Source: Streptomyces pactum (GTDB lineage: Bacteria; Actinomycetota; Actinomycetes; Streptomycetales; Streptomycetaceae). From it: DNA of 64,000 nucleotides. The translations under genes and the position numbers were made by a program. The notes beneath the pieces were generated by a model. The model was not told the origin of the DNA. It saw only the letters and a list, made by a program, of their open reading frames with translations, and did no database searches. Where the stretch lies: the NCBI RefSeq assembly GCF_002005225.1, contig NZ_CP019724.1, forward strand, positions 5,101,501 through 5,165,500. Direction: 5' to 3'. The stretch's first letter is position 1, and each line of letters starts with the position of its first letter. Below, one piece after another: positions 1 through 64,000 of the stretch.

Positions 1-2007
1 GGCGGCGACCGCGACGGCAACCCCAACGTCACCCCGCAGGTGACCTGGGACGTCCTCATCCTCCAGCACGAGCACGGCATCAACGACGCCCTGGAGATGA
101 TCGACGAGCTGCGCGGATTCCTCTCCAACTCCATCCGCTACGCCGGCGCCACCGAGGAGCTCCTCGCCTCCCTCCAGGCCGACCTGGAGCGGCTCCCCGA
201 GATCAGCCCCCGCTACAAGCGCCTCAACGCCGAGGAGCCCTACCGGCTCAAGGCCACCTGCATCCGGCAGAAGCTGGAGAACACCAAGCAGCGCCTCGCC
301 AAGGGCACCCCGCACGAGGCCGGCCGCGACTACCTCGGCACCGCACAACTGCTGGACGACCTGCGCCTCGTCCAGGTCTCCCTGCGCGAGCACCGCGGCA
401 GCCTCTTCGCCGACGGCCGCCTCGCCCGCACCATCCGCACGCTGGCCGCCTTCGGCCTCCAGCTCGCCACCATGGACGTCCGCGAGCACGCCGACGCCCA
501 CCACCACGCCCTCGGCCAGCTCTTCGACCGGCTCGGCGAGGAGTCCTGGCGCTACGCCGACATGCCCCGCGAGTACCGCGCCAAGCTCCTCGCCAAGGAG
601 CTGCGCTCCCGGCGTCCGCTGGCGCCCAGCCCGGCGCCCGTCGACGCCGCCGGTGAGAAGACCCTCGGCGTCTTCCAGACCGTCAGGCGCGCTCTGGAGG
701 TCTTCGGCCCCGAGGTCATCGAGTCCTACATCATCTCCATGTGCCAGGGCGCCGACGACGTCTTCGCGGCGGCCGTGCTGGCGCGGGAGGCCGGTCTCAT
801 CGACCTGCACGCCGGCTGGGCCAAGATCGGCATCGTGCCGCTCCTGGAGACCACGGACGAGCTCAAGGCCGCCGACACCATCCTGGAGGACCTCCTCGCC
901 GACCCCTCCTACCGGCGCCTGGTCGCCCTGCGCGGCGACGTCCAGGAGGTCATGCTCGGCTACTCCGACTCCTCCAAGTTCGGCGGCATCACCACCTCGC
1001 AGTGGGAGATCCACCGCGCCCAGCGCCGCCTGCGCGACGTCGCCCACCGCTACGGCGTACGCCTGCGCCTCTTCCACGGCCGCGGCGGCACCGTCGGCCG
1101 CGGCGGCGGTCCCACCCACGACGCGATCCTCGCCCAGCCCTGGGGCACCCTGGAGGGCGAGATCAAGGTGACCGAGCAGGGCGAGGTCATCTCCGACAAG
1201 TACCTCATCCCCGCGCTGGCCAGGGAGAACCTGGAGCTGACCGTCGCGGCGACCCTCCAGGCCTCCGCGCTGCACACCGCGCCCCGCCAGTCCGACGAGG
1301 CCCTCGCGCGCTGGGACGCCGCGATGGACGTCGTCTCCGACGCGGCCCACACCTCGTACCGCGAGCTGGTCGAGGACCCCGACCTGCCCACGTACTTCCT
1401 GGCCTCCACGCCGGTCGACCAGCTCGCCGACCTCCACCTGGGCTCGCGGCCCTCCCGCCGCCCCGGCTCGGGCGTCTCGCTCGACGGTCTGCGCGCCATC
1501 CCGTGGGTCTTCGGCTGGACCCAGTCCCGGCAGATCGTCCCCGGCTGGTACGGCGTCGGCTCGGGGCTGAAGGCCCTGCGCGAGGCCGGTCTCGACACCG
1601 TCCTGGACGAGATGCACCAGCAGTGGCACTTCTTCCGGAACTTCATCTCCAACGTCGAGATGACCCTCGCCAAGACCGACCTGCGCATCGCCCAGCACTA
1701 CGTCGACACGCTCGTCCCGGACGACCTCAAGCACGTCTTCGACCGGATCAAGGCCGAGCACGAACTCACCGTCGCCGAAGTCCTGCGCGTCACCGGCGAG
1801 GACGAACTGCTGGACGCCGACCCCGTCCTCAAGCAGACCTTCACCATCCGCGACGCCTACCTGGACCCCATCTCCTACCTCCAGGTCGCCCTTCTCGGCC
1901 GCCAGCGCGAAGCCGCCGCCGCGGGCGAGGAAGCCGACCCGCTGCTCGCCCGGGCCCTGCTGCTCACCGTGAACGGCGTCGCCGCGGGCCTGCGCAACAC
2001 CGGCTGA
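1..2007 (+). CDS. ppc: Phosphoenolpyruvate carboxylase, 3' part (5' end outside window)
   Basis: Cytosolic enzyme that adds bicarbonate to phosphoenolpyruvate to make oxaloacetate, replenishing the TCA cycle. The frame is open from base 1 and reads GGDRDGNP at once, the conserved substrate-site motif of the family, so the gene starts upstream and the GTG at 40 is not the real start. The glycine-rich loop [13 protein letters not shown] lies at about 1069-1110. [10 protein letters not shown] follows near 1500, and the protein ends with the typical C-terminus LRNTG. About 668 residues are present out of roughly 900 expected. An IS30-type element begins 55 bases after the stop, in the region where its terminator would be expected. 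Confidence 0.97.
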
Positions 2008-2062
2008 CCCGCACCCCTCCCACGCACGACGGTGCCCCCGCGCTCAACCGCCGGGTTCTACT

Positions 2063-3493
2063 GATCCCCGCAACACCCTGGAGTTCAGGGAGCTGCGGGG
2101 ATCGTGGATTTTGAGGTGCTGAAGGCGAAGTTCTTCGAGGCGCTGGATCGGGAGGGCGGCAGCGTCACCGCTGCTGCTCGCGCGGTCGGAGTGAACCGCA
2201 ATACGGCGTTCGGATGGGCCCGCCAGGCTGGTGTCCGCGGTCGCGGTAAGTCCGGCACGTCTGGGCATCCCGGTCGGGCGGAGTACGAGCGGCTGCGTGC
2301 GGCCGGAGTCCGACGCCGGGATGCCGCCGCGCAGGTCGGTGTCCACGTGCGCACGGCCCACGACTGGGACCAGGGCATCCGGCAGATCGGCCATTCGCGA
2401 CTGCGCCCTGACGGCCGCCTGATCGTCTATAAGACCGGTGTGACCATCATCCAGCCGCCTCTCGCGGCGGTCGACGCGCCGCTGCACCCCAGGTTCCTGA
2501 ACGTGGCCGAGCGGGAGACGATCGCCGACATGCACCGGGCCGGCCACTCGCTGCGGGCGATCGGGCGGGCTCTGGGACGGCCGGCGTCCACGGTCAAACG
2601 GGAGATCGACGCCCGGGCAGTCGACGGCGTCTACCGGCCGCACCGGGCCCAGCGGACCTGGGCCGAGAGCCGGTCACGGCCCAAGACCTCGAAGCTCGCC
2701 GCAGACGGGCCGCTGCGTCGATACGTTGAGGACAAGCTGCGCGAACGCTGGTCTCCAGAGCAGATCAGTCACGCTGTGGTCATCGAGTTCCCCGACGACG
2801 AGAGCATGCGGGTGAGTCCGGAGACGATCTACCAGGCCATCTACGTCCAGGCCCGAGGCGGCCTGCGCCGTGAGATCGCGGTCGCACTGCGCAGCGGTCG
2901 CACCCGCCGCAAGCCTCACCGCAGCCCGGAGCAGCGCACTCGCCGCTTCGTCGACGAGATGGTGATGATCTCCGAGCGGCCTGCCGAGGTGGAAGACCGG
3001 GCGGTTCCCGGCCACTGGGAAGGCGATCTGATCGTCGGTCCCCGCAGCGACAGCGCGATCGTCACCCTGGTCGAGCGCTCCACCCGCTACGTCATGCTCG
3101 GACACCTGCCCGGCGGACACACCGCCGAGGAAGTCCGCGACGTGCTGGTGCCGCTGATCCAGACCCTGCCCGAGCACCTGCGCGGCTCGCTGACCTGGGA
3201 TCAGGGCTGCGAGATGGCCTCCCACAAGCAGCTCACCGTCGCCACGGGAGTGCCGGTCTACTTCTGCGATCCGCACTCCCCCTGGCAACGCGGGTCGAAT
3301 GAGAACACGAACGGCCTGCTGCGGCAGTACTTCCCCAAGGGCACCGACCTGTCCGCGCACAGCGCCGAAGACCTCGAACACGTTGCCCAACAACTCAACG
3401 GCCGGCCACGCAAAACGCTCGGCTGGAGAACCCCAGCCGAGTGCCTGCGTGATCTACTGACAGCCGCGTAAGCCATCAGGTGTTGCGAGGACC
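2063..3493 (+). mobile_element. IS30-family insertion sequence
   Basis: A single transposase gene lies between imperfect terminal inverted repeats. The left repeat is gatccccgcaacacc (2063-2077). The right one is ggtgttgcgaggacc (3479-3493), whose reverse complement, ggtcctcgcaacacc, matches the left at 13 of 15 positions. The element is about 1.43 kb and sits just downstream of ppc. A clear target duplication could not be assigned by eye, so the outer limits are uncertain by several bases. Confidence 0.8.
2104..3471 (+). CDS. IS30-family transposase
   Basis: DDE transposase of 455 residues that cuts and joins the ends of the surrounding insertion sequence. The N-terminal 100 residues form a helix-turn-helix region (SVTAAARAVGVNRNTAFGWA). 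A second HTH with the family-typical pattern HSLRAIGRALGRPASTVKREI follows near residues 150-170. The catalytic triad reads D308 (WEGDLIVG), D366 (TWDQGCEM) and E400 (NENTNG). The D-E spacing of 33 residues is the IS30 hallmark. The gene appears intact. GTG at 2104 is the first in-frame start, inside the element and behind a weak purine stretch (gggatc). Confidence 0.95.
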   Translation: MDFEVLKAKFFEALDREGGSVTAAARAVGVNRNTAFGWARQAGVRGRGKSGTSGHPGRAEYERLRAAGVRRRDAAAQVGVHVRTAHDWDQGIRQIGHSRLRPDGRLIVYKTGVTIIQPPLAAVDAPLHPRFLNVAERETIADMHRAGHSLRAIGRALGRPASTVKREIDARAVDGVYRPHRAQRTWAESRSRPKTSKLAADGPLRRYVEDKLRERWSPEQISHAVVIEFPDDESMRVSPETIYQAIYVQARGGLRREIAVALRSGRTRRKPHRSPEQRTRRFVDEMVMISERPAEVEDRAVPGHWEGDLIVGPRSDSAIVTLVERSTRYVMLGHLPGGHTAEEVRDVLVPLIQTLPEHLRGSLTWDQGCEMASHKQLTVATGVPVYFCDPHSPWQRGSNENTNGLLRQYFPKGTDLSAHSAEDLEHVAQQLNGRPRKTLGWRTPAECLRDLLTAA

Positions 3494-3517
3494 CCGAGAA
3501 TCCGCCACCGGAGCACG

Positions 3518-3585
3518 GGGGCACCATCACGTCGTACGCGGGAACCCCGCGCACCCGGAGCGCAGGGGCACCATCACGTCGTACG
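3518..3585. repeat. Two direct copies of a 21-bp sequence downstream of the IS
   Basis: The sequence ggggcaccatcacgtcgtac occurs at 3518-3537 and again at 3565-3584, 47 bases apart, and both copies extend one further matching base (g). A related inverted segment (acgacggtgccccc) lies at about 2026-2039 on the other side of the IS. No gene is seen in 3494-3593. Confidence 0.75.
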
Positions 3586-3593
3586 GGGGAAAC

Positions 3594-4106
3594 TCACACC
3601 GCGAAGAACGCCGCCGTCAGCAACGCCACGCCCGACCCCGCCATCACCCAGGCCGCCCGCGTCCGCCGCAGGCCGCCCGCCACCACCACCGACGCCAGCA
3701 GCAGCGCACCGCCCAACGGCACCCAGGCGTACAGCACCCCGGCCGGACCCGAACGCACCGCTTCGTCACCGCCGGGCTTCACCACCACGGAGTACGTCCG
3801 CCCCTTCGCCACGGCGACCGAGTCCGCCAGGACGACCCGCTCCCGCGCCTGCGACCCCGCCGACAGCGGCGAGTACGGCCCACTGCACGAACCCCCGCCG
3901 CACCGCGTCACCTCGACCGTGCCCTGCTCCCGCCCCTTGGTCAGCAGCACGTGCTGCGCCGTACCCCAGGACGCCCACACACCGGCGATCAGGATCAGCG
4001 CCGTGACCGTCCCCATCACTGCGACCCGGCCGAGCCACAGCACGGCGCGTGCGGCCTGGCGGGGGCGGGCAGCGGCGGCGGCTGAGGCAGGCATGGCCGG
4101 GATCAT
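3594..4106 (-). CDS. Small membrane protein, unknown function
   Basis: A 170-residue protein that I do not recognise. One hydrophobic segment lies near residues 24-46 (AVMGTVTALILIAGVWASW). An extracytoplasmic-looking stretch of about 70 residues with a Cys pair (TRCGGGSCSG) follows. Two more hydrophobic segments lie near 122-143 and 150-169. The layout resembles DUF3592-type small membrane proteins, but this is only an impression. The ATG at 4106 was chosen; a second ATG in frame at 4094 is possible. It lies downstream of pth in the same direction, with an 80-base gap. Confidence 0.6.
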   Translation of the reverse strand: MIPAMPASAAAAARPRQAARAVLWLGRVAVMGTVTALILIAGVWASWGTAQHVLLTKGREQGTVEVTRCGGGSCSGPYSPLSAGSQARERVVLADSVAVAKGRTYSVVVKPGGDEAVRSGPAGVLYAWVPLGGALLLASVVVAGGLRRTRAAWVMAGSGVALLTAAFFAV

Positions 4107-4186
4107 TGGCCATACCCGCGCGCTCGGTCAACTCACCCGCGCACCATCGGCGGACAAGTCGGGAGTTGTGCGACAGGAGTCGTGCG

Positions 4187-4783
4187 TCAGGAGTTGTACG
4201 TGCTCTGCGCCCGCTCCAGACCCTCGATCACCAGAGCCTCGACCGCGTCCGCCGCCCGGTCCACGAAGTAGTCCAGCTCCTTGCGCTCCGCCGACGAGAA
4301 GTCCCGCAGCACGAAGTCCGCCACCGGCATCCGGCCCGGCGGCCGCCCGATCCCGAACCGCACCCGGTGGTAGTCCGGCCCCAGCGACTTCGTGATCGAC
4401 TTGAGCCCGTTGTGCCCGTTGTCCCCGCCGCCCAGCTTCAGCCGGAGCACGCCGTAGTCGATGTCCAGCTCGTCGTGGACCGCCACGATGTTGCCGACCG
4501 GCACCTTGTAGAAGTCCCTGAGCGCCGTCACCGGCCCGCCCGACACGTTCATGAACGACATCGGTTTCGCCAGGATCACCCGCCGGCCGGCCGGCCCCGG
4601 CGGCCCGATCCGTCCCTCGACCACCTGTGCCTGCGCCTTGCCGTGCCGCTTGAACCGGGCCCCGATCCGCTCCGCCAGCAGATCCGCCACCATGAAACCG
4701 ACGTTGTGCCGGTTCGAGGCGTACTCGGGGCCCGGATTGCCGAGACCGGCCACCAGCCAGGGCGCACCCGCGTCCGTCGTCAC
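4187..4783 (-). CDS. pth: Peptidyl-tRNA hydrolase
   Basis: Releases tRNA from peptidyl-tRNA that has dropped off the ribosome; cytosolic and essential in most bacteria. The 198-residue product has the family length. The N-terminal motif is GLGNPGPEY and the catalytic His is H26 in [20 protein letters not shown] and the catalytic Asp D104 in [10 protein letters not shown] follow. The [11 protein letters not shown] segment completes the signature. The frame stays open further upstream, but GTG at 4783 is the start because gaaggag lies about 7 bases before it and homology begins there. It follows rplY in the same direction, an arrangement conserved in actinomycetes. Confidence 0.96.
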
Positions 4784-4883
4784 GTCCCTGTCTCCTTCGT
4801 GTCCGTCATGCCCGTCCACACATACGCGTCGGCCGCTGCCCCGCACGGGAACAGCGGCCGACGAACGAAGACCGTAGCGAGGA

Positions 4884-5468
4884 TCAGGCCTCGGCGGCCT
4901 CGTCGCCCTCGGCCGAGGCCTCCTCGGCCTGCGCGGCCAGCACCTGCAGGACGACCGTGTCCTCCTCGACGGCCAGCTTGGTGCCGGCCGGGAGCGGGAT
5001 GTCCTTGGCCAGGATGGAGGCACCGGCCTCCAGGCCCTCGACGGAGACGGTGACCGACTCCGGGATGTGCGTGGCCTCGGCCTCGACCGGCAGCGCGTTC
5101 AGGACGTGCTCCAGCAGGTTGCCGCCCGGCGCCAGTTCGCCCTCGGTGTGCACGTAGATCTCGACGCTGACGGTCTCGCCGCGCTGCACGAGCTGCAGGT
5201 CGACGTGCTCCAGGAAGCCCTTGATCGGGTCACGCTGCACGGACTTCGGGATGGCCAGCTCGTTGGTCTTGCCGTCGATGTCCAGCGCGATCAGCACGTT
5301 CGGCGTACGCAGCGCCAGCAGCAGGTCGTGGCCCGGCAGCGTCAGGTGCAGCGGGTCGGAGCCGTGGCCGTACAGAACACCCGGAACCTTGTTGTCACGA
5401 CGGATACGGCGGGCGGCACCCTTGCCGAACTCGCTGCGCGTCGTGGCGGAGATCTTCACCTCGGACAT
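4884..5468 (-). CDS. rplY: 50S ribosomal protein L25/general stress protein Ctc
   Basis: 5S rRNA-binding ribosomal protein of the long (Ctc/TL5) type. The N-terminal L25 domain ([22 protein letters not shown] onward) covers about residues 1-90. The C-terminal TL5 domain covers about 95-180. An acidic, Ala/Glu-rich tail ([13 protein letters not shown]), common in Streptomyces copies, ends the protein. The ATG at 5468 is preferred over GTG 5474 because gaggag sits 5 bases before the ATG, whereas it would touch the GTG. It lies between prs and pth in one leftward block, and a hairpin at 5566-5621 separates it from prs. Confidence 0.95.
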
Positions 5469-5565
5469 GGTCACTCCTCGTAGAGGTAGAAACGGACGTG
5501 GTCACCCGGCCACGAACGGCCTGCTACGAAGAGCGCGTCGATAACGGACCGCCGTACACGAACGC

Positions 5566-5621
5566 GTACGGCCTCCCTCGCCGAGCAACTTCAGCAGTCT
5601 ACTCGGACAGGGAGGCCGTAC
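5566..5621 (-). terminator. Hairpin between prs and rplY
   Basis: A 13-bp perfect stem (gtacggcctccct at 5566-5578 with agggaggccgtac at 5609-5621) encloses a 30-base loop region. It lies directly after the prs stop on the minus strand. It probably terminates or attenuates transcription from prs into rplY. Confidence 0.65.
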
Positions 5622-5664
5622 CCAAAACGATCTGTACGTCCCCGCGGAACGATCCGCAGAACGG

Positions 5665-6639
5665 TTACTGCTCGTCGAACAGGCTCGTCACCGAGCCGTC
5701 CTCGAACACCTCACGCACCGCGCGCGCGATCGTCGGCGCGATCGAGAGCACCGTGATCTTGTCCAGTTCCAGCTCGTTGGGCGTCGGCAGCGTGTCCGTG
5801 AACACGAACTCGCTCACCTTCGAGTTCTTCAGCCGGTCCGCCGCCGGACCCGACAGCACACCGTGCGTCGCCGTCACGATGACGTCCTCCGCACCGTGCG
5901 CGAACAGCGCGTCCGCCGCGGCGCAGATCGTGCCACCGGTGTCGATCATGTCGTCGACCAGGACGCAGATCCGGCCCTGCACGTCACCGACGACCTCGTG
6001 CACCGTGACCTGGTTCGCCACGTCCTTGTCGCGGCGCTTGTGCACGATCGCCAGCGGCGCGCCCAGCCGGTCGCACCAGCGGTCCGCCACCCGCACCCGG
6101 CCGGCGTCCGGGGAGACCACCGTCAGCTTCGAGCGGTCCACCTTCGCACCCACGTAGTCCGCCAGCAGCGGCAGCGCGAAGAGGTGGTCGACGGGCCCGT
6201 CGAAGAAGCCCTGGATCTGGTCCGTGTGCAGGTCCACGGCGAGGATCCGGTCCGCGCCCGCGGTCTTCATCAGGTCCGCGATCAGACGCGCCGAGATCGG
6301 TTCACGTCCCCGGTGCTTCTTGTCCTGCCGCGCGTAACCGTAGAACGGCACGATGACGGTGATGGAGCGGGCCGACGCGCGCTTCAGCGCGTCGATCATG
6401 ATCAGTTGCTCCATGACCCACTTGTTGATCGGGGCCGTGTGGCTCTGGATCAGGAAACAGTCCGCACCTCGCGCCGACTCCTGATAACGCACGTAGATCT
6501 CGCCGTTGGCGAAGTCGAAGGCCTTCGTCGGGACGACCCCGACACCCAACTGCTGGGCGACCGCCTCGGCAAGCTCGGGGTGGGCGCGGCCGGAGAAGAA
6601 CATCATCTTCTTCTCGCCGGTCGTCTTGATCCCGGTCAC
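5665..6639 (-). CDS. prs: Ribose-phosphate pyrophosphokinase
   Basis: Makes PRPP from ribose 5-phosphate and ATP, feeding nucleotide, His, Trp and NAD synthesis; cytosolic. The 324 residues match the class I length. Visible motifs are the flexible-loop segment YGYARQDKKHRGREPIS (about 100-116), the ribose-phosphate site VVSPDAG (174-180) and the PRPP-binding loop VLVDDMIDTGGT (226-237). GTG at 6639 was chosen because aggag lies 8 bases before it. Its neighbour upstream is glmU, an order conserved across Gram-positive bacteria. Confidence 0.97.
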   Translation of the reverse strand: MTGIKTTGEKKMMFFSGRAHPELAEAVAQQLGVGVVPTKAFDFANGEIYVRYQESARGADCFLIQSHTAPINKWVMEQLIMIDALKRASARSITVIVPFYGYARQDKKHRGREPISARLIADLMKTAGADRILAVDLHTDQIQGFFDGPVDHLFALPLLADYVGAKVDRSKLTVVSPDAGRVRVADRWCDRLGAPLAIVHKRRDKDVANQVTVHEVVGDVQGRICVLVDDMIDTGGTICAAADALFAHGAEDVIVTATHGVLSGPAADRLKNSKVSEFVFTDTLPTPNELELDKITVLSIAPTIARAVREVFEDGSVTSLFDEQ

Positions 6640-6771
6640 AGCACTTTCTCCTCAGAGGTTCGCAGCTGAGCGTCACGGGCGCTCTTCCGGCTGGGTGCGG
6701 GAGGCGTCTCAGCTATGGGGTGCGGATGTGCACTTATCACGGTACGCCGTGTTCGGCGCGCCGGTTTCCGG

Positions 6772-8220
6772 TCAGCCTTCGGTGCCGGCCTCCCGGGACA
6801 CCGCCTCGGCCGCCTTCGCCGCCGCGCTCCCCGGACGCTTGCGAGCCACCCAACCCTCGATATTCCGTTGCTGGCCACGGGCCACCGCCAGGGAACCGGG
6901 CGGCACATCCTTGGTGATCACCGAGCCGGCGGCGGTGTAGGCACCGTCCCCGACCGTGACAGGGGCCACAAACATGTTGTCCGAACCCGTCTTGCAGTGC
7001 GAGCCGACGGTCGTGTGGTGCTTGCTCTCCCCGTCGTAGTTCACGAACACGCTCGCGGCACCGATGTTGGTGTACTCGCCGATCGTCGCGTCGCCCACGT
7101 AGGAGAGGTGCGGGACCTTGGTGCCCTCGCCGATCGAGGAGTTCTTCGTCTCGACGTACGTGCCGATCTTGGCCTTCGTGCCGAGCCGGGTGCCGGGCCG
7201 CAGATACGCGTACGGGCCCACCGTCGCCTCCGGACCGACCACGGCGTCGAGGGAGACCGTGTTGTCCACGCGCGCGCCGGCCCCGACGCGGGTGTCCGTG
7301 AGGCGGGAGTTCGGCCCGACCTCGGCCCCCTCGGCAAGGTGCGTGGAGCCGTGCAACTGCGTACCCGGGTGGACGACGACGTCCTGCTCGAAGGTCACCG
7401 TCACGTCGACCCACGTCGTCGCCGGGTCGACGACCGTCACGCCGGCCAGCATGGCCCGCGTGAGCAGCCGGTCGTTGAGGGTCCGGCGGGCCTCGGCGAG
7501 CTGCACGCGGTTGTTGATCCCCGCGATCTCCCGGTGGTCACCGGCCACGGACGCGCCGACCCGGTGGCCGGCCTCGCGGAGGATGCCGAGGACGTCGGTG
7601 AGGTACTCCTCGCCCTGGCTGTTGTCCGTCCGCACCTTGCCGAGCGCGTCGGCGAGGAGCTGCCCGTCGAAGGCGAAGACACCCGAGTTGATCTCGCGGA
7701 TCGCCCGCTGCGACTCGGAGGCGTCCTTGTGCTCGACGATCGCGGTGACGGCACCGGAGGACCCGTCCCGCACGATCCGGCCGTACCCCGTCGCGTCCGG
7801 GACCTCGGCGGTCAGCACGGTCACGGCGTTTCCGTCGGCGGTGTGGGTGGCGGCGAGGGCCCGCAGCGTCTCGCCGGTGAGGAGGGGAGTGTCGCCGCAG
7901 ACCACGACCACGGTCCCGTCCACGGCACCGCCCAGCGCCTCCAGGCCCATCCGGACCGCGTGCCCGGTGCCGTTCTGCTGCTCCTGTACGGCGGTGCGTA
8001 CGTCGGGGGCGACCTCGGCGAGGTGCGCGGTGACCTTCTCGCGGGCGTGCCCGACGACGGCGACCAGGTTCTCGGGGTCCAGCTCACCGGCGGCGGCGAG
8101 CACGTGCCCGACGAGGGACCGGCCGCACAGCTCGTGCAGGACCTTGGGTGTGGCCGACTTCATACGGGTGCCCTCACCCGCTGCGAGAACGACGACGGCT
8201 GCCGGGCGAATGGCGCTCAC
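6772..8220 (-). CDS. glmU: Bifunctional N-acetylglucosamine-1-phosphate uridyltransferase/glucosamine-1-phosphate acetyltransferase
   Basis: Makes UDP-GlcNAc for peptidoglycan in two steps. The N-terminal half is a pyrophosphorylase with [15 protein letters not shown] near residues 12-26. The C-terminal half is a left-handed beta-helix acetyltransferase with hexapeptide repeats and the conserved [23 protein letters not shown] region. Length is 482 residues, as usual. GTG at 8220 is the start, with gaaggg just upstream, although the frame stays open to 8292. A tRNA-Gln gene lies 112 bases upstream and prs follows downstream. Confidence 0.97.
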
Positions 8221-8332
8221 GGGATGCCCTTCGGCTGTTAGGGGGTGGGGGGGGGACATCCGCAGGATACCGGGGTGGTTTGTGGGCGGCATGAGTGCGG
8301 GCCCTGACTGTGTGATCAGGGCCCGCTGGCAG

Positions 8333-8406
8333 CTCCGCCGCTAGGACTCGAACCTAGACCGAAACACCTCCAAAGGGTGCCGTGCTGCCAATTACACTAC
8401 GGCGGA
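8333..8406 (-). tRNA. tRNA-Gln (anticodon UUG)
   Basis: Read on the minus strand, the acceptor arms TCCGCCG and CGGCGGA pair perfectly. The D arm (GTG...CAC), the anticodon stem GCACC/GGTGT with loop CTTTGGA (anticodon TTG), and the T arm CTAGG-TTCGAGT-CCTAG follow. No CCA is encoded. It lies 8 bases after the stop codon of the gene at 8415-9284. Confidence 0.95.
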
Positions 8407-8414
8407 TCGCTGCC

Positions 8415-9284
8415 TCAGACCTTACCGGAGGAGGCAGGCGCGCTGCCAAGAACGATTCCGTTCCACCAGCCTTCGATCCGTCGGTACAGATCAGCACTCT
8501 GCACGACACCGATGACCAGGCAGCCGCGGTAGTGATCGCCCACGTTCTTGCGGACCGTCTTTGGGTTGTGCTTCTTGAGCGTCGTCTTCCCGAAGCTGGT
8601 GGTGTCCGTGCCCACGAGGGATGCCCAGTACTGCTCCGCAGCCGCTACATCGGCGTTCTCGTGGATCATCACGCGGAACCGCAGGCGCTCGCGCTCCACT
8701 TCGAGCAGTTCGAGCCAGGCGATGAACACTTTGATCATGTCGGGATCGCTGTTGACGAAGAGGACGTACTCGCGGCGGCTGTAGCTCTTGTCCTTCGCCC
8801 CCTCTGCCCAGTAGAGCCCCACGCCGAGAAGGAACAGCTCCCTTTCGGTCATGCGACCGACCTCTTGCAGCGCCGCCGCCTTGGTCTGCTCGCGTGCGGC
8901 ATCGCGCACCGCCAGCTCATGTTCCCACCGCTTCCGTGCCGCGAGCTTCGCCTGCTCCGACGGCTCCCGCCGCTCCGGCTTCGGCAGGTCCCGCACCCAG
9001 AGTGAGATCGAGCCCTTGCTGCACCCCAGTTCCACCTGGATCTGGTCGTACGTCCAGCCCTGGAGCCGTAGCTCCCGTGCCCGCTCCCGCACGTCGTCCT
9101 TCGCGTTCGGGCGCTTCGTCCATTCCGGGGGCGGCTCGCCCTCCAGGAGCCGGTTGAGGATGTCGTTGTTGTCGACGCGCAGCCGGTCGCGGATCTGGCG
9201 TCGGCTGAGTCCTTCGCGCCGCAGCGCCACCGCCCGCTCCCGCAGCCCCTCGAAGTCGGCGTACTTGTTCGGTGAATGTGCCAT
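8415..9284 (-). CDS. HTH protein with LAGLIDADG-like C-terminal half
   Basis: A 289-residue protein. Two short helix-turn-helix-like segments occupy residues 1-50 (VALRREGLSRRQIRDRL) and about 65-95 (RLQGWTYDQIQVELGCSKG). A basic helix follows (EQAKLAARKRWEHE). The C-terminal half begins LFLLGVGLYWAEGAKD and continues with VLFVNSDPDMIKVFIAWLE and later YWASLVG. This pattern recurs in phage and bacterial proteins related to the LAGLIDADG fold. No experimental role is known to me; it may be a DNA-binding regulator or a decayed homing nuclease. The gene ends 8 bases before tRNA-Gln on the same strand. ATG 9284 was chosen; ATG 9290 is equally possible. Confidence 0.7.
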   Translation of the reverse strand: MAHSPNKYADFEGLRERAVALRREGLSRRQIRDRLRVDNNDILNRLLEGEPPPEWTKRPNAKDDVRERARELRLQGWTYDQIQVELGCSKGSISLWVRDLPKPERREPSEQAKLAARKRWEHELAVRDAAREQTKAAALQEVGRMTERELFLLGVGLYWAEGAKDKSYSRREYVLFVNSDPDMIKVFIAWLELLEVERERLRFRVMIHENADVAAAEQYWASLVGTDTTSFGKTTLKKHNPKTVRKNVGDHYRGCLVIGVVQSADLYRRIEGWWNGIVLGSAPASSGKV

Positions 9285-9419
9285 GGGCATACCGTCCGGC
9301 CGGAATCCTCGCCTGCGGAGGTGAACGACGTGGGGTTCACCAGTTCGAGGGATATCGCGTCGTATCGCTTGTCGAAAGTCACCGGAAATGTGCCGCCCGC
9401 CGCCCGTAGGCTGGAGGGC

Positions 9420-10736
9420 ATGACCACGACGGGGGAAGACCACGTACCGGCCCGGGGCGGGCCTTGGTGGTGGGACAGGCGGCGCGGCGCGGTGCTCGAC
9501 ATGAGCCTCGGCGCCGTGTCCGCGTTGGAGTGCGCGGCGGAGGGGGTTCCGTTCGCGCGGGACGCCGGGATCCCGTTGGCGGCGGGGGTCGTCTTCGGTT
9601 TGCTGGCCGGTTCGGTGCTGGTGCTGCGGCGGAGGTGGCCGATCGCGGTCGTGCTGGTGGGGATCGCCATCACGCCGGCCGAGATGGGCTTCCTGCTGGG
9701 CGTCGTCGGCCTCTACACGCTGGCGGCGTCGGAGTTGCCGAGGCGGATCATCGCCTCGCTGGCCGGGATGACGTTCCTGGGGACGCTGATCGTGACGTTC
9801 GTGCGGTTGCGCCAGGACATGGCGCGGGACGGCGTGGACTTCGGGGACTGGTTCTTCCCGTTCGCGTCGATCGGCACGTCTTTGGGGATGACCGCGCCGC
9901 CGCTGCTGCTGGGCATGTACGTGGGGGCGCGGCGGCGGTTGATGGAGAGTCTGCGGGAGCGGGCGGACAGCCTGGAGCGGGAGTTGCAGTTGCTCGCCGA
10001 GCGCGCGGAGGAGCGTGCGGAGTGGGCGCGTGGCGAGGAGCGGACACGGATCGCGCGGGAGATGCACGACGTGGTCGCGCACCGGGTGAGTCTGATGGTG
10101 GTGCACGCGGCGGCGTTGCAGGCCGTGGCGCGCAAGGACCCCGAGAAGGCGGTGAAGAACGCCGCGCTGGTGGGGGACATGGGGCGGCAGGCGCTGACGG
10201 AGTTGCGGGAGATGCTCGGGGTGCTGCGCACCGGCGGGGACGGTGGGCGCGCGCAGCGGGCTTCGGTGCCGCTGGCGGCGGTGAGGGTGGCCGCCGCGGC
10301 GGCGGCCTCGCGGGCCGCGGACGACGGGGAGGGGCCCGCCGACGGGCCGTGGCTGTCCGGCCTGGACGAGCTGATCGGGCAGTCGGAGGCGGCCGGGATG
10401 GTGGTGGACCTGTCCGTGGAGGGGGCGGGGCGGTCGTACGCGGCGGAGGTGGAGTCGACGGCGTTCCGGGTGGTGCAGGAGGCGCTGACCAACGTCCACA
10501 AGCACGCGGCGGGTGCGAAGACGTACGTGCGGCTGGCGCACCGGGACTCGGAGATCGCGATGCAGGTGGAGAACGAGCCGCCGCCGGAGGAGTCGTCGTC
10601 GGCGCGGTTGCCGTCGGGCGGCAACGGGCTGGTCGGGATGAAGGAGCGGGTGACCGCTCTGGGCGGCGTGTTCGTGTCGGGGCCGACGGACGAGGGGGGC
10701 TTCCGCGTGTCGGCGGTGATTCCGGCGTCCGCGTAG
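9420..10736 (+). CDS. Two-component sensor histidine kinase (NarL-partner type), orphan
   Basis: Membrane sensor kinase of 438 residues. About five membrane segments lie in residues 25-170 (for example PLAAGVVFGLLAGSVLVL and WPIAVVLVGIAITPAEMGFLL). A coiled coil follows (residues 172-210). The HisKA_3 box is RTRIAREMHDVVAHRVSLM with the phospho-accepting His at about 216. The ATPase domain shows the N box VVQEALTNVHKHA and the G box GNGLVGMKERV. Kinases of this type normally pair with a NarL/FixJ response regulator, but none is next to it. The ATG at 9420 is close to its ggagg; the GTG 30 bases earlier is an alternative. Confidence 0.88.
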   Translation: MTTTGEDHVPARGGPWWWDRRRGAVLDMSLGAVSALECAAEGVPFARDAGIPLAAGVVFGLLAGSVLVLRRRWPIAVVLVGIAITPAEMGFLLGVVGLYTLAASELPRRIIASLAGMTFLGTLIVTFVRLRQDMARDGVDFGDWFFPFASIGTSLGMTAPPLLLGMYVGARRRLMESLRERADSLERELQLLAERAEERAEWARGEERTRIAREMHDVVAHRVSLMVVHAAALQAVARKDPEKAVKNAALVGDMGRQALTELREMLGVLRTGGDGGRAQRASVPLAAVRVAAAAAASRAADDGEGPADGPWLSGLDELIGQSEAAGMVVDLSVEGAGRSYAAEVESTAFRVVQEALTNVHKHAAGAKTYVRLAHRDSEIAMQVENEPPPEESSSARLPSGGNGLVGMKERVTALGGVFVSGPTDEGGFRVSAVIPASA

Positions 10737-10833
10737 GCGTCGTGGGTGCCGTGGACGCCGTGTGGGTGCCATGGTCGCCGTGCGCGTGCGGGAGTGCGGG
10801 GTCGTGGGGCGGCCGGCCGTGGGCCGGGGTGGC

Positions 10834-11328
10834 TCAGGCCGTGGTGAGGCGGGTCGGCTGGGTTCCGGCGACGAGGGTGGCGAGGGCCTGGTCGATGTCG
10901 GGGCCGAGGTACCAGTCGCCGGTGTGGTCGAGGGCGTAGACGCGGCCTTCGGTGTCGATGGCGATGAGGGCCTGGCTGTCGGTCTCCGTGCCGAGGGGGC
11001 AGGTCCGGGTGTCGAGGGCGCGGCCGAGGTCGCCGAGGGTGCGGGCCATGTGGAGGCCGTGCAGGGGGTCCAGGTGCAGGGTGGCGGGGGCGATCTGGCG
11101 GCCGGGGCCGGTGGGGGCGATGTGCAGTCCGCCGAACTCGGCCCAGGCCTCGACCGCGGCGGGGAAGACGGTGTGCCGGTGTCCCGCGGGTGAGGTGTGC
11201 TCGCGCAGGGTGTCGGCCCAGATCTCGGCCTGCTTGATGTCCCAGCGTCCGGGTTGCCAGCCGGCGTCGCGCAGGGCGGCGTCGACGGGGACGGGGAAGC
11301 GGGTGGTGGAGGTGCGGTCGGCTTGCAT
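10834..11328 (-). CDS. SUKH-3-like immunity-family protein
   Basis: A 164-residue cytosolic protein. Its pattern fits the SUKH-3 group of the SUKH (SMI1/KNR4) superfamily. An N-terminal helical stretch ends in FPAAVEAWAEFGGLHI. A Pro/Leu-rich LDPLHGLHM segment and the late strand pair IAIDTEGRVYALDHTGDWYLGPDIDQAL follow. SUKH proteins commonly neutralise nuclease or deaminase toxins of polymorphic toxin systems. This gene lies just downstream of a YwqJ-like deaminase on the same strand, as expected for a toxin-immunity pair. ATG 11328 has aaggg 5 bases upstream. The family call is from memory of the motif pattern. Confidence 0.75.
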   Translation of the reverse strand: MQADRTSTTRFPVPVDAALRDAGWQPGRWDIKQAEIWADTLREHTSPAGHRHTVFPAAVEAWAEFGGLHIAPTGPGRQIAPATLHLDPLHGLHMARTLGDLGRALDTRTCPLGTETDSQALIAIDTEGRVYALDHTGDWYLGPDIDQALATLVAGTQPTRLTTA

Positions 11329-11422
11329 CTGCCCTTGGTCGCCCTTGGTTCGGTTCGGTCGGCTCTGGCGGCACTGTCGCGCCCCGCGGCGGGGCCCGGT
11401 CGTCGGCGTCGGTCGCCGGCGG

Positions 11423-11959
11423 TCAGCCGTCGTTCGTGGTCGGGTCGACGATGCGGACGCCGAAGTGGGCGCTGAGGGCTGTGCAGGCCCGGCACGGTGT
11501 GGCGAAGCTGCCGTGCAGGGGGTCGCCGTCCTCGCGGATGCGGCGGGTGGTGAGCTTGGCGTGCTTGAGCGCCTTGCGGGCTTCGCCGTTGGTCATGGGT
11601 TTTCGTGCGGCGCGTTTGCTGCGGGCCGCGTCCGCGGTGGCCAGGTGCCGCGAGATGAGGATCGTCTCGGCGCAGCGGCCGGTGTAACGGTCGCGTTGGC
11701 CGCTGGTGAGGGTGTCGAGGAAGTCCTGCACGAGGTGGTGCAGGGCGGGCGGCGTGTCCGCGCGGGTGGCGGTGCCCGTGAGGGTGGTGCCGCGCACGGA
11801 GAGCGCGGCGGCCACGGTGGGGAGTATGCCGTCGCGGCGGTGCTGGAGGGCGGGGGCGTGGCGGGCTTCGGTGGCGCTCCAGCCGATGCGGGGGTCGCCG
11901 CCCCGGGGGTCGTCGGACCGCCCGGTGTGGGGTCCCGTCTGTGTCGCACTCATGATCAT
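11423..11959 (-). CDS. YwqJ-like deaminase-fold protein
   Basis: A 178-residue protein with the two zinc-site motifs of the deaminase superfamily as found in YwqJ-type toxins: RCAETILIS with CAE at 96-98, and PCRAC at 155-159. The predicted activity is deamination of a nucleic acid base or nucleotide. No signal peptide or secretion domain is present, so this is a stand-alone domain rather than a full polymorphic toxin. ATG 11959 was chosen because aggaggggaag precedes it directly; the frame stays open upstream to 12001. A SUKH-3-like gene follows 94 bases downstream on the same strand, and a WHH nuclease-SUKH gene diverges on the other side. Confidence 0.8.
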   Translation of the reverse strand: MIMSATQTGPHTGRSDDPRGGDPRIGWSATEARHAPALQHRRDGILPTVAAALSVRGTTLTGTATRADTPPALHHLVQDFLDTLTSGQRDRYTGRCAETILISRHLATADAARSKRAARKPMTNGEARKALKHAKLTTRRIREDGDPLHGSFATPCRACTALSAHFGVRIVDPTTNDG

Positions 11960-12194
11960 CTTCCCCTCCTGAGCATCCCCCCGAAGGTCACAGAGTGCCA
12001 AATCCCGTGGCTGCTGCGGAAGCTGGGGCGTGGCGACACGCCCGGTTACGGGCGTTCCGTCACGGCAGGGTGACGGCAGGTCACGGAAGCGGAGGGGCGG
12101 GTGTCGGGTGCGGGGTCCGGTGCCGGTGACCGGTCTCGTCGTACCGCATAGGCTGTCGGCACCGCGATTGCGTGCGGTGACCGGACAGTACGGA

Positions 12195-12224
12195 CAGATC
12201 AGACAGACCGCAGATCAGACAGAC
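12195..12224. repeat. Paired 14-bp direct repeat in a divergent promoter region
   Basis: cagatcagacagac occurs at 12195-12208 and 12211-12224, a 16-base period, ending 19 bases before the start of the WHH-SUKH gene. The 11960-12243 intergene separates two divergent genes. The repeat could be a regulator site, but no regulator is known. Confidence 0.7.
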
Positions 12225-12243
12225 GCCGCAGGGGGCAACCGCC

Positions 12244-13299
12244 ATGACGACAGGTCGGCTCGGGCTGGGGGCACCTCCCGGCCGCCAGGCCGGGGGACAC
12301 GCCGCGCCGCCGAACGCGGCCTATGCCGGGCAGGTCGTGCATTTCCCGGATCCGGTGCGGGCGGCACGTCACCCGAGAGGGGTACGGGTGGACGAGGGCG
12401 GTTACCCCGTCTTCTCGCCGTACGCCCGCGCGGTGGCGGAGATCGCGGACCCGCCGGAGGGGTTCGGGGTCGACGAACTGCGGCTGACGGACTACGTGTC
12501 GGCGAACGCCGCGCTGTCGGCGTCGGGACACGAACTGTGGGACACGGTGCCGGCGGTGGCGACGCCGCACGGCTGGACGTGGCACCACGTGGCCGGGTCG
12601 CGGCGGATGGAGCTGGTCCCGGTCGAGGTGAAGGCGCTGCTGCGGCACCACGGCGGGATCGCCACGGCGGCGGTGGACCAGGGCAAGCGCGGGACACGGC
12701 CCCTGCAGGAGACGCGTCCGGCGCATTTCGGACTGCCGAAGTCGGGGGTCGCCGTCTCCGAGCAGCAGGTGCAGGGCGTCGAGGAGGACCTCGGGTATCG
12801 GCTGCCGGGCGCCTACCGGTCGTTCCTGAAGGCGGCGGGTGGCTGCGCCCCGGTGGGCACGGCGCTCGACGCCGAGCTGGGGCTGCTGGTCGACCAGCCG
12901 TTCTTCACGGTGCGCGAGGAGGCGGCGGTCAACGACCTCGTCTACGTCAACAAGTGCCTGCGGGACCACCTGACCAAGGACTACCTGGGCGTCGCGTTCG
13001 TCCAGGGCGGTCTGCTCGCCGTGAAGGTGAAGGGCGAGCGGATCGGTTCGGTGTGGTTCTGCGCCTACGACGACGTCCGGGACGTGGACCCCTCGATGCC
13101 GCCGGCGGATCGCGTGGAGCGGTTGCTCCTGCCGTGCGGTGAGGACTTCGACGTGTTCCTGTCGCGGCTGGCGGGGTCCCCGCCGGAGCTGGAGACCGTC
13201 GCGAACCTGATGGTGGACGGCGGTTTCGCGCGTGCGGTGCCCGTGGCGTCGGCGACTTCGGCGCCTGCGGCGTCCACGGCGTCTTCGGTAGGGGAGTGA
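12244..13299 (+). CDS. WHH-type HNH nuclease domain fused to SMI1/KNR4 (SUKH) domain
   Basis: A 351-residue protein in two parts. Residues 45-140 read EGGYPVFSPYA, then GWTWHHVAGSRRMELVP with W113-H114-H115, then a late HHGG at 135-138. This is the pattern of WHH/LHH nucleases of the HNH/endonuclease VII group found as polymorphic toxin tips. Residues 170-312 form a SUKH (SMI1/KNR4) domain (VSEQQVQGVEEDLGYRLPGAYRSFLKAAGG). If the first part is active, toxin and immunity functions are in one chain. ATG 12244 follows agggggcaaccgcc. The next gene starts 7 bases after this stop, so the two are probably one operon. Confidence 0.8.
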   Translation: MTTGRLGLGAPPGRQAGGHAAPPNAAYAGQVVHFPDPVRAARHPRGVRVDEGGYPVFSPYARAVAEIADPPEGFGVDELRLTDYVSANAALSASGHELWDTVPAVATPHGWTWHHVAGSRRMELVPVEVKALLRHHGGIATAAVDQGKRGTRPLQETRPAHFGLPKSGVAVSEQQVQGVEEDLGYRLPGAYRSFLKAAGGCAPVGTALDAELGLLVDQPFFTVREEAAVNDLVYVNKCLRDHLTKDYLGVAFVQGGLLAVKVKGERIGSVWFCAYDDVRDVDPSMPPADRVERLLLPCGEDFDVFLSRLAGSPPELETVANLMVDGGFARAVPVASATSAPAASTASSVGE

Positions 13300-13306
13300 G
13301 CTGACG

Positions 13307-16156
13307 ATGGTGACGTTCGCGCAGGCGCAGGAGCGCGCGGAGGAGTGGGTCAACGGCGAGCTGCCGGCCTACCAGCACCGTGAGGTGCGGGTGCGGGAGT
13401 TCGACCTCGGGTTCGTGGTGTGGGCCGAGGACCGCGCGGACGGGCCGCGTTCGGACGGGGGCGCGCAGCGGCTGGTGATCGCCCGGGACAGCGGTGAGGC
13501 GACGTTGTGGCCCTCGCTGCCGGTGGGCGAGGTGATCCGCCGCTACGAGGAGGAGTACGGCCGTTCCGACGAGGCCGCCGAGCCGGCGCCCGCGGCGCGG
13601 GTGGACCTGAACCAGACGTCGTTCCTGCTGAGTCCACCGGAGTGGTTGCAGGAGGCGGCGGACAAGCTGGGTATCCCGGACCGCCGGCGCGGGGACCACG
13701 ACAGCGGCGGCGACACCAGCGGTGCCGGTGCCGGTGCCGGTCTCGGGGCTGGGGCTGGGGCTCCGGCCGGCGCCGGGGCGCTTCCCGAGACGCAGGCCGG
13801 GGTGCCGTCGGCTCCCGCGGCTCCCGCGGCCTCGTCGGCCCCCGCGGACGCGCGGGACAGCGGCGCGGCGTGGCCGGCCGCCGGGGCGAGTGGTGCCGGT
13901 GGCTCCGGGGCGGGCGCGGGTGCGTCCGGTGCGCCGGGCGCGCCTGCCGGGGCGACGCCCTGGGCGGGGACGGACACCAACGCGGACGCCGGTGAGGACC
14001 GTTCCGTACCGCTGCCCCAGACGGTGTTCGCGCCGCCGCTGAGCGGTGCCGACGACGACACGCCGCCGCCGGCGGCCACGTCGGACGCCAAGACGGCGCT
14101 GATGTCGGGCGGCAGCGGACTTCCGCCGACGGCGCTCTCGCCGGCCATCGACCACCCGGACACGCCGGACGCGTCCACGGGGGCGGGCACACCGCCGCCC
14201 GCGCCGTCGGCACCGGCCGCGCCACAGCCGTCCGCCGGTCCCGGTTCGTCCGCCACCCCGGCCCGGCCGCTCGCGCCGAACGCCGGCGAGATCGCCGACG
14301 CCGCGACCAGCAAGGCGGCGCCACCGCGCCGTGGCGGTGGTTCGACGACGCCGCCTCCGCCGGCGGCTCCGGGAGCCCCGGGCGCGCGGCCGGGGAGTAC
14401 ACCGCCGCCGCCGTCGGCCCCGCCCACGCCGGGTACGCCGGCGGGCGGTTACGTGCCGACGCAGATGGTGTCGTCGCTCGGTCCCGAGGGCCCGGGCGGC
14501 CCGGGCACCCCGCCTCCGCCGAACGCGCCGCCGCCTCCGACGGGCCAGAGTGCTCCCGGTGCTCCCGGTGCTCCCGGTGCTCCAGGCGCTCCAGGCGCTC
14601 CAGGCGCTCCGGGCACCCCGCCTCCGCCGAGCGTCCCCGGTGGGACTCCCCCGGGCGGGATGCACCATGCCGCCACGATGCTGGCCGACCCCGGCCGCAC
14701 GGGCGGCGGTGCGCCCCAGCCGCCCGGTCCGCCCGGTCCGCCCGGCGCGTCTGGTACTCCCGCACCTCCCGGTCCTCCCGGCCCGCCCGGTGCTCCCGCA
14801 CCTCCCGGCGCTCCCGGCGTCCCGGGTGCGGCGCCCGGCGGTCCGGGTACGCCGCCGCCTCCTGCCGCTCCCGGTGCGCCCGGCCCGCACGGCTCCTCGG
14901 GGGGCGCGGGCGGTGCCGTGCACCACGCTCAGACCGTGCTGGCGGCGCCCCCGGTGGGCGGCCCCGGCACGCCCCCGCCGCCTCCCGGCGCGCCGGGCGT
15001 CCCGGGTGGTGACGGTGGCCACGGTGCTCCCGGCGTCCCCGGTGCTCCTGGTGGGCCTGGCGTCCCCGGCGGTGCCGGACAGCCCATGCCGCCCGGTGCG
15101 CCCGGTGCCGTGCCGCCGCCCGGCGGGCCGGTGCCCGGTCAGCCGCCGGCGTACGGCTATCCGCAGCAGCCGCCGTCCGGTCTGCCGACCGTCGGTCCCG
15201 GCTACCAGGCCGTACTGCGCTACCGCGCGCAGGACGGCTCCGAGCAGCAGTTGATCCGGCGTTCGGCGCCGGGCACGCCGCACCCGGAGTGGCAGATCTT
15301 CCACGAGCTGCGGGGCATGAACGTGCCGCCGGACCAGGTGCTGGAGCTGCACACGGAGCTGGAGTCGTGCGAGCTGCCGGGCGCGTACTGCGCGCGGATG
15401 ATCCGGGAGCAGTGGCCGCAGGCGCGGATCACCTCCATCGCGCCGTACGGCACGGACCACGCGAGCCGGCAGCAGGGCATGCGCCAACTGCTGGCGCACC
15501 AGGGCGAGCTGCACCAGGTGGCCGACGGGCCGGCCCGTCCGGCGCCGGTGCGTGCGCCGCTGCCGCAGGTGCAGCCGGCGCCGCCGATCCCGCCGGAGGC
15601 CGTCGGACAGGAGCTGGGGGGCGCGTTCGGCCCGGGTGTCTTCCGGTTCGAGCAGGCCGCGGTCTCCCGGCAGGGTGTGCCGCCGGTCGTGGCGCACACG
15701 CTGGTGGCGGCGGGTCTGCCGATGGACATGGGCCCGTTCTTCTGGGCGCAGGCCCAGCCGGGGCGCCCGGTGCCGACGCTGGCGGAGCTGGCGGCCGAGC
15801 GAGGGGTGCAGCCGGCCTCGGACGCGGGTTCGTACCTCGTCGTGGGCAGTGACTTCGGCCGGGCGATCTGTGTGCAGTACGGCACGGCGGCCATCGTGGC
15901 GGTGCCGGTGGAGGCGGGGCCGGGCGGCGCGCCCGTGCCGCCGCAGTTCGTGAACACGGGGCTGCCGGAGTTCGCGCGCTGCCTGGCGCTGCTGGGCCGG
16001 ATGTGGCGGCTCAGGTTCGGTCTGAACCAGGAGCAGGCGGGCCGCTGGACGGTCGACTTCCAGGCCCAGTTGGCCGCGCTGGACCCGGCGGCGCTCGGCT
16101 CGCCGGAGAGCTGGTGGTCGGTGCTGCTGGAGCAGATGTGGGACGGGCTGCTGTGA
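13307..16156 (+). CDS. Multidomain immunity/deaminase-like protein with collagen-like linker (SUKH-4)
   Basis: A 949-residue protein. Residues 1-90 form an Imm35/YrhB-like domain (AQERAEEWVNGELP; EATLWPSLPVGEVIRRYEEE). Residues about 100-630 are an extremely Gly/Pro/Ala-rich linker with GAP/GPP triplets and PPPP runs, plus two copies of a short motif (HHAATMLA, HHAQTVLA). Residues about 634-741 contain LHTELESCELPGAYC near H682, resembling a nucleotide deaminase-type active site. Residues about 771-949 form a SUKH-4 domain (SDFGRAICVQYG; ending ESWWSVLLEQMWDGLL). No signal peptide is seen, so it is probably cytosolic. It is co-directional with the WHH-SUKH gene and ends before a strong hairpin. 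The large open frame opposite is a GC shadow. Confidence 0.8.
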   Translation: MVTFAQAQERAEEWVNGELPAYQHREVRVREFDLGFVVWAEDRADGPRSDGGAQRLVIARDSGEATLWPSLPVGEVIRRYEEEYGRSDEAAEPAPAARVDLNQTSFLLSPPEWLQEAADKLGIPDRRRGDHDSGGDTSGAGAGAGLGAGAGAPAGAGALPETQAGVPSAPAAPAASSAPADARDSGAAWPAAGASGAGGSGAGAGASGAPGAPAGATPWAGTDTNADAGEDRSVPLPQTVFAPPLSGADDDTPPPAATSDAKTALMSGGSGLPPTALSPAIDHPDTPDASTGAGTPPPAPSAPAAPQPSAGPGSSATPARPLAPNAGEIADAATSKAAPPRRGGGSTTPPPPAAPGAPGARPGSTPPPPSAPPTPGTPAGGYVPTQMVSSLGPEGPGGPGTPPPPNAPPPPTGQSAPGAPGAPGAPGAPGAPGAPGTPPPPSVPGGTPPGGMHHAATMLADPGRTGGGAPQPPGPPGPPGASGTPAPPGPPGPPGAPAPPGAPGVPGAAPGGPGTPPPPAAPGAPGPHGSSGGAGGAVHHAQTVLAAPPVGGPGTPPPPPGAPGVPGGDGGHGAPGVPGAPGGPGVPGGAGQPMPPGAPGAVPPPGGPVPGQPPAYGYPQQPPSGLPTVGPGYQAVLRYRAQDGSEQQLIRRSAPGTPHPEWQIFHELRGMNVPPDQVLELHTELESCELPGAYCARMIREQWPQARITSIAPYGTDHASRQQGMRQLLAHQGELHQVADGPARPAPVRAPLPQVQPAPPIPPEAVGQELGGAFGPGVFRFEQAAVSRQGVPPVVAHTLVAAGLPMDMGPFFWAQAQPGRPVPTLAELAAERGVQPASDAGSYLVVGSDFGRAICVQYGTAAIVAVPVEAGPGGAPVPPQFVNTGLPEFARCLALLGRMWRLRFGLNQEQAGRWTVDFQAQLAALDPAALGSPESWWSVLLEQMWDGLL
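14552..14614 (+). repeat. 9-bp tandem repeat coding Gly-Ala-Pro triplets
   Basis: Seven units of gctcccggt or gctccaggc run without interruption and encode (APG)7. They are the clearest part of a longer collagen-like Gly-X-Y region in the 949-residue protein, so length variation between strains is likely. Confidence 0.9.
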
Positions 16157-16182
16157 GGCGCCCGCGCCGCTGACGTACCCGA

Positions 16183-16226
16183 CGGGCGGGGCCCGGTCGA
16201 CCTGTGAGGCGACCGGGCCCCGCCCG
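16183..16226 (+). terminator. Strong terminator after the SUKH-4 gene
   Basis: A perfect 17-bp stem, cgggcggggcccggtcg (16183-16199) with its complement at 16210-16226 and a 10-base loop, lies 27 bases after the stop codon. There is no long T run, as is common in Streptomyces. Confidence 0.85.
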
Positions 16227-16323
16227 CCTGCGTGCGGTGTGTCGCATTATGAGGGCTTACGAACGATCCATAAAGTCGGGTAAGTCCATTTAGTGCGGCA
16301 GGTTCACCACAGGGGTGATGAGC

Positions 16324-17214
16324 ATGAGCGGCGCATCGGCGCCTCCCCACGGCTTCGTGACCGTACGCGGACGCGAGCGCGGCTACCGTCCCGGACAGGT
16401 GGAGGCGTGTGCCGAGGCACTCTCCCAAGAGCGTGACGCGGCCTGGGAACGGGCCGCCCGCCTCACCGTGCTCGCCCGGGAGATGGCGGAGGAGCTGGAG
16501 GACCTGCGGGACGTGGTCGCGCAGCTCACCGCGCAGGACTACGCGGCCCTCGGGGAGCGCGCGCGGCGGCTGTTCCAGCTCGGACAGGAGGAGGCCGAGG
16601 CCGTACGGGAGGGGGCGCGGAGTGCGGCGGAACGCCTGATGGAGGACGCGCGGACACACGCGGCCGGCGTGCGTGAGGCGGCGCGGGCGCACGCCGACGC
16701 CGTACGCGCGGAGGCCGACGAACGGGCCCGGCAGCGGCTCCTGGCGGCGCGCGCGGAGGCCGACGAGACGCGGATCGAGGCGCGGCGCGAGGTGCGGGCC
16801 GGGCGCTCGGAGGCACTGTCCGCGCTGCGCGAGATGCGGAAGCGGACCACCGGCATGCTCGCCGAGCAGAGCAGGGAGCTCGCCGAACGGTGCGCCGCGC
16901 AGGAGCGGGCGGAGACGGAGCGGACGCGGGCGCTGGACGCGCACCACGCGGAGCTGGTGGCCCGCGCCGAGCAGGACGTGCGCGAGGCGGCGGAGGCACT
17001 GGCCGACGCCGAGAAGGCGGCCGGGCGGCGGCAGGAGGAGGCCCGGGCCCGGGCGGCCGAGGTGGTCGCCGAGGCCCGGGCGTGTCAGGAGCGCATCGCC
17101 CGTGACACGGAGCGGGTGCTGCGCGAGCACGGGGAGCGGTGGGACGAACTCCAGGCCCACATGGCCTCCGTGCGCAGCAATCTCAGTTCGCTCACGGGGC
17201 GGGCGGTGGAGTGA
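16324..17214 (+). CDS. DivIVA-like coiled-coil protein (often named cellulose-binding protein)
   Basis: A 296-residue protein that is almost entirely alpha-helical coiled coil rich in Ala, Glu and Arg. It starts with a DivIVA-like N-terminal stretch (FVTVRGRERGYRPGQVEACAEALSQERD). Such proteins scaffold polar or cytoskeletal structures in Streptomyces. The 'cellulose-binding' name seen for relatives has no support in this sequence. ATG 16324 lies 8 bases after agggg. GTG 16315 and ATG 16318 are in frame but too close to it. The gene stands alone, with a terminator upstream and a convergent gene 27 bases downstream. Confidence 0.75.
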   Translation: MSGASAPPHGFVTVRGRERGYRPGQVEACAEALSQERDAAWERAARLTVLAREMAEELEDLRDVVAQLTAQDYAALGERARRLFQLGQEEAEAVREGARSAAERLMEDARTHAAGVREAARAHADAVRAEADERARQRLLAARAEADETRIEARREVRAGRSEALSALREMRKRTTGMLAEQSRELAERCAAQERAETERTRALDAHHAELVARAEQDVREAAEALADAEKAAGRRQEEARARAAEVVAEARACQERIARDTERVLREHGERWDELQAHMASVRSNLSSLTGRAVE

Positions 17215-17241
17215 CACCGCGGGTCCGCGTCCCCGGCGACG

Positions 17242-18867
17242 TCACTCGCCTCTGCGTACCGCCCCCGCCAGGATCCAGCCCTCCACGGCCTCGTAGTGCC
17301 GGCGTTGCTCCTCCGCCTCGCGCCGGCCGGAGAGCATCGTGCCCAGCCAGCCGCAGGCGAAGCCCAGGGGGATGGAGACCAGACCCGTCGTGGTGAACGG
17401 GAACCAGTTGAAGTCGGCGTCGGGGAAGGCGGAGACGGGCGAGCCGGAGACCAGGTTGGTGCCCGGCATCAGCAGCAGGACGGCCAGCGAACCGCCGATG
17501 AGGGTGCTGAGCAGCCCGGCGCGGGTGTAGCGGCGCCAGAAGAGGCCGTAGACCAGGGCGGGGGCGATGGCCGAGGCGCCCAGACAGAAGGACAGGGTGA
17601 CCAGGGGCTGCAGGCTGCGGTGCTGGACGAGGGTCGCGAGGATGATCGCGGGGATGCCGATGGCCAGGGCGGAGACGCGGGCGAGGGTCATCTCGCGGCG
17701 CGGTGACATCTCCTGCACGCGGGTGGCGAACACGTCGTGGGCGAGGGAGTTGGCGCAGGCGAGGATCATGCCGCCGACGGAGGCCAGCAGGGTGAGGAAG
17801 ACGGCCGTGGTGACGGTCGTGAACAGGAACGTCTCCGCCGTGGACACCTCCGCGCCGAACGCGGCCCGGGAGCCCAGCAGGAAGGCGGTGTTGCCCTGCG
17901 GGTCGATCCCGGCGATGGCCGCCCGTCCCACCAGCGCCGTCGCGCCGACGCCGACGACCGTGATGACCAGCACGAACAGTGCCACGCTGGACACCGCCCA
18001 GGACATCGAGCGGCGCACCTGGCGGGCACAGGACGCGGTGTACATGCGCATGGTGACGTGGGGGAGACAGGCGCCGCCGAGGACGACGGTCAGTTGCGAG
18101 GTGATCATGTCGGCCTCGGGGTGCGGCCCGCCCGCGAACTGGAGTCCCGAGTTCAGGAACGCCGGTCCCACGCCGCTGCCGTCCGCCGCCGCGTCGAACA
18201 GCGCGCCGGGGTCCCAGCCGAAGCGGTTGAGGATCAGCGCGGCGACCACGGTGCCCGATCCGAGCAGCATCACGATCTTGAGGATCTGGATGAGGGCGGT
18301 GCCCTTCATGCCGCCGATCGCCGCGTAGCTGATCATCAGTACCCCCAGGCCGATGATGCAGCCGGTCTCCAGCGACTCGCCGGAGAAGCCGAGGACGAAG
18401 GCGAGCAACTGGCCGGTGCCCGCGAGCTGCACCAGCATCAGCGGCAGCAGCGCGGCGATGGTCACCGCGCAGGCGGCGATGCGGACGCCGCGTCCGGGCA
18501 TCCGGCGGGCGAGCGCGTCGCCCATGGTGAACCGGCCGGCGTTGCGCAGGGGTTCGGCCAGCAGGAACATCAGCAGCAGCAGCGACAGGGCGGTGCTGAG
18601 CGCCAGTACGACGCCGTCGTAGCCGAAGAGCGCGATGACGCCGCCGGTGCCGAGCACGGTCGCCGCCGAGATGTAGTCCCCGGCGATCGCGAGGCCGTTG
18701 CGCATGGGGGACAGGGAGCTGTAGCCGGTGTAGAACTCGTCGAGGTCGTCCCGGTCGGGGCCGGTCATCACACACAGCAGCAGCGTGACGGTGGCGACGG
18801 CGGTGAAGCCGACCAGGGACATCGTCTGGGCGTCGCCGCTGAAGCCGGTCGTCGCGAACTGCGTCAC
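17242..18867 (-). CDS. Sodium/solute symporter, acetate-permease (ActP) type
   Basis: Membrane transporter of the solute:sodium symporter family, 541 residues with about 13 membrane segments. It probably takes up acetate or a similar small monocarboxylate with Na+ or H+. Family features include the early unwound-helix segment GDYISAATVLGTGGVIA and IGGMKGTALIQILKIVMLL. The first codon overlaps the stop of the upstream DUF485 gene (GTGA), so translation is coupled. This matches the YjcH-ActP pairing. The substrate is inferred from the pairing, not proven. Confidence 0.9.
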   Translation of the reverse strand: MTQFATTGFSGDAQTMSLVGFTAVATVTLLLCVMTGPDRDDLDEFYTGYSSLSPMRNGLAIAGDYISAATVLGTGGVIALFGYDGVVLALSTALSLLLLMFLLAEPLRNAGRFTMGDALARRMPGRGVRIAACAVTIAALLPLMLVQLAGTGQLLAFVLGFSGESLETGCIIGLGVLMISYAAIGGMKGTALIQILKIVMLLGSGTVVAALILNRFGWDPGALFDAAADGSGVGPAFLNSGLQFAGGPHPEADMITSQLTVVLGGACLPHVTMRMYTASCARQVRRSMSWAVSSVALFVLVITVVGVGATALVGRAAIAGIDPQGNTAFLLGSRAAFGAEVSTAETFLFTTVTTAVFLTLLASVGGMILACANSLAHDVFATRVQEMSPRREMTLARVSALAIGIPAIILATLVQHRSLQPLVTLSFCLGASAIAPALVYGLFWRRYTRAGLLSTLIGGSLAVLLLMPGTNLVSGSPVSAFPDADFNWFPFTTTGLVSIPLGFACGWLGTMLSGRREAEEQRRHYEAVEGWILAGAVRRGE

Positions 18868-19541
18868 CGTCCCGCCTCCCGCCGGGCGTTCAGTGCGGCC
18901 TCCTTGCGGATGCGGTCCGCGAGCGGGTCCACGCGCCGGCGCGCGGTGTGCTCGTACAGCGCGATCGCCAGCCAGGTCACGGGGAGTTGGAGCAGGGCGA
19001 GCGCCAGTCCGGTGGGCAGCCCGCCGGCGAGGGTGCCGGCCATGAGGCCGGGCGCGTACGCGGACAGCATCAGGAACAGGGTGAAGTAGCCGAGGGCGGT
19101 GAGCGTGGCGGTGCGTCGCTGCCGGCGGTAGGCGCTGCGCAGGATCCGCAGGTCGCTGTGGTGCCCGAGCGGGTCCCGGCGCGGTGCCCGGCGGGCGGTG
19201 GGCCCGGGGGCCGGCCCGGTGTCGGGGCGGGGCGGTCGCGCCGGAGGGAGGCCGGCGTGGCGGTGGGGAGGTTCCGCCGGTCGCCGGGGGTGGGCGTCGT
19301 ACGGGGACGGCGCGGGGGCGTGGGGCGGGGGCTGGTACGGCGGTGGCGGTGGCGGCGGCGGTTGGTGCGGGTACGGCGGTGGCTGGTACGGCGGTGGCGG
19401 TGGCGGCGGCGGTTGGTGCGGGTACGGCGGTGGCGGGTACGGCGGTGGCTGGTACGGCGGGGAAGGGGGCCGGTGTGACGGTGGCCGGTACGGCGGTGGA
19501 GGGGGCCGGTGCGGGTACGACGGGGACGGGTCGTAGGACAT
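18864..19541 (-). CDS. DUF485 membrane protein with long Pro/Tyr-rich N-terminus
   Basis: A 225-residue protein, the partner of the symporter that follows. The first 100 residues are a low-complexity PPPPYQPPPYPHQ-type repeat, probably disordered and cytoplasmic. The last 90 residues hold a DUF485 domain with LRILRSAYRRQRR, two membrane segments (TALGYFTLFLMLSAYAPGLM; LALALLQLPVTWLAIALYEH) and a conserved charged end (DPLADRIRKEA). ATG 19541 has aaggag 7 bases upstream. It overlaps the symporter start by 4 bases. The long Pro-rich head is unusual compared with the roughly 100-residue YjcH. Confidence 0.88.
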   Translation of the reverse strand: MSYDPSPSYPHRPPPPPYRPPSHRPPSPPYQPPPYPPPPYPHQPPPPPPPPYQPPPYPHQPPPPPPPPYQPPPHAPAPSPYDAHPRRPAEPPHRHAGLPPARPPRPDTGPAPGPTARRAPRRDPLGHHSDLRILRSAYRRQRRTATLTALGYFTLFLMLSAYAPGLMAGTLAGGLPTGLALALLQLPVTWLAIALYEHTARRRVDPLADRIRKEAALNARREAGR

Positions 19542-19739
19542 CCCGGTGCTCCTTGCGCGGCTCGGGTCCGGTGTGGGGCGGACCGCAGGGAGGTGGGGGC
19601 GGCGAGCCACGCACGCTACTCGCCGGTTCGGCCGTGCGCGGCGTTTTGGCCAAACTGATCGGTCGGTATGCGGGCGCGGCGCCGGCCTGGGGTGTTACCC
19701 GCGTTAACAGGGGCTTCGGGGGCGCGGCGGCCCGTGCGG

Positions 19740-21272
19740 TCAGTCCGGGAGCACCGGGAACCGGCGCGGTGCCACGACCAGCAGCACCAGGAACGCCAGC
19801 GCCGCCGCACCCGCCGCGCCCAGGTACACGGCGTGCACGGCGTCGGCGATCGCCCGCCGCACGGACTCGTCCGCGGCGCCCGAGTCCAGCGCCCGGGTCA
19901 CGGAGTCGAGGTCGCCGGTGCCGGTGCCGGTGCCGGTGCCGCCCGTCCCGCCGAGCCGCGCGGCCAGCACCCCGTTGGCGATCGCGCCGAAGACCGCCGC
20001 GCCGAGCGTCTGTCCGGTCTGCCGGCAGAAGAGGACGGACGCGGTCGCCGTGCCCCGCTCCGCCCAGCCGACCGTGGACTGGACGCCGACGACGAGCGGG
20101 AGCTGGAACAGGCCCAGCGCGGCGCCGAGCAGCAGCATCAAAAGCGCCGGCTGCCAGGCCTCGCCGGGGTAGGGCAGAAACGGGAAGGCGAACAGGATCA
20201 GGGACGCGGTGCCGATGCCGAGCATGGCCGTGTTCCGGAAACCGATCCTGCGGTACACGTGCTGGCTCAGGGCCGCGGACACCGGCCAGCTCAGCGTCCA
20301 CACGGACAGCACGAAACCGGCGGCCACCGGTGCCAGGCCCAGCACCGACTGGGCGTAGGTGGGCAGGAACACGGTCGGTGCCACCATCAGCAGTCCCAGC
20401 GCGCCGAGCGCGAGGTTCACCGCCGCGATCGTGCGGCGGCGCCACACCCAGCCGGGGATGATCGGTTCCGCCGCCCGGCGCTCGATCACCACCACGGCCA
20501 CCAGCAGGGCGAGGCCCGCCCCGGACAGGGCGAGCGAGGGCGCCGACAGCCACGGCCACGCCACCCCGCCCTGCACCATCGCGGTGAGCAGGGCGCCGCC
20601 GCAGGCGAACACGGCCAGCGCGCCCGCCCAGTCGACACGCGCGCGCGTGCCGTCCGTCTCCCGGGCCGGCTCGTGCAGGTGCCGGACGATCAGCCACAGG
20701 GCGAGAGCGCCGATCGGCAGGTTGACGAGGAAGATCCAGCGCCAGTCGGCGTACGTGGCCAGCACACCGCCCAGGCCGGGGCCCGCGATCGCGGACACCG
20801 CCCACACCGTGGACAGCCGGGCCTGGATCCTGGGGCGCTCCTCGAGCGGGTACAGGTCGGCGGCGAGCGTCTGCACGGTGCCCTGGAGGGCGCCGCCGCC
20901 CAGGCCCTGCAGGACGCGGAAGGCGATCAGGGCGCCCATGTTCCAGGCGAGCGCGCACAGCAGGGAGCCGAGGAGGAACAGCGCCGCCCCCGCCACCAGG
21001 ACCGGTTTGCGGCCGAAGGTGTCGGAGAGCCTGCCGTAGACGGGCAGCGTGACGGTGACGGCCAGCAGGTAGCCGGAGAAGAGCCAGGAGAAGAGGGAGA
21101 AGCCCCCGAGGTCGCCGACGATCTGGGGGACGGCGGTGGAGACGATCGTGGCGTCGAGCGCCGACAGTGCCATCGCCAGCATCAGGGCGGCGACGACGGC
21201 GCCGCGACGGTCCGGGCCCGCGCCCGCTCCGGCCTCGTGCACCGCGGGCCGGGTGCTGTCCACACCGTCCAC
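19740..21272 (-). CDS. MFS multidrug exporter, DHA2 (14-TM) family
   Basis: A 510-residue membrane protein with about 14 membrane segments, probably a proton-driven drug or metabolite exporter. Motif A-like YGRLSDTFGRKPVLV follows the second or third helix. The first helix carries LSALDATIVSTAVPQI, typical of the DHA2 group. A motif C-like GPGLGGVLATYADWRWIFLVNLPIG lies in the fifth or sixth helix. GTG 21272 has ggagg 7 bases upstream and is preferred to the earlier ATG at 21308. No local regulator is visible, so the substrate is unknown. Confidence 0.9.
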   Translation of the reverse strand: MDGVDSTRPAVHEAGAGAGPDRRGAVVAALMLAMALSALDATIVSTAVPQIVGDLGGFSLFSWLFSGYLLAVTVTLPVYGRLSDTFGRKPVLVAGAALFLLGSLLCALAWNMGALIAFRVLQGLGGGALQGTVQTLAADLYPLEERPRIQARLSTVWAVSAIAGPGLGGVLATYADWRWIFLVNLPIGALALWLIVRHLHEPARETDGTRARVDWAGALAVFACGGALLTAMVQGGVAWPWLSAPSLALSGAGLALLVAVVVIERRAAEPIIPGWVWRRRTIAAVNLALGALGLLMVAPTVFLPTYAQSVLGLAPVAAGFVLSVWTLSWPVSAALSQHVYRRIGFRNTAMLGIGTASLILFAFPFLPYPGEAWQPALLMLLLGAALGLFQLPLVVGVQSTVGWAERGTATASVLFCRQTGQTLGAAVFGAIANGVLAARLGGTGGTGTGTGTGDLDSVTRALDSGAADESVRRAIADAVHAVYLGAAGAAALAFLVLLVVAPRRFPVLPD

Positions 21273-21753
21273 CCGGAACCCTCCCTTTTGTGTTCCCCCT
21301 GCATCCATCTGCCGGGCTCAGCTTCCCACTTGCCCCTGACGTCGCGGGAGGGTGGAGGCTCGATGCGTCCTGAGGTGGAGGACAACCCCGAGGCCTTCTC
21401 CACCGACGGGCGGACAGCCCCTAGGGGTACCTCCGTACTACGGCCCGGGGCGGGTTCGTACCGGCGGAGGACGAGAGGGGGGCGGTGGCGTCCTTAATCT
21501 GGCTTTACGCCGCTGGGGGGCGGTGAACCGGACCCGCGGGGGTGGGGTTTTCCCCAGTAGAAGAGTGCGCTGAACACCAGCGCGGTCGACCCCCGGTTCC
21601 GGCCAGACTCTTCGATGTAGCAGCACGGCACGCGCACGGCGGCCCGTACGACGCGACGGGGCGCGGCACCACGTACACCAACCACCTCGGTACCGATCGG
21701 CGTCAGCCGCCGGCACCGGCGGCTCACCTGATGACCGACATAGGAGACTTGAC
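21273..21753. other. Intergenic region between divergent exporter genes
   Basis: About 480 bases separate the MFS exporter (leftward) and the ABC exporter (rightward). It must hold both promoters. I see no convincing -35/-10 pair, palindrome or small gene. The only clear signal is the ribosome site taggag, 7 bases before the ABC start. Confidence 0.5.
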
Positions 21754-22542
21754 ATGACATCGGCCGTAAGTATTCCCACGCACGGGAGCACCGGAGGGCG
21801 TACGGCCGTTGCCGCGCGAGCGCGGCAGGTCGTGAAGGCGTACGGATCGGGCGAGACCAGGGTGGTCGCCCTGGACCACGTGGACGTGGACATCGCCCGC
21901 GGCCAGTTCACCGCGATCATGGGGCCGTCGGGGTCCGGCAAGTCCACGCTGATGCACTGCCTGGCCGGCCTGGACACCGTCTCCAGCGGGCAGATCCACC
22001 TCGACGAGACCGAGATCACCGGCCTGAAGGACAAGAAGCTCACCCAGTTGCGCCGGGACCGGATCGGCTTCATCTTCCAGGCGTACAACCTGCTCCCGAC
22101 GCTGAACGCGCTCGAGAACATCACGCTGCCCATGGACATCGCCGGGCGCAAGTACGACCGCGCGTGGCTGGACCGGGTCGTGGAGACCGTGGGACTCGCC
22201 GGGCGGCTCAAGCACCGGCCGACCCAGCTCTCCGGCGGGCAGCAGCAGCGGGTCGCGGTGGCGCGGGCGCTCGCCGCACGGCCCGAGATCATCTTCGGTG
22301 ACGAGCCGACCGGAAACCTCGACTCGCGCGCCGGCGCCGAGGTACTGGGCTTCCTGCGCCGGTCGGTCACCGAACTGGGCCAGACCATCGTGATGGTCAC
22401 CCACGACCCGGTGGCCGCCAGTTACGCGGACCGTGTGCTGTATCTCGCCGACGGCCGGATCGTGGACGAGATGCACAAGCCGACCGCGGACGCCGTCCTC
22501 GACCGCATGAAGGACTTCGACGCCCGGGGGCGCACGTCATGA
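21754..22542 (+). CDS. ABC transporter ATP-binding protein (MacB/LolD type)
   Basis: ATPase of an exporter or lipid/peptide-mobilising complex, 262 residues. Walker A is GPSGSGKST (57-65). The signature is LSGGQQQRVAVARAL and Walker B is IIFGDEPTGNLDS, followed by the H-loop region VMVTHDP. ATG 21754 has ggag 7 bases upstream. The next gene, the permease, starts inside its stop codon (ATGA). A close relative with the same partner type is at 59375-60202. Confidence 0.95.
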   Translation: MTSAVSIPTHGSTGGRTAVAARARQVVKAYGSGETRVVALDHVDVDIARGQFTAIMGPSGSGKSTLMHCLAGLDTVSSGQIHLDETEITGLKDKKLTQLRRDRIGFIFQAYNLLPTLNALENITLPMDIAGRKYDRAWLDRVVETVGLAGRLKHRPTQLSGGQQQRVAVARALAARPEIIFGDEPTGNLDSRAGAEVLGFLRRSVTELGQTIVMVTHDPVAASYADRVLYLADGRIVDEMHKPTADAVLDRMKDFDARGRTS

Positions 22543-25103
22543 CCGTCGTGAAGACCTCGATGCGCAACTTCTTCGCGCACAAGGGCCGGATGGCGCTCTC
22601 GGCGGTGGCGGTACTGCTGTCGGTGGCGTTCGTGTGCGGCACCCTGGTGTTCACGGACACGATGAACACGACCTTCGACAAGCTCTTCGCGGTCACGTCG
22701 TCGGACGTGACGGTCAAGCCGAAGGACGCCAAGGCCGAGGACACCCCGCAGAACGGCGTGCCCGAGGCCCTGCCGACGTCCGCGCTGGAGCAGGTCCGCA
22801 AGGCGGAGGGCGTCAAGTCGGCCGAGGGCGCGGTCTCCTCGATGAACGTGACCGTCGTCGACCGTGACAACGACAACGTGGGCGCCACCAGCGGCGCTCC
22901 GACCATCGCCGGCAACTGGACGAAGAACGACCTCCGGTCGATGGAGATCACCACCGGGCACGCCCCGCGCGGACCCACCGAGGTGATGGTCGACGCCGAC
23001 ACCGCCGACAAGCACGACCTGAAGCTCGGCGACGAACTGCGCACCATCGCGCAGACCGGCGACTTCAAGGCCGAGATCGTCGGCATCGCCTCCTTCACGG
23101 TGACCAACCCCGGCGCCGCCGTCCTCTACTTCGACACTGCCACCGCCCAGCGCGAACTGCTCGGCGAAACCGGTAAGTTCACCCAGTTCAACGTCACCGC
23201 CGCCGACGGCGTCTCCGACGCGCGGCTCAAGCGGAACGTCGCCGAGGCACTGGACGGCACCTACAAGGTCCAGACGGCCAAGGAGAACGCCGACGAGAAC
23301 CGCAAGGACGTCGGCGAGTTCATGAACGTCATCAAGTACGCCATGCTCGGCTTCGCCGGGATCGCGTTCCTGGTCGGCATCTTCCTGATCATCAACACCT
23401 TCTCCATGCTGGTCGCCCAGCGCACCCGCGAGATCGGTCTGATGCGGGCCATCGGCTCCTCCCGCCGGCAGGTCAACCGCTCGGTGCTCGTCGAGGCGCT
23501 CCTGCTCGGCATCGTCGGCTCGGTCCTCGGAGTCGCGGCCGGTGTCGGAATCGCCGTCGGCCTGATGAAGCTCATGTCGGCGGCGGGCATGAACCTCTCC
23601 ACCGACGACCTGACCATCAAGACGGCCACCCCCGTGATCGGCCTGGTCCTCGGCATCGTGGTCACCGTCCTGGCCGCCTACCTGCCGGCCCGCCGCGCGG
23701 GCAAGGTCTCCCCGATGGCGGCCCTGCGCGACGCCGGTACGCCGGCCGACGGCAAGGCCGGCTGGATACGCGGCCTGATCGGCCTGGTCCTCACCGGCGC
23801 CGGTGCCGCGGCCCTGCTCACGGCCGCCGCCGCCGACAAGGCGAGCGAGGGTTCGCTGATGCTCGGTGCGGGCATCGTGCTGTCCCTCATCGGCTTCGTC
23901 GTCATCGGCCCGCTGCTGGCCGGCTTCGTCGTCCGGGTGATCAGCGCGGTGCTGCTGCGGGCCTTCGGCCCGGTCGGCCGCCTGGCCGAGCGCAACGCCC
24001 TGCGCAATCCGCGCCGCACCGGCGCCACGGGCGCCGCCCTGATGATCGGCCTCGCGCTGGTCGCCTGCCTCTCGGTGGTCGGCTCCTCCATGGTCGCCTC
24101 GGCCACGAGCGAGCTGGACAAGACGGTCGGCGCGGACTTCATCGTCCAGGGCAACCAGCGGATCGTGCCGCAGGCCGAGAAGGCGATGCAGGACACGCCC
24201 GGCCTGGAGCACGTCACCCGCTACAAGATGCTCGACGCCACGCTGACCTCGCCCGACGGCAAGACCGACGACGACGGGATCACGGCCGCCGACCCGACGT
24301 ACGCCCAGGACGTGCGCCGCGCGACGACGGAGGGCGAGCTCTCCGCCGCCTACGGGCCGGACGCCATGTCGGTCGGCACGGACTACGCCGAGAAGCACGA
24401 CGTGCACGTCGGCGACACGATCTCCGTCGCCTTCGAGGGCGGTGAGACCGCCGAGCTGAAGGTCGCCGCGATCACGGACGACGACGTGGCCATCGACCAG
24501 GGCGCGCGGTACATCAGCATCGAGACGATGCGGAAGTACCTGCCGGCCGACAGCGTCCCGCCGAACACGATCATGTTCGCGCAGGCCGAGGACGGCCAGG
24601 CGGAGCAGGCGTACGCGGCACTGAAGAAGTCCCTGGACGCCTACCCGCAGTACCAGGTGGCCGACCAGACCGACTACAAGCAGGAGCTGAAGGACCAGAT
24701 CGGCCAACTGCTGAACATGGTCTACGGTCTGCTCGCCCTGGCGATCATCGTCGCGATCCTCGGTGTGGTGAACACGCTGGCGCTGTCGGTGGTCGAGCGG
24801 ACCCGCGAGATCGGTCTGATGCGGGCGATCGGCCTCTCCCGCCGCCAACTGCGCCGGATGATCCGCATGGAGTCCGTCGTCATCGCCCTGTTCGGTGCCC
24901 TGTTGGGCCTGGGGCTGGGCATGGGCTGGGGCGCCACGGCGCAGAAGCTCCTCGCCCTGGAGGGCCTGAACGTCCTCGACATCCCCTGGCCGACGATCAT
25001 CGGCGTCTTCATCGGCTCGGCCTTCGTGGGCCTGTTCGCCGCCCTGGTCCCGGCGTTCCGGGCGGGCCGCATGAACGTCCTGAACGCCATCGCGACGGAG
25101 TAA
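22539..25103 (+). CDS. ABC transporter permease, FtsX/MacB type with two FtsX units
   Basis: An 854-residue membrane protein. An N-terminal anchor (GRMALSAVAVLLSVAFVCGTLVF) is followed by a large extracytoplasmic MacB-type domain. Three membrane helices of the first FtsX unit lie at about 265-400 (FAGIAFLVGIFLIINTFSMLVAQRTREIG). A second extracytoplasmic domain and FtsX unit follow at the C-terminus (AIIVAILGVVNTLALSVVERTREIG). It works with the upstream ATPase by overlapping translation. Substrates of such exporters include peptides and lipids; none can be inferred here. Confidence 0.93.
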   Translation: MTVVKTSMRNFFAHKGRMALSAVAVLLSVAFVCGTLVFTDTMNTTFDKLFAVTSSDVTVKPKDAKAEDTPQNGVPEALPTSALEQVRKAEGVKSAEGAVSSMNVTVVDRDNDNVGATSGAPTIAGNWTKNDLRSMEITTGHAPRGPTEVMVDADTADKHDLKLGDELRTIAQTGDFKAEIVGIASFTVTNPGAAVLYFDTATAQRELLGETGKFTQFNVTAADGVSDARLKRNVAEALDGTYKVQTAKENADENRKDVGEFMNVIKYAMLGFAGIAFLVGIFLIINTFSMLVAQRTREIGLMRAIGSSRRQVNRSVLVEALLLGIVGSVLGVAAGVGIAVGLMKLMSAAGMNLSTDDLTIKTATPVIGLVLGIVVTVLAAYLPARRAGKVSPMAALRDAGTPADGKAGWIRGLIGLVLTGAGAAALLTAAAADKASEGSLMLGAGIVLSLIGFVVIGPLLAGFVVRVISAVLLRAFGPVGRLAERNALRNPRRTGATGAALMIGLALVACLSVVGSSMVASATSELDKTVGADFIVQGNQRIVPQAEKAMQDTPGLEHVTRYKMLDATLTSPDGKTDDDGITAADPTYAQDVRRATTEGELSAAYGPDAMSVGTDYAEKHDVHVGDTISVAFEGGETAELKVAAITDDDVAIDQGARYISIETMRKYLPADSVPPNTIMFAQAEDGQAEQAYAALKKSLDAYPQYQVADQTDYKQELKDQIGQLLNMVYGLLALAIIVAILGVVNTLALSVVERTREIGLMRAIGLSRRQLRRMIRMESVVIALFGALLGLGLGMGWGATAQKLLALEGLNVLDIPWPTIIGVFIGSAFVGLFAALVPAFRAGRMNVLNAIATE

Positions 25104-25111
25104 CGACCGAC

Positions 25112-25173
25112 AGCCACCGCACACGGGGTTGCGGGGGAGCCCGAGCCACCGCACACGGGGGTTGCGGGGGAGC
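25112..25173. repeat. Two tandem copies of a 29/30-base sequence
   Basis: agccaccgcacacgggg followed by ttgcgggggagc occurs at 25112-25140 and, with one extra g, at 25144-25173. It lies right after the permease stop. Confidence 0.85.
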
Positions 25174-25177
25174 GCCC

Positions 25178-25211
25178 GGCGCCGGAAGCCCAGAGGGCTC
25201 CGGCGCCGGCG
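25178..25211 (+). terminator. Terminator of the ABC exporter operon
   Basis: ggcgccgg-aagccc pairs with ggct-ccggcgcc around a short agag loop, with one mismatch. A tttt run follows closely at about 25214-25217. Confidence 0.75.
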
Positions 25212-25272
25212 CCTTTTCCGCGCCAGGGCACCGGGCACCGCGAAGACGACACCCGCCCCTTCCCGGCCCTCC

Positions 25273-25370
25273 GGGCCGGTTGCGGTCCTCTGGGCCGGTT
25301 GCGGTCCTCTGGGCCGGTTGCGGTCCTCTGGGCCGGTTGCGGTCCTCTGGGCGGCCGGTTGTGGCCCTCT
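25273..25370. repeat. Array of 19-bp tandem repeats
   Basis: Four perfect copies of gggccggttgcggtcctct lie end to end at 25273-25348. A degenerate fifth copy (25349-25370) and a partial sixth follow. There are no spacers, so it is a minisatellite and not a CRISPR array. Confidence 0.95.
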
Positions 25371-25690
25371 GGTCGGTTGTGGGCCTCGGGGCCGCGTCCG
25401 CCGTCCGAGTCGGTTGCCGTCCCGGGCCTGCTGCCGTCCGACCGCGGGGGCGTCGCCCCGGGGGGGCCTTTCGGCCCACCGAGACGGGTGGTGGGGGGCA
25501 CAGGCCGGGGGTACAGGGGGCGGAGCCTCCTGGTGGCCACCGCCCACGGTCGAACCGGCGGCGGACGTCATCCACAGCCCCGGCGCCGACGGGCGCGGCG
25601 TCGTAGGCTGGACACCCCCGGCCGTGACACCGCCGGGTTACTCGTGTTGTACAACCCAGGACTACACCCCAGGACGGAAGCGCCCCCTCC

Positions 25691-29224
<3,534 letters not shown>

Positions 29225-29251
29225 CCACCCGCCGCCGTCGCCCGCCGACGC

Positions 29252-29293
29252 GATGAAGCCGCCCACGGGGACAGGCCCGTGGACGGCTTCGTC
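29252..29293. terminator. Bidirectional hairpin after mfd
   Basis: gatgaagccg (29252-29261) pairs with cggcttcgtc (29284-29293), and an inner cccacggg/cccgtgg stem extends it. It lies between convergent mfd and the small leftward gene and can serve both. Confidence 0.75.
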
Positions 29294-29314
29294 ATGGTCG
29301 GGGTACGGGAGGCG

Positions 29315-29515
29315 CTACCGCTGGTCCGGCCGGTCGCCGCCCTGCTCGCGCCCGAAGCCGAGCTTGCCCTCGGCCTGCTGCTGCGCGGTGTCGACCTGCT
29401 TCTCGTGTTTGCCACCGGTCCTCTGGTTGACCTGGCGCTCGGCGGCGTCGGACATCTTCCTTGACCTGTCCTTGTCCTTGCCGGCCATGCTCTTCATCTT
29501 GTCGAGGATGCCCAT
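29315..29515 (-). CDS. Small MT0933-type antitoxin-like protein
   Basis: A 66-residue, highly charged protein (MGILDKMKSMAGKDKDR at the start, then a TGGKHEKQVDTAQQQ segment). This pattern is typical of the actinobacterial MT0933-like 'antitoxin' family (DK...TGGKH...QVD.AQ). No toxin partner lies next to it, so the antitoxin role is only a family label. It is probably a soluble helical protein. ATG 29515 has aaggag 6 bases upstream, which strongly supports translation. Confidence 0.8.
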   Translation of the reverse strand: MGILDKMKSMAGKDKDRSRKMSDAAERQVNQRTGGKHEKQVDTAQQQAEGKLGFGREQGGDRPDQR

Positions 29516-29651
29516 GCAGAGCTCCTTCCGAGACGTGACTCACTGTCGACCGTACGACAGGTATGCCCCGCATGCCCAATAAAGCCCCTCTATGGTCTGA
29601 ACCTCTCCGTCGCTACGGTGATATCGGCGAACGGCAAGGGGAGGGGCACGC

Positions 29652-30251
29652 ATGAGGCGGCACAGCAGGATCCGTACCGGATGGGCCGCGGGCGCGGCCC
29701 TCGCACTGGCCCTGGTCACCGGGTGCGAGGGACTCGACGGCGAAGAGGGCGCCTCGTCCCCGGGCGGCGGCGCCAAGGCACCGGCCGCGGGGCAGGCCGT
29801 CAGCCCGCTGAGCAACCCCGACGGTACCGGCCCCGGCCTCGCCCCGGTCAGGGGCGACGGCCCCGAGGCGACGGCCCGCAAACTCATCGACGGCCTCGAG
29901 ACCAAGGGGCGCGGTCCCAGGACGGGATACGACCGCGACGAGTTCGGCTACGCCTGGATGGACACGGCAGACGGGGTACCGCTGGCGAGGAACGGTTGTG
30001 ACACGCGGAACGACCTGCTGAAGCTGCATGGGCGGGACGTCCGGTTCCGTACCGGCTCCGACTGTGTGGTCGTGTCGATGGACCTGTACGACCCGTACAC
30101 CGGCAAGGACATCGCCTGGAAGAAGGCGAAGGCCGCCGAGGTGCAGATAGACCACGTGGTGCCGTTGTCGTACGCCTGGCAGATGGGCTCGTCGCGGTGG
30201 GCGGAGAGCAAGCGCGAACAACTGGCGAACGACCTTATGTTGGCGGTGTAG
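29652..30251 (+). pseudogene. 5' part of an HNH nuclease lipoprotein gene interrupted by a transposon
   Basis: The frame encodes a lipoprotein signal (GWAAGAALALALVTGC, lipobox Cys about 25) and most of a GmrSD/DUF1524-like HNH nuclease domain (AEVQIDHVVPLSYAWQMG). After ...QLANDL it runs into unrelated DNA and stops at TAG 30249-30251, inside the left end of the element. The missing C-terminus (NDPLNLLPV...REAMLRQCGG) lies at 37699-37896. Joining the two halves at the shared aacgac restores the frame without change. A truncated 199-residue product may still be made, but it lacks the rest of the HNH motif. Confidence 0.9.
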
Positions 30252-30827
30252 ATGTCTCACGGTGATGTGTCTCAGGGGCGGGATGGCCGCGTGTCCAGGT
30301 GGTGTCTCACGAGCGGCGTGCTGCATGTCGGCGCTGCACTGGCTGCCGGGGCCGTCCTGACAGGCTGCACGGGAGGCGGACTCTCCGACGAGAGTGGTTC
30401 ATCAGGCGGCGGCTCGTCAGCGTCCGCCAAGTACGGAGCCAGCCCCTTGGCCGACCCCGACGGAACGAAGCCCGGGCTGGCCCCGATCTCGTCCGAGACG
30501 GACGAGGCGACAGCGCGTGAGCTGATCACCAAGCTGTCAACCAAGGGGCGAGGGCCGAAGACGGGCTATGACCGCGACGAGTTCGGCTACGCGTGGATGG
30601 ACACGGCGGACGGTGTGCCGCTGGCGCGGAACGGTTGTGACACCCGGAACGACTTGCTGAAACTCCATGGGCGCAACGTCGAGCTCCGTGCCGGTTCGGA
30701 CTGTGTCGTCGTCTCGATGGACCTGTACGACCCGTACACCGGCAAGGACATCGCCTGGAAGAAGGCGAAGGCCATCGAGGTGCAGATAGACCACGTGGTG
30801 CCGTTGTCGTACGCCTGGCAGATGGGC
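30075..30827. repeat. 114-bp near-identical direct repeat in the two HNH genes
   Basis: Bases 30075-30188 of the interrupted host gene and 30714-30827 of the element-borne copy match at 112 of 114 positions by eye; the only differences are gcc/atc in one codon. Surrounding sequence is similar but less so. Recombination between them would fuse the host 5' end to the element copy. Confidence 0.9.
30235..30260. repeat. Left terminal inverted repeat of the element
   Basis: Starts ttatgttggcgg and ends tgtctcac. It pairs with 37673-37699 read in reverse. Two more tgtctca blocks follow at 30268-30274 and 30303-30309, possibly accessory recombinase sites. The stop codon of the truncated host gene and the ATG of the cargo gene both lie inside it. 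Confidence 0.8.
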
Positions 30828-31064
30828 GCCGCCCGCTGGGGCAAGGGGAAGCGGCAACGGCTGGCCAATGACGTGCTGAATCTCCTGCCGGTCTCGGGCT
30901 CGACGAACTCCGCCAAGCGGGACTCGGGCCCGGCGTCGTGGCTGCCGCCCAACAAGGCGGTCCGGTGCTCGTACGCGGTGCGGTTCGCGCAGGTGGCAGC
31001 CAAGTACGAACTGCCCGTGACGTCGGCGGACAAGACCATGATGCTGCAGCAGTGCAGCGCTTGA
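30252..31064 (+). CDS. Secreted HNH nuclease lipoprotein, element-borne intact copy
   Basis: A 270-residue homologue of the interrupted host gene. The signal region is VLHVGAALAAGAVLTGC with a lipobox Cys at about 39. A Ser/Gly linker is followed by a GmrSD-C-terminal/DUF1524-like HNH domain with IDHVVPL (D180, H181) and LANDVLNLLPV. SAKRDSGPASWLPP and four further Cys, probably disulfide-bonded, complete it. It is likely an exported, membrane-anchored nuclease. ATG 30252 follows the TAG of the truncated gene directly, suggesting reinitiation. GTG 30291 would give a more normal signal peptide and has aggggcgg upstream. Confidence 0.85.
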   Translation: MSHGDVSQGRDGRVSRWCLTSGVLHVGAALAAGAVLTGCTGGGLSDESGSSGGGSSASAKYGASPLADPDGTKPGLAPISSETDEATARELITKLSTKGRGPKTGYDRDEFGYAWMDTADGVPLARNGCDTRNDLLKLHGRNVELRAGSDCVVVSMDLYDPYTGKDIAWKKAKAIEVQIDHVVPLSYAWQMGAARWGKGKRQRLANDVLNLLPVSGSTNSAKRDSGPASWLPPNKAVRCSYAVRFAQVAAKYELPVTSADKTMMLQQCSA

Positions 31065-31168
31065 GGTTCCAGAGGTTCGGCAGCTCTGCAGGCCGCTGCT
31101 GTCAGGCTTGGGCACCCTCGTTCTCGTCTCCGCAGGCATCCTTTGGACCACACCACCAGGAGGAACCA

Positions 31169-31558
31169 GTGTCGTACCCGCAACCGCTCACCGCTGAGGA
31201 GAAACTCGCCGACGCGAAGAAGCATCTGAGCCTCCCGCGTATCGTCGTGATCTGCGGTTCCACCCGCTTCATGACCGAGATGACCGAGGCCGATCTGCGG
31301 GAGACCAAAGCCGGAAAGATTGTCGTCAAGCCGGGCTGTGACATGAAGTCGCCGCACGAACTTTGGTCCGATCCTGTTGAGGCCGAGGCGCTGAAGGTTC
31401 GACTCGACGATCTGCACCGGGCGAAGATCCGGCTCGCTGATGAGGTGCTCGTAGTCGGCGACTACATCGGAGACAGCACCCGAGCCGAAATCGCCTACGC
31501 CCGGTCGCTGGGCAAGCCCGTGCGGTTCACACACCCCGAAGTCGACCCCGACGCCTGA
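31169..31558 (+). CDS. Nucleoside 2-deoxyribosyltransferase-like protein
   Basis: A 129-residue cytosolic protein. IVVICGSTRFM near residue 25 and ADEVLVVGDYIGDSTRAEIAYARSLGKPV at the C-terminus fit the Rossmann-like nucleoside deoxyribosyltransferase/DUF4406 group, whose members act on nucleotides or sense them. GTG 31169 has ggagg 5 bases upstream. It is the second cargo gene of the element, 104 bases after the HNH gene and convergent with the recombinase operon. Whether it is an enzyme is unproven. Confidence 0.75.
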   Translation: MSYPQPLTAEEKLADAKKHLSLPRIVVICGSTRFMTEMTEADLRETKAGKIVVKPGCDMKSPHELWSDPVEAEALKVRLDDLHRAKIRLADEVLVVGDYIGDSTRAEIAYARSLGKPVRFTHPEVDPDA

Positions 31559-31633
31559 CCGCTCACCCCGGGCTGGATGCGTGGCAGCGCTACCTTCAGC
31601 AGCCGGAGAGCGCGACAGGACGGCGTGAGTGAG

Positions 31634-32164
31634 TCAGGGCTGCACTGGTGATGAGCCCGTGGCCGTCCTGGCACCTTTGAGCTGCTTGACCACCCCTGCC
31701 TGCTTCCCGGCAAGCTGAGCGTGAAGGCGACGGGTGTCCGCTTCCAACTCGGCGTTCCTCAGGGCGAGGATCTGGATCTGGTTCGCGTACGCCGCGACGG
31801 TGGCACGCAACTCCCGGATCTCGGCGCCCTTCTCCCGGCGGAGTTCCCGCTCGGACTGTTTCAGGCGCGCGACTTCCTGCCTGAGCTCGTCGGACTCAGG
31901 ACGCCTGGCCTCGGGCGAGCTGAGAATCCCCTTGATGACTGCCGCGACGGGAGAGCGGTAGTACGAGGCTCGGGAGACGCCTGCCTCGGCGGCGATGTTC
32001 ACTGCCGAGGTGCGGCCGTCGGTGATCTCGGGGCGGCCGAGCATGAGCTGCTCGAAGGCGCGCATGATCTGCTGGTCGATGTCGGTCAGGCCGGTGTTTT
32101 CCCGGGCCAGGCGGGCGAAGGCGGTGCGGACGGCTTGCAGGGTCTCGTCCATGGAGCCGGTCAT
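31634..32164 (-). CDS. TnpC-like/DUF6262 HTH and coiled-coil protein of the transposon
   Basis: A 176-residue protein, last gene of the recombinase operon. Residues about 45-75 form an HTH (TSAVNIAAEAGVSRASYYR). A long coiled coil follows (ELRQEVARLKQSERELRREK to AELEADTRRLHAQL). Small proteins of this type accompany the recombinases in Tn554-like elements, where TnpC influences the frequency and orientation of transposition. ATG 32164 lies 2 bases after the stop of the upstream recombinase. The role is inferred from position and shape. Confidence 0.75.
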   Translation of the reverse strand: MTGSMDETLQAVRTAFARLARENTGLTDIDQQIMRAFEQLMLGRPEITDGRTSAVNIAAEAGVSRASYYRSPVAAVIKGILSSPEARRPESDELRQEVARLKQSERELRREKGAEIRELRATVAAYANQIQILALRNAELEADTRRLHAQLAGKQAGVVKQLKGARTATGSSPVQP

Positions 32165-32166
32165 CG

Positions 32167-34326
32167 TCAGGAGTCCTCGTGGTCGATCTCGGCGATCAGG
32201 TGGGTGAGCGTGGCCAGGTGTTCCGCGATGGCGAGCTGCTGGAGTCGCGGGAGGTCGGCGGCCTCGCCGAGTTCGGCCCGGGCCATGTCGTGTGCTCGTT
32301 CCAGGCGGGGCAGGTGGACGGCGGAGCGGCGTGAGTTGGGGCAGTTCATGCACATGTCGAGCATGGGGATGGGGCGTCCCAGTGGCTTGGTCCGCTTGCG
32401 GCACACGGCCGTCTCCGCCTGGTAGAAGCAGTCGTTCAGCACGCCGGGATGCAGGGTCTTCGTCAGGTGGTGCAGCAGCGTTCTCAGCCGGGAGGGGCTG
32501 GCCACCACACCCGGCAGGTCGCCGAGTTCGCTGCGGATGCGGTCGAACTCGACCTCGATGCGCCGGGCGGCACCGCCCGCTGAGGGGCCGCCGTCGTTCC
32601 AGTCGTGGTAGAGGTCCTCGACGTAATCGAGCTTGGCCACGGCCTCCTCGGCCGCAACCTCGTCGGCGAAGCCGGAGGCGGACGTTCCCGCGTAGCCCTC
32701 GAACATGGTGATCGCTGCGTGCTTGTACTGGCGGGCGCCCGCGACCACGCCGAAGGGCTGGTGGGCGATGTGCCAGGCGAGGGTCCGGCGGAACTGCCGG
32801 GTGTCGAAGGCCCATGGAAGAGCTGTGGACTCTGCCACCGCTGCCTCTACCGCCGTGTCGTTCGGAACCGCGTCGTCGGTGATCGGGTCGGCACCGGGCG
32901 GTGGGGCTGCCGCGATCGTGGGTACGTAGAGCCCCGCCGGTGTGCTGAACAGCTCGTTGAGATGGTCACGGAAAGCCCGGATGCGGCGCGGCATGTTGCT
33001 GAGCAGCACGTACCCGTTGCGCCCACCGCCGTCGTAGCCGAAGAGGTGGCCGGGGTCGTCGTTGATCTCGCGGAGGACGGCGACGGCCCGGTGGACGACA
33101 TCCAGCACGACCCATTCGGCTTCCTCCCCGCTCAGGTCGCGCCCCTTGCCCTTGTAGACCCGGCCCCGGAGTTTGTACCGGGTCCGTCCGTCGGCTCCGC
33201 GCTCGGTGAGGGCGCAGTCCCGGCCCAGCTCACGCACCTCCACATCCCGCATCCCCGACAGGTAGGCGATGACGATCCAGCAGGCCGTGCGCAAGAAGGA
33301 CAGCTCGTTGGCCAGGGTGAAGGGGCTGAGCCTCGGCCGCCAGGGGCCGGCCGAGCCGGACCATGGCGACATCGGTGTGTCGAGCCCGCCCTCCTCGTAG
33401 CCGATCTCCTTCCCGGCCTCGACCACGAGCGCAAGCACTTGTGACGTCTTGGCGACACCGGCGAGGAGGGAGACGAGTCTGTGGTTGGGCACCTGTGGCA
33501 CGCCGTCGACGACGGCGGCGCCGGGCACGGTGTGGGCCGTCCCGAGCGGTACTGCGGGGATGCCCCGCCCGGCCTCTCGCCGTTCGGCGATGAAGGACAG
33601 CACACGTTCCCGTGCCTGGCCCTGGACCAGACAGCGGCTGTCGCGTGCCGCTTCGAGCGCGTCGATCTCTTTCTGGGCGGCGAGGATGTCCCCACTCGCC
33701 GTCTCCACGTAGAAGATTGCCGCTCGCAGCAGGGGGGCGAGGACCTCCTCAGGGATGCGGGGCGTGGTGTTCTCGCCCTTTACGCGCTGGAGTCCGACGA
33801 CACCGTAGGCGCTGCGGCCGTTCCACGGCAGGATGCCCAGCCTGTCCTCGGACAGGAACGGTCCGTGGGCCGACAAGTGCTTCAGGAAGGTCACGTTGCG
33901 AACCGCGGTGTGCGGGCTGCTCTTCCACCTCTTCAGCGCGGCGTCCAGGTGGGTGTGTTCCACGTCGGGCAGTCGTGCGGCGCCCACCCCCTGCAGATCC
34001 TCCATGACGACGACGAAGGTGCGCAGCTCGGTGGCTGCCGTCGTGGCCTTGAGCGGCCCCAGGCCCAGCGAACCCCGGGTCAGGCGTGAGGTGATGTACT
34101 CCTTCGCCGCGCGTCGCGTCGCGGGGTCGGCGATCTGCGTGAAGTCGAGCCGCCACGTCCGCCACGTGCGGGGGAGCACGCACCGTAGGTCCCAGATGTC
34201 CTCAACCAGGCGTGGGCCACGGCTCGGCAGCCCGACCGTGAGGCGCTTGGGGAGCACGAACTCCGCAAAGTCCCCGGACGGTGTCAGGTCCTGCTGCTTC
34301 GCCCTGGAGTGGGGGACGGCAGTCAC
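32167..34326 (-). CDS. Tyrosine recombinase, third of the trio
   Basis: A 719-residue site-specific recombinase. The box I Arg is in AYLSGMRDVEVREL near residue 358. A box II-like segment TRQFRRTLAWHIA lies near 514. A box III His and the candidate nucleophilic Tyr lie in YKHAAITMFEGYAG near 535. After the catalytic part a Cys cluster follows (DCFYQAETAVC, then MCMNCPNSRR at about 632-665), probably a zinc site. GTG 34326 overlaps the stop of the preceding recombinase (GTGA). The product is much longer than a simple integrase, and the N-terminal third is unassigned. Confidence 0.85.
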   Translation of the reverse strand: MTAVPHSRAKQQDLTPSGDFAEFVLPKRLTVGLPSRGPRLVEDIWDLRCVLPRTWRTWRLDFTQIADPATRRAAKEYITSRLTRGSLGLGPLKATTAATELRTFVVVMEDLQGVGAARLPDVEHTHLDAALKRWKSSPHTAVRNVTFLKHLSAHGPFLSEDRLGILPWNGRSAYGVVGLQRVKGENTTPRIPEEVLAPLLRAAIFYVETASGDILAAQKEIDALEAARDSRCLVQGQARERVLSFIAERREAGRGIPAVPLGTAHTVPGAAVVDGVPQVPNHRLVSLLAGVAKTSQVLALVVEAGKEIGYEEGGLDTPMSPWSGSAGPWRPRLSPFTLANELSFLRTACWIVIAYLSGMRDVEVRELGRDCALTERGADGRTRYKLRGRVYKGKGRDLSGEEAEWVVLDVVHRAVAVLREINDDPGHLFGYDGGGRNGYVLLSNMPRRIRAFRDHLNELFSTPAGLYVPTIAAAPPPGADPITDDAVPNDTAVEAAVAESTALPWAFDTRQFRRTLAWHIAHQPFGVVAGARQYKHAAITMFEGYAGTSASGFADEVAAEEAVAKLDYVEDLYHDWNDGGPSAGGAARRIEVEFDRIRSELGDLPGVVASPSRLRTLLHHLTKTLHPGVLNDCFYQAETAVCRKRTKPLGRPIPMLDMCMNCPNSRRSAVHLPRLERAHDMARAELGEAADLPRLQQLAIAEHLATLTHLIAEIDHEDS

Positions 34327-36131
34327 GAGATGACCTCCAGAAAGGACGAAGGCAGCAGCAGGCGATCGCCATCGGCCTCGGCGATGGTCTGAGCCGTGGC
34401 GATCTGTCGCGCACTGAAGCGGGCACGGACACCGTGGACGATGCGATCCCATGCGAGACCGAACCGTGCGTCCCACTCGGCGGTGGGGTATTCCACGCGC
34501 TGCCGCTCCAGGAAGTCCAGGAAGGACAGCAGACTCGGCAGGTGACGGCTGGTGAACACCGCGTTCGGGCACTCCAGACAGCCCCAGGCCGGGACCGGGC
34601 AGGCGGCTCCCGGCTTGCGGGCGAACGGGGAGGCGAAGAAGTCGCGGCAGGAGGCAAGCCACACGTCCTGCTCACCGGAGAGCGCCGACTCGATCTCCTG
34701 CGCGCTCAGCGCGGCCTCACCGTCGTCGAGTCGACCGCCGGCGTCCGAGAGCACCATCGGCGGGGCCAGAGCCGCGCCGAGCGCCTGTTCAAGACCTGCC
34801 TCCACCGCCTGCTCGTGCGTCTCCTTGTGGGCATCGATATCGGCGTAGTGCTTCGCCGCGACCGGCTGGGTGTGACCGGATGCGAAGTCCTCCAGTACCC
34901 CGCCGACCCGCAGGTACTGCCGGGACTTGACGGTCTTGCGTACTCGGCGCAGGTCAAGGGTGACGCGTTCGCCGTTGCTGTCGGTGAGGCGGTCGAGCCC
35001 CCGCCTGGACATCCACTCCCGCGTCGCGCCCGACCACGGGGTCAGCCCGTCAAAGGGTGCGCGTGCTTGTCCGTGGCTGCTGACATCGCACCAGAGTGCG
35101 TCGGTGCCGACCAGGTCACGTGTTCTCTTCGTCAGACGCAACGCCAGCCGGATCACGCCGCCGGGAAAGCGCAGCGAGCCGCCGTCGGAGACCCTGATCG
35201 CCTTGTGCCTGGAGCCCGGGGCGCGCTTCTTGACGTAGGAGACGCTGACGAAGCCGCGTGCCGGGCTGACCAGGCAGTCTGAGCGCAACTGCCGGAGGCT
35301 CTCGGGTTCCATACCCGTCTGGCAGGCCAGCAGGAGGAGCAAGGGCACCAGGTCGCGCGCGGTGAGGTGGAGACGGCCGTTGAGCTCCGGTCTGCCGCCC
35401 AAGGGGCGCAGGATCTTGTACGAGACGTCGTCGGCGGTCAACGGCCCATGGTGGGCGATGTACCAGAGGACGTTCTCCACTCGGTCCCAGCCGTGCTGAC
35501 GTGGGTCATGGCCGGTGGCTGCCAGCTTCTCGCCCTCCAGGATCCGGTCGCGGATGCGGGCGATGTCGTCCCGGGCGGCACTCTCCAGCGCGTCTAGCAC
35601 CGGGAACGGATAGGCGTCGAGCGGTTTCGTCGCCCGGTGGGCTGAGGCCGATGTGAACCCCAGCCGTGCATGAAAGGTGGCGTCGAAGGCGTCGGGGTGC
35701 GCCTCGTGCACCAGCTTCAGCAGCCGCACGAGGTACGTCATGGTGAGGTACGGCTCCTTGCTCCGCTCCCCGTATTGGGTGATCAGCTTCTGCTCGAACG
35801 CGTCCAGGAGGTCGGGGGCCAGATCACCGAGGGGCAGATCAGCGGCGGCCGCAGGCAATGCCGCGGCGGTGAACTCGACGAACTCACGGATGCGCCTGAC
35901 GACGTAGCGGACGCCGTTGCGGTCACGCATGGTGCCGGGGCTGCTGATGACATCGGCGAGGGCACCGGCCAGGGCGCGAGTGAGACGCGGACAGGGAAGC
36001 TCCGACAGATCGATGTGCTCGGGAGTTCCGTCCAGGTCCACGGCGAAGACCACGGGGCCGATCGACGGTACCGGATCCGCCAGGGCAGGGGCGTCGACCG
36101 CGGCGGGGAAGCGGACGCGGCGCGGGCTCAC
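34323..36131 (-). CDS. Tyrosine recombinase, second of the trio (TnpB-like)
   Basis: A 602-residue recombinase-fold protein. The box I equivalent reads TGMEPESLRQLRSDC near residue 277, so the usual GMR Arg is replaced. Box II is DLRRVRKT near 392, without the usual HxLR His. Box III and the Tyr are in GHTQPVAAKHYADI near 423. A C-terminal Cys motif (ACPVPAWGCLECPN) near 515 resembles that of the third recombinase. The altered residues suggest a structural or helper role, or a divergent active site. GTG 36131 overlaps the stop of the first recombinase. Confidence 0.82.
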   Translation of the reverse strand: MSPRRVRFPAAVDAPALADPVPSIGPVVFAVDLDGTPEHIDLSELPCPRLTRALAGALADVISSPGTMRDRNGVRYVVRRIREFVEFTAAALPAAAADLPLGDLAPDLLDAFEQKLITQYGERSKEPYLTMTYLVRLLKLVHEAHPDAFDATFHARLGFTSASAHRATKPLDAYPFPVLDALESAARDDIARIRDRILEGEKLAATGHDPRQHGWDRVENVLWYIAHHGPLTADDVSYKILRPLGGRPELNGRLHLTARDLVPLLLLLACQTGMEPESLRQLRSDCLVSPARGFVSVSYVKKRAPGSRHKAIRVSDGGSLRFPGGVIRLALRLTKRTRDLVGTDALWCDVSSHGQARAPFDGLTPWSGATREWMSRRGLDRLTDSNGERVTLDLRRVRKTVKSRQYLRVGGVLEDFASGHTQPVAAKHYADIDAHKETHEQAVEAGLEQALGAALAPPMVLSDAGGRLDDGEAALSAQEIESALSGEQDVWLASCRDFFASPFARKPGAACPVPAWGCLECPNAVFTSRHLPSLLSFLDFLERQRVEYPTAEWDARFGLAWDRIVHGVRARFSARQIATAQTIAEADGDRLLLPSSFLEVIS

Positions 36132-37621
36132 TGGTACTCCTCCGTTTCCGGGCGTGCCTGCTCGAAGGCTGCGGCCTGTTCGTCCCAGTCGTCGAGAGCC
36201 GCAAGAACGATCTCCTGGGCCTCGTCCAGCACGTCCAGGTAGGTATAGACCGTCGCCTCGTGACGGTGGCCCAACAGCAGCTGGAGCCTGCGCAGAGGAT
36301 TGCCGATGAGCAGGCGTTTCACCTCGGCGTGCGTGAACCGTCGGTCCTCCCGCATACCGAGCGCCCGGACGGTCTGCCGCAGCAGAAGCCCCAGCATGTG
36401 GACGGCGAAGGAGTGCCGCAGGGTGTGCGGGTGGACATCGAAGTCGAGGCCAAGAGCTGAGCACCGCTCGTTCGCCCGCCGGAAAACCGACTGCCAGGTG
36501 CTGGCGCGGAGCGGCAGCCCGTTCTCCCCAAGCCACAGCCACAGGGGCCCGCTCGCGCGGCCGTGGCTGTCGACCTGCAGGAGCCGAGCCCGGTCCGCCG
36601 TGCCGATCCGCGAGTACGACCAACTGGTACCGGACTCGAGCGCCAAGGCGTGCCGGTTCGCCCGGCGTACCGGAAGCCGACCCGTGCACGCCTCGTACAC
36701 CCCCTCGGCGCGCCGCCGCTGGACGAGTTCGTCCCGCTCGATACCGACGTAGTGGTGCAGGTCGCGGGCGACCCGGGGGCGGACATACACCGTCCGTGCC
36801 CTGTTGCGCTTGGCCAGGGCGGCCGAGACGGTGATGTCGCCGAGCACACGTCTTCCGGTGACCGGCGGCAGTTCCGCCGTCAGCAGGCTCGTGGCTTCGC
36901 CCAGGCGCATGCCGGTGCAGATCAGCAAGTCGGCGAAGAGAGCGTTGCGTTCGCCGTTGCGTCCCCGCCAGGCCGGATCGGGGGAGCCGTCCGGCAGCAG
37001 CCCTCGCAGCCCGACGTCCCGCCAGAGCATGAAGTCCTCGTGCGACAGGAACCCGATCGGCTGCAGGGGCACCTCGGGCTCAGCGGCGGCGTTGACCCGT
37101 ACCTGCTTCGGCCCCTGCGGCGACACCACGGTCTTGTCGACGTACCGGAACGGCTCGGCAGGTAGCAGTTCCTCGTACAGCGACCACTGAACCCACTTGT
37201 CGAGCGCGGCGACGGAGCGGTTCCACGTCGCTACCGAGACCTTGCCCGGGCCGTTGCCATGCAGTCGCACGGCCTTGTACGCGCGCAGGTCGGAGCCGTC
37301 CGTGTCCCAGATGAGCTTCCCGTCCCGGGACTCGTGGAGGAAACGGCAATAGAGCATGACGTCGGTGCTGTAGGCGATCCGGCTGTTCGCCGACCGCACT
37401 CCCCAGTTCTCCAGGTCGCGCAGGAAACGGTTGAGGTGGAGGTCGTAAGTGCCGTCGGGGCCGAGGATGAAGGGTCTGCCGTCGTCGGCCCCGACGCGCC
37501 GCAGCACTGCCTCGGCGTCGAAGGGGAGTTCATCTGCTGCGGAGGGCCCGGCTGTGGTCCTGTGTAGCAGCACCGTCGCTTCCGTACCGGCGCCGGCCTC
37601 GCCCGATCCCGTCGTGCTCAA
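36128..37621 (-). CDS. Tyrosine recombinase, first of the trio (TnpA-like)
   Basis: A 497-residue integrase with the most canonical active site of the three. The box I Arg is in ICTGMRLGEATSLL near 236. HPHTLRHSFAVHML lies near 398. LLGHRHEATVYTYLDV with the His and nucleophilic Tyr lies near 450-460. The N-terminal part contains a SAM-like core-binding domain (SRIAYSTDVMLYCRFLHES). TTG 37621 was chosen because ggagg lies 5 bases upstream; GTG starts further up overlap the terminal repeats. It is the first gene of the leftward operon, reading inward from the right end. Confidence 0.9.
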   Translation of the reverse strand: MSTTGSGEAGAGTEATVLLHRTTAGPSAADELPFDAEAVLRRVGADDGRPFILGPDGTYDLHLNRFLRDLENWGVRSANSRIAYSTDVMLYCRFLHESRDGKLIWDTDGSDLRAYKAVRLHGNGPGKVSVATWNRSVAALDKWVQWSLYEELLPAEPFRYVDKTVVSPQGPKQVRVNAAAEPEVPLQPIGFLSHEDFMLWRDVGLRGLLPDGSPDPAWRGRNGERNALFADLLICTGMRLGEATSLLTAELPPVTGRRVLGDITVSAALAKRNRARTVYVRPRVARDLHHYVGIERDELVQRRRAEGVYEACTGRLPVRRANRHALALESGTSWSYSRIGTADRARLLQVDSHGRASGPLWLWLGENGLPLRASTWQSVFRRANERCSALGLDFDVHPHTLRHSFAVHMLGLLLRQTVRALGMREDRRFTHAEVKRLLIGNPLRRLQLLLGHRHEATVYTYLDVLDEAQEIVLAALDDWDEQAAAFEQARPETEEYQ

Positions 37622-37635
37622 GTCACCCTCCCCGT

Positions 37636-37661
37636 GTGAGACAAGCTGTACGCGCACATAA
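37636..37661. repeat. Inner copy of the element end repeat (right side)
   Basis: On the minus strand it begins ttatgtgcgcgtac and ends tgtctcac, the same outline and length (26 bases) as the left terminal repeat. It lies 11 bases inside the outer right repeat and just upstream of the first recombinase gene. Confidence 0.75.
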
Positions 37662-37672
37662 CGGGATGGGTG

Positions 37673-37699
37673 GTGAGACAGTTACGGGTGCCGACATAA
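37673..37699. repeat. Right terminal inverted repeat of the element
   Basis: On the minus strand it reads ttatgtcggcacc... and ends tgtctcac. It matches the left end in its ttatgt, ggc, gta and tgtctcac blocks and differs in between. Its last base overlaps the aacgac hexamer that resumes the host gene. Confidence 0.8.
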
Positions 37700-37896
37700 A
37701 CGACCCGCTGAACCTGCTGCCCGTCCAGGGCCGCGCCAACTCCGCCAAGGGGGACTCCGGGCCGGCCTCCTGGCTGCCGCCCGCCAAGCCGGTGCGGTGC
37801 GCGTACGCCGTCCGCTTCGCGCAGGTCGCCGTCAAGTACGAACTGGCGGTGACCGCGCCGGACCGGGAGGCGATGCTGCGGCAGTGCGGCGGCTGA
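37699..37896 (+). pseudogene. 3' part of the interrupted HNH nuclease gene
   Basis: In the frame of the 29652 gene it reads NDPLNLLPVQGRANSAKGDSGPASWLPP and ends REAMLRQCGG at a TGA. It aligns residue by residue with the C-terminus of the element-borne copy. It contains the later HNH residues and two Cys, so the split separates the catalytic motif. It has no start of its own. Confidence 0.9.
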
Positions 37897-38263
37897 CGAG
37901 GACCGGGCGGCACGACGCCGCCGCCCGTGGTTTCCGCGAGGCCGTCAGCCAGTCCGTCCCCGCGCCAAGCGTCTCGTACCGTACGCCCGGGTCGAGAAGT
38001 ACGCCCGACGGCCTGCGCCCCGGTGGCCTGGGCCCCGGTGGCCTGGGCCCCGGTGGCCTGAACCTCGATGGCCTGGGCCTCGACTGCCCCGGTGGCCTGC
38101 GCCCCGACTGCCCGCGCCCCGGCGGCTTGCCCCACGCCCCCTGCCCGCGCGTCCACGCCCGGGTCGGCGCCACCCTCGGCTCCGTGGCGCCGGCCTCCAC
38201 GGTCGTCTCCGGCTCGCTGGACGAGTGGCGGGGCCGGACGGGAGTGCCCTGCGAGGCCTGCGG
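37897..38263. other. 367-base gap with a 15-bp repeat, no clear gene
   Basis: The stretch follows the nuclease 3' fragment and precedes a leftward gene. It holds ggccccggtggcctg repeats at about 38015-38120 (two exact units at 38031-38060 and several diverged ones). Open frames exist on both strands, but they consist mostly of the repeat and show no ribosome site. Confidence 0.6.
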
Positions 38264-38767
38264 TCAGAACTGGCCGTTGCCGAGCAGTTCGCCATCGGCG
38301 TCGTAGACGGTGACGAGGCCGTTCTCGCTCTGCTTCCAGTCGGCGAACGCCGAGGCGATGAGGTTGGCGGGCCCCGTGCCCTCGCCCATGATGCCGCCGG
38401 TGAAGTCGGTGTAGACGTCGGCCGCGTCGAGGATGTCGTTCTGCTCCTCGGCGCCCTGCACCTTGGTGACGTGGGAGACGGCGTCCTTCTCCGCCGCCGT
38501 GCCGTTCTTCTGCACGAACGCCTTGAACTGCTCGGCCTGCGACGCCTTCTCGACGGCCTTGTCCTCGGCGGGCTTCGCGTCGGACTCGCCGTCCGTGCCG
38601 CCCGTGCCGTCCGCCTTCGCGCCGCCACCGGACTTCTCGCCCGCGCCGGCGGAGGTGTGGCTCTCGCTCTTGCTGTCGCCGCCCCCGTCACCGCTGTTCG
38701 CCGACACCGCGCCGATGACGACGAGGCCCACGACGGCGCCCAGCGCGACCTTGGTCTTCATGCCCAT
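38264..38767 (-). CDS. Secreted or membrane-anchored protein of unknown function
   Basis: A 167-residue protein. A single N-terminal hydrophobic segment (KVALGAVVGLVVIGAVSANS) serves as a signal or anchor. A disordered Gly/Ser/Lys-rich linker follows. A folded C-terminal domain begins near residue 85 (ASQAEQFKAFVQKNGTAAEKDAVSHVTKVQGAEEQNDILDAADVYTDF). I do not recognise the domain by name; it looks like a small extracellular domain shared among Streptomyces secreted proteins. ATG 38767 is 10 bases after ggagg; ATG 38761 is also possible. Confidence 0.75.
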   Translation of the reverse strand: MGMKTKVALGAVVGLVVIGAVSANSGDGGGDSKSESHTSAGAGEKSGGGAKADGTGGTDGESDAKPAEDKAVEKASQAEQFKAFVQKNGTAAEKDAVSHVTKVQGAEEQNDILDAADVYTDFTGGIMGEGTGPANLIASAFADWKQSENGLVTVYDADGELLGNGQF

Positions 38768-38958
38768 GACTGTGTCCCCTCCCGATGCGGCAACCGCCAC
38801 CTTCTGGCGGTTGCTCGTTCGCGGGGTCAATAAGAACAGACCGTGTGAACTGAGTCAACCATGTTCACGTGCTTGCTCTGGTACACGGCCGTGAATCGAG
38901 GCTGGCGCGCATGCGTCGGTATGCTCGGCGTCACACAATCGACGAGGGGGCCGTGCGG

Positions 38959-41295
38959 GTGCAGGACAACGCGACAGAAGTGACCGCCGCCGGGATCGCG
39001 CGGCTCGCCGGTGTCGGCCGGGCGGCCGTGAGCAACTGGCGCCGCCGGCACGCCGACTTCCCCAAGCCGGTCGGCGGCACCGAGACCAGCCCTTCCTTCG
39101 CCCTCACCGAGGTGGAAGGCTGGCTGCGCGAGCACAGCAAACTCGCCGAGGTGCCCCTGCGGGAACGGGTCTGGCAGCAGCTCGTCGGCCACCCCGAGGG
39201 CCCGGTCACCGCGCTCACCCACGCCGGCTGCGTACTGCTGCTGATCCACGACCGCCCCACACTCTGGCTGGAGTTGAGCGCCGGCTCCGACGAACGGCTC
39301 GCCGCGATGCTGCCCGAGGCGCTGGACCAGGTGCTGACGCCGCGATTCGGGGCGGCGCGCCGGGGGCGCCGCGGTCGACGCGGGTGTGAGGCCGGTGCCG
39401 CCACGGCGGCGTCGACTTCTGTGAACGTCCCACTGGCGTCGACCTCTGTGAACACTCCACCGGCGTCGACCTCCGTGAACACCGCACCGGCGTCGACCTC
39501 GGTGAACGTCCCACCGGCATCGACCGCTGTGAACACCCCACCGGCGTCGACCGGTGTGAACGCTTCACCGGCAGTTCACACGTCCACCGGACCCGCCCAG
39601 ACCCCGCAGGCCACCCCCGCCCAGCCCCCGCAGGCCGCCCCCGCCCTCCAGACCCCCACCGGCCCGGCCGCGCTCGCCTCCGCGCCCCTCCTCCGCGGCA
39701 CCGCCGAACTGGCAGCCGAGCTCGGGGCCCGGCAGACCTTCGAGTTCCTGCTCGGCCGGCACCTCGACGCCAACCCCCGCCAGTACACCCTCACCCCGGC
39801 CGACCTCGCCGGCCTCATGGCGGAGCTGGCCGGCCCCGCCCGCACCGTCCTCGACCCCGCCTGCGGCACCGGCGCCCTCCTGCGCGCCGCCACGCAGGCC
39901 GGCCCCGCCCCCCGCCCCGAACAGGCCGACCAGCGCCTCTGCGCCCAGGACGACGCCTCCGGCCTCGCCGCGCTCACCGCACTCCGGCTCGCCCTGCACA
40001 CCCGGGCCGGCATCCGCGCCGCCGCCGGCGACACCCTGCGCGCGGACGCCTTCCCCGAACTGCGCGCCGACGCCGTCCTGTGCCACCCGCCGTTCAACGA
40101 ACGCAACTGGGGACACGACGAACTCGCCTACGACGCCCGCTGGGAGTACGGCTTCCCGGCCCGCACCGAGTCCGAGCTGGCCTGGGTGCAGCACGCGCTC
40201 GCCCGCCTTCGCGACGGCGGCACCGCCGTCCTCCTCATGCCGCCCGCCGCCGCCTCCCGCCGCTCCGGCCGCCGCATCCGCGCCGACCTGCTGCGCCGGG
40301 GCGCGCTGCGGGCCGTGGTCGCGCTGCCGGTCGGCGCGGCACCGCCGTACAACATCCCGCTGCACCTGTGGGTGCTGCGCCGGCCCGAGAAGGCGCCCGC
40401 GCAGCCCGAGGTGCTGCTCGCCGATGTGGGGCAGTTCGCCGGCGAGGGGCGCGGTGGGCCGGACTGGCGGGCCGTGCGGGACGCCGTGCTCGACGCCTGG
40501 CGCGGCTTCGACCGGGCCGGCCACCTCGACGACCGGCCGGGGCTGGCCCGTTCCCTGCCCGTCATCGAACTCCTCGACGACGACGTCGACCTGGCCCCCG
40601 CCCGCCACCTGCCGCCCCCCTCGGCCACCGACGGCGCGGGACGGCTCACGGACGTACGCGACCGGCTCGGCGAGACCCTGCGTCTGACCGTCGGCCTCAC
40701 CCCCGCCGCCGCCGACACCGCGCAGCCCGCGCCCCGCTGGCCGCTCACCACCGTCGGCGAACTCGCCCGCGGCGGCGCCCTGGTGCTGCGCACCGGCGGA
40801 AACGGCGGCCACGCGCGGGTGCCGGTGCTCACCGACCACGACGTACTCGCCGGCACCGGCCCCACCGGCACCCTCCCCGAGAGTGACGAGGAACCCGCGC
40901 TGACCGAGCCGGGAGACGTCGTCGTCCCGGTCCTCGGTGGCGGCTCCGTCGCGCGGGTGATCGACGACGCCACCGCCGGCGCCGCCCTGGGGCGCAACCT
41001 CGTGCTCCTGCGCCCCGATCCCGCCGCGCTCGACCCCTGGTTCCTCGCCGGGTTCCTGCGCGGCACCGCCAACAACCGCCAGGCCAGCAGCTACGCCTCC
41101 ACCGCCACCCGCCTCGACGTCCGCCGCCTCCAGCTCCCCCGGCTCCCGCTCGACGCCCAGCACCGCTACGGCGCCCGCTTCCGCGCCCTCGACGAGTTCG
41201 AACGGGCGCTCAGACTCGCGGGCCGCCTCGGCGAGCAGCTCGTACGGGGCATGTACGACGGGCTCACGGACGGCACGGTGGCACCCGGTCCATGA
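38959..41295 (+). CDS. HTH-DNA methylase-like protein (N6-methylase fold, HsdM/HsdS-like)
   Basis: A 778-residue protein. Residues 1-70 hold a MerR/excisionase-like HTH (AGIARLAGVGRAAVSNWRRRH). Residues about 151-204 are six copies of a 9-residue repeat (ASTSVNTPP type). The methylase core has the SAM motif LDPACGTGALLRA near 298. The catalytic motif reads CHPPFNERNW near 375, where N6-adenine methylases have NPPY/F. The C-terminal 250 residues resemble the specificity part of type I/IIG systems. No nuclease gene is adjacent, so it may be an orphan methylase or a DNA-binding regulator. GTG 38959 was chosen; GTG 38953 is equally in frame. Confidence 0.78.
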   Translation: MQDNATEVTAAGIARLAGVGRAAVSNWRRRHADFPKPVGGTETSPSFALTEVEGWLREHSKLAEVPLRERVWQQLVGHPEGPVTALTHAGCVLLLIHDRPTLWLELSAGSDERLAAMLPEALDQVLTPRFGAARRGRRGRRGCEAGAATAASTSVNVPLASTSVNTPPASTSVNTAPASTSVNVPPASTAVNTPPASTGVNASPAVHTSTGPAQTPQATPAQPPQAAPALQTPTGPAALASAPLLRGTAELAAELGARQTFEFLLGRHLDANPRQYTLTPADLAGLMAELAGPARTVLDPACGTGALLRAATQAGPAPRPEQADQRLCAQDDASGLAALTALRLALHTRAGIRAAAGDTLRADAFPELRADAVLCHPPFNERNWGHDELAYDARWEYGFPARTESELAWVQHALARLRDGGTAVLLMPPAAASRRSGRRIRADLLRRGALRAVVALPVGAAPPYNIPLHLWVLRRPEKAPAQPEVLLADVGQFAGEGRGGPDWRAVRDAVLDAWRGFDRAGHLDDRPGLARSLPVIELLDDDVDLAPARHLPPPSATDGAGRLTDVRDRLGETLRLTVGLTPAAADTAQPAPRWPLTTVGELARGGALVLRTGGNGGHARVPVLTDHDVLAGTGPTGTLPESDEEPALTEPGDVVVPVLGGGSVARVIDDATAGAALGRNLVLLRPDPAALDPWFLAGFLRGTANNRQASSYASTATRLDVRRLQLPRLPLDAQHRYGARFRALDEFERALRLAGRLGEQLVRGMYDGLTDGTVAPGP
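39409..39570 (+). repeat. Six 27-bp coding repeats
   Basis: Units of the type gcgtcgacctctgtgaac followed by nine variable bases run in phase with the gene and encode ASTSVNxPP. Each unit carries gtcgac and gtgaac, so the DNA itself is also strongly periodic. Confidence 0.92.
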
Positions 41296-41385
41296 CCTGG
41301 TGGTGATCGGTACGGCAACGGTTCGGTACAACCGGAGACCACTGTCGGCCCCGGCCTATACGCTCGGACTTCCACACCGAACGAC

Positions 41386-41461
41386 CCGTTCGTCCGTCCG
41401 TTCGTCCGTCCGTTCGTTCGTCCGTCCGTTCGTCCGGCCGTCCGGCCGTCCGGCCGTCCGG
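41386..41461. repeat. Tetranucleotide repeat, 19 units
   Basis: Units of ccgt, tcgt and ccgg follow each other without a break from 41386 to 41461 (pattern YCGK). It lies in the leader, 30 bases before the start of the membrane protein gene that opens the kinase operon. Slippage could change leader length but not a coding frame. Confidence 0.92.
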
Positions 41462-41491
41462 CACATCGGCATCACCGGTCCAGGAGCAGTC

Positions 41492-42220
41492 ATGTACGGC
41501 AACAGCGCCGCCGGGCCGCCGCCCTCCCGCGGCGCGGCCACCGTCATCACCCTGCGCGTGCTGTTCGCCGCCGCCGGATTTCTGACGTGCGGTCTGCTCG
41601 CCTGCGTCCCGCTGTTCCGGATCGCCGTGCTGCGCGGCCGCGGGCTCGACTGGACCGTGGCCTGGCTGAGCCTGCCGGCGTCCATCGGCTGCCTCGCCGT
41701 GGTCGGTTCGCTGCCGGAGGGCGACCGCCGTACGGACGTCGCCATGGCCGCTCTCCTGCTGATCGGAGCGGCGGCCAGCGCGTACTTCCTCGTGGTCGAC
41801 ATACGCCTGCACGCCGCACCGCGGCAGTTCACCGGCTACGCGCCGCCGCCCCAGGCCCTCGCCGCGCACTACGGCCAGACCCAGCCCGCGGGACCGTACG
41901 CGCCCACGCTCGTACCGCACTCCCCGCACACCCCCGCCCCGCGGCCCGCCCACCCCGGCTTCCAGGCACCCCCGGCCCCGATGGCCCAGGCACCCCAGGC
42001 GCCGATGCCCCAAGCCCCGCCGCCCCGAGCTCCGGCACCCCAGGCACCGGCACCCCAGCCGCCAATGACCCAGACACCCGTGCCCCGGGGACCCGCTCCC
42101 ACCCCGCCGCCCCGGCACCCCGCCCCCGCCCGCATCGACCAGGTCCGCGCCGAGCTCGACGAGCTCAGCGACTACCTGCGCCGGCACGACGGCAACGGCG
42201 ACGACCGGGGCGGACGGTGA
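41492..42220 (+). CDS. Membrane protein with Pro-rich C-terminus, kinase-operon partner
   Basis: A 242-residue protein. Three hydrophobic segments lie in the first 110 residues (VLFAAAGFLTCGLLACVPL; WTVAWLSLPASIGCLAVVGSL; AALLLIGAAASAYFLVVDI). A Pro/Ala/Gln-rich region of about 100 residues follows, and the end is a short charged helix (IDQVRAELDELSDYLRRHD). ATG 41492 has aggag 5 bases upstream. Its stop overlaps the start of the Ser/Thr kinase gene (GTGA), so it may be a substrate or membrane partner of that kinase. The function is unknown. Confidence 0.82.
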   Translation: MYGNSAAGPPPSRGAATVITLRVLFAAAGFLTCGLLACVPLFRIAVLRGRGLDWTVAWLSLPASIGCLAVVGSLPEGDRRTDVAMAALLLIGAAASAYFLVVDIRLHAAPRQFTGYAPPPQALAAHYGQTQPAGPYAPTLVPHSPHTPAPRPAHPGFQAPPAPMAQAPQAPMPQAPPPRAPAPQAPAPQPPMTQTPVPRGPAPTPPPRHPAPARIDQVRAELDELSDYLRRHDGNGDDRGGR

Positions 42221-43749
42221 CCGTGGCGGCAGGGCGTGTCGTCGCCGACCGGTACGAGCTGTCCACGCTCATCGGCCAGGGCGGCATGGGCCAGGTCTGG
42301 ACGGCGTACGACCGGCGGCTCGACCGGCGCGTGGCGGTGAAGCTGCTGCGCCCCGACAAGGTGGCCGGCCAGGAGGCCGACGAACTGCGCCGCCGGTTCG
42401 TGCGCGAGTGCCGGGTGACCGCACAGGTCGACCACCCCGGCCTCGTCACGGTGCACGACGCGGGCAGCGAGGGCGAGGAGCTGTTCCTCGTCATGCAGTA
42501 CGTCGACGGCGCCGACCTCTCCGACCACCTCGCCGAGCACGATCCGTACCCCTGGCAGTGGGCGGTCGCGGTCGCCGCGCAACTGTGCGCCGTACTGAGC
42601 GCCGTGCACGCCGTGCCGATCGTCCACCGCGACCTCAAGCCGCGCAACGTGATGGTGAAGCAGGACGGCACCGTCACCGTCCTCGACCTCGGCGTCGCCT
42701 CCGTCATGGACGCCGACACCACCCGCCTCACCCACACCGGCACCCCCATCGGCTCGCCCGCCTACATGGCGCCCGAGCAGGCCATGGGCGGCGCCGTCGG
42801 CCCGTACACCGACCTCTACGCCCTCGGCGTACTCCTGCACGAGCTGCTCAGCGGAGACGTCCCGTTCGCGGGATCGACGGCCCTCGGTGTACTGCACCGG
42901 CACCTGTACGAGCCGCCGCTGCCCGTGCGCCGTGTCCGCTCCGAGGTCCCCGAGGCGCTCGAAGCCCTGGTCCTGCGCCTGCTCGCCAAGGACCCGCAGC
43001 ACCGCCCCGCCTCCGCCCAGGAGGTCTACGAGCACCTGGCACTGCTGCTGCCCGCGCGCGGCATGCCCACCGGCGGTCCCCTCGACCCCACCCGCCCCTT
43101 CGTCCGCCCGCACGCCCCCTGGCCCGACCGCGCACGCACCCCCGCGCCACGGCCGGCACCCGTGCCGCCGGCCGCCGAGGCCGAGAAGCCGGACGTCGCC
43201 CGTGCCGTCGACGACGTCAAGCGCCTCCTCGGCGAGGGCCGCATCACCCAGGCCGTCGACATCCTCGGCGCGATCCTGCCGGCCGCCGCCGAACAGCACG
43301 GCGAACGCTCCCCGGTCGTGCGCACCCTGCGCAAGCAGTACGCGGCCACCCTCATGGACGACGGCCAGTACCGGCGCGCCCTGCCCGAACTGCGCCGCCT
43401 CGCCGACGAACGCGCCGCCGAGGCCGGCCAGGCCGACCCCCAGTCCCTGCGCCACCGCTACGACGCCGCCCAGTGCCTGGAACAGCTCGGCGAACCGGCG
43501 GCCGCCCTCGCCGAGTACCGCGCGCTGCTGCCGTACTACGAGAACCAGTACGTCGCCGGCGACCCCGACCTCGCCCACGACGTCCGCCGCCGCATCGGCC
43601 ACCTGCTCCTCGCCCTCGGCGACCGCGCCGCCGCCCACGAGACGCTGGCCCGGCTGCTGCACGACGTGGAGCGCGTCCACGACCCCGCTCACCCGCTCGC
43701 GGCCGAGATCCGGCGCACCCTCCAGTGGCTCGGCCAGGTACGCGGCTGA
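42217..43749 (+). CDS. Serine/threonine protein kinase with TPR-like C-terminus
   Basis: A 510-residue cytosolic kinase of the Hanks type. The P-loop is IGQGGMGQV near residue 19. The ATP-binding Lys is in VAVKLL near 39. The catalytic loop HRDLKPRNV is near 137 and the DFG position reads DLG near 157. SPAYMAPEQ marks the P+1 loop. After a Pro-rich spacer, residues about 325-510 form TPR-like helical repeats (ITQAVDILGAILPAAAEQHGE; YRRALPELRRLADER). There is no membrane segment or PASTA domain, so membrane sensing may come from the overlapping upstream gene. GTG 42217 was chosen by the 4-base overlap. Confidence 0.93.
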   Translation: MTVAAGRVVADRYELSTLIGQGGMGQVWTAYDRRLDRRVAVKLLRPDKVAGQEADELRRRFVRECRVTAQVDHPGLVTVHDAGSEGEELFLVMQYVDGADLSDHLAEHDPYPWQWAVAVAAQLCAVLSAVHAVPIVHRDLKPRNVMVKQDGTVTVLDLGVASVMDADTTRLTHTGTPIGSPAYMAPEQAMGGAVGPYTDLYALGVLLHELLSGDVPFAGSTALGVLHRHLYEPPLPVRRVRSEVPEALEALVLRLLAKDPQHRPASAQEVYEHLALLLPARGMPTGGPLDPTRPFVRPHAPWPDRARTPAPRPAPVPPAAEAEKPDVARAVDDVKRLLGEGRITQAVDILGAILPAAAEQHGERSPVVRTLRKQYAATLMDDGQYRRALPELRRLADERAAEAGQADPQSLRHRYDAAQCLEQLGEPAAALAEYRALLPYYENQYVAGDPDLAHDVRRRIGHLLLALGDRAAAHETLARLLHDVERVHDPAHPLAAEIRRTLQWLGQVRG

Positions 43750-43750
43750 C

Positions 43751-43786
43751 GGCCGCGGCCCCGGTCTCGGCCGCGGCCCCGGTCTC
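43751..43786. repeat. Two tandem 18-bp copies after the kinase gene
   Basis: ggccgcggccccggtctc occurs at 43751-43768 and 43769-43786, directly after the kinase stop. A ggcgcggac repeat follows near 43813-43835. The 43750-44007 gap shows no gene. Confidence 0.85.
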
Positions 43787-44007
43787 GGCCCCGCTCCCGG
43801 CCCGGAGGACGGCGCGGACGGCGCGGACGGCGCGGCGGTGCCCGAAGTCCTGGTGAATCGTTGGTCGAATGGGTTGGCCAGAGCCGGGCCACTGCCTACC
43901 ATCGATCATCGCAAGACCTTGTGCGCCCGCCCGTCGCCCGACCACCACCCGTGGTGGAGGCGCCGCGCGGCGCACCTGTCTGTCGCAATCTCCAACGGGA
44001 GGTTTCC

Positions 44008-44655
44008 TTGCACCGCCGCCGTCGCACCGCGCTCCTGTTCACCGCCGTGATCGCCGCCGCGTCGCCCCTGCTCACCGCCTGCGGCAACGACGCGCATCCG
44101 GGGGCGGCGGCCGTCGTGGGCGACCAGCGGATCACCATCGCCCAGCTCGAGGACCGCGTCGACGAGGTGCGCGAGGCACAGCGGGCCGCCGTTTCGGATG
44201 AGGACCAGTACCAGCAGGTCGTCGCCCGCACCGGCACCCTCACCCGCGACACCCTGCACAGCATGGTCCTCGACCGGGTCCTGCACCGCGCCGCCCAGGA
44301 CGCGGGAGTGACGGTCACCCGCCGGGAGGTGCAGTCGATGCGCGGCGGCTTCGAGGAGCAGGCCGGCGGTGCCAAGGAGCTGGAGACCGTCTGGCTGCAG
44401 CAGTACGGCGTCGCGCCCGAGCGCCTCGAGGACAACCTCCGCCTCCAGTTGGAGGCCCAGAAGCTCGCCGAGAGCCTCGGCACCGACACCGGTCGGCCCG
44501 AGTTCTGGCAGGCCCTGTCCAAGGCCTCCGAGAAGCTCGACGTCGACCTCAACCCGCGCTACGGCGCCTGGGACGTGCGCAAGAGCAGCCGCGTCGACAG
44601 CGAGGTGCCGTGGGTGCGGGAGATCACGGCGGCGCGGACGCAGCAGACGGCGTAA
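44008..44655 (+). CDS. SurA-N-like lipoprotein
   Basis: A 215-residue exported lipoprotein. The signal ends in AAASPLLTAC with the lipobox Cys near residue 25. It is followed by a SurA N-terminal-type helical domain (AAAVVGDQRITIAQLEDRVDEVREAQ). No PPIase (parvulin) domain follows, so it is likely a chaperone-like or cell-wall protein rather than an isomerase. TTG 44008 was chosen because gggagg lies 5 bases upstream and the signal peptide starts there (LHRRRRTALL). mazG follows 112 bases downstream. Confidence 0.88.
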   Translation: MHRRRRTALLFTAVIAAASPLLTACGNDAHPGAAAVVGDQRITIAQLEDRVDEVREAQRAAVSDEDQYQQVVARTGTLTRDTLHSMVLDRVLHRAAQDAGVTVTRREVQSMRGGFEEQAGGAKELETVWLQQYGVAPERLEDNLRLQLEAQKLAESLGTDTGRPEFWQALSKASEKLDVDLNPRYGAWDVRKSSRVDSEVPWVREITAARTQQTA

Positions 44656-44767
44656 CGGTCCTGCGCGGCCTTTCCCGGACGGCCGGTCCCGGTGGACGCG
44701 GGCCCTGTGGACGACGGCCCTGTGGACAACTCACAGGGCTGTCGGCCGCGTGCGTTACGTTCTGATC

Positions 44768-45763
44768 GTGAACGCAACCACCGCCGACACCACCTCCGGC
44801 ACCGCCCCCGACCCCGGCCGCATCGTCCTGCTCACCACCAGCCACCGCGTCGCCCCCGGCCTGCTGTCCTGGCCCGCCTGGCAGGTCCTGCGCGGCGCCG
44901 ACCGCGTGCTGTGCGCCGACGGGGCGCACCCGCAGTTGCCGTACCTGCGCGAGGCGGGCATACGGGTCGACGAGGCGGCCCCGACCGCCGAGGAACTGGT
45001 CGCCGCCTGCGCCGGCGGCCACACGGTGGTGGTCGTGGCGACCGGTGAGGGCGACCCCGCCCTCACCGACCGACTGGCCCGCCTCGCCGGATCCGGCCGC
45101 GTCCGGATGCCGGACCTGGAGCTGCTCCCCGCCTCCTACGACCTTCCCGGCGCCCGCCTGCTCGACCTCGTCCAGGTCATGGACCGCATCCGCGCCGAGT
45201 GCCCCTGGTCGTCGCGGCGCACCCACGAGGGCCTGGCCAAGTACGCCATCGAGGAGGCGTACGAACTCGTGGAGGCGATCGAGGACGGCGACCGCGAGGA
45301 GCTCCGGGAGGAACTGGGCGACGTACTCCTCCAGGTCGTCTTCCACGCCCGCATCGCGGAGGAGGACCCGGACGCGCCGTTCTCCGTCGACGACGTGGCC
45401 GGCACCATCGTCGACAAGCTGATCCACCGCCACCCGCACGTCTTCGGCGACGAGACGGCGTCCACCCCGGAGGAGGTGAGGGAGCACTGGCTGCGCACCA
45501 AGGCGGCCGAGAAGCGGCGCACCTCGGTCACCGAGGGCGTCCCCCTCGGCCAGCCGGGTCTCGCCCTCGCCGCCAAGCTCGCCTCCCGGGTGCGCACGGC
45601 GGGCCTGCGGGTCCCGCTGCCCTCCGGCGAGGGCGTCGGCTACGAACTACTGGCCCTGGCGGCACGCGCCGAGGCCGAGGGCACGGACCCGGAGGCGGCA
45701 CTGAGAGCGGCGGCCCGGGCGTACCGGGACGCGATCAGGGAGGCCGAGGGCACCGGGGGCTGA
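44768..45763 (+). CDS. mazG: Nucleoside triphosphate pyrophosphohydrolase (MazG)
   Basis: Hydrolyses (d)NTPs to monophosphates and cleans abnormal nucleotides; cytosolic. MazG motifs are in the C-terminal two-thirds: CPWSSRRTHEGLAKYAIEEAYELVEAI with the metal-binding EExxE, and ELGDVLLQVVFHARIAEE. HPHVFGDE follows. The first 120 residues (RIVLLTTSHRVAPGLLSWPAWQVLRGAD) resemble a shortened tetrapyrrole-methylase domain, as in YabN-type proteins. Product of 331 residues. GTG 44768 lacks a clear ribosome site, so a start at the GTG 18 bases earlier is possible. Confidence 0.92.
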   Translation: MNATTADTTSGTAPDPGRIVLLTTSHRVAPGLLSWPAWQVLRGADRVLCADGAHPQLPYLREAGIRVDEAAPTAEELVAACAGGHTVVVVATGEGDPALTDRLARLAGSGRVRMPDLELLPASYDLPGARLLDLVQVMDRIRAECPWSSRRTHEGLAKYAIEEAYELVEAIEDGDREELREELGDVLLQVVFHARIAEEDPDAPFSVDDVAGTIVDKLIHRHPHVFGDETASTPEEVREHWLRTKAAEKRRTSVTEGVPLGQPGLALAAKLASRVRTAGLRVPLPSGEGVGYELLALAARAEAEGTDPEAALRAAARAYRDAIREAEGTGG

Positions 45764-45841
45764 GGCCGGTGCCGTCCGGGGCCCGCGGCGGGAGGTCACC
45801 GGCGCCGCGGACACCTCCGGCGCCCCGGATACGGTCATGGG

Positions 45842-47149
45842 GTGACCGACCACTCCACGCCCGACCGCCCCGCCCCCGAGCTTTTCACCTGGGAGTTCGC
45901 GAGCGACCCCTACCCCGCCTACGCCTGGCTGCGCGAGCACGCTCCGGTGCACCGCACGCGGCTGCCCAGCGGCGTGGAGGCCTGGCTCGTCACCCGGTAC
46001 GCCGACGCCAAACAGGCCCTCGCCGACCCGCGGCTGTCCAAGAACCCGGCGCACCACGACGAGCCCGCGCACGCCAAGGGCAAGACCGGCATTCCGGGGG
46101 AGCGGAAGGCCGAACTCATGACCCACCTGCTGAACATCGACCCGCCGGACCACACCCGCCTGCGCCGGCTGGTCAGCAAGGCGTTCACGCCCCGCCGGGT
46201 CGCCGAGTTCGCGCCGAGGGTGCAGGAGCTGGCCGACGACCTCATCGACCGGTTCGCGGCCACCGGCAGCGCCGACCTGATCCACGAGTTCGCCTTCCCG
46301 CTGCCCATCTACGCCATCTGCGACCTGCTCGGCGTACCCCGCGAGGACCAGGACGACTTCCGGGACTGGGCGGGAATGATGATCCGTCACGGCGGTGGGC
46401 CACGGGGCGGGGTCGCGCGGTCGGTGAAGAAGATGCGGGGCTACCTCGCCGACCTCATCCACCGCAAACGCGCGGCGCTGCCGCCCGAGCCCGGCCCCGG
46501 CGAGGACCTCATCTCCGGCCTCATCCGCGCCTCCGACCACGGTGAACACCTCACCGAGAACGAGGCCGCGGCGATGGCCTTCATCCTGCTCTTCGCGGGC
46601 TTCGAGACCACGGTCAACCTCATCGGCAACGGCACGTACGCCCTGCTCACCCACCCCGGGCAGCGGGCCCGCCTGCAGACGTCCCTGGCCGCCGGCGAGC
46701 ACACCCTGCTGGAGACGGGCGTCGAGGAACTCCTGCGCTACGACGGCCCGGTGGAGCTGGCCACCTGGCGCTTCGCCACCCGGCCGCTCACCATCGGCGG
46801 GCAGGACATCGCCGCCGGCGACCCCGTCCTCGTCGTCCTCGCCGCCGCCGACCGGGACCCGGAGCGGTTCACGGACCCGGACACCCTGGACCTCTCCCGC
46901 CGCGACAGCCAGCACCTCGGGTACGGCCACGGCATCCACTACTGTCTCGGCGCCCCGCTCGCCCGGCTGGAGGGGCAGACCGCCCTCGCCACGCTCCTCA
47001 CCCGCCTCCCCGATCTGCGCCTGGCCGCCGACCCGGCCGAACTGCGCTGGCGCGGCGGACTCATCATGCGCGGTCTGCGCACCTTGCCCGTGTCGTTCAC
47101 ACCCGTCCCGTCATCGGCGGACAACGGTTCATCGCCGACGCAAAAGTGA
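45842..47149 (+). CDS. Cytochrome P450
   Basis: Soluble bacterial class I P450 of 435 residues. The I-helix oxygen-binding segment LLFAGFETTVNLI is near 250-260. EELLRY follows, and the heme loop is YGHGIHYCLGAPLARLEG with the axial Cys at 368. An N-terminal FTWEFASDPYPAYAWLREHAPVHRT is typical of the CYP105/107 neighbourhood. No ferredoxin, reductase or biosynthetic partner lies beside it, so the substrate is unknown. It may be a late or secondary-metabolism oxidase transcribed alone. GTG 45842 has only a weak purine-rich site before it. Confidence 0.95.
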   Translation: MTDHSTPDRPAPELFTWEFASDPYPAYAWLREHAPVHRTRLPSGVEAWLVTRYADAKQALADPRLSKNPAHHDEPAHAKGKTGIPGERKAELMTHLLNIDPPDHTRLRRLVSKAFTPRRVAEFAPRVQELADDLIDRFAATGSADLIHEFAFPLPIYAICDLLGVPREDQDDFRDWAGMMIRHGGGPRGGVARSVKKMRGYLADLIHRKRAALPPEPGPGEDLISGLIRASDHGEHLTENEAAAMAFILLFAGFETTVNLIGNGTYALLTHPGQRARLQTSLAAGEHTLLETGVEELLRYDGPVELATWRFATRPLTIGGQDIAAGDPVLVVLAAADRDPERFTDPDTLDLSRRDSQHLGYGHGIHYCLGAPLARLEGQTALATLLTRLPDLRLAADPAELRWRGGLIMRGLRTLPVSFTPVPSSADNGSSPTQK

Positions 47150-47171
47150 CACGCGCTCAACTCTGTGATCT

Positions 47172-47181
47172 TCACGTGATC
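47172..47181. promoter_or_regulatory. Palindromic tcacgtgatc upstream of the first Rpf gene
   Basis: The 10-base sequence (with core cacgtg) lies 112 bases before the ATG. The same sequence on the opposite strand (gatcacgtga) lies upstream of the second Rpf gene. It may be a shared regulator site. A tgtgatcttcac stretch overlapping it also looks CRP-like. Confidence 0.5.
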
Positions 47182-47292
47182 TGCGCGGCATGAACTTGTG
47201 ACAAGCGATCATCTGCCTATACGTTCACGAATCAGCGTGGCGCCGAACATCACCCGCCGCGCGCTCCCCGCTGTCTCGTGAAAGGTCGTCGC

Positions 47293-48378
47293 ATGCTCTC
47301 CGGGAACGGTCGTCACCGCCGCCCCCGCCAGGCTCCCGCCCTGGTCGTCGCCGCCGGAGTGACCGGCTCCGCCATCGCGATCCCGCTCCTCGGCGCCACC
47401 GGCGCCCACGCGGCCGACGGGGCGAACTGGGATCGCGTAGCCGAGTGCGAGACCGGCGGCGCCTGGAGCCAGAACAGCGGCAACGGGTACTACGGCGGCC
47501 TGCAACTGTCCCAGGACGCCTGGGAGCGGTACGGCGGCACGGAGTACGCGCCGAGCGCCGACCAGGCCAGTCGCTCCCAGCAGATAAGAATCGCCGAGAA
47601 GGTACACGCGGACCAGGGCATCGCCAACTGGCCGACCTGCGGTCTGCTCGCGGGCCTGGGCGACGACTCGGGCTCCGTCATCGGCGGTACGGGTGCGACG
47701 GGTGACGGCTCGTCGGAGGGGTCGGAAACTCCCGAGGCGTCGGACGCCCCCGACGCGTCCGGCTCGTCCGGCCTGAACGGCTCGTCCGGCCTGAACGGCT
47801 CATCGGGTTCGACCGGGTCGTCGGAGCCCGGTTCCGGCGCGTCTCCCTCGACCCCTTCAGCCGCTGCGTCGCCCTCGTCGTCCTCGTCGTCCTCGTCCGA
47901 CTCCACGTCGGACAGTGGGGACGATTCGACCAAGTCCGACACGTCGCCCGAATCCGAGCCCACGGGGAGCGCCGGTCCGCAGGGTGCCGACGCGTCTCCG
48001 ACGGCCTCGCCGGAGGCGGGGGTCGGCGAATCGGACAAGTCGGGTCAGGGTGACGGTTCTTCGTCTCTCACCGACACCGGGCAGTCCGGGGCGGGCAAGC
48101 ACCGCGGCGGCAGCGCCGACGAGGGCGCGGCGGACGGCCGCGACGCCGAGTCGTCCGGGCGGCACGCCTCGCGCGGTGAGGGCGAGTCGCGGGAGGTCGT
48201 GGACGGCTCGTACACGGTCCGTTCCGGGGACAGTCTCTGGGGTATCGCCGACTCCCTCGAGCTCGACGGCGGGTGGCGCTCGCTGTACGCCGGCAACAAG
48301 GAGGTCGTCGGCACCGACCCGGACCACATCCTGCCCGGTCAGACGCTCACGGTCACGGGCGAATCGGGCGAAAAGTAG
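47293..48378 (+). CDS. Resuscitation-promoting factor-like muralytic protein with LysM
   Basis: Secreted 361-residue cell-wall enzyme. The signal peptide ends in GATGAHAAD. The Rpf/transglycosylase-like domain starts [29 protein letters not shown], with the catalytic Glu in ECETGG. GLLAGLG ends it. A long Ser/Gly/Asp-rich linker of about 170 residues follows. A C-terminal LysM domain (SYTVRSGDSLWGIADSL to LPGQTLTV) binds peptidoglycan. It cleaves wall glycan during spore germination or growth resumption. ATG 47293 has aaagg 7 bases upstream; GTG 47278 would lengthen it by five residues. Confidence 0.93.
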   Translation: MLSGNGRHRRPRQAPALVVAAGVTGSAIAIPLLGATGAHAADGANWDRVAECETGGAWSQNSGNGYYGGLQLSQDAWERYGGTEYAPSADQASRSQQIRIAEKVHADQGIANWPTCGLLAGLGDDSGSVIGGTGATGDGSSEGSETPEASDAPDASGSSGLNGSSGLNGSSGSTGSSEPGSGASPSTPSAAASPSSSSSSSSDSTSDSGDDSTKSDTSPESEPTGSAGPQGADASPTASPEAGVGESDKSGQGDGSSSLTDTGQSGAGKHRGGSADEGAADGRDAESSGRHASRGEGESREVVDGSYTVRSGDSLWGIADSLELDGGWRSLYAGNKEVVGTDPDHILPGQTLTVTGESGEK

Positions 48379-48419
48379 GGGCAGTTCGCGTCACGGTTAG
48401 AGGCTGTATGTCCGTTTTG

Positions 48420-48429
48420 GATCACGTGA
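48420..48429. promoter_or_regulatory. Palindromic gatcacgtga upstream of the second Rpf gene
   Basis: The reverse complement of the site at 47172-47181. It lies about 65 bases before the riboswitch aptamer, in the likely promoter region. Confidence 0.5.
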
Positions 48430-48452
48430 GAGATAGGTCTCAGAAGCCGTGA

Positions 48453-49466
<1,014 letters not shown>

Positions 49467-49485
49467 ACGGCGGTCCCCCCTTGCT

Positions 49486-49531
49486 CCCGTCCCGGTGCGT
49501 GTTCCCCCGTACGCACCGGGACGGGCTTTTT
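49486..49531 (+). terminator. Terminator of rpfA
   Basis: A perfect 15-bp stem (cccgtcccggtgcgt at 49486-49500 with acgcaccgggacggg at 49511-49525), a 10-base loop and cttttt directly after. This is one of the few intrinsic terminators here with a T run. Confidence 0.95.
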
Positions 49532-49680
49532 ACGCCTCGGCCACGCTCCGGCCTCCCCCCGGCCTCCCCTCGACCTCGCCCCGGTTTCCGGAAACGTCTT
49601 TGTTCCGTTCGGAAACAATTTACTCTCGGTTCTGTCCAGCGGGTGGGCGATCGGCTGGCCGATCGCCCGGAGCCGGTTAG

Positions 49681-51039
<1,359 letters not shown>

Positions 51040-51181
51040 GTACCGCTCTTGCAGGAAGCGTCGTACGTACGTCCCCGTACCCGGTCCCGTACCGTGTGCG
51101 GGGACGTACGCACGTATGACGGCCATGACGACGTATGACGACGCAGGACGCGACGCATGAAGGTGGACGGGAGGCGGGGAC

Positions 51182-51664
51182 ATGGCGGTGAAGGACCGGG
51201 ACCGTTTCTCCACCGCGACCAGGATCCGGATCATCGGGGAACAGACCGCGGCCCGGGTCTACCGCTCGCAGACCAAGCGCCAGGCCCGCCGCTCCCGGCT
51301 GACCGGCCGGGCCGCGCTGCTCGCGATGGTGCTCTGCTCCCTCGTCGTGGCGCTCGCCTACCCGATACGGCAGTACGTCGCCCAGCGCGCCGAGATCGCC
51401 GACCTGCGGCGGGAGCAGCAGGAGACCCGTGACCGAGTCGAGGACCTGCGCGACCTCAAGGCGCGCTGGCAGGACGACGCCTACGCCGAACAGCAGATCC
51501 GGCTGCGGCTGCACTACGTGATGCCGGGGGAGACGGGGTTCGTCGTCGTCGACCCGGACGCGGCCAAGCAGGCCCGCGCCGAGGCCGGCGGGGCCGACCG
51601 CCCCTGGTACCGGAACGTCTGGGACGGGGTCGACAAGGCCGACGCCGCCGCCCGCCGGCCGTGA
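51182..51664 (+). CDS. Septum formation initiator (FtsB/DivIC family)
   Basis: A 160-residue single-span membrane protein of the division machinery. A basic N-terminal tail precedes the membrane segment LTGRAALLAMVLCSLVVALAYPI (residues about 40-62). A coiled coil follows (EIADLRREQQETRDRVEDLRD). YAEQQIRLRLHYVMPGETGFVVVDPD is the typical ending of the family. ATG 51182 follows gggaggcgggg. It opens a short operon with the DUF501 and Ppx genes, an order conserved in actinobacteria. Confidence 0.93.
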   Translation: MAVKDRDRFSTATRIRIIGEQTAARVYRSQTKRQARRSRLTGRAALLAMVLCSLVVALAYPIRQYVAQRAEIADLRREQQETRDRVEDLRDLKARWQDDAYAEQQIRLRLHYVMPGETGFVVVDPDAAKQARAEAGGADRPWYRNVWDGVDKADAAARRP

Positions 51665-51713
51665 ACCGACCGCGCCGGCAGTGACTCAACAGGAAGACCA
51701 GCAGAAGACAGTC

Positions 51714-52310
51714 ATGCAGACTCCCCCGCCGACCACCCCGCGCACCGAGCCCACCGACGCGGACGTCGAGGCCTTCAAGCAGCAGCTCGGGCGCCCCCCG
51801 CGCGGCCTGCGGGCCATCGCGCACCGCTGCCCCTGCGGACAGCCGGACGTCGTGGAGACGGCACCGCGGCTGCCCGACGGCACGCCCTTCCCCACGCTGT
51901 ACTACCTGACGTGCCCGAAGGCGGCCTCCGCGATCGGCACGCTGGAGGCGAACGGCGTGATGAAGGAGATGACCGAGCGCCTGGCCGCCGACCCGGAGCT
52001 GGCCGCCGCCTACCGCGCCGCGCACGAGGACTACGTCCGGCGCCGCGACGAGATCGAGGAGCTGACCGGCTTCCCGAGCGCGGGCGGCATGCCGGACCGC
52101 GTGAAGTGCCTGCACGTGCTGGTCGCCCACTCGCTGGCGGCCGGGCCGGGCGTCAACCCGCTGGGCGACGAGGCGATCGCGATGCTGCCGGAGTGGTGGC
52201 GCAAGGGACCGTGCGTGTCCCCCAAGGACCTCGCCGACCCCAAGGACCTCACCGACTCCGAGAACCTCACGGACCTCACGGACCTCACGGACGAGGAGGA
52301 CGGCAAGTGA
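51714..52310 (+). CDS. DUF501 family protein
   Basis: Cytosolic protein of unknown function, 198 residues. Core motifs are QLGRPPRGLRAIAHRCPCGQPDVV, LYYLTCPKA and VKCLHVLVAHSLAAGPGVNPLGDEA, which fit DUF501. The conserved Cys residues and His suggest metal binding. The last 25 residues are a repetitive acidic tail (KDLADPKDLTDSENLTDLTD). ATG 51714 was chosen for a gaaga stretch just before it; GTG 51681 would add 11 residues. The stop overlaps the Ppx start (GTGA). Confidence 0.88.
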   Translation: MQTPPPTTPRTEPTDADVEAFKQQLGRPPRGLRAIAHRCPCGQPDVVETAPRLPDGTPFPTLYYLTCPKAASAIGTLEANGVMKEMTERLAADPELAAAYRAAHEDYVRRRDEIEELTGFPSAGGMPDRVKCLHVLVAHSLAAGPGVNPLGDEAIAMLPEWWRKGPCVSPKDLADPKDLTDSENLTDLTDLTDEEDGK

Positions 52311-53248
52311 CCCGTGTCGCCGCCATCGACTGCGGTACGAACTCCATCCGGCTCCTGGTCGCCGACGCCGACCCGGCCACCGGCGAGCTGACCGACCTGG
52401 ACCGCCGCATGACCATCGTGCGGCTCGGGCAGGGCGTCGACCGCACCGGGCGGCTGGCGCCCGAGGCGCTGGAGCGGACCTTCGCCGCCTGCCGCGAGTA
52501 CGCCGAGGTCGTCAAGGGGCACGGCGCCGAGCGGCTGCGCTTCGTGGCGACCTCCGCCTCCCGCGACGCGGAGAACCGGGACGACTTCGTGCGCGGGGTG
52601 CTGGACATCCTGGGCGTGGAGCCGGAGGTCATCTCCGGCGACCAGGAGGCCGAGTTCTCCTTCACCGGTGCCACGAAGGAACTGCGCGGGCGGGACCACC
52701 TCGACAAGCCCTACCTGGTCGTCGACATCGGCGGCGGCTCGACCGAGTTCGTCGTCGGCGACGACCACGTGCGCGCCGCCCGCTCCGTGGACGTCGGCTG
52801 CGTGCGGATGACCGAGCGGCACCTGGTGCACGACGGCGCGGTGACCGACCCGCCCACCGAGGCGCAGGTCGCGGCGATGCGGGGCGACATCGAGGCCGCC
52901 CTGGACCTCGCCGAGGAGACCGTGCCGCTGCGCGAGGCGCGCACGCTGGTCGGGCTGGCCGGGTCCGTGACGACGGTGTCGGCGATCGCGCAGGAGCTGC
53001 CGGAGTACGACTCGGCCGCCATCCACCACTCCCGGGTCACCCGCGCGCGGGTCCGGGAGATCAGCGACTGGCTGCTGCGGTCCACCCACGCCGAGCGCGC
53101 GGCCGTCCCCTCCATGCATCCGGGGCGCGTCGACGTGATCGGGGCGGGGGCGCTCGTACTGCTCTCGATCATGGAGCGGACCGGCGCGGAGGAGGTCGTC
53201 GTGAGCGAGCACGACATCCTCGACGGCATCGCGTGGTCGGTGGCGTAG
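52307..53248 (+). CDS. Ppx/GppA-family exopolyphosphatase
   Basis: Cytosolic phosphatase of the actin-like ASKHA fold, 313 residues. It hydrolyses inorganic polyphosphate and/or pppGpp. Motifs are AAIDCGTNSIRLLVAD at the N-terminus and VVDIGGGSTEFVVG near residue 140. GLAGSVTTVSAIAQ follows near 220. It is the short form without the C-terminal HD domain, as usual in actinobacteria. GTG 52307 overlaps the stop of the DUF501 gene, so translation is coupled. A hairpin at 53295 ends the operon. Confidence 0.94.
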   Translation: MTRVAAIDCGTNSIRLLVADADPATGELTDLDRRMTIVRLGQGVDRTGRLAPEALERTFAACREYAEVVKGHGAERLRFVATSASRDAENRDDFVRGVLDILGVEPEVISGDQEAEFSFTGATKELRGRDHLDKPYLVVDIGGGSTEFVVGDDHVRAARSVDVGCVRMTERHLVHDGAVTDPPTEAQVAAMRGDIEAALDLAEETVPLREARTLVGLAGSVTTVSAIAQELPEYDSAAIHHSRVTRARVREISDWLLRSTHAERAAVPSMHPGRVDVIGAGALVLLSIMERTGAEEVVVSEHDILDGIAWSVA

Positions 53249-53294
53249 CCGTCCGCGGTCGCGGTCTGAGCAGGACGGACGACGATTGAGCGCG

Positions 53295-53326
53295 TGTCGG
53301 GGGCCCTTCGGGGCCCCTCGGCGACA
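53295..53326 (+). terminator. Terminator of the ftsB/divIC-DUF501-ppx operon
   Basis: A hairpin formed by tgtcgggggccc and ggggcccctcggcgaca around a ttcg tetraloop, with a small bulge. Confidence 0.75.
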
Positions 53327-53342
53327 TCCCGTCGGGAAAGTT

Positions 53343-53358
53343 CGTGAAGTTCTTCACA
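53343..53358. promoter_or_regulatory. Putative Rex operator 1
   Basis: cgtgaagttcttcaca fits the GTGAA-N4-TTCAC core of the Rex box (consensus TGTGAACNNNTTCACA). Rex releases DNA when NADH is high relative to NAD+. Location upstream of a type II NADH dehydrogenase supports it. Confidence 0.6.
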
Positions 53359-53422
53359 AGGAATTGGGTCCTGTCGGGCGACGAATGCGCGCCGGTTGAC
53401 CCTTTTGGTGGTTCAACTGCCC

Positions 53423-53438
53423 TTTGAACGCGTTCAGG
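53423..53438. promoter_or_regulatory. Putative Rex operator 2
   Basis: tttgaacgcgttcagg has the perfect inner palindrome tgaacgcgttca, the same as the classic Rex site centre. It lies 229 bases before the dehydrogenase start and is the better of the two boxes in its centre. Confidence 0.7.
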
Positions 53439-53666
53439 ACGGTGTTCGGGGAGGGGTCCGGCGAGGGGTCCCGGAGGGCTGGTCCACTGTCCCCGGCGAT
53501 GCGGAGGAGCAGCTCACGCGGCATTGACAACGGGGTGCCGGGCCCGCCGGTTCCCTTCCTCACCATGATCTGGATCACGTGGGCGGCGGATGGTAGCACA
53601 GCCCTGACATGAGCTTGTGAAGGGGCGCACGAACCACCCCCCTCAGGCGGGTGGATACTCGATGGC

Positions 53667-55085
53667 ATGAGCACCACGGAGCGTCCCAGGATCCTCGTAG
53701 TAGGCGGTGGGTACGTAGGCCTGTACGCAGCTCGACGCATCCAGAAGAAGATGCGTTACGGCGAGGCGACCGTCACCGTCGTCGACCCGCGGTCGTACAT
53801 GACCTACCAGCCCTTCCTCCCCGAAGCCGCCGCCGGCAACATCTCCCCGCGGCACGTCGTCGTCCCCCTGCGACGCGTGCTTCCGAAGGCGGAGGTCCTC
53901 ACCGGCCGGGTCACCACCATCGACCAGGACCGCAAGGTCGCCACGATCTCCCCGCTGGTGGGCGAGGCGTACGAGCTGCCCTTCGACTATCTGGTCATCG
54001 CCATGGGCGCGGTCTCCCGCACCTTCCCGATCCCCGGCCTCGCCGAGCAGGGCATCGGCATGAAGGGCATCGAGGAGTCCATCGGCCTGCGCAACCACGT
54101 CCTGGAGCAGCTCGACAAGGCCGACTCCACCACCGACGAGGAGATCCGCCGCAAGGCGCTCACCTTCGTCTTCATCGGCGGCGGTTTCGCCGGCGCGGAG
54201 ACCATCGGTGAGGTCGAGGACATGGCGCGCGACGCGGCCAAGTACTACAAGAACGTCTCCCGCGAGGACATGCGCTTCGTCCTCGTGGACGCCGCCGACA
54301 AGATCCTTCCCGAGGTCGGTCCGAAGCTCGGCCAGTACGGCAAGGAGCACCTCGAGGGCCGCGGCGTCGAGGTCTACCTGTCCACCTCCATGGACTCCTG
54401 CGTCGACGGCCACGTGGTGCTGAAGAACGGCCTGGAGGTCGACTCCAGCACCATCGTGTGGACGGCCGGCGTCAAGCCGAACCCGGCGCTCTCCCGCTTC
54501 GGCCTGCCGCTGGGTCCCCGCGGTCACGTCGACTGTGAGCCGACCCTCCAGGTCAAGGGCACCGACTACATCTGGGCCGCGGGCGACAACGCCCAGGTGC
54601 CGGACCTGGTCGGCCGCAAGGCGGGCAACGAGAACGCCTGGTGCCCGCCGAACGCCCAGCACGCGCTGCGCCAGGCCAAGGTCCTCGGCGACAACGTGAT
54701 CTCCGGTATGCGGGGCTTCCCGCAGAAGGACTACAGCCACGCCAACAAGGGCGCGGTTGCTGGCCTCGGCCTGCACAAGGGCGTGGCGATGATCGTCATG
54801 GGCAAGATGAAGATCAAGCTCAAGGGACGTCTCGCCTGGTACATGCACCGCGGCTACCACGGTCTCGCGATGCCGACCTGGAACCGGAAGATCCGCGTCT
54901 TCGCGGACTGGACGCTCGGCATGTTCCTCAAGCGCGAGGTCGTCTCCCTCGGCGCGATGGAGACCCCGCGCGAGGAGTTCTACGAGGCCGCCAAGCCGGC
55001 GCCGGCCGCCGCGCCGAAGGCCGCCGGCAAGAGCGAGAAGGCCGCGAAGTCGGAGAAGACCGAGGAGAAGGCCAAGGCCTCCTGA
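53667..55085 (+). CDS. ndh: Type II NADH dehydrogenase (NAD(P)/FAD oxidoreductase)
   Basis: Membrane-associated, non-proton-pumping NADH:menaquinone oxidoreductase, 472 residues. The FAD-binding GxGxxG is ILVVGGGYVGLYAARRI at residues 10-26. The NADH-binding motif is FVFIGGGFAGAETIGEVED. YIWAAGDNAQVP with the flavin Asp follows. A C-terminal amphipathic region (WNRKIRVFADWTLGMFL) attaches it to the membrane. The last 30 residues are an Ala/Lys-rich tail. ATG 53667 is the only good start, with a weak ribosome site. Two Rex-like boxes upstream predict control by the NADH/NAD+ ratio. Confidence 0.92.
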   Translation: MSTTERPRILVVGGGYVGLYAARRIQKKMRYGEATVTVVDPRSYMTYQPFLPEAAAGNISPRHVVVPLRRVLPKAEVLTGRVTTIDQDRKVATISPLVGEAYELPFDYLVIAMGAVSRTFPIPGLAEQGIGMKGIEESIGLRNHVLEQLDKADSTTDEEIRRKALTFVFIGGGFAGAETIGEVEDMARDAAKYYKNVSREDMRFVLVDAADKILPEVGPKLGQYGKEHLEGRGVEVYLSTSMDSCVDGHVVLKNGLEVDSSTIVWTAGVKPNPALSRFGLPLGPRGHVDCEPTLQVKGTDYIWAAGDNAQVPDLVGRKAGNENAWCPPNAQHALRQAKVLGDNVISGMRGFPQKDYSHANKGAVAGLGLHKGVAMIVMGKMKIKLKGRLAWYMHRGYHGLAMPTWNRKIRVFADWTLGMFLKREVVSLGAMETPREEFYEAAKPAPAAAPKAAGKSEKAAKSEKTEEKAKAS

Positions 55086-55115
55086 CCTCCGGTCGCCTCC
55101 CGCAGTAGTCCCCCG

Positions 55116-55155
55116 AAGGGGCCGCCCGCCATCCGTGGTGCGGGCGGCCCCTTCG
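55116..55155 (+). terminator. Terminator after ndh
   Basis: A perfect 15-bp stem: gaaggggccgcccgc (55116-55130) with gcgggcggccccttc (55141-55155), and a 10-base loop. Confidence 0.9.
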
Positions 55156-55328
55156 CGTTGTCCCGGGTGCTGTCCCGCGCGCTGTCCCGCGCGCCAACGG
55201 GACGACAGACCCCGTGGGGTGTACAGGTATTTTGCTCGGTCGTAACGCGCGCCGGGGACTGTACGGCGGGCTCCCAGGTGTTTACGTGGTGATGGACATT
55301 CCGGGATCGCTCGTCACGGAGGTATGCC

Positions 55329-56630
55329 ATGGCTGACGCCGCGCTGCGGCTGCAGAGCCTCTTCGAACAGTTGCTGGGGGTACCACTCCCGGTGCGCATC
55401 CGCGCCTGGGACGGTTCGCAGGCGGGCCCGCCGGGCGCGCCCACACTCGTCGTCCACAACCGCAGGGCCCTGCGCCGCCTGCTGTTCAAGCCGGGCGAAC
55501 TGGGCCTGGCCCGCGCCTGGGTGGCCGGCGACCTGGACGTCGACGGCGACCTCTACACCGCCCTCGGCCTGATCGCGGGCCTCGTCTGGGAGCGCGGTGA
55601 GGACGCCCGCGGCCTCGGCGAGGCGCTCCGCGACCCCGAGGTGCGGGCCGCCGTACGCGGCCTGTTCAGGCTCGCCGGGCCGCCGCTGCCGCCCGCCCCG
55701 CCGCCGGAGGAAGTCCGCCGGGCCCGCGGCCACCTGCACACCAAGCGCAGCGACAGACGGGCCGTCAGCCACCACTACGACGTCGGCAACGACTTCTACG
55801 AGCTGGTCCTCGGACCGTCCATGGTGTACTCCTGCGCCTACTGGCCGGCCCCTCCGGCCGAGGGCGGCACCCTGGAGGACGCGCAGCGCGACAAGCTCGA
55901 ACTGGTCAGCCGCAAGCTCGGCCTGAGCGCCGGTCAGCGCCTCCTCGACGTCGGCTGCGGCTGGGGCTCCATGGCGATCCACGCGGCCCGCGAGCACGGC
56001 GTGAGCGTCGTCGGCGTCACGCTGTCCCAGGAGCAGGCCGCGTTCGCCCGCAAGCGCGTCGCCGACGAGGGCCTCACCGACCGGGTGGAGATCCGCGTCC
56101 AGGACTACCGGGACGTCGCAGACGGGCCGTACGACGCCATCTCGTCCATCGGTATGGCCGAGCACGTCGGCGCCGAGCGGTACCTGGAGTACGCCGTCGA
56201 CCTGTTCAGGCTCCTCAAGCCGGGCGGGCGGCTGCTGAACCACCAGATCGCCCGCCGCCCCCGGCGGGACGAGTCCGCCTACAGCGTGGACGAGTTCATC
56301 GACGCCTACGTGTTCCCCGACGGCGAACTGGCCCCCGTCGGCACCACCGTCACCCAGTTGGAGCGCGCCGGGTTCGAGGTGCGCGACGTGGAGTCGATCC
56401 GCGAGCACTACGCGCTCACCCTGCGCCGCTGGGTCGCCAACCTGGAGTCCGACTGGGCGGCGGCCACCCGGCTGGTCAGTCCCGGCCGCGCCCGTGTCTG
56501 GCAGCTCTACATGGCCGCCTCGGCGCTCGCCTTCGAGCGCAACCGCATCGGCGTCAACCAGGTCCTCGCCGTGAAAACCCCCGAGCCGGGCGGCTCCGGC
56601 ATGCCGCTGCGCGCCCGCACCTGGAACTGA
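55329..56630 (+). CDS. cfa: Cyclopropane-fatty-acyl-phospholipid synthase family protein
   Basis: SAM-dependent enzyme that adds a methylene or methyl group to unsaturated phospholipid acyl chains at the membrane, 433 residues. The N-terminal lipid-binding domain covers about 1-140. The methyltransferase part starts RRAVSHHYDVGNDFYELVLGPSMVYSCAYW. The SAM motif LDVGCGWGSMAIHAA lies near 215. SIGMAEHVGAERY and FPDGELAP follow. ATG 55329 has ggagg 6 bases upstream. It stands alone between two hairpins. Whether the product is a cyclopropane or a methyl-branched lipid is not decided by the sequence. Confidence 0.94.
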   Translation: MADAALRLQSLFEQLLGVPLPVRIRAWDGSQAGPPGAPTLVVHNRRALRRLLFKPGELGLARAWVAGDLDVDGDLYTALGLIAGLVWERGEDARGLGEALRDPEVRAAVRGLFRLAGPPLPPAPPPEEVRRARGHLHTKRSDRRAVSHHYDVGNDFYELVLGPSMVYSCAYWPAPPAEGGTLEDAQRDKLELVSRKLGLSAGQRLLDVGCGWGSMAIHAAREHGVSVVGVTLSQEQAAFARKRVADEGLTDRVEIRVQDYRDVADGPYDAISSIGMAEHVGAERYLEYAVDLFRLLKPGGRLLNHQIARRPRRDESAYSVDEFIDAYVFPDGELAPVGTTVTQLERAGFEVRDVESIREHYALTLRRWVANLESDWAAATRLVSPGRARVWQLYMAASALAFERNRIGVNQVLAVKTPEPGGSGMPLRARTWN

Positions 56631-56654
56631 CCCCACGCCCCGCGCACGCGCGAC

Positions 56655-56713
56655 GGCCCCGCTCCCACTCGGGATGCTGTGAATCCAACAGCATCCCACC
56701 CGGGAACGGGGCC
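56655..56713. terminator. Bidirectional terminator between convergent cfa and ABC permease
   Basis: Inner stem gggatgctgt (56671-56680) with acagcatccc (56688-56697). Outer stem ggccccg (56655-56661) with cggggcc (56707-56713). Confidence 0.9.
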
Positions 56714-56798
56714 CGCCGTCTGCCTGCCGGCTGCTCCGCCGCGCGGGCCGGTCCGCCGTACCGGCTCTCGCGCCGTACGGGCCGGTCCGCCGTACCGG

Positions 56799-59327
56799 CT
56801 ATTCCGCCTTGATGGCCTGGAGCATGTTCAGGCGCGCCGCCCGGCGGGCCGGCCACAGCGCCGCAAGGACGCCCACCGCGGCGGCCAGCAGCAGGAAGAC
56901 GCCCATCCGGCCCCAGGGCAGGACCAGCTCGTACGTCGGCATCGTCGTGCCCATCAGCTCACCGGCCGCCCAGCCGAAGAACACGCCCAGGCCGATGCCG
57001 AGCACCCCGCCGAACAGGGAGATCACCAGGGACTCCAGGCGGACCATCCGCTTGATGCCCTTGCGGTCCAGGCCGATCGCCCGCAGCATGCCGATCTCCT
57101 GGGAGCGTTCGAAGACCGACATGGCCAGGGTGTTGATGACACCGAGCACGGCCACGATCACCGACATGGCCAGCAGGCCGTAGAGCATCTTCAGCATCAG
57201 CGTGAACATCTTCGCGATCTCGTTGGAGATGTCCTTCTTGTCCTGGATCTTGATCGCCGGGTTGGTGTCCAGCGCCTGCGTCAGGCTGTCCTTCGAGGCC
57301 GACGAGGCCCCGTCGGACATCTTCACCATCACCTGCATGTCGACCGGGTCCGACAGGTGCGGCGTGACGGTCGGAAGGTCGACCATGATGCCGCGGATCA
57401 TCTCGTTGCCCTCGTAGACCCCGGCGACCTCCAGCTTCTGCTTCTCGCCGTCCTCATAGGCGGCGGTGAAGGCGGAGCCGGCCTTCCAGCCGTGCTCCTT
57501 CGCGGTGTCGGCGTCCACGACGACGTCGGTGCCGCCGACCCGGAAGGCGCCCTGCTCGACCTTCAGGTCGGTCAGCTCGCCGATCGTGGAGCCGTTGACG
57601 CCGGTGAGGTACTCGGTCTCCCCGCCGATGCGGGACTCCGCGTTGCGCAGCGGGCTGATGGCGGTGATCCCGTCGGCCTTGCCGAGCTTCTCGGCGACGT
57701 CCGGGCTGAGGTAGTTGCCGTTGGCCATGGAGACCACGTAGTCGGCCTCGATCGACGCCGACGCCATCTTGTCGATCGACTTCTGCAGGCTGCCCGCCAT
57801 CACCGTCATGCCGGTGATCAGGGTCAGGCCGATCATCAGCGCGGAGGCGGTGGCGGCGGTGCGGCGCGGGTTGCGCACCGAGTTCTGCCGGGCGAGCTTG
57901 CCCGAGACGCCGAACACGCGCAGCACCGGTGCCGCGGCGGCGATCAGCGGGCGGGAGAGCAGCGGCGTCAGGATGAACACGCCGATGATCAGCAGCACCG
58001 CTCCCATGCCCATGGGGGCCTGTCCGTCGGAGCCCTCCATCGTCGTCGCCGCGAGGACGACCGCGACGCCGGCGGCCGAGACCAGCGCGCCCAGCGTGTT
58101 GCGCAGCACCAGCGACTTCGTCGTGGCCTTGGCGTGCACGCTGCTCATCGCGGCGACCGGCGGGATCTTCGCCGCCCGGCGGCCCGGCAGCCACGCCGCC
58201 AGCATGGTGACCAGCACGCCGACCGCGAGGGCCGCGCCGATCGTGCCGGGCGAGACCACCAGCGGTCCGTCGGGCACGACCGCGCCCATCGAGCCCATCA
58301 GGGCGCGCATCCCGGCCCCGATGCCGATGCCCGCGAGCAGGCCGGTCACCGCGGCGACGACGCCGACCACGAACGCCTCGATCAGCACCGACCGCGTGAT
58401 CTGCCGGCGGGAGGCGCCGACCGCCCGCATCAGGGCCAGTTCCTTGGTGCGCTGGGCGACCAGCATCGTGAAGGTGTTGGCGATGATGAACGTGCCGACG
58501 AACAGCGCGATGCCCGCGAAGACCAGCAGCCCCTGCTTCATGCCGCTCATCGACGAGGCGATCATCTCCGCCTGGTCGTCGGCCAGCTCCTTGCCGGTGG
58601 TGGTCTCGACGAGGTCCTTCGGCAGCGCCTTGTCCAGCTCCGCCTTCAGCGCGGCCTGGGTGACACCGGCCTTCGCCTTGACGTCGATCTCGTCGTACGT
58701 GCCCGCCTTGCCGAACAGCTTCTGCGCGGTCGCCGTGTCGAACAGGGTGAGGCTGCCGCCGGCCGCGACGTTGCCGTCGTCGGTGGTGAAGACGCCGACG
58801 ACCTTCGGGGTGATGACCGGGCCGTCGACGGACATCCGCACGGTGTCACCGACGCCGTAGCCGGTGCGTTCGGCGGTCTTGGCGTCGATGAGGATCTCGC
58901 CCGCGCCCTTGGGCGCGCGCCCGTCGGTCAGCGGGTACCGGGGGTCCTTCGCGCCCCAGTAGTTGCCGCCCTGCGTGCTCCAGCCGTCGCCGATCAGGTC
59001 GCCGTCCTTGTCGGCGACGGCGGTGAAGCCGGTCACCACGCCGATGGCGGAGGCCGCGCCGGGCACCTTCGCGCTGTCGTCGAGGAGGGCCTCGGTCAGC
59101 TCGGGGACCTCGCCGACCTTGTCGCCCTCGGCTTCCTGGTACTCGGTGGTCACGGCGACGTCGACCTGGTCGAAGCCCTTGGCGGAACTGTTCTGCAGGG
59201 CGTCGGAGATGGTGTTGGTGAAGACCAGGGTGCCCGACACGAACGCCACGCCGAGCATCACGGCGAGCACGGTCATCAACAACCTGGCCTTGTGCGCGAA
59301 TACGTTGCGCAAGGCGGTACGGAACAT
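56799..59327 (-). CDS. ABC transporter permease, FtsX/MacB type with two FtsX units
   Basis: An 842-residue membrane protein paralogous to the one at 22539. The N-terminal anchor is KARLLMTVLAVMLGVAFVSGTLVF. It is followed by a MacB-type extracytoplasmic domain, a first FtsX unit (LLVFAGIALFVGTFIIANTFTMLVAQRTKEL), a second extracytoplasmic domain and a C-terminal FtsX unit (VIVAVLGVINTLAMSVFERSQEIGML). It is translated from ATG 59327, 47 bases after the ATPase gene. The probable role is export or lipid mobilisation; the substrate is unknown. Confidence 0.93.
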   Translation of the reverse strand: MFRTALRNVFAHKARLLMTVLAVMLGVAFVSGTLVFTNTISDALQNSSAKGFDQVDVAVTTEYQEAEGDKVGEVPELTEALLDDSAKVPGAASAIGVVTGFTAVADKDGDLIGDGWSTQGGNYWGAKDPRYPLTDGRAPKGAGEILIDAKTAERTGYGVGDTVRMSVDGPVITPKVVGVFTTDDGNVAAGGSLTLFDTATAQKLFGKAGTYDEIDVKAKAGVTQAALKAELDKALPKDLVETTTGKELADDQAEMIASSMSGMKQGLLVFAGIALFVGTFIIANTFTMLVAQRTKELALMRAVGASRRQITRSVLIEAFVVGVVAAVTGLLAGIGIGAGMRALMGSMGAVVPDGPLVVSPGTIGAALAVGVLVTMLAAWLPGRRAAKIPPVAAMSSVHAKATTKSLVLRNTLGALVSAAGVAVVLAATTMEGSDGQAPMGMGAVLLIIGVFILTPLLSRPLIAAAAPVLRVFGVSGKLARQNSVRNPRRTAATASALMIGLTLITGMTVMAGSLQKSIDKMASASIEADYVVSMANGNYLSPDVAEKLGKADGITAISPLRNAESRIGGETEYLTGVNGSTIGELTDLKVEQGAFRVGGTDVVVDADTAKEHGWKAGSAFTAAYEDGEKQKLEVAGVYEGNEMIRGIMVDLPTVTPHLSDPVDMQVMVKMSDGASSASKDSLTQALDTNPAIKIQDKKDISNEIAKMFTLMLKMLYGLLAMSVIVAVLGVINTLAMSVFERSQEIGMLRAIGLDRKGIKRMVRLESLVISLFGGVLGIGLGVFFGWAAGELMGTTMPTYELVLPWGRMGVFLLLAAAVGVLAALWPARRAARLNMLQAIKAE

Positions 59328-59374
59328 GGGTCTTCTGTGTCCAGACTTACGAGGGAGGGCAGGCGGGCGGGACG

Positions 59375-60202
59375 TCAGCTCGTGCGGCCCCTGGCCTCGG
59401 ACTCGGGGGTCTGGGGGCTTCCCCCGGGAAGGTTCCGCATGCGGTCCAGCACCGAGTCGGCCGTCGGCCCGTACACCTCGTCGACGATGCGTCCGTCCGC
59501 GAGGAAGACCACCCGGTCGGCGTATGCGGCGGCCACCGGGTCGTGGGTCACCATCACCACGGTCTGCCCCAGCTCCCGCACCGAGTTGCGCAGGAAGCCC
59601 AGCACCTCGGCGCCCGAGCGGGAGTCGAGGTTTCCGGTCGGCTCGTCACCGAAGATGATCTCCGGCCGGGAGGCCAGCGCCCGGGCCACGGCCACCCGCT
59701 GCTGCTGGCCGCCGGAGAGCTGGGAGGGACGGTGGCCGAGCCGGTCGGACAGCCCGATCATCCGGATCACGGAGTCCAGCCACTGCTTGTCCGGCTTGCG
59801 GCCCGCGATGTCCATCGGGAGGGTGATGTTCTCCAGCGCGGTCAGCGTCGGCAGCAGGTTGAACGCCTGGAAGATGAAGCCGATCTTGTCCCGGCGCAAC
59901 TTGGTGAGCTGCTTGTCCTTCAGGGAGCCCAGTTCCGTGTCGCCGATGCGCACCGAGCCGGCGGAGAAGGTGTCCAGCCCGGCGACGCAGTGCATCAGCG
60001 TGGACTTGCCGGAGCCGGAGGGGCCCATGATCGCGGTGAACTCGGCCTGCCGGAAGTCGACGGAGACCCGGTCCAGGGCGACCACCTGGGTCTCGCCCCG
60101 GCCGTAGATCTTGGAAAGCTCCGTGGCGCGTGCGGCCACGATGGTGGACCGGTCGGCTGAAGGTCCCCCCGGCCGGAGGCTGGGGGAGGGTGCGGTGGTC
60201 AC
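59375..60202 (-). CDS. ABC transporter ATP-binding protein (MacB/LolD type)
   Basis: ATPase of 275 residues that drives the permease downstream. Walker A is GPSGSGKST. The signature is LSGGQQQRVAVARAL and Walker B IIFGDEPTGNLDS; VMVTHDPVAAAYADRV follows. It closely resembles the 21754 ATPase over its whole length, so the two exporters are paralogues in opposite orientation 35 kb apart. GTG 60202 has aggag 10 bases upstream. Confidence 0.95.
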   Translation of the reverse strand: MTTAPSPSLRPGGPSADRSTIVAARATELSKIYGRGETQVVALDRVSVDFRQAEFTAIMGPSGSGKSTLMHCVAGLDTFSAGSVRIGDTELGSLKDKQLTKLRRDKIGFIFQAFNLLPTLTALENITLPMDIAGRKPDKQWLDSVIRMIGLSDRLGHRPSQLSGGQQQRVAVARALASRPEIIFGDEPTGNLDSRSGAEVLGFLRNSVRELGQTVVMVTHDPVAAAYADRVVFLADGRIVDEVYGPTADSVLDRMRNLPGGSPQTPESEARGRTS

Positions 60203-60607
60203 GGGAAGGGCGCTCCTGTCGGTACGGCGTGTGCTCGGGGACGTTCTCCATCCTTCCGGCCGCGCGGCGCCGTGTAGTCAGCCGCTGTTCCGGTTCCGAT
60301 GGGGGACTTCGGTCGGACCGCGGGCGACGGCGTCATACCTGGGGATGACGGACGACCCCGGCGCGCCCGCGGCGGCGCCGGTGGCGCGAGAACAGGGCGG
60401 GCGTCCTTGTAGAGACGGTGAAATTCCGTCATTCCGCATGCGTGGCCGACTGCCGCACGCAAGGGTGTTGGCGAGTGAGGATGGCCCGCCCCCGGAGCTG
60501 ATGCTCCCTCAGGCGCCAATAAAATAAGACAACATCGGTTCGCCCGCCCGCTGTTCGAGGAGCGCGTCCCGATAGGCTCGGGGCACTCGACGCGGAGCCC
60601 ATGGCCT
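60203..60607. other. 405-base region upstream of the bldA tRNA
   Basis: Lies between the divergent ABC operon and the tRNA. An open frame on the plus strand spans part of it but overlaps the ABC gene and has no ribosome site. A taggct at 60573-60578 could be the -10 box of the tRNA promoter; no good -35 was identified. Confidence 0.5.
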
Positions 60608-60691
60608 GCCCGGATGGTGGAATGCAGACACGGCGAGCTTAAACCTCGCTGCCTCTTCGGGGGCGTGCCGGTTCAAGTCCGGCTCCGGGCA
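60608..60691 (+). tRNA. bldA: tRNA-Leu (anticodon UAA), bldA
   Basis: Class II tRNA of 84 bases. The acceptor GCCCGGA pairs with TCCGGGC plus discriminator A. The anticodon loop CTTAAAC carries anticodon TAA, which reads the rare UUA codon. The long variable arm is TGCCTCTTCGGGGGCGT. The T loop is TTCAAGT and CCA is not encoded. In Streptomyces the single UUA-reading tRNA is bldA, which controls aerial development and antibiotic production through TTA-containing genes. The sequence agrees with what I recall of bldA. Confidence 0.95.
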
Positions 60692-60734
60692 CTCTCCTCG
60701 GCGTGGCCCGAGTGAGCGAGTAGTCGGTCGGCCA

Positions 60735-61199
60735 TCAGTTGTCCGCGGACCGCACGGGCTGAGGCGTCAGCGCGGCGACAGTCGCCAGGAACACATGCTG
60801 CTGCTCTCGTGCCTCGTGGGGGGTGCACGTTTCCGTCTGAACACCGAATGTCGCGTCGCGAGCCGCCGTGGCCAACTCCAGAAGGTCGCCGTCCCGCGTT
60901 GACAGGCGTAGCCGGTTCATCGCGTAGTTCACCTGAGACCGGGCGGCCCAGCTTTCCTTCTTGGCCTCCCTCTCCTGCTCAGACGTCGTTTCGGCGGCCG
61001 AACGCAGGCTTGTCTCCCAATACAGCCGCCCTCTGTAGTCCGTCAACGCGTCCGCCAGCATGATCGCTGCCTCCCGAAGGCGCTGCAGTCCCGCCTCCCG
61101 CTCGGCCCGGACCGATATCCACCGCTGCAGCAGTCCCGTGGTGAGGGCTCCCAGCAGTGTCCCCGCCACAGCCACCACGCTCGCCCACATGCCGCTCAC
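60735..61199 (-). CDS. Small membrane-anchored protein, unknown
   Basis: A 154-residue protein with an N-terminal membrane segment (MWASVVAVAGTLLGALTTGLL). A helical cytoplasmic domain follows (RAEREAGLQRLREAAIMLADALTDYRGRLYWE). Such one-span helical proteins recur in Streptomyces chromosomes and plasmids without known function. GTG 61199 is behind a g-rich stretch; ATG 61190 would also fit. It converges on bldA and lacks obvious partners. Base composition is slightly less GC-rich than its neighbours, which may indicate acquisition next to the tRNA. Confidence 0.65.
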   Translation of the reverse strand: MSGMWASVVAVAGTLLGALTTGLLQRWISVRAEREAGLQRLREAAIMLADALTDYRGRLYWETSLRSAAETTSEQEREAKKESWAARSQVNYAMNRLRLSTRDGDLLELATAARDATFGVQTETCTPHEAREQQHVFLATVAALTPQPVRSADN

Positions 61200-61347
61200 G
61201 ACCCCCGCCCCCTGTATGAGTTCCGCGCTGCCTCGGTCTCCGCACGGTCGGCGTTCAGTCGTACACGATCAAGGTGGGGACGGCACAGGGCAGAGCCTCC
61301 TGAACCGTTGACAACGGCGCGCGCGCGGCTGGAAACTCACTCCATCA

Positions 61348-61365
61348 TGTGAAGCATTTTTCACT
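61348..61365. promoter_or_regulatory. Possible operator upstream of pobA
   Basis: Contains the inverted repeat gtgaa-gcattt-ttcac (61349-61364) about 58 bases before the start. IclR-type pob regulators bind such palindromes, but no regulator gene is adjacent. Confidence 0.45.
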
Positions 61366-61421
61366 GAGCGAACATGCGGGAACGTCTTCACGGCAACGAC
61401 GTCAAGAGAAGGGAACGACCG

Positions 61422-62597
61422 ATGCGCACCACCGTCGGCATCATCGGGGCCGGCCCCGCCGGACTCCTGCTCGCCCGGCTGCTGCACAACGCCGGGATCG
61501 ACTCGGTCGTCCTGGAGAGCCGCGACCGTGCCTACGTCGAGCGGCGGCAGCGCGCCGGAATCCTGGAGCAGGGCACCGTGGACGTCCTGCGCGCCGCCGG
61601 GGCCGGAGAGCGGATGGACCGCGAGGGGCTGCCCCACGACGGCATCGAGCTGCGGTTCGCGAAGCGGCGCCACCGCGTGGACTTCCCCGCCCTCACCGGC
61701 GGCAGGTCCGTCATGGTCTACGCCCAGACCGAGGTCTGCAAGGACCTCATCGCCCTCCAGCTCAAGGACGGCGGCCCGCTGCTGTTCGAGGCCGAGGCGC
61801 TGGCCGTGGAGGGGGCCGAGACCGACCGCCCGCGCGTCCGGTTCCGCCGGGGCGGCGCCGAGGACGTCCTGGAGTGCGACTACGTCGTCGGCTGCGACGG
61901 CTTCTGGGGCGTGGCCCGGGGGGCGTTCCCGGCCGGACAGGGGCGCACCTTCGAACGTACGTACCCCTTCGGCTGGCTCGGCATCCTCGCCGACGTCGCC
62001 CCCTCCCACGACGAGCTGGTCTACGCCCGCCACGACCGCGGCTTCGCCCTGCTCTCCATGCGCTCCCCGTCCGTCTCCCGCCTCTACCTCCAGGTGCCCG
62101 CGGACACGGACGCCGAGAGCTGGCGCGACGAGGAGATCTGGGCCGAGCTGGAACGGCGCTTCGAGACCGACGACGACTGGGTGCTGAACCGGGGCCCGAT
62201 CACCCAGAAGTCGGTCACCCCCATGCGCTCCTACGTCCACGAGCCCATGCGGCACGGCCGCCTCTTCCTGGCCGGCGACGCCGCGCACATCGTGCCGCCC
62301 ACCGGCGCCAAGGGGCTCAATCTCGCCGTCGGGGACGTCGTCACCTTCGCGCGGGCGCTGGCCCACCGCGCGGAGACCGGCTCCGGCGAACTCCTCGACA
62401 CCTACTCCGAGACCTGCCTGCGCCGCGTCTGGCAGGCCGAGCGCTTCTCGTACGACATGACGACCCTCCTGCACCGCGCCCCCGACGCCACTCCGTTCGA
62501 GGAGCGGCTCCAGCTCGCCCGCCTCGACCGGATCGCCTCCTCCCGCGCCGCCGAGACCGACCTCGCCGAGGCGTACACCGGTTTCCCGCTCGGGTGA
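61422..62597 (+). CDS. pobA: 4-hydroxybenzoate 3-monooxygenase
   Basis: FAD enzyme that hydroxylates p-hydroxybenzoate to protocatechuate with NADPH and O2; cytosolic, 391 residues. The FAD motif is VGIIGAGPAGLLLARLL. The substrate region SRDRAYVERRQRAGILEQGT is typical of PobA. The DG motif is VVGCDGFWGVARG. LFLAGDAAHIVPPTGAKGLNLAV is the second FAD motif. ATG 61422 follows aaggg. Downstream pca genes are not in this window and no PobR regulator is adjacent. Confidence 0.95.
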   Translation: MRTTVGIIGAGPAGLLLARLLHNAGIDSVVLESRDRAYVERRQRAGILEQGTVDVLRAAGAGERMDREGLPHDGIELRFAKRRHRVDFPALTGGRSVMVYAQTEVCKDLIALQLKDGGPLLFEAEALAVEGAETDRPRVRFRRGGAEDVLECDYVVGCDGFWGVARGAFPAGQGRTFERTYPFGWLGILADVAPSHDELVYARHDRGFALLSMRSPSVSRLYLQVPADTDAESWRDEEIWAELERRFETDDDWVLNRGPITQKSVTPMRSYVHEPMRHGRLFLAGDAAHIVPPTGAKGLNLAVGDVVTFARALAHRAETGSGELLDTYSETCLRRVWQAERFSYDMTTLLHRAPDATPFEERLQLARLDRIASSRAAETDLAEAYTGFPLG

Positions 62598-62764
62598 GTG
62601 GTACCCGGCCCCGGCACGACCCCGCCCGTGAGGGGAATCACCGATCCGCGTAGCGTGTTGTGCGGCAAGGTGAGGGAAAGATCCTCCCCAAGCAGTAGGG
62701 TCATTCCTTTGCCGTTCTATTACTCTTGAGCCAAGGCTGCGTCGTGTGGCCATGGAGGAGTGAA

Positions 62765-63685
62765 ATGAGGAGCAGAAACCCGGTCTTCTCGCGACGGGGG
62801 TTCAGCCGCGACAACGGCTACGCGGGCTTCAACGCCGCGCCGCAGGCCGGGGGCCCCGCCGTCGCCACCCAGGGCAACCCGTACGCGCAGGGCACGCAGG
62901 GCACCCCGTACGCCCAGCCCGTCGGCAACCCCTACGCGCAGAACCCGTACGCCCAGCAGGACCAGCAGTACGGCGCGCCGCCGCAGGCGCCGGCCACCAC
63001 CGGCCGGATGACGATGGACGACGTCGTCATCCGTACGGCGAGCACGCTCGGCGTGCTCGTGGTGACGGCCGCGCTCGCCTGGGCGCTGCTGCCCGTGGAC
63101 GACGCCAACATCGGCCGCTCCTACGGCATCGGTATCGGTGCCGCGCTGATCGGCATGGTCCTGGCGCTCGTCCAGGCCTTCAAGCGCAAGGCCTCGCCGG
63201 CGCTGATCCTTCTCTACGCGGCGTTCGAGGGTGTCTTCCTCGGCGTCGTCTCCAGCGTCGTCGACAACCGCATCGCCGACGGCGCGGCCATGCAGGCCGT
63301 GATCGGCACGATGGCGGTCTTCGCCGGTGTGCTGATCGCCTACAAGGCCGGCTGGATCCGCGTCAACCGCCGCTTCTACGGCTTCGTGATGGCGGCCGCG
63401 CTCGGCTTCGTCTTCCTGATGATGGTGAACCTGCTGTTCGCCGTCTTCGGCGGCGGCGACGGCCTCGGCTTCCGCAGCGGCACGCTGGGCATCGTCTTCG
63501 GCATCGTCGGCATCATCCTCGGCGCCTGCTTCCTGGCGATGGACTTCAAGCAGGTCGAGGACGGTCTGGCCTACGGCGCCCCGCGCGAGGAGGCCTGGCT
63601 CGCCGCCTTCGGCCTCACGCTGACGCTGGTGTGGCTGTACCTGGAGTTCCTGCGGCTGATCGCGATCTTGAACAGCAGCGACTAG
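62765..63685 (+). CDS. Bax inhibitor-1/YccA family membrane protein
   Basis: A 306-residue integral membrane protein with a Gln/Tyr/Pro-rich head (NPYAQGTQGTPYAQPVGNP-type repeats, residues 30-75) and seven membrane segments. The first is TLGVLVVTAALAWALLPV and the last FGLTLTLVWLYLEFLRLIAI. This fits the BI-1-like YccA/YbhL group, possible pH-dependent Ca2+ leak channels. The role in bacteria is unclear. ATG 62765 has ggagg upstream. A terminator follows. Confidence 0.92.
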   Translation: MRSRNPVFSRRGFSRDNGYAGFNAAPQAGGPAVATQGNPYAQGTQGTPYAQPVGNPYAQNPYAQQDQQYGAPPQAPATTGRMTMDDVVIRTASTLGVLVVTAALAWALLPVDDANIGRSYGIGIGAALIGMVLALVQAFKRKASPALILLYAAFEGVFLGVVSSVVDNRIADGAAMQAVIGTMAVFAGVLIAYKAGWIRVNRRFYGFVMAAALGFVFLMMVNLLFAVFGGGDGLGFRSGTLGIVFGIVGIILGACFLAMDFKQVEDGLAYGAPREEAWLAAFGLTLTLVWLYLEFLRLIAILNSSD

Positions 63686-63725
63686 CGGGGGCTGGCGGGC
63701 AGCGTCCCGCCGCGCGGCCACTCGT

Positions 63726-63762
63726 GGGGAAGGGCCCCGGGCTTTGCCCGGGGCCCTTCCCC
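63726..63762 (+). terminator. Terminator of the Bax inhibitor-1 family gene
   Basis: A perfect 17-bp stem with a ttt loop: ggggaagggccccgggc (63726-63742) and gcccggggcccttcccc (63746-63762). Confidence 0.95.
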
Positions 63763-63780
63763 GTCGTGGGGCCGGCGCGC

Positions 63781-64000
63781 TCAGCGCAGCTTGCGCGCGG
63801 CCCTTCTCAGGTCGTACTCGTGGATGATGGCCTTCGCGTGGCCGTACGCGAGGTCGTGTTCGTGGCGGAGCCAGCTCACCTTCTCCTCGAAGCGGAAGAG
63901 AGAGGGGCCGTCCTCGACGGTGCGCAGCCAGTCGGAGATCTCACGACCGGTGCAGTGGGGGATGCGGGCGAGCATGTTGCGATGGGTCTCCTCGGAGAAG
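63781..64000 (-). CDS. DUF4287 family protein, 5' end outside window
   Basis: The frame stays open to the window edge and reads FSEETHRN before the internal ATG at 63975, so the start lies beyond 64000. ARIPHCTGREISDWLRTVEDGPSLFRFEEKVSWLRHEHDLAYGHAKAIIHEYDLRR fits the small DUF4287 domain, written here in parts: the TGREISDW and YGHAKAIIHEYD segments are the most conserved. Soluble, function unknown. Confidence 0.85.
   Translation of the reverse strand, partial: FSEETHRNMLARIPHCTGREISDWLRTVEDGPSLFRFEEKVSWLRHEHDLAYGHAKAIIHEYDLRRAARKLR

Follow-up and report, generated by a model that had tools for sequence, protein, structure and literature searches.

Conserved genes represent dependable landing sites for mobile elements, yet their breakage harms the host, and the usual ways round this trade-off are the use of safe sites beside genes or the restoration of one gene end. 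In the stretch of Streptomyces pactum DNA analysed here (64,000 nt, hereafter the window), a 7,465-bp element interrupts an HNH-nuclease gene and contains an intact homologue of that same gene, which raises the question of whether a transposon can bring along a replacement for the gene that it breaks. Several kinds of site-specific element in Streptomyces and Rhodococcus bring a complete relative of the gene that they enter, and the carried copy perhaps keeps a working version of that gene for the host.

The element spans positions 30235-37699 of the window, with its exact ends determined from a 6-bp core and terminal repeats. The core, ACGACC, is present in a left (30229-30234) and a right (37700-37705) copy; the original prediction had placed a shared aacgac at the joint, and a repeat is indeed found there, but the true core is offset by one base. 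Imperfect inverted repeats make up the ends (TTATGTTGGC...TGTCTCAC and GTGAGACA...GTGCCGACATAA), the left one at 30235-30260 on the plus strand and the right at 37673-37699 on the minus strand. The broken host gene lies on the plus strand downstream of a gene that we take to be mfd (25691-29224), and consists of a 5' part (29652-30234), whose frame as it stands continues to a stop at 30249-30251, and a 3' part (37706-37896). When the element is taken out together with one core, an open host frame results whose alignment to the HNH family crosses the joint, in line with the proposal that the gene would rejoin in frame. The homologue that had been predicted inside the left end, in the same direction, is an intact plus-strand gene of 270 aa (30252-31064) with Pfam matches to GmrSD_C (57.5 bits) and HNH_4. 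It starts 17 bases inside the left element end, its ATG (30252) directly follows the TAG stop of the host frame, and an in-frame GTG is present at 30291. The joined host gene aligns at 74% over 236 residues with P0002 and at 80% over 205 residues with its own cargo. The element is present in a single copy in its genome, where TnpA has just one further match, at 26% identity.

Four genes are read on the minus strand from the right end of the element, and the HNH gene and a small gene of 129 aa without a Pfam match (31169-31558) on the plus strand. The first of the four encodes TnpA, a tyrosine recombinase of 509 aa (36128-37657; Pfam Phage_integrase). It is followed by a middle recombinase-like protein (34323-36131), in which the first catalytic Arg is replaced by Glu in all eight sequences aligned, and by a large recombinase-like protein (32167-34329) that retains R, H and Y where they are expected, the catalytic positions used for both proteins being the ones that we presume. 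The last gene (31634-32164) encodes a small protein in the place of TnpC/GinD/Srap, with no Pfam match at E 0.001 and, in particular, none to DUF6262.

The arrangement was then sought in other genomes. A TnpA scan of a genome collection gave nine loci. Among 392 Streptomyces genomes, the window TnpA had matches at E<=1e-90 in seven and the distant TnpA of genome G235 at 1e-60 in nine, while the TnpA of G277 gave 39 matches at 1e-60 in 31 genomes; 37 of these matches were taken further. In the resulting screen of 52 loci, an ORF on the inner side of tnpA was matched to the gene fragment just outside the tnpA end; 16 loci matched and 36 did not. One match (L105) was rejected as a sixteenth case, as it lies on the minus strand and resembles a pair of what, by eye, we take to be transposase copies. 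The remaining 15 of the 52 loci have a split host gene and an intact homologue inside the element, which is more than chance. Thirteen of these elements come from the 392-genome sample, and two (L068 and L069) from the genome-collection scan; L008 covers a shorter part of the locus also represented by L068, and two further pairs (L024 and L108, L012 and L013) each correspond to a single locus.

The 15 elements comprise several recombinase groups and two target genes, the HNH nuclease and an RNase_T-type exonuclease. The window group (the window, L007, L009, L022 and L068; TnpA identity at least 83%) occupies HNH site 2, McG3 (L069; 63%) HNH site 1, and a different, second trio (L055 and L072-L076; 79-100% to each other's query) again HNH site 1, whereas the exonuclease gene is split in L025, L070 and L071 (at least 94% to P0007). 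All five window-group elements sit at the same codon, as the original prediction of a fixed insertion codon implied, and all five have both an HNH host and an HNH cargo; a sixth copy, in G172, is decayed. The self-target element at site 1 in L055 differs from the window element.

Further features were observed at individual loci. The host gene of L055 (G277) is the closest to that of the window (86% in the tree columns), and is struck at site 1 with site 2 whole. The window-type element of L068 (ISL-96) contains or adjoins a second, distant recombinase trio (24-30% identity), for a total of 14.5 kb. McG3 (L010/L069) has large extra cargo that, by eye, presumably includes a DNA methylase, a HerA-like ATPase and a NurA-like protein, and the exonuclease-carrying element of L025 (G235) also has an MFS transporter gene (Pfam MFS_1). 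In G370, one Tn554-like TnpA is present in three copies of equal identity on contigs C9 and C11 (L079, L106 and L107), and that relative therefore seems active.

The 15 Streptomyces elements follow common rules. In each, the 6-bp core is equal at both ends and its sequence differs by locus (ACGACC, ACGACA, ACGATG; CACGCA, CACGCG, CTCGCG, CCCGCG; GCAACG; CGCCTT, GGCCTT, GGCGTT). Every host gene, read in the frame of homology, is likewise restored in frame upon joining, and its alignment crosses the joint. The carried gene runs in the direction of the host gene, inward from the tnpA-distal end, in all but McG3, where the copy is inverted, 41% identical to the host gene and without stop-start coupling. 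In the same 14 elements, the broken host frame stops at or beside the carried start codon: as TAG|ATG in four, as TAG|GTG in L068, with the stop 7-10 nt before the presumed start in six, and as a TGATG overlap in three. The overlap lies at +118, +85 and +118 and is preserved although the lengths differ by 33 nt; in L068, the GTG that abuts the host stop opens only 32 codons, and the HNH frame begins later. This recurrent arrangement suggests that translation of the carried gene is coupled to that of the truncated host frame.

The carriage of a copy does not extend to the whole recombinase family. The expectation that other copies of the trio would each sit in an HNH gene and carry one holds for the window group but fails for relatives at 59-64% TnpA identity, which insert elsewhere and have no detected copy, with the exception of McG3. 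Indeed, L011 and L057 lie in genes that we recognize as yraN, which is presumably nuclease-like, and an ABC-transporter gene, respectively, and these host genes rejoin in frame with no carried copy, so that a universal rule for the family was rejected. The split-gene screen gave no match for L012 and L108, whose left end was not found, for L112-L116, or for the plasmid relatives L117-L119 (59-62%; 3 of 215 records examined). It detected no target copy in 31 relatives of the second trio at less than 50% identity, taken together irrespective of whether they lie in a gene. A class-wide search matched 5 of 394 genomes, including the known G067; five of the six new matches were screened, three of them on short contigs, and none was positive.

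Other loci appear to represent later stages. In G172 (L029 and L056), the recombinase genes of the decayed element match in part only and the carried HNH gene is still open; the right-hand host piece was sought in this genome and not found. In G085 (L109) and G273 (L110), a host 5' fragment stops at site 1 with the left end of the second trio, and an HNH gene comes next, with no match at either locus to any of the recombinase queries used. In 60-nt steps, the first 480 nt of the L109 gene show identities of 0.73-0.98 with the L075 cargo and of 0.32-0.78 with the joined L068 host gene; over the last 240 nt, identity to this host gene is 0.97-1.00. The L109 gene is a hybrid of cargo and host gene, as would arise if the copy recombined with the host fragment and the element was lost, and is termed here a replacement scar; it is the one clear case, L110 having been less closely analysed. 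At L111 (G256; around 4028-7104), the presumed mfd has one intact HNH gene beside it; window-type recombinase matches then extend as far as the end of the contig, and the locus contains no host fragment. This is perhaps another hybrid.

A similar situation is also present on Rhodococcus plasmids. TnpA relatives were found in 215 plasmid records with P0003 and in 1,316 with P0008, and three relatives of the former and four of the latter (Rhodococcus, hand-picked by rank and annotation) were examined; a target copy is present in all four P0008 relatives. In three of them (L120-L122; TnpA 55%, near-identical elements), the gene split by the trio is an HNH gene, entered at site 1, and the cargo includes an HNH gene as well. 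A second, different trio with its own HNH gene splits the same host gene downstream in L120 (NZ_CP017304.1) and L122 (NZ_AP026692.1), where the removal of both elements gives one continuous host alignment of 155 and 215 residues, respectively. The cores differ between the two ends in all five of these elements, the ends of the second trios having been set by eye. A third pair of integrase genes lies beside the two HNH-carrying trios of L120. In the fourth relative (L123), the trio splits a serine recombinase gene. The inner copy is inverted, with identities of 81% and 60% to the two host pieces; once joined, the host gene can be aligned over 322 residues, and the core TGGCGA is present at both sides.

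The sequences of the carried genes bear on what the copies do. Identity between cargo and broken host gene is 68-80% in four elements (the window, L022, L068 and L055) and 41-54% in the other 11, so that equal function is uncertain, and least certain where identity is lowest. In the window, the 5' part of the host gene (29652-30234) and the carried gene (30252-31064) share a 60-nt identical run and stretches at 97% amid diverged DNA, a pattern as after gene conversion. In a 45-row tree, which leaves out L032 (where the trimming motif is absent) and the McG3 cargo, the cargo label changes five times as against 10.8 upon shuffling, with none of 500 shuffles as low. The cargoes of the window group fall into a cluster that also takes in one intact gene (L030), and seven of the 12 HNH host genes form a distant clade. 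The clustering of cargoes and their divergence from the hosts therefore indicate that the allele travels with the element. The dN/dS values of the cargo are 0.15-0.40 in the window group, 0.15-0.32 in the second trio and 0.10-0.25 for the exonuclease, with 0.185-0.228 for TnpA; by this measure, the carried copies are under purifying selection.

These data make it unlikely that the copy was passively captured, with an ancestral imprecise movement or recombination taking up a gene of the target family that has since ridden along at no benefit to the element. The constant position of the copy at one element end, like a captured flank, fits such an origin, and so does the sequence exchange between host gene and cargo to which the identical run and the 97% stretches of the window point. 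Against this, the copy is under purifying selection, recurs in unlike recombinase groups and with three target genes, retains the stop-start arrangement in 14 of 15 elements, and belongs to a lineage that differs from that of the present host gene. It is quite improbable that the carried nucleases and recombinases serve another use, such as exclusion, competition or help in transposition, with their likeness to the target as a side effect. The HNH nuclease, the RNase_T exonuclease and the serine recombinase all act on DNA, as such a use would imply; the cargo, however, matches the exact gene that is broken in 15 of 15 elements, and L011 lies in a presumably nuclease-like gene without carrying a copy of it. 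Two HNH-carrying elements in one host gene (L120 and L122) also mean that exclusion, if any, is incomplete. The staphylococcal case discussed below, moreover, involves a YolD-like gene (PMC12486829). That a host tandem duplication or an assembly error was mistaken for cargo is scarcely credible, and duplication was rejected: many genomes do have multi-copy HNH genes, but the copy lies inside the terminal repeats, the search for an intact tandem pair among relatives found none at loci free of elements and scars (of the 30 best HNH loci, 19 have a single gene, and the 11 with a second piece all have an element or scar), and the arrangement is seen in the one-contig genomes G000 and G272.

The window element is thus quite probably a Tn554/SE-type transposon with a site-specific tyrosine recombinase, which lands in a conserved protein gene and carries a replacement allele of it. 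The element is inserted at a set codon of the conserved gene, with a 6-bp core and an in-frame empty site. The carried copy would be transcribed from the promoter of the broken gene and translated through coupling with the truncated frame of the host gene; selection against insertion would be weak as gene function survives; and recombination between the copy and the host fragment, as the one hybrid gene (L109) suggests, may later remove the element so that a replaced allele stays behind. Replacement is supported by the 15 split-host elements with their equal cores, in-frame joints and stop-start link, by the dN/dS values and the clustering of the cargo, and also by the still open cargo of G172, the hybrid of L109 and the presence of exonuclease and serine recombinase targets. 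It is weakened by the persistence of L011 and L057 without a copy, by the inverted copies of McG3 and L123 and by the short GTG frame of L068. In addition, all of the 392 Streptomyces genomes have HNH-family genes, many of them more than one, and rescue may therefore not be needed; given this and the low identity of 11 of the 15 copies to the gene they interrupt, the original idea, although largely upheld, goes too far in stating that insertion costs the host nothing.

We lean, with some reserve, towards a wider class of recurrent, self-complementing and gene-replacing transposons, whose constant cargo would be the replacement allele of the target, wired by stop-start coupling, and which would be stackable, leave a replaced or hybrid gene behind and spread alleles through a genus. 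With similar reserve, the targets of this class would include the HNH nuclease, the RNase_T exonuclease, the serine recombinase and, in S. aureus, a YolD-like gene. A whole diverged replacement would be a further way round the trade-off between dependable sites and damage, and through it transposons would exchange one allele of a conserved gene for another. Some truncated genes with an intact relative next downstream might be read in the same way, and the idea is open to direct test by way of the stop-start coupling and the distribution over the 392 genomes.

In comparison with known systems, the window element resembles SE, as described in the portions available to us, in having a 6-bp unit at the ends and, in outline, in the order of recombinase, non-catalytic recombinase-like protein, large recombinase and small protein. 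Indeed, the SE order of intA, tfp without catalytic residues, intB and srap is found in the window element in both gene order and residues, at the catalytic positions that we presume. In the same portions, SE are elements of Gammaproteobacteria whose 6-bp footprint derives from the donor, whereas both cores agree in the window element. As for Tn554, its operon of tnpA, tnpB and TnpC/DUF6262 is present in the L055 trio (Phage_integrase TnpB, DUF6262 TnpC) and only in part in the window element, which has an extra recombinase-like gene and the small protein without a DUF6262 match; its donor-derived core, with ends that differ, is seen in none of the 15 Streptomyces elements, while the ends do differ in L120-L122 (5/5). 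GInts, as excerpted, also combine three integrases with a small TnpC-like protein, site specificity and cargo, but are described with imperfect repeats and an intergenic or gene-end location, in a comparison made by description (PMC5385486). The L055 and L072-L076 trios fit the actinobacterial Tn554-like elements, which in the excerpt available have a small and a long recombinase and a TnpC relative (PMC3414803). The consulted parts of the SE, GInt (PMC5385486) and actinobacterial Tn554-like (PMC3414803) descriptions make no mention of a carried target gene. Islands in tRNA genes are reported to restore the split gene by replacing the displaced end of an RNA gene (PMC4383910), whereas the elements described here carry a whole diverged protein gene.

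The original prediction knew of no described element that carries its own target gene; searches of open full-text papers gave one precedent for a carried target-like gene (PMC12486829). Tn552-II of Staphylococcus aureus, reported in 2025, is a Tn554-like tnpABC element with tgl, a homologue of the gene it breaks, and rescue by tgl is a proposal of its authors (PMC12486829). Like the Streptomyces elements, it carries a full-length homologue of the broken gene. It is a single element with a YolD-like target and a 7-bp brought-in att, reported without a comparative test (PMC12486829), whereas in the Streptomyces elements the two cores are equal, the targets encode nucleases, and a stop-start arrangement links the carried gene to the host frame. 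Collectively, the window element belongs with the Tn554/SE-like transposons as a variant that carries its own target; Staphylococcus provides a published precedent, and the evidence assembled here is much broader.
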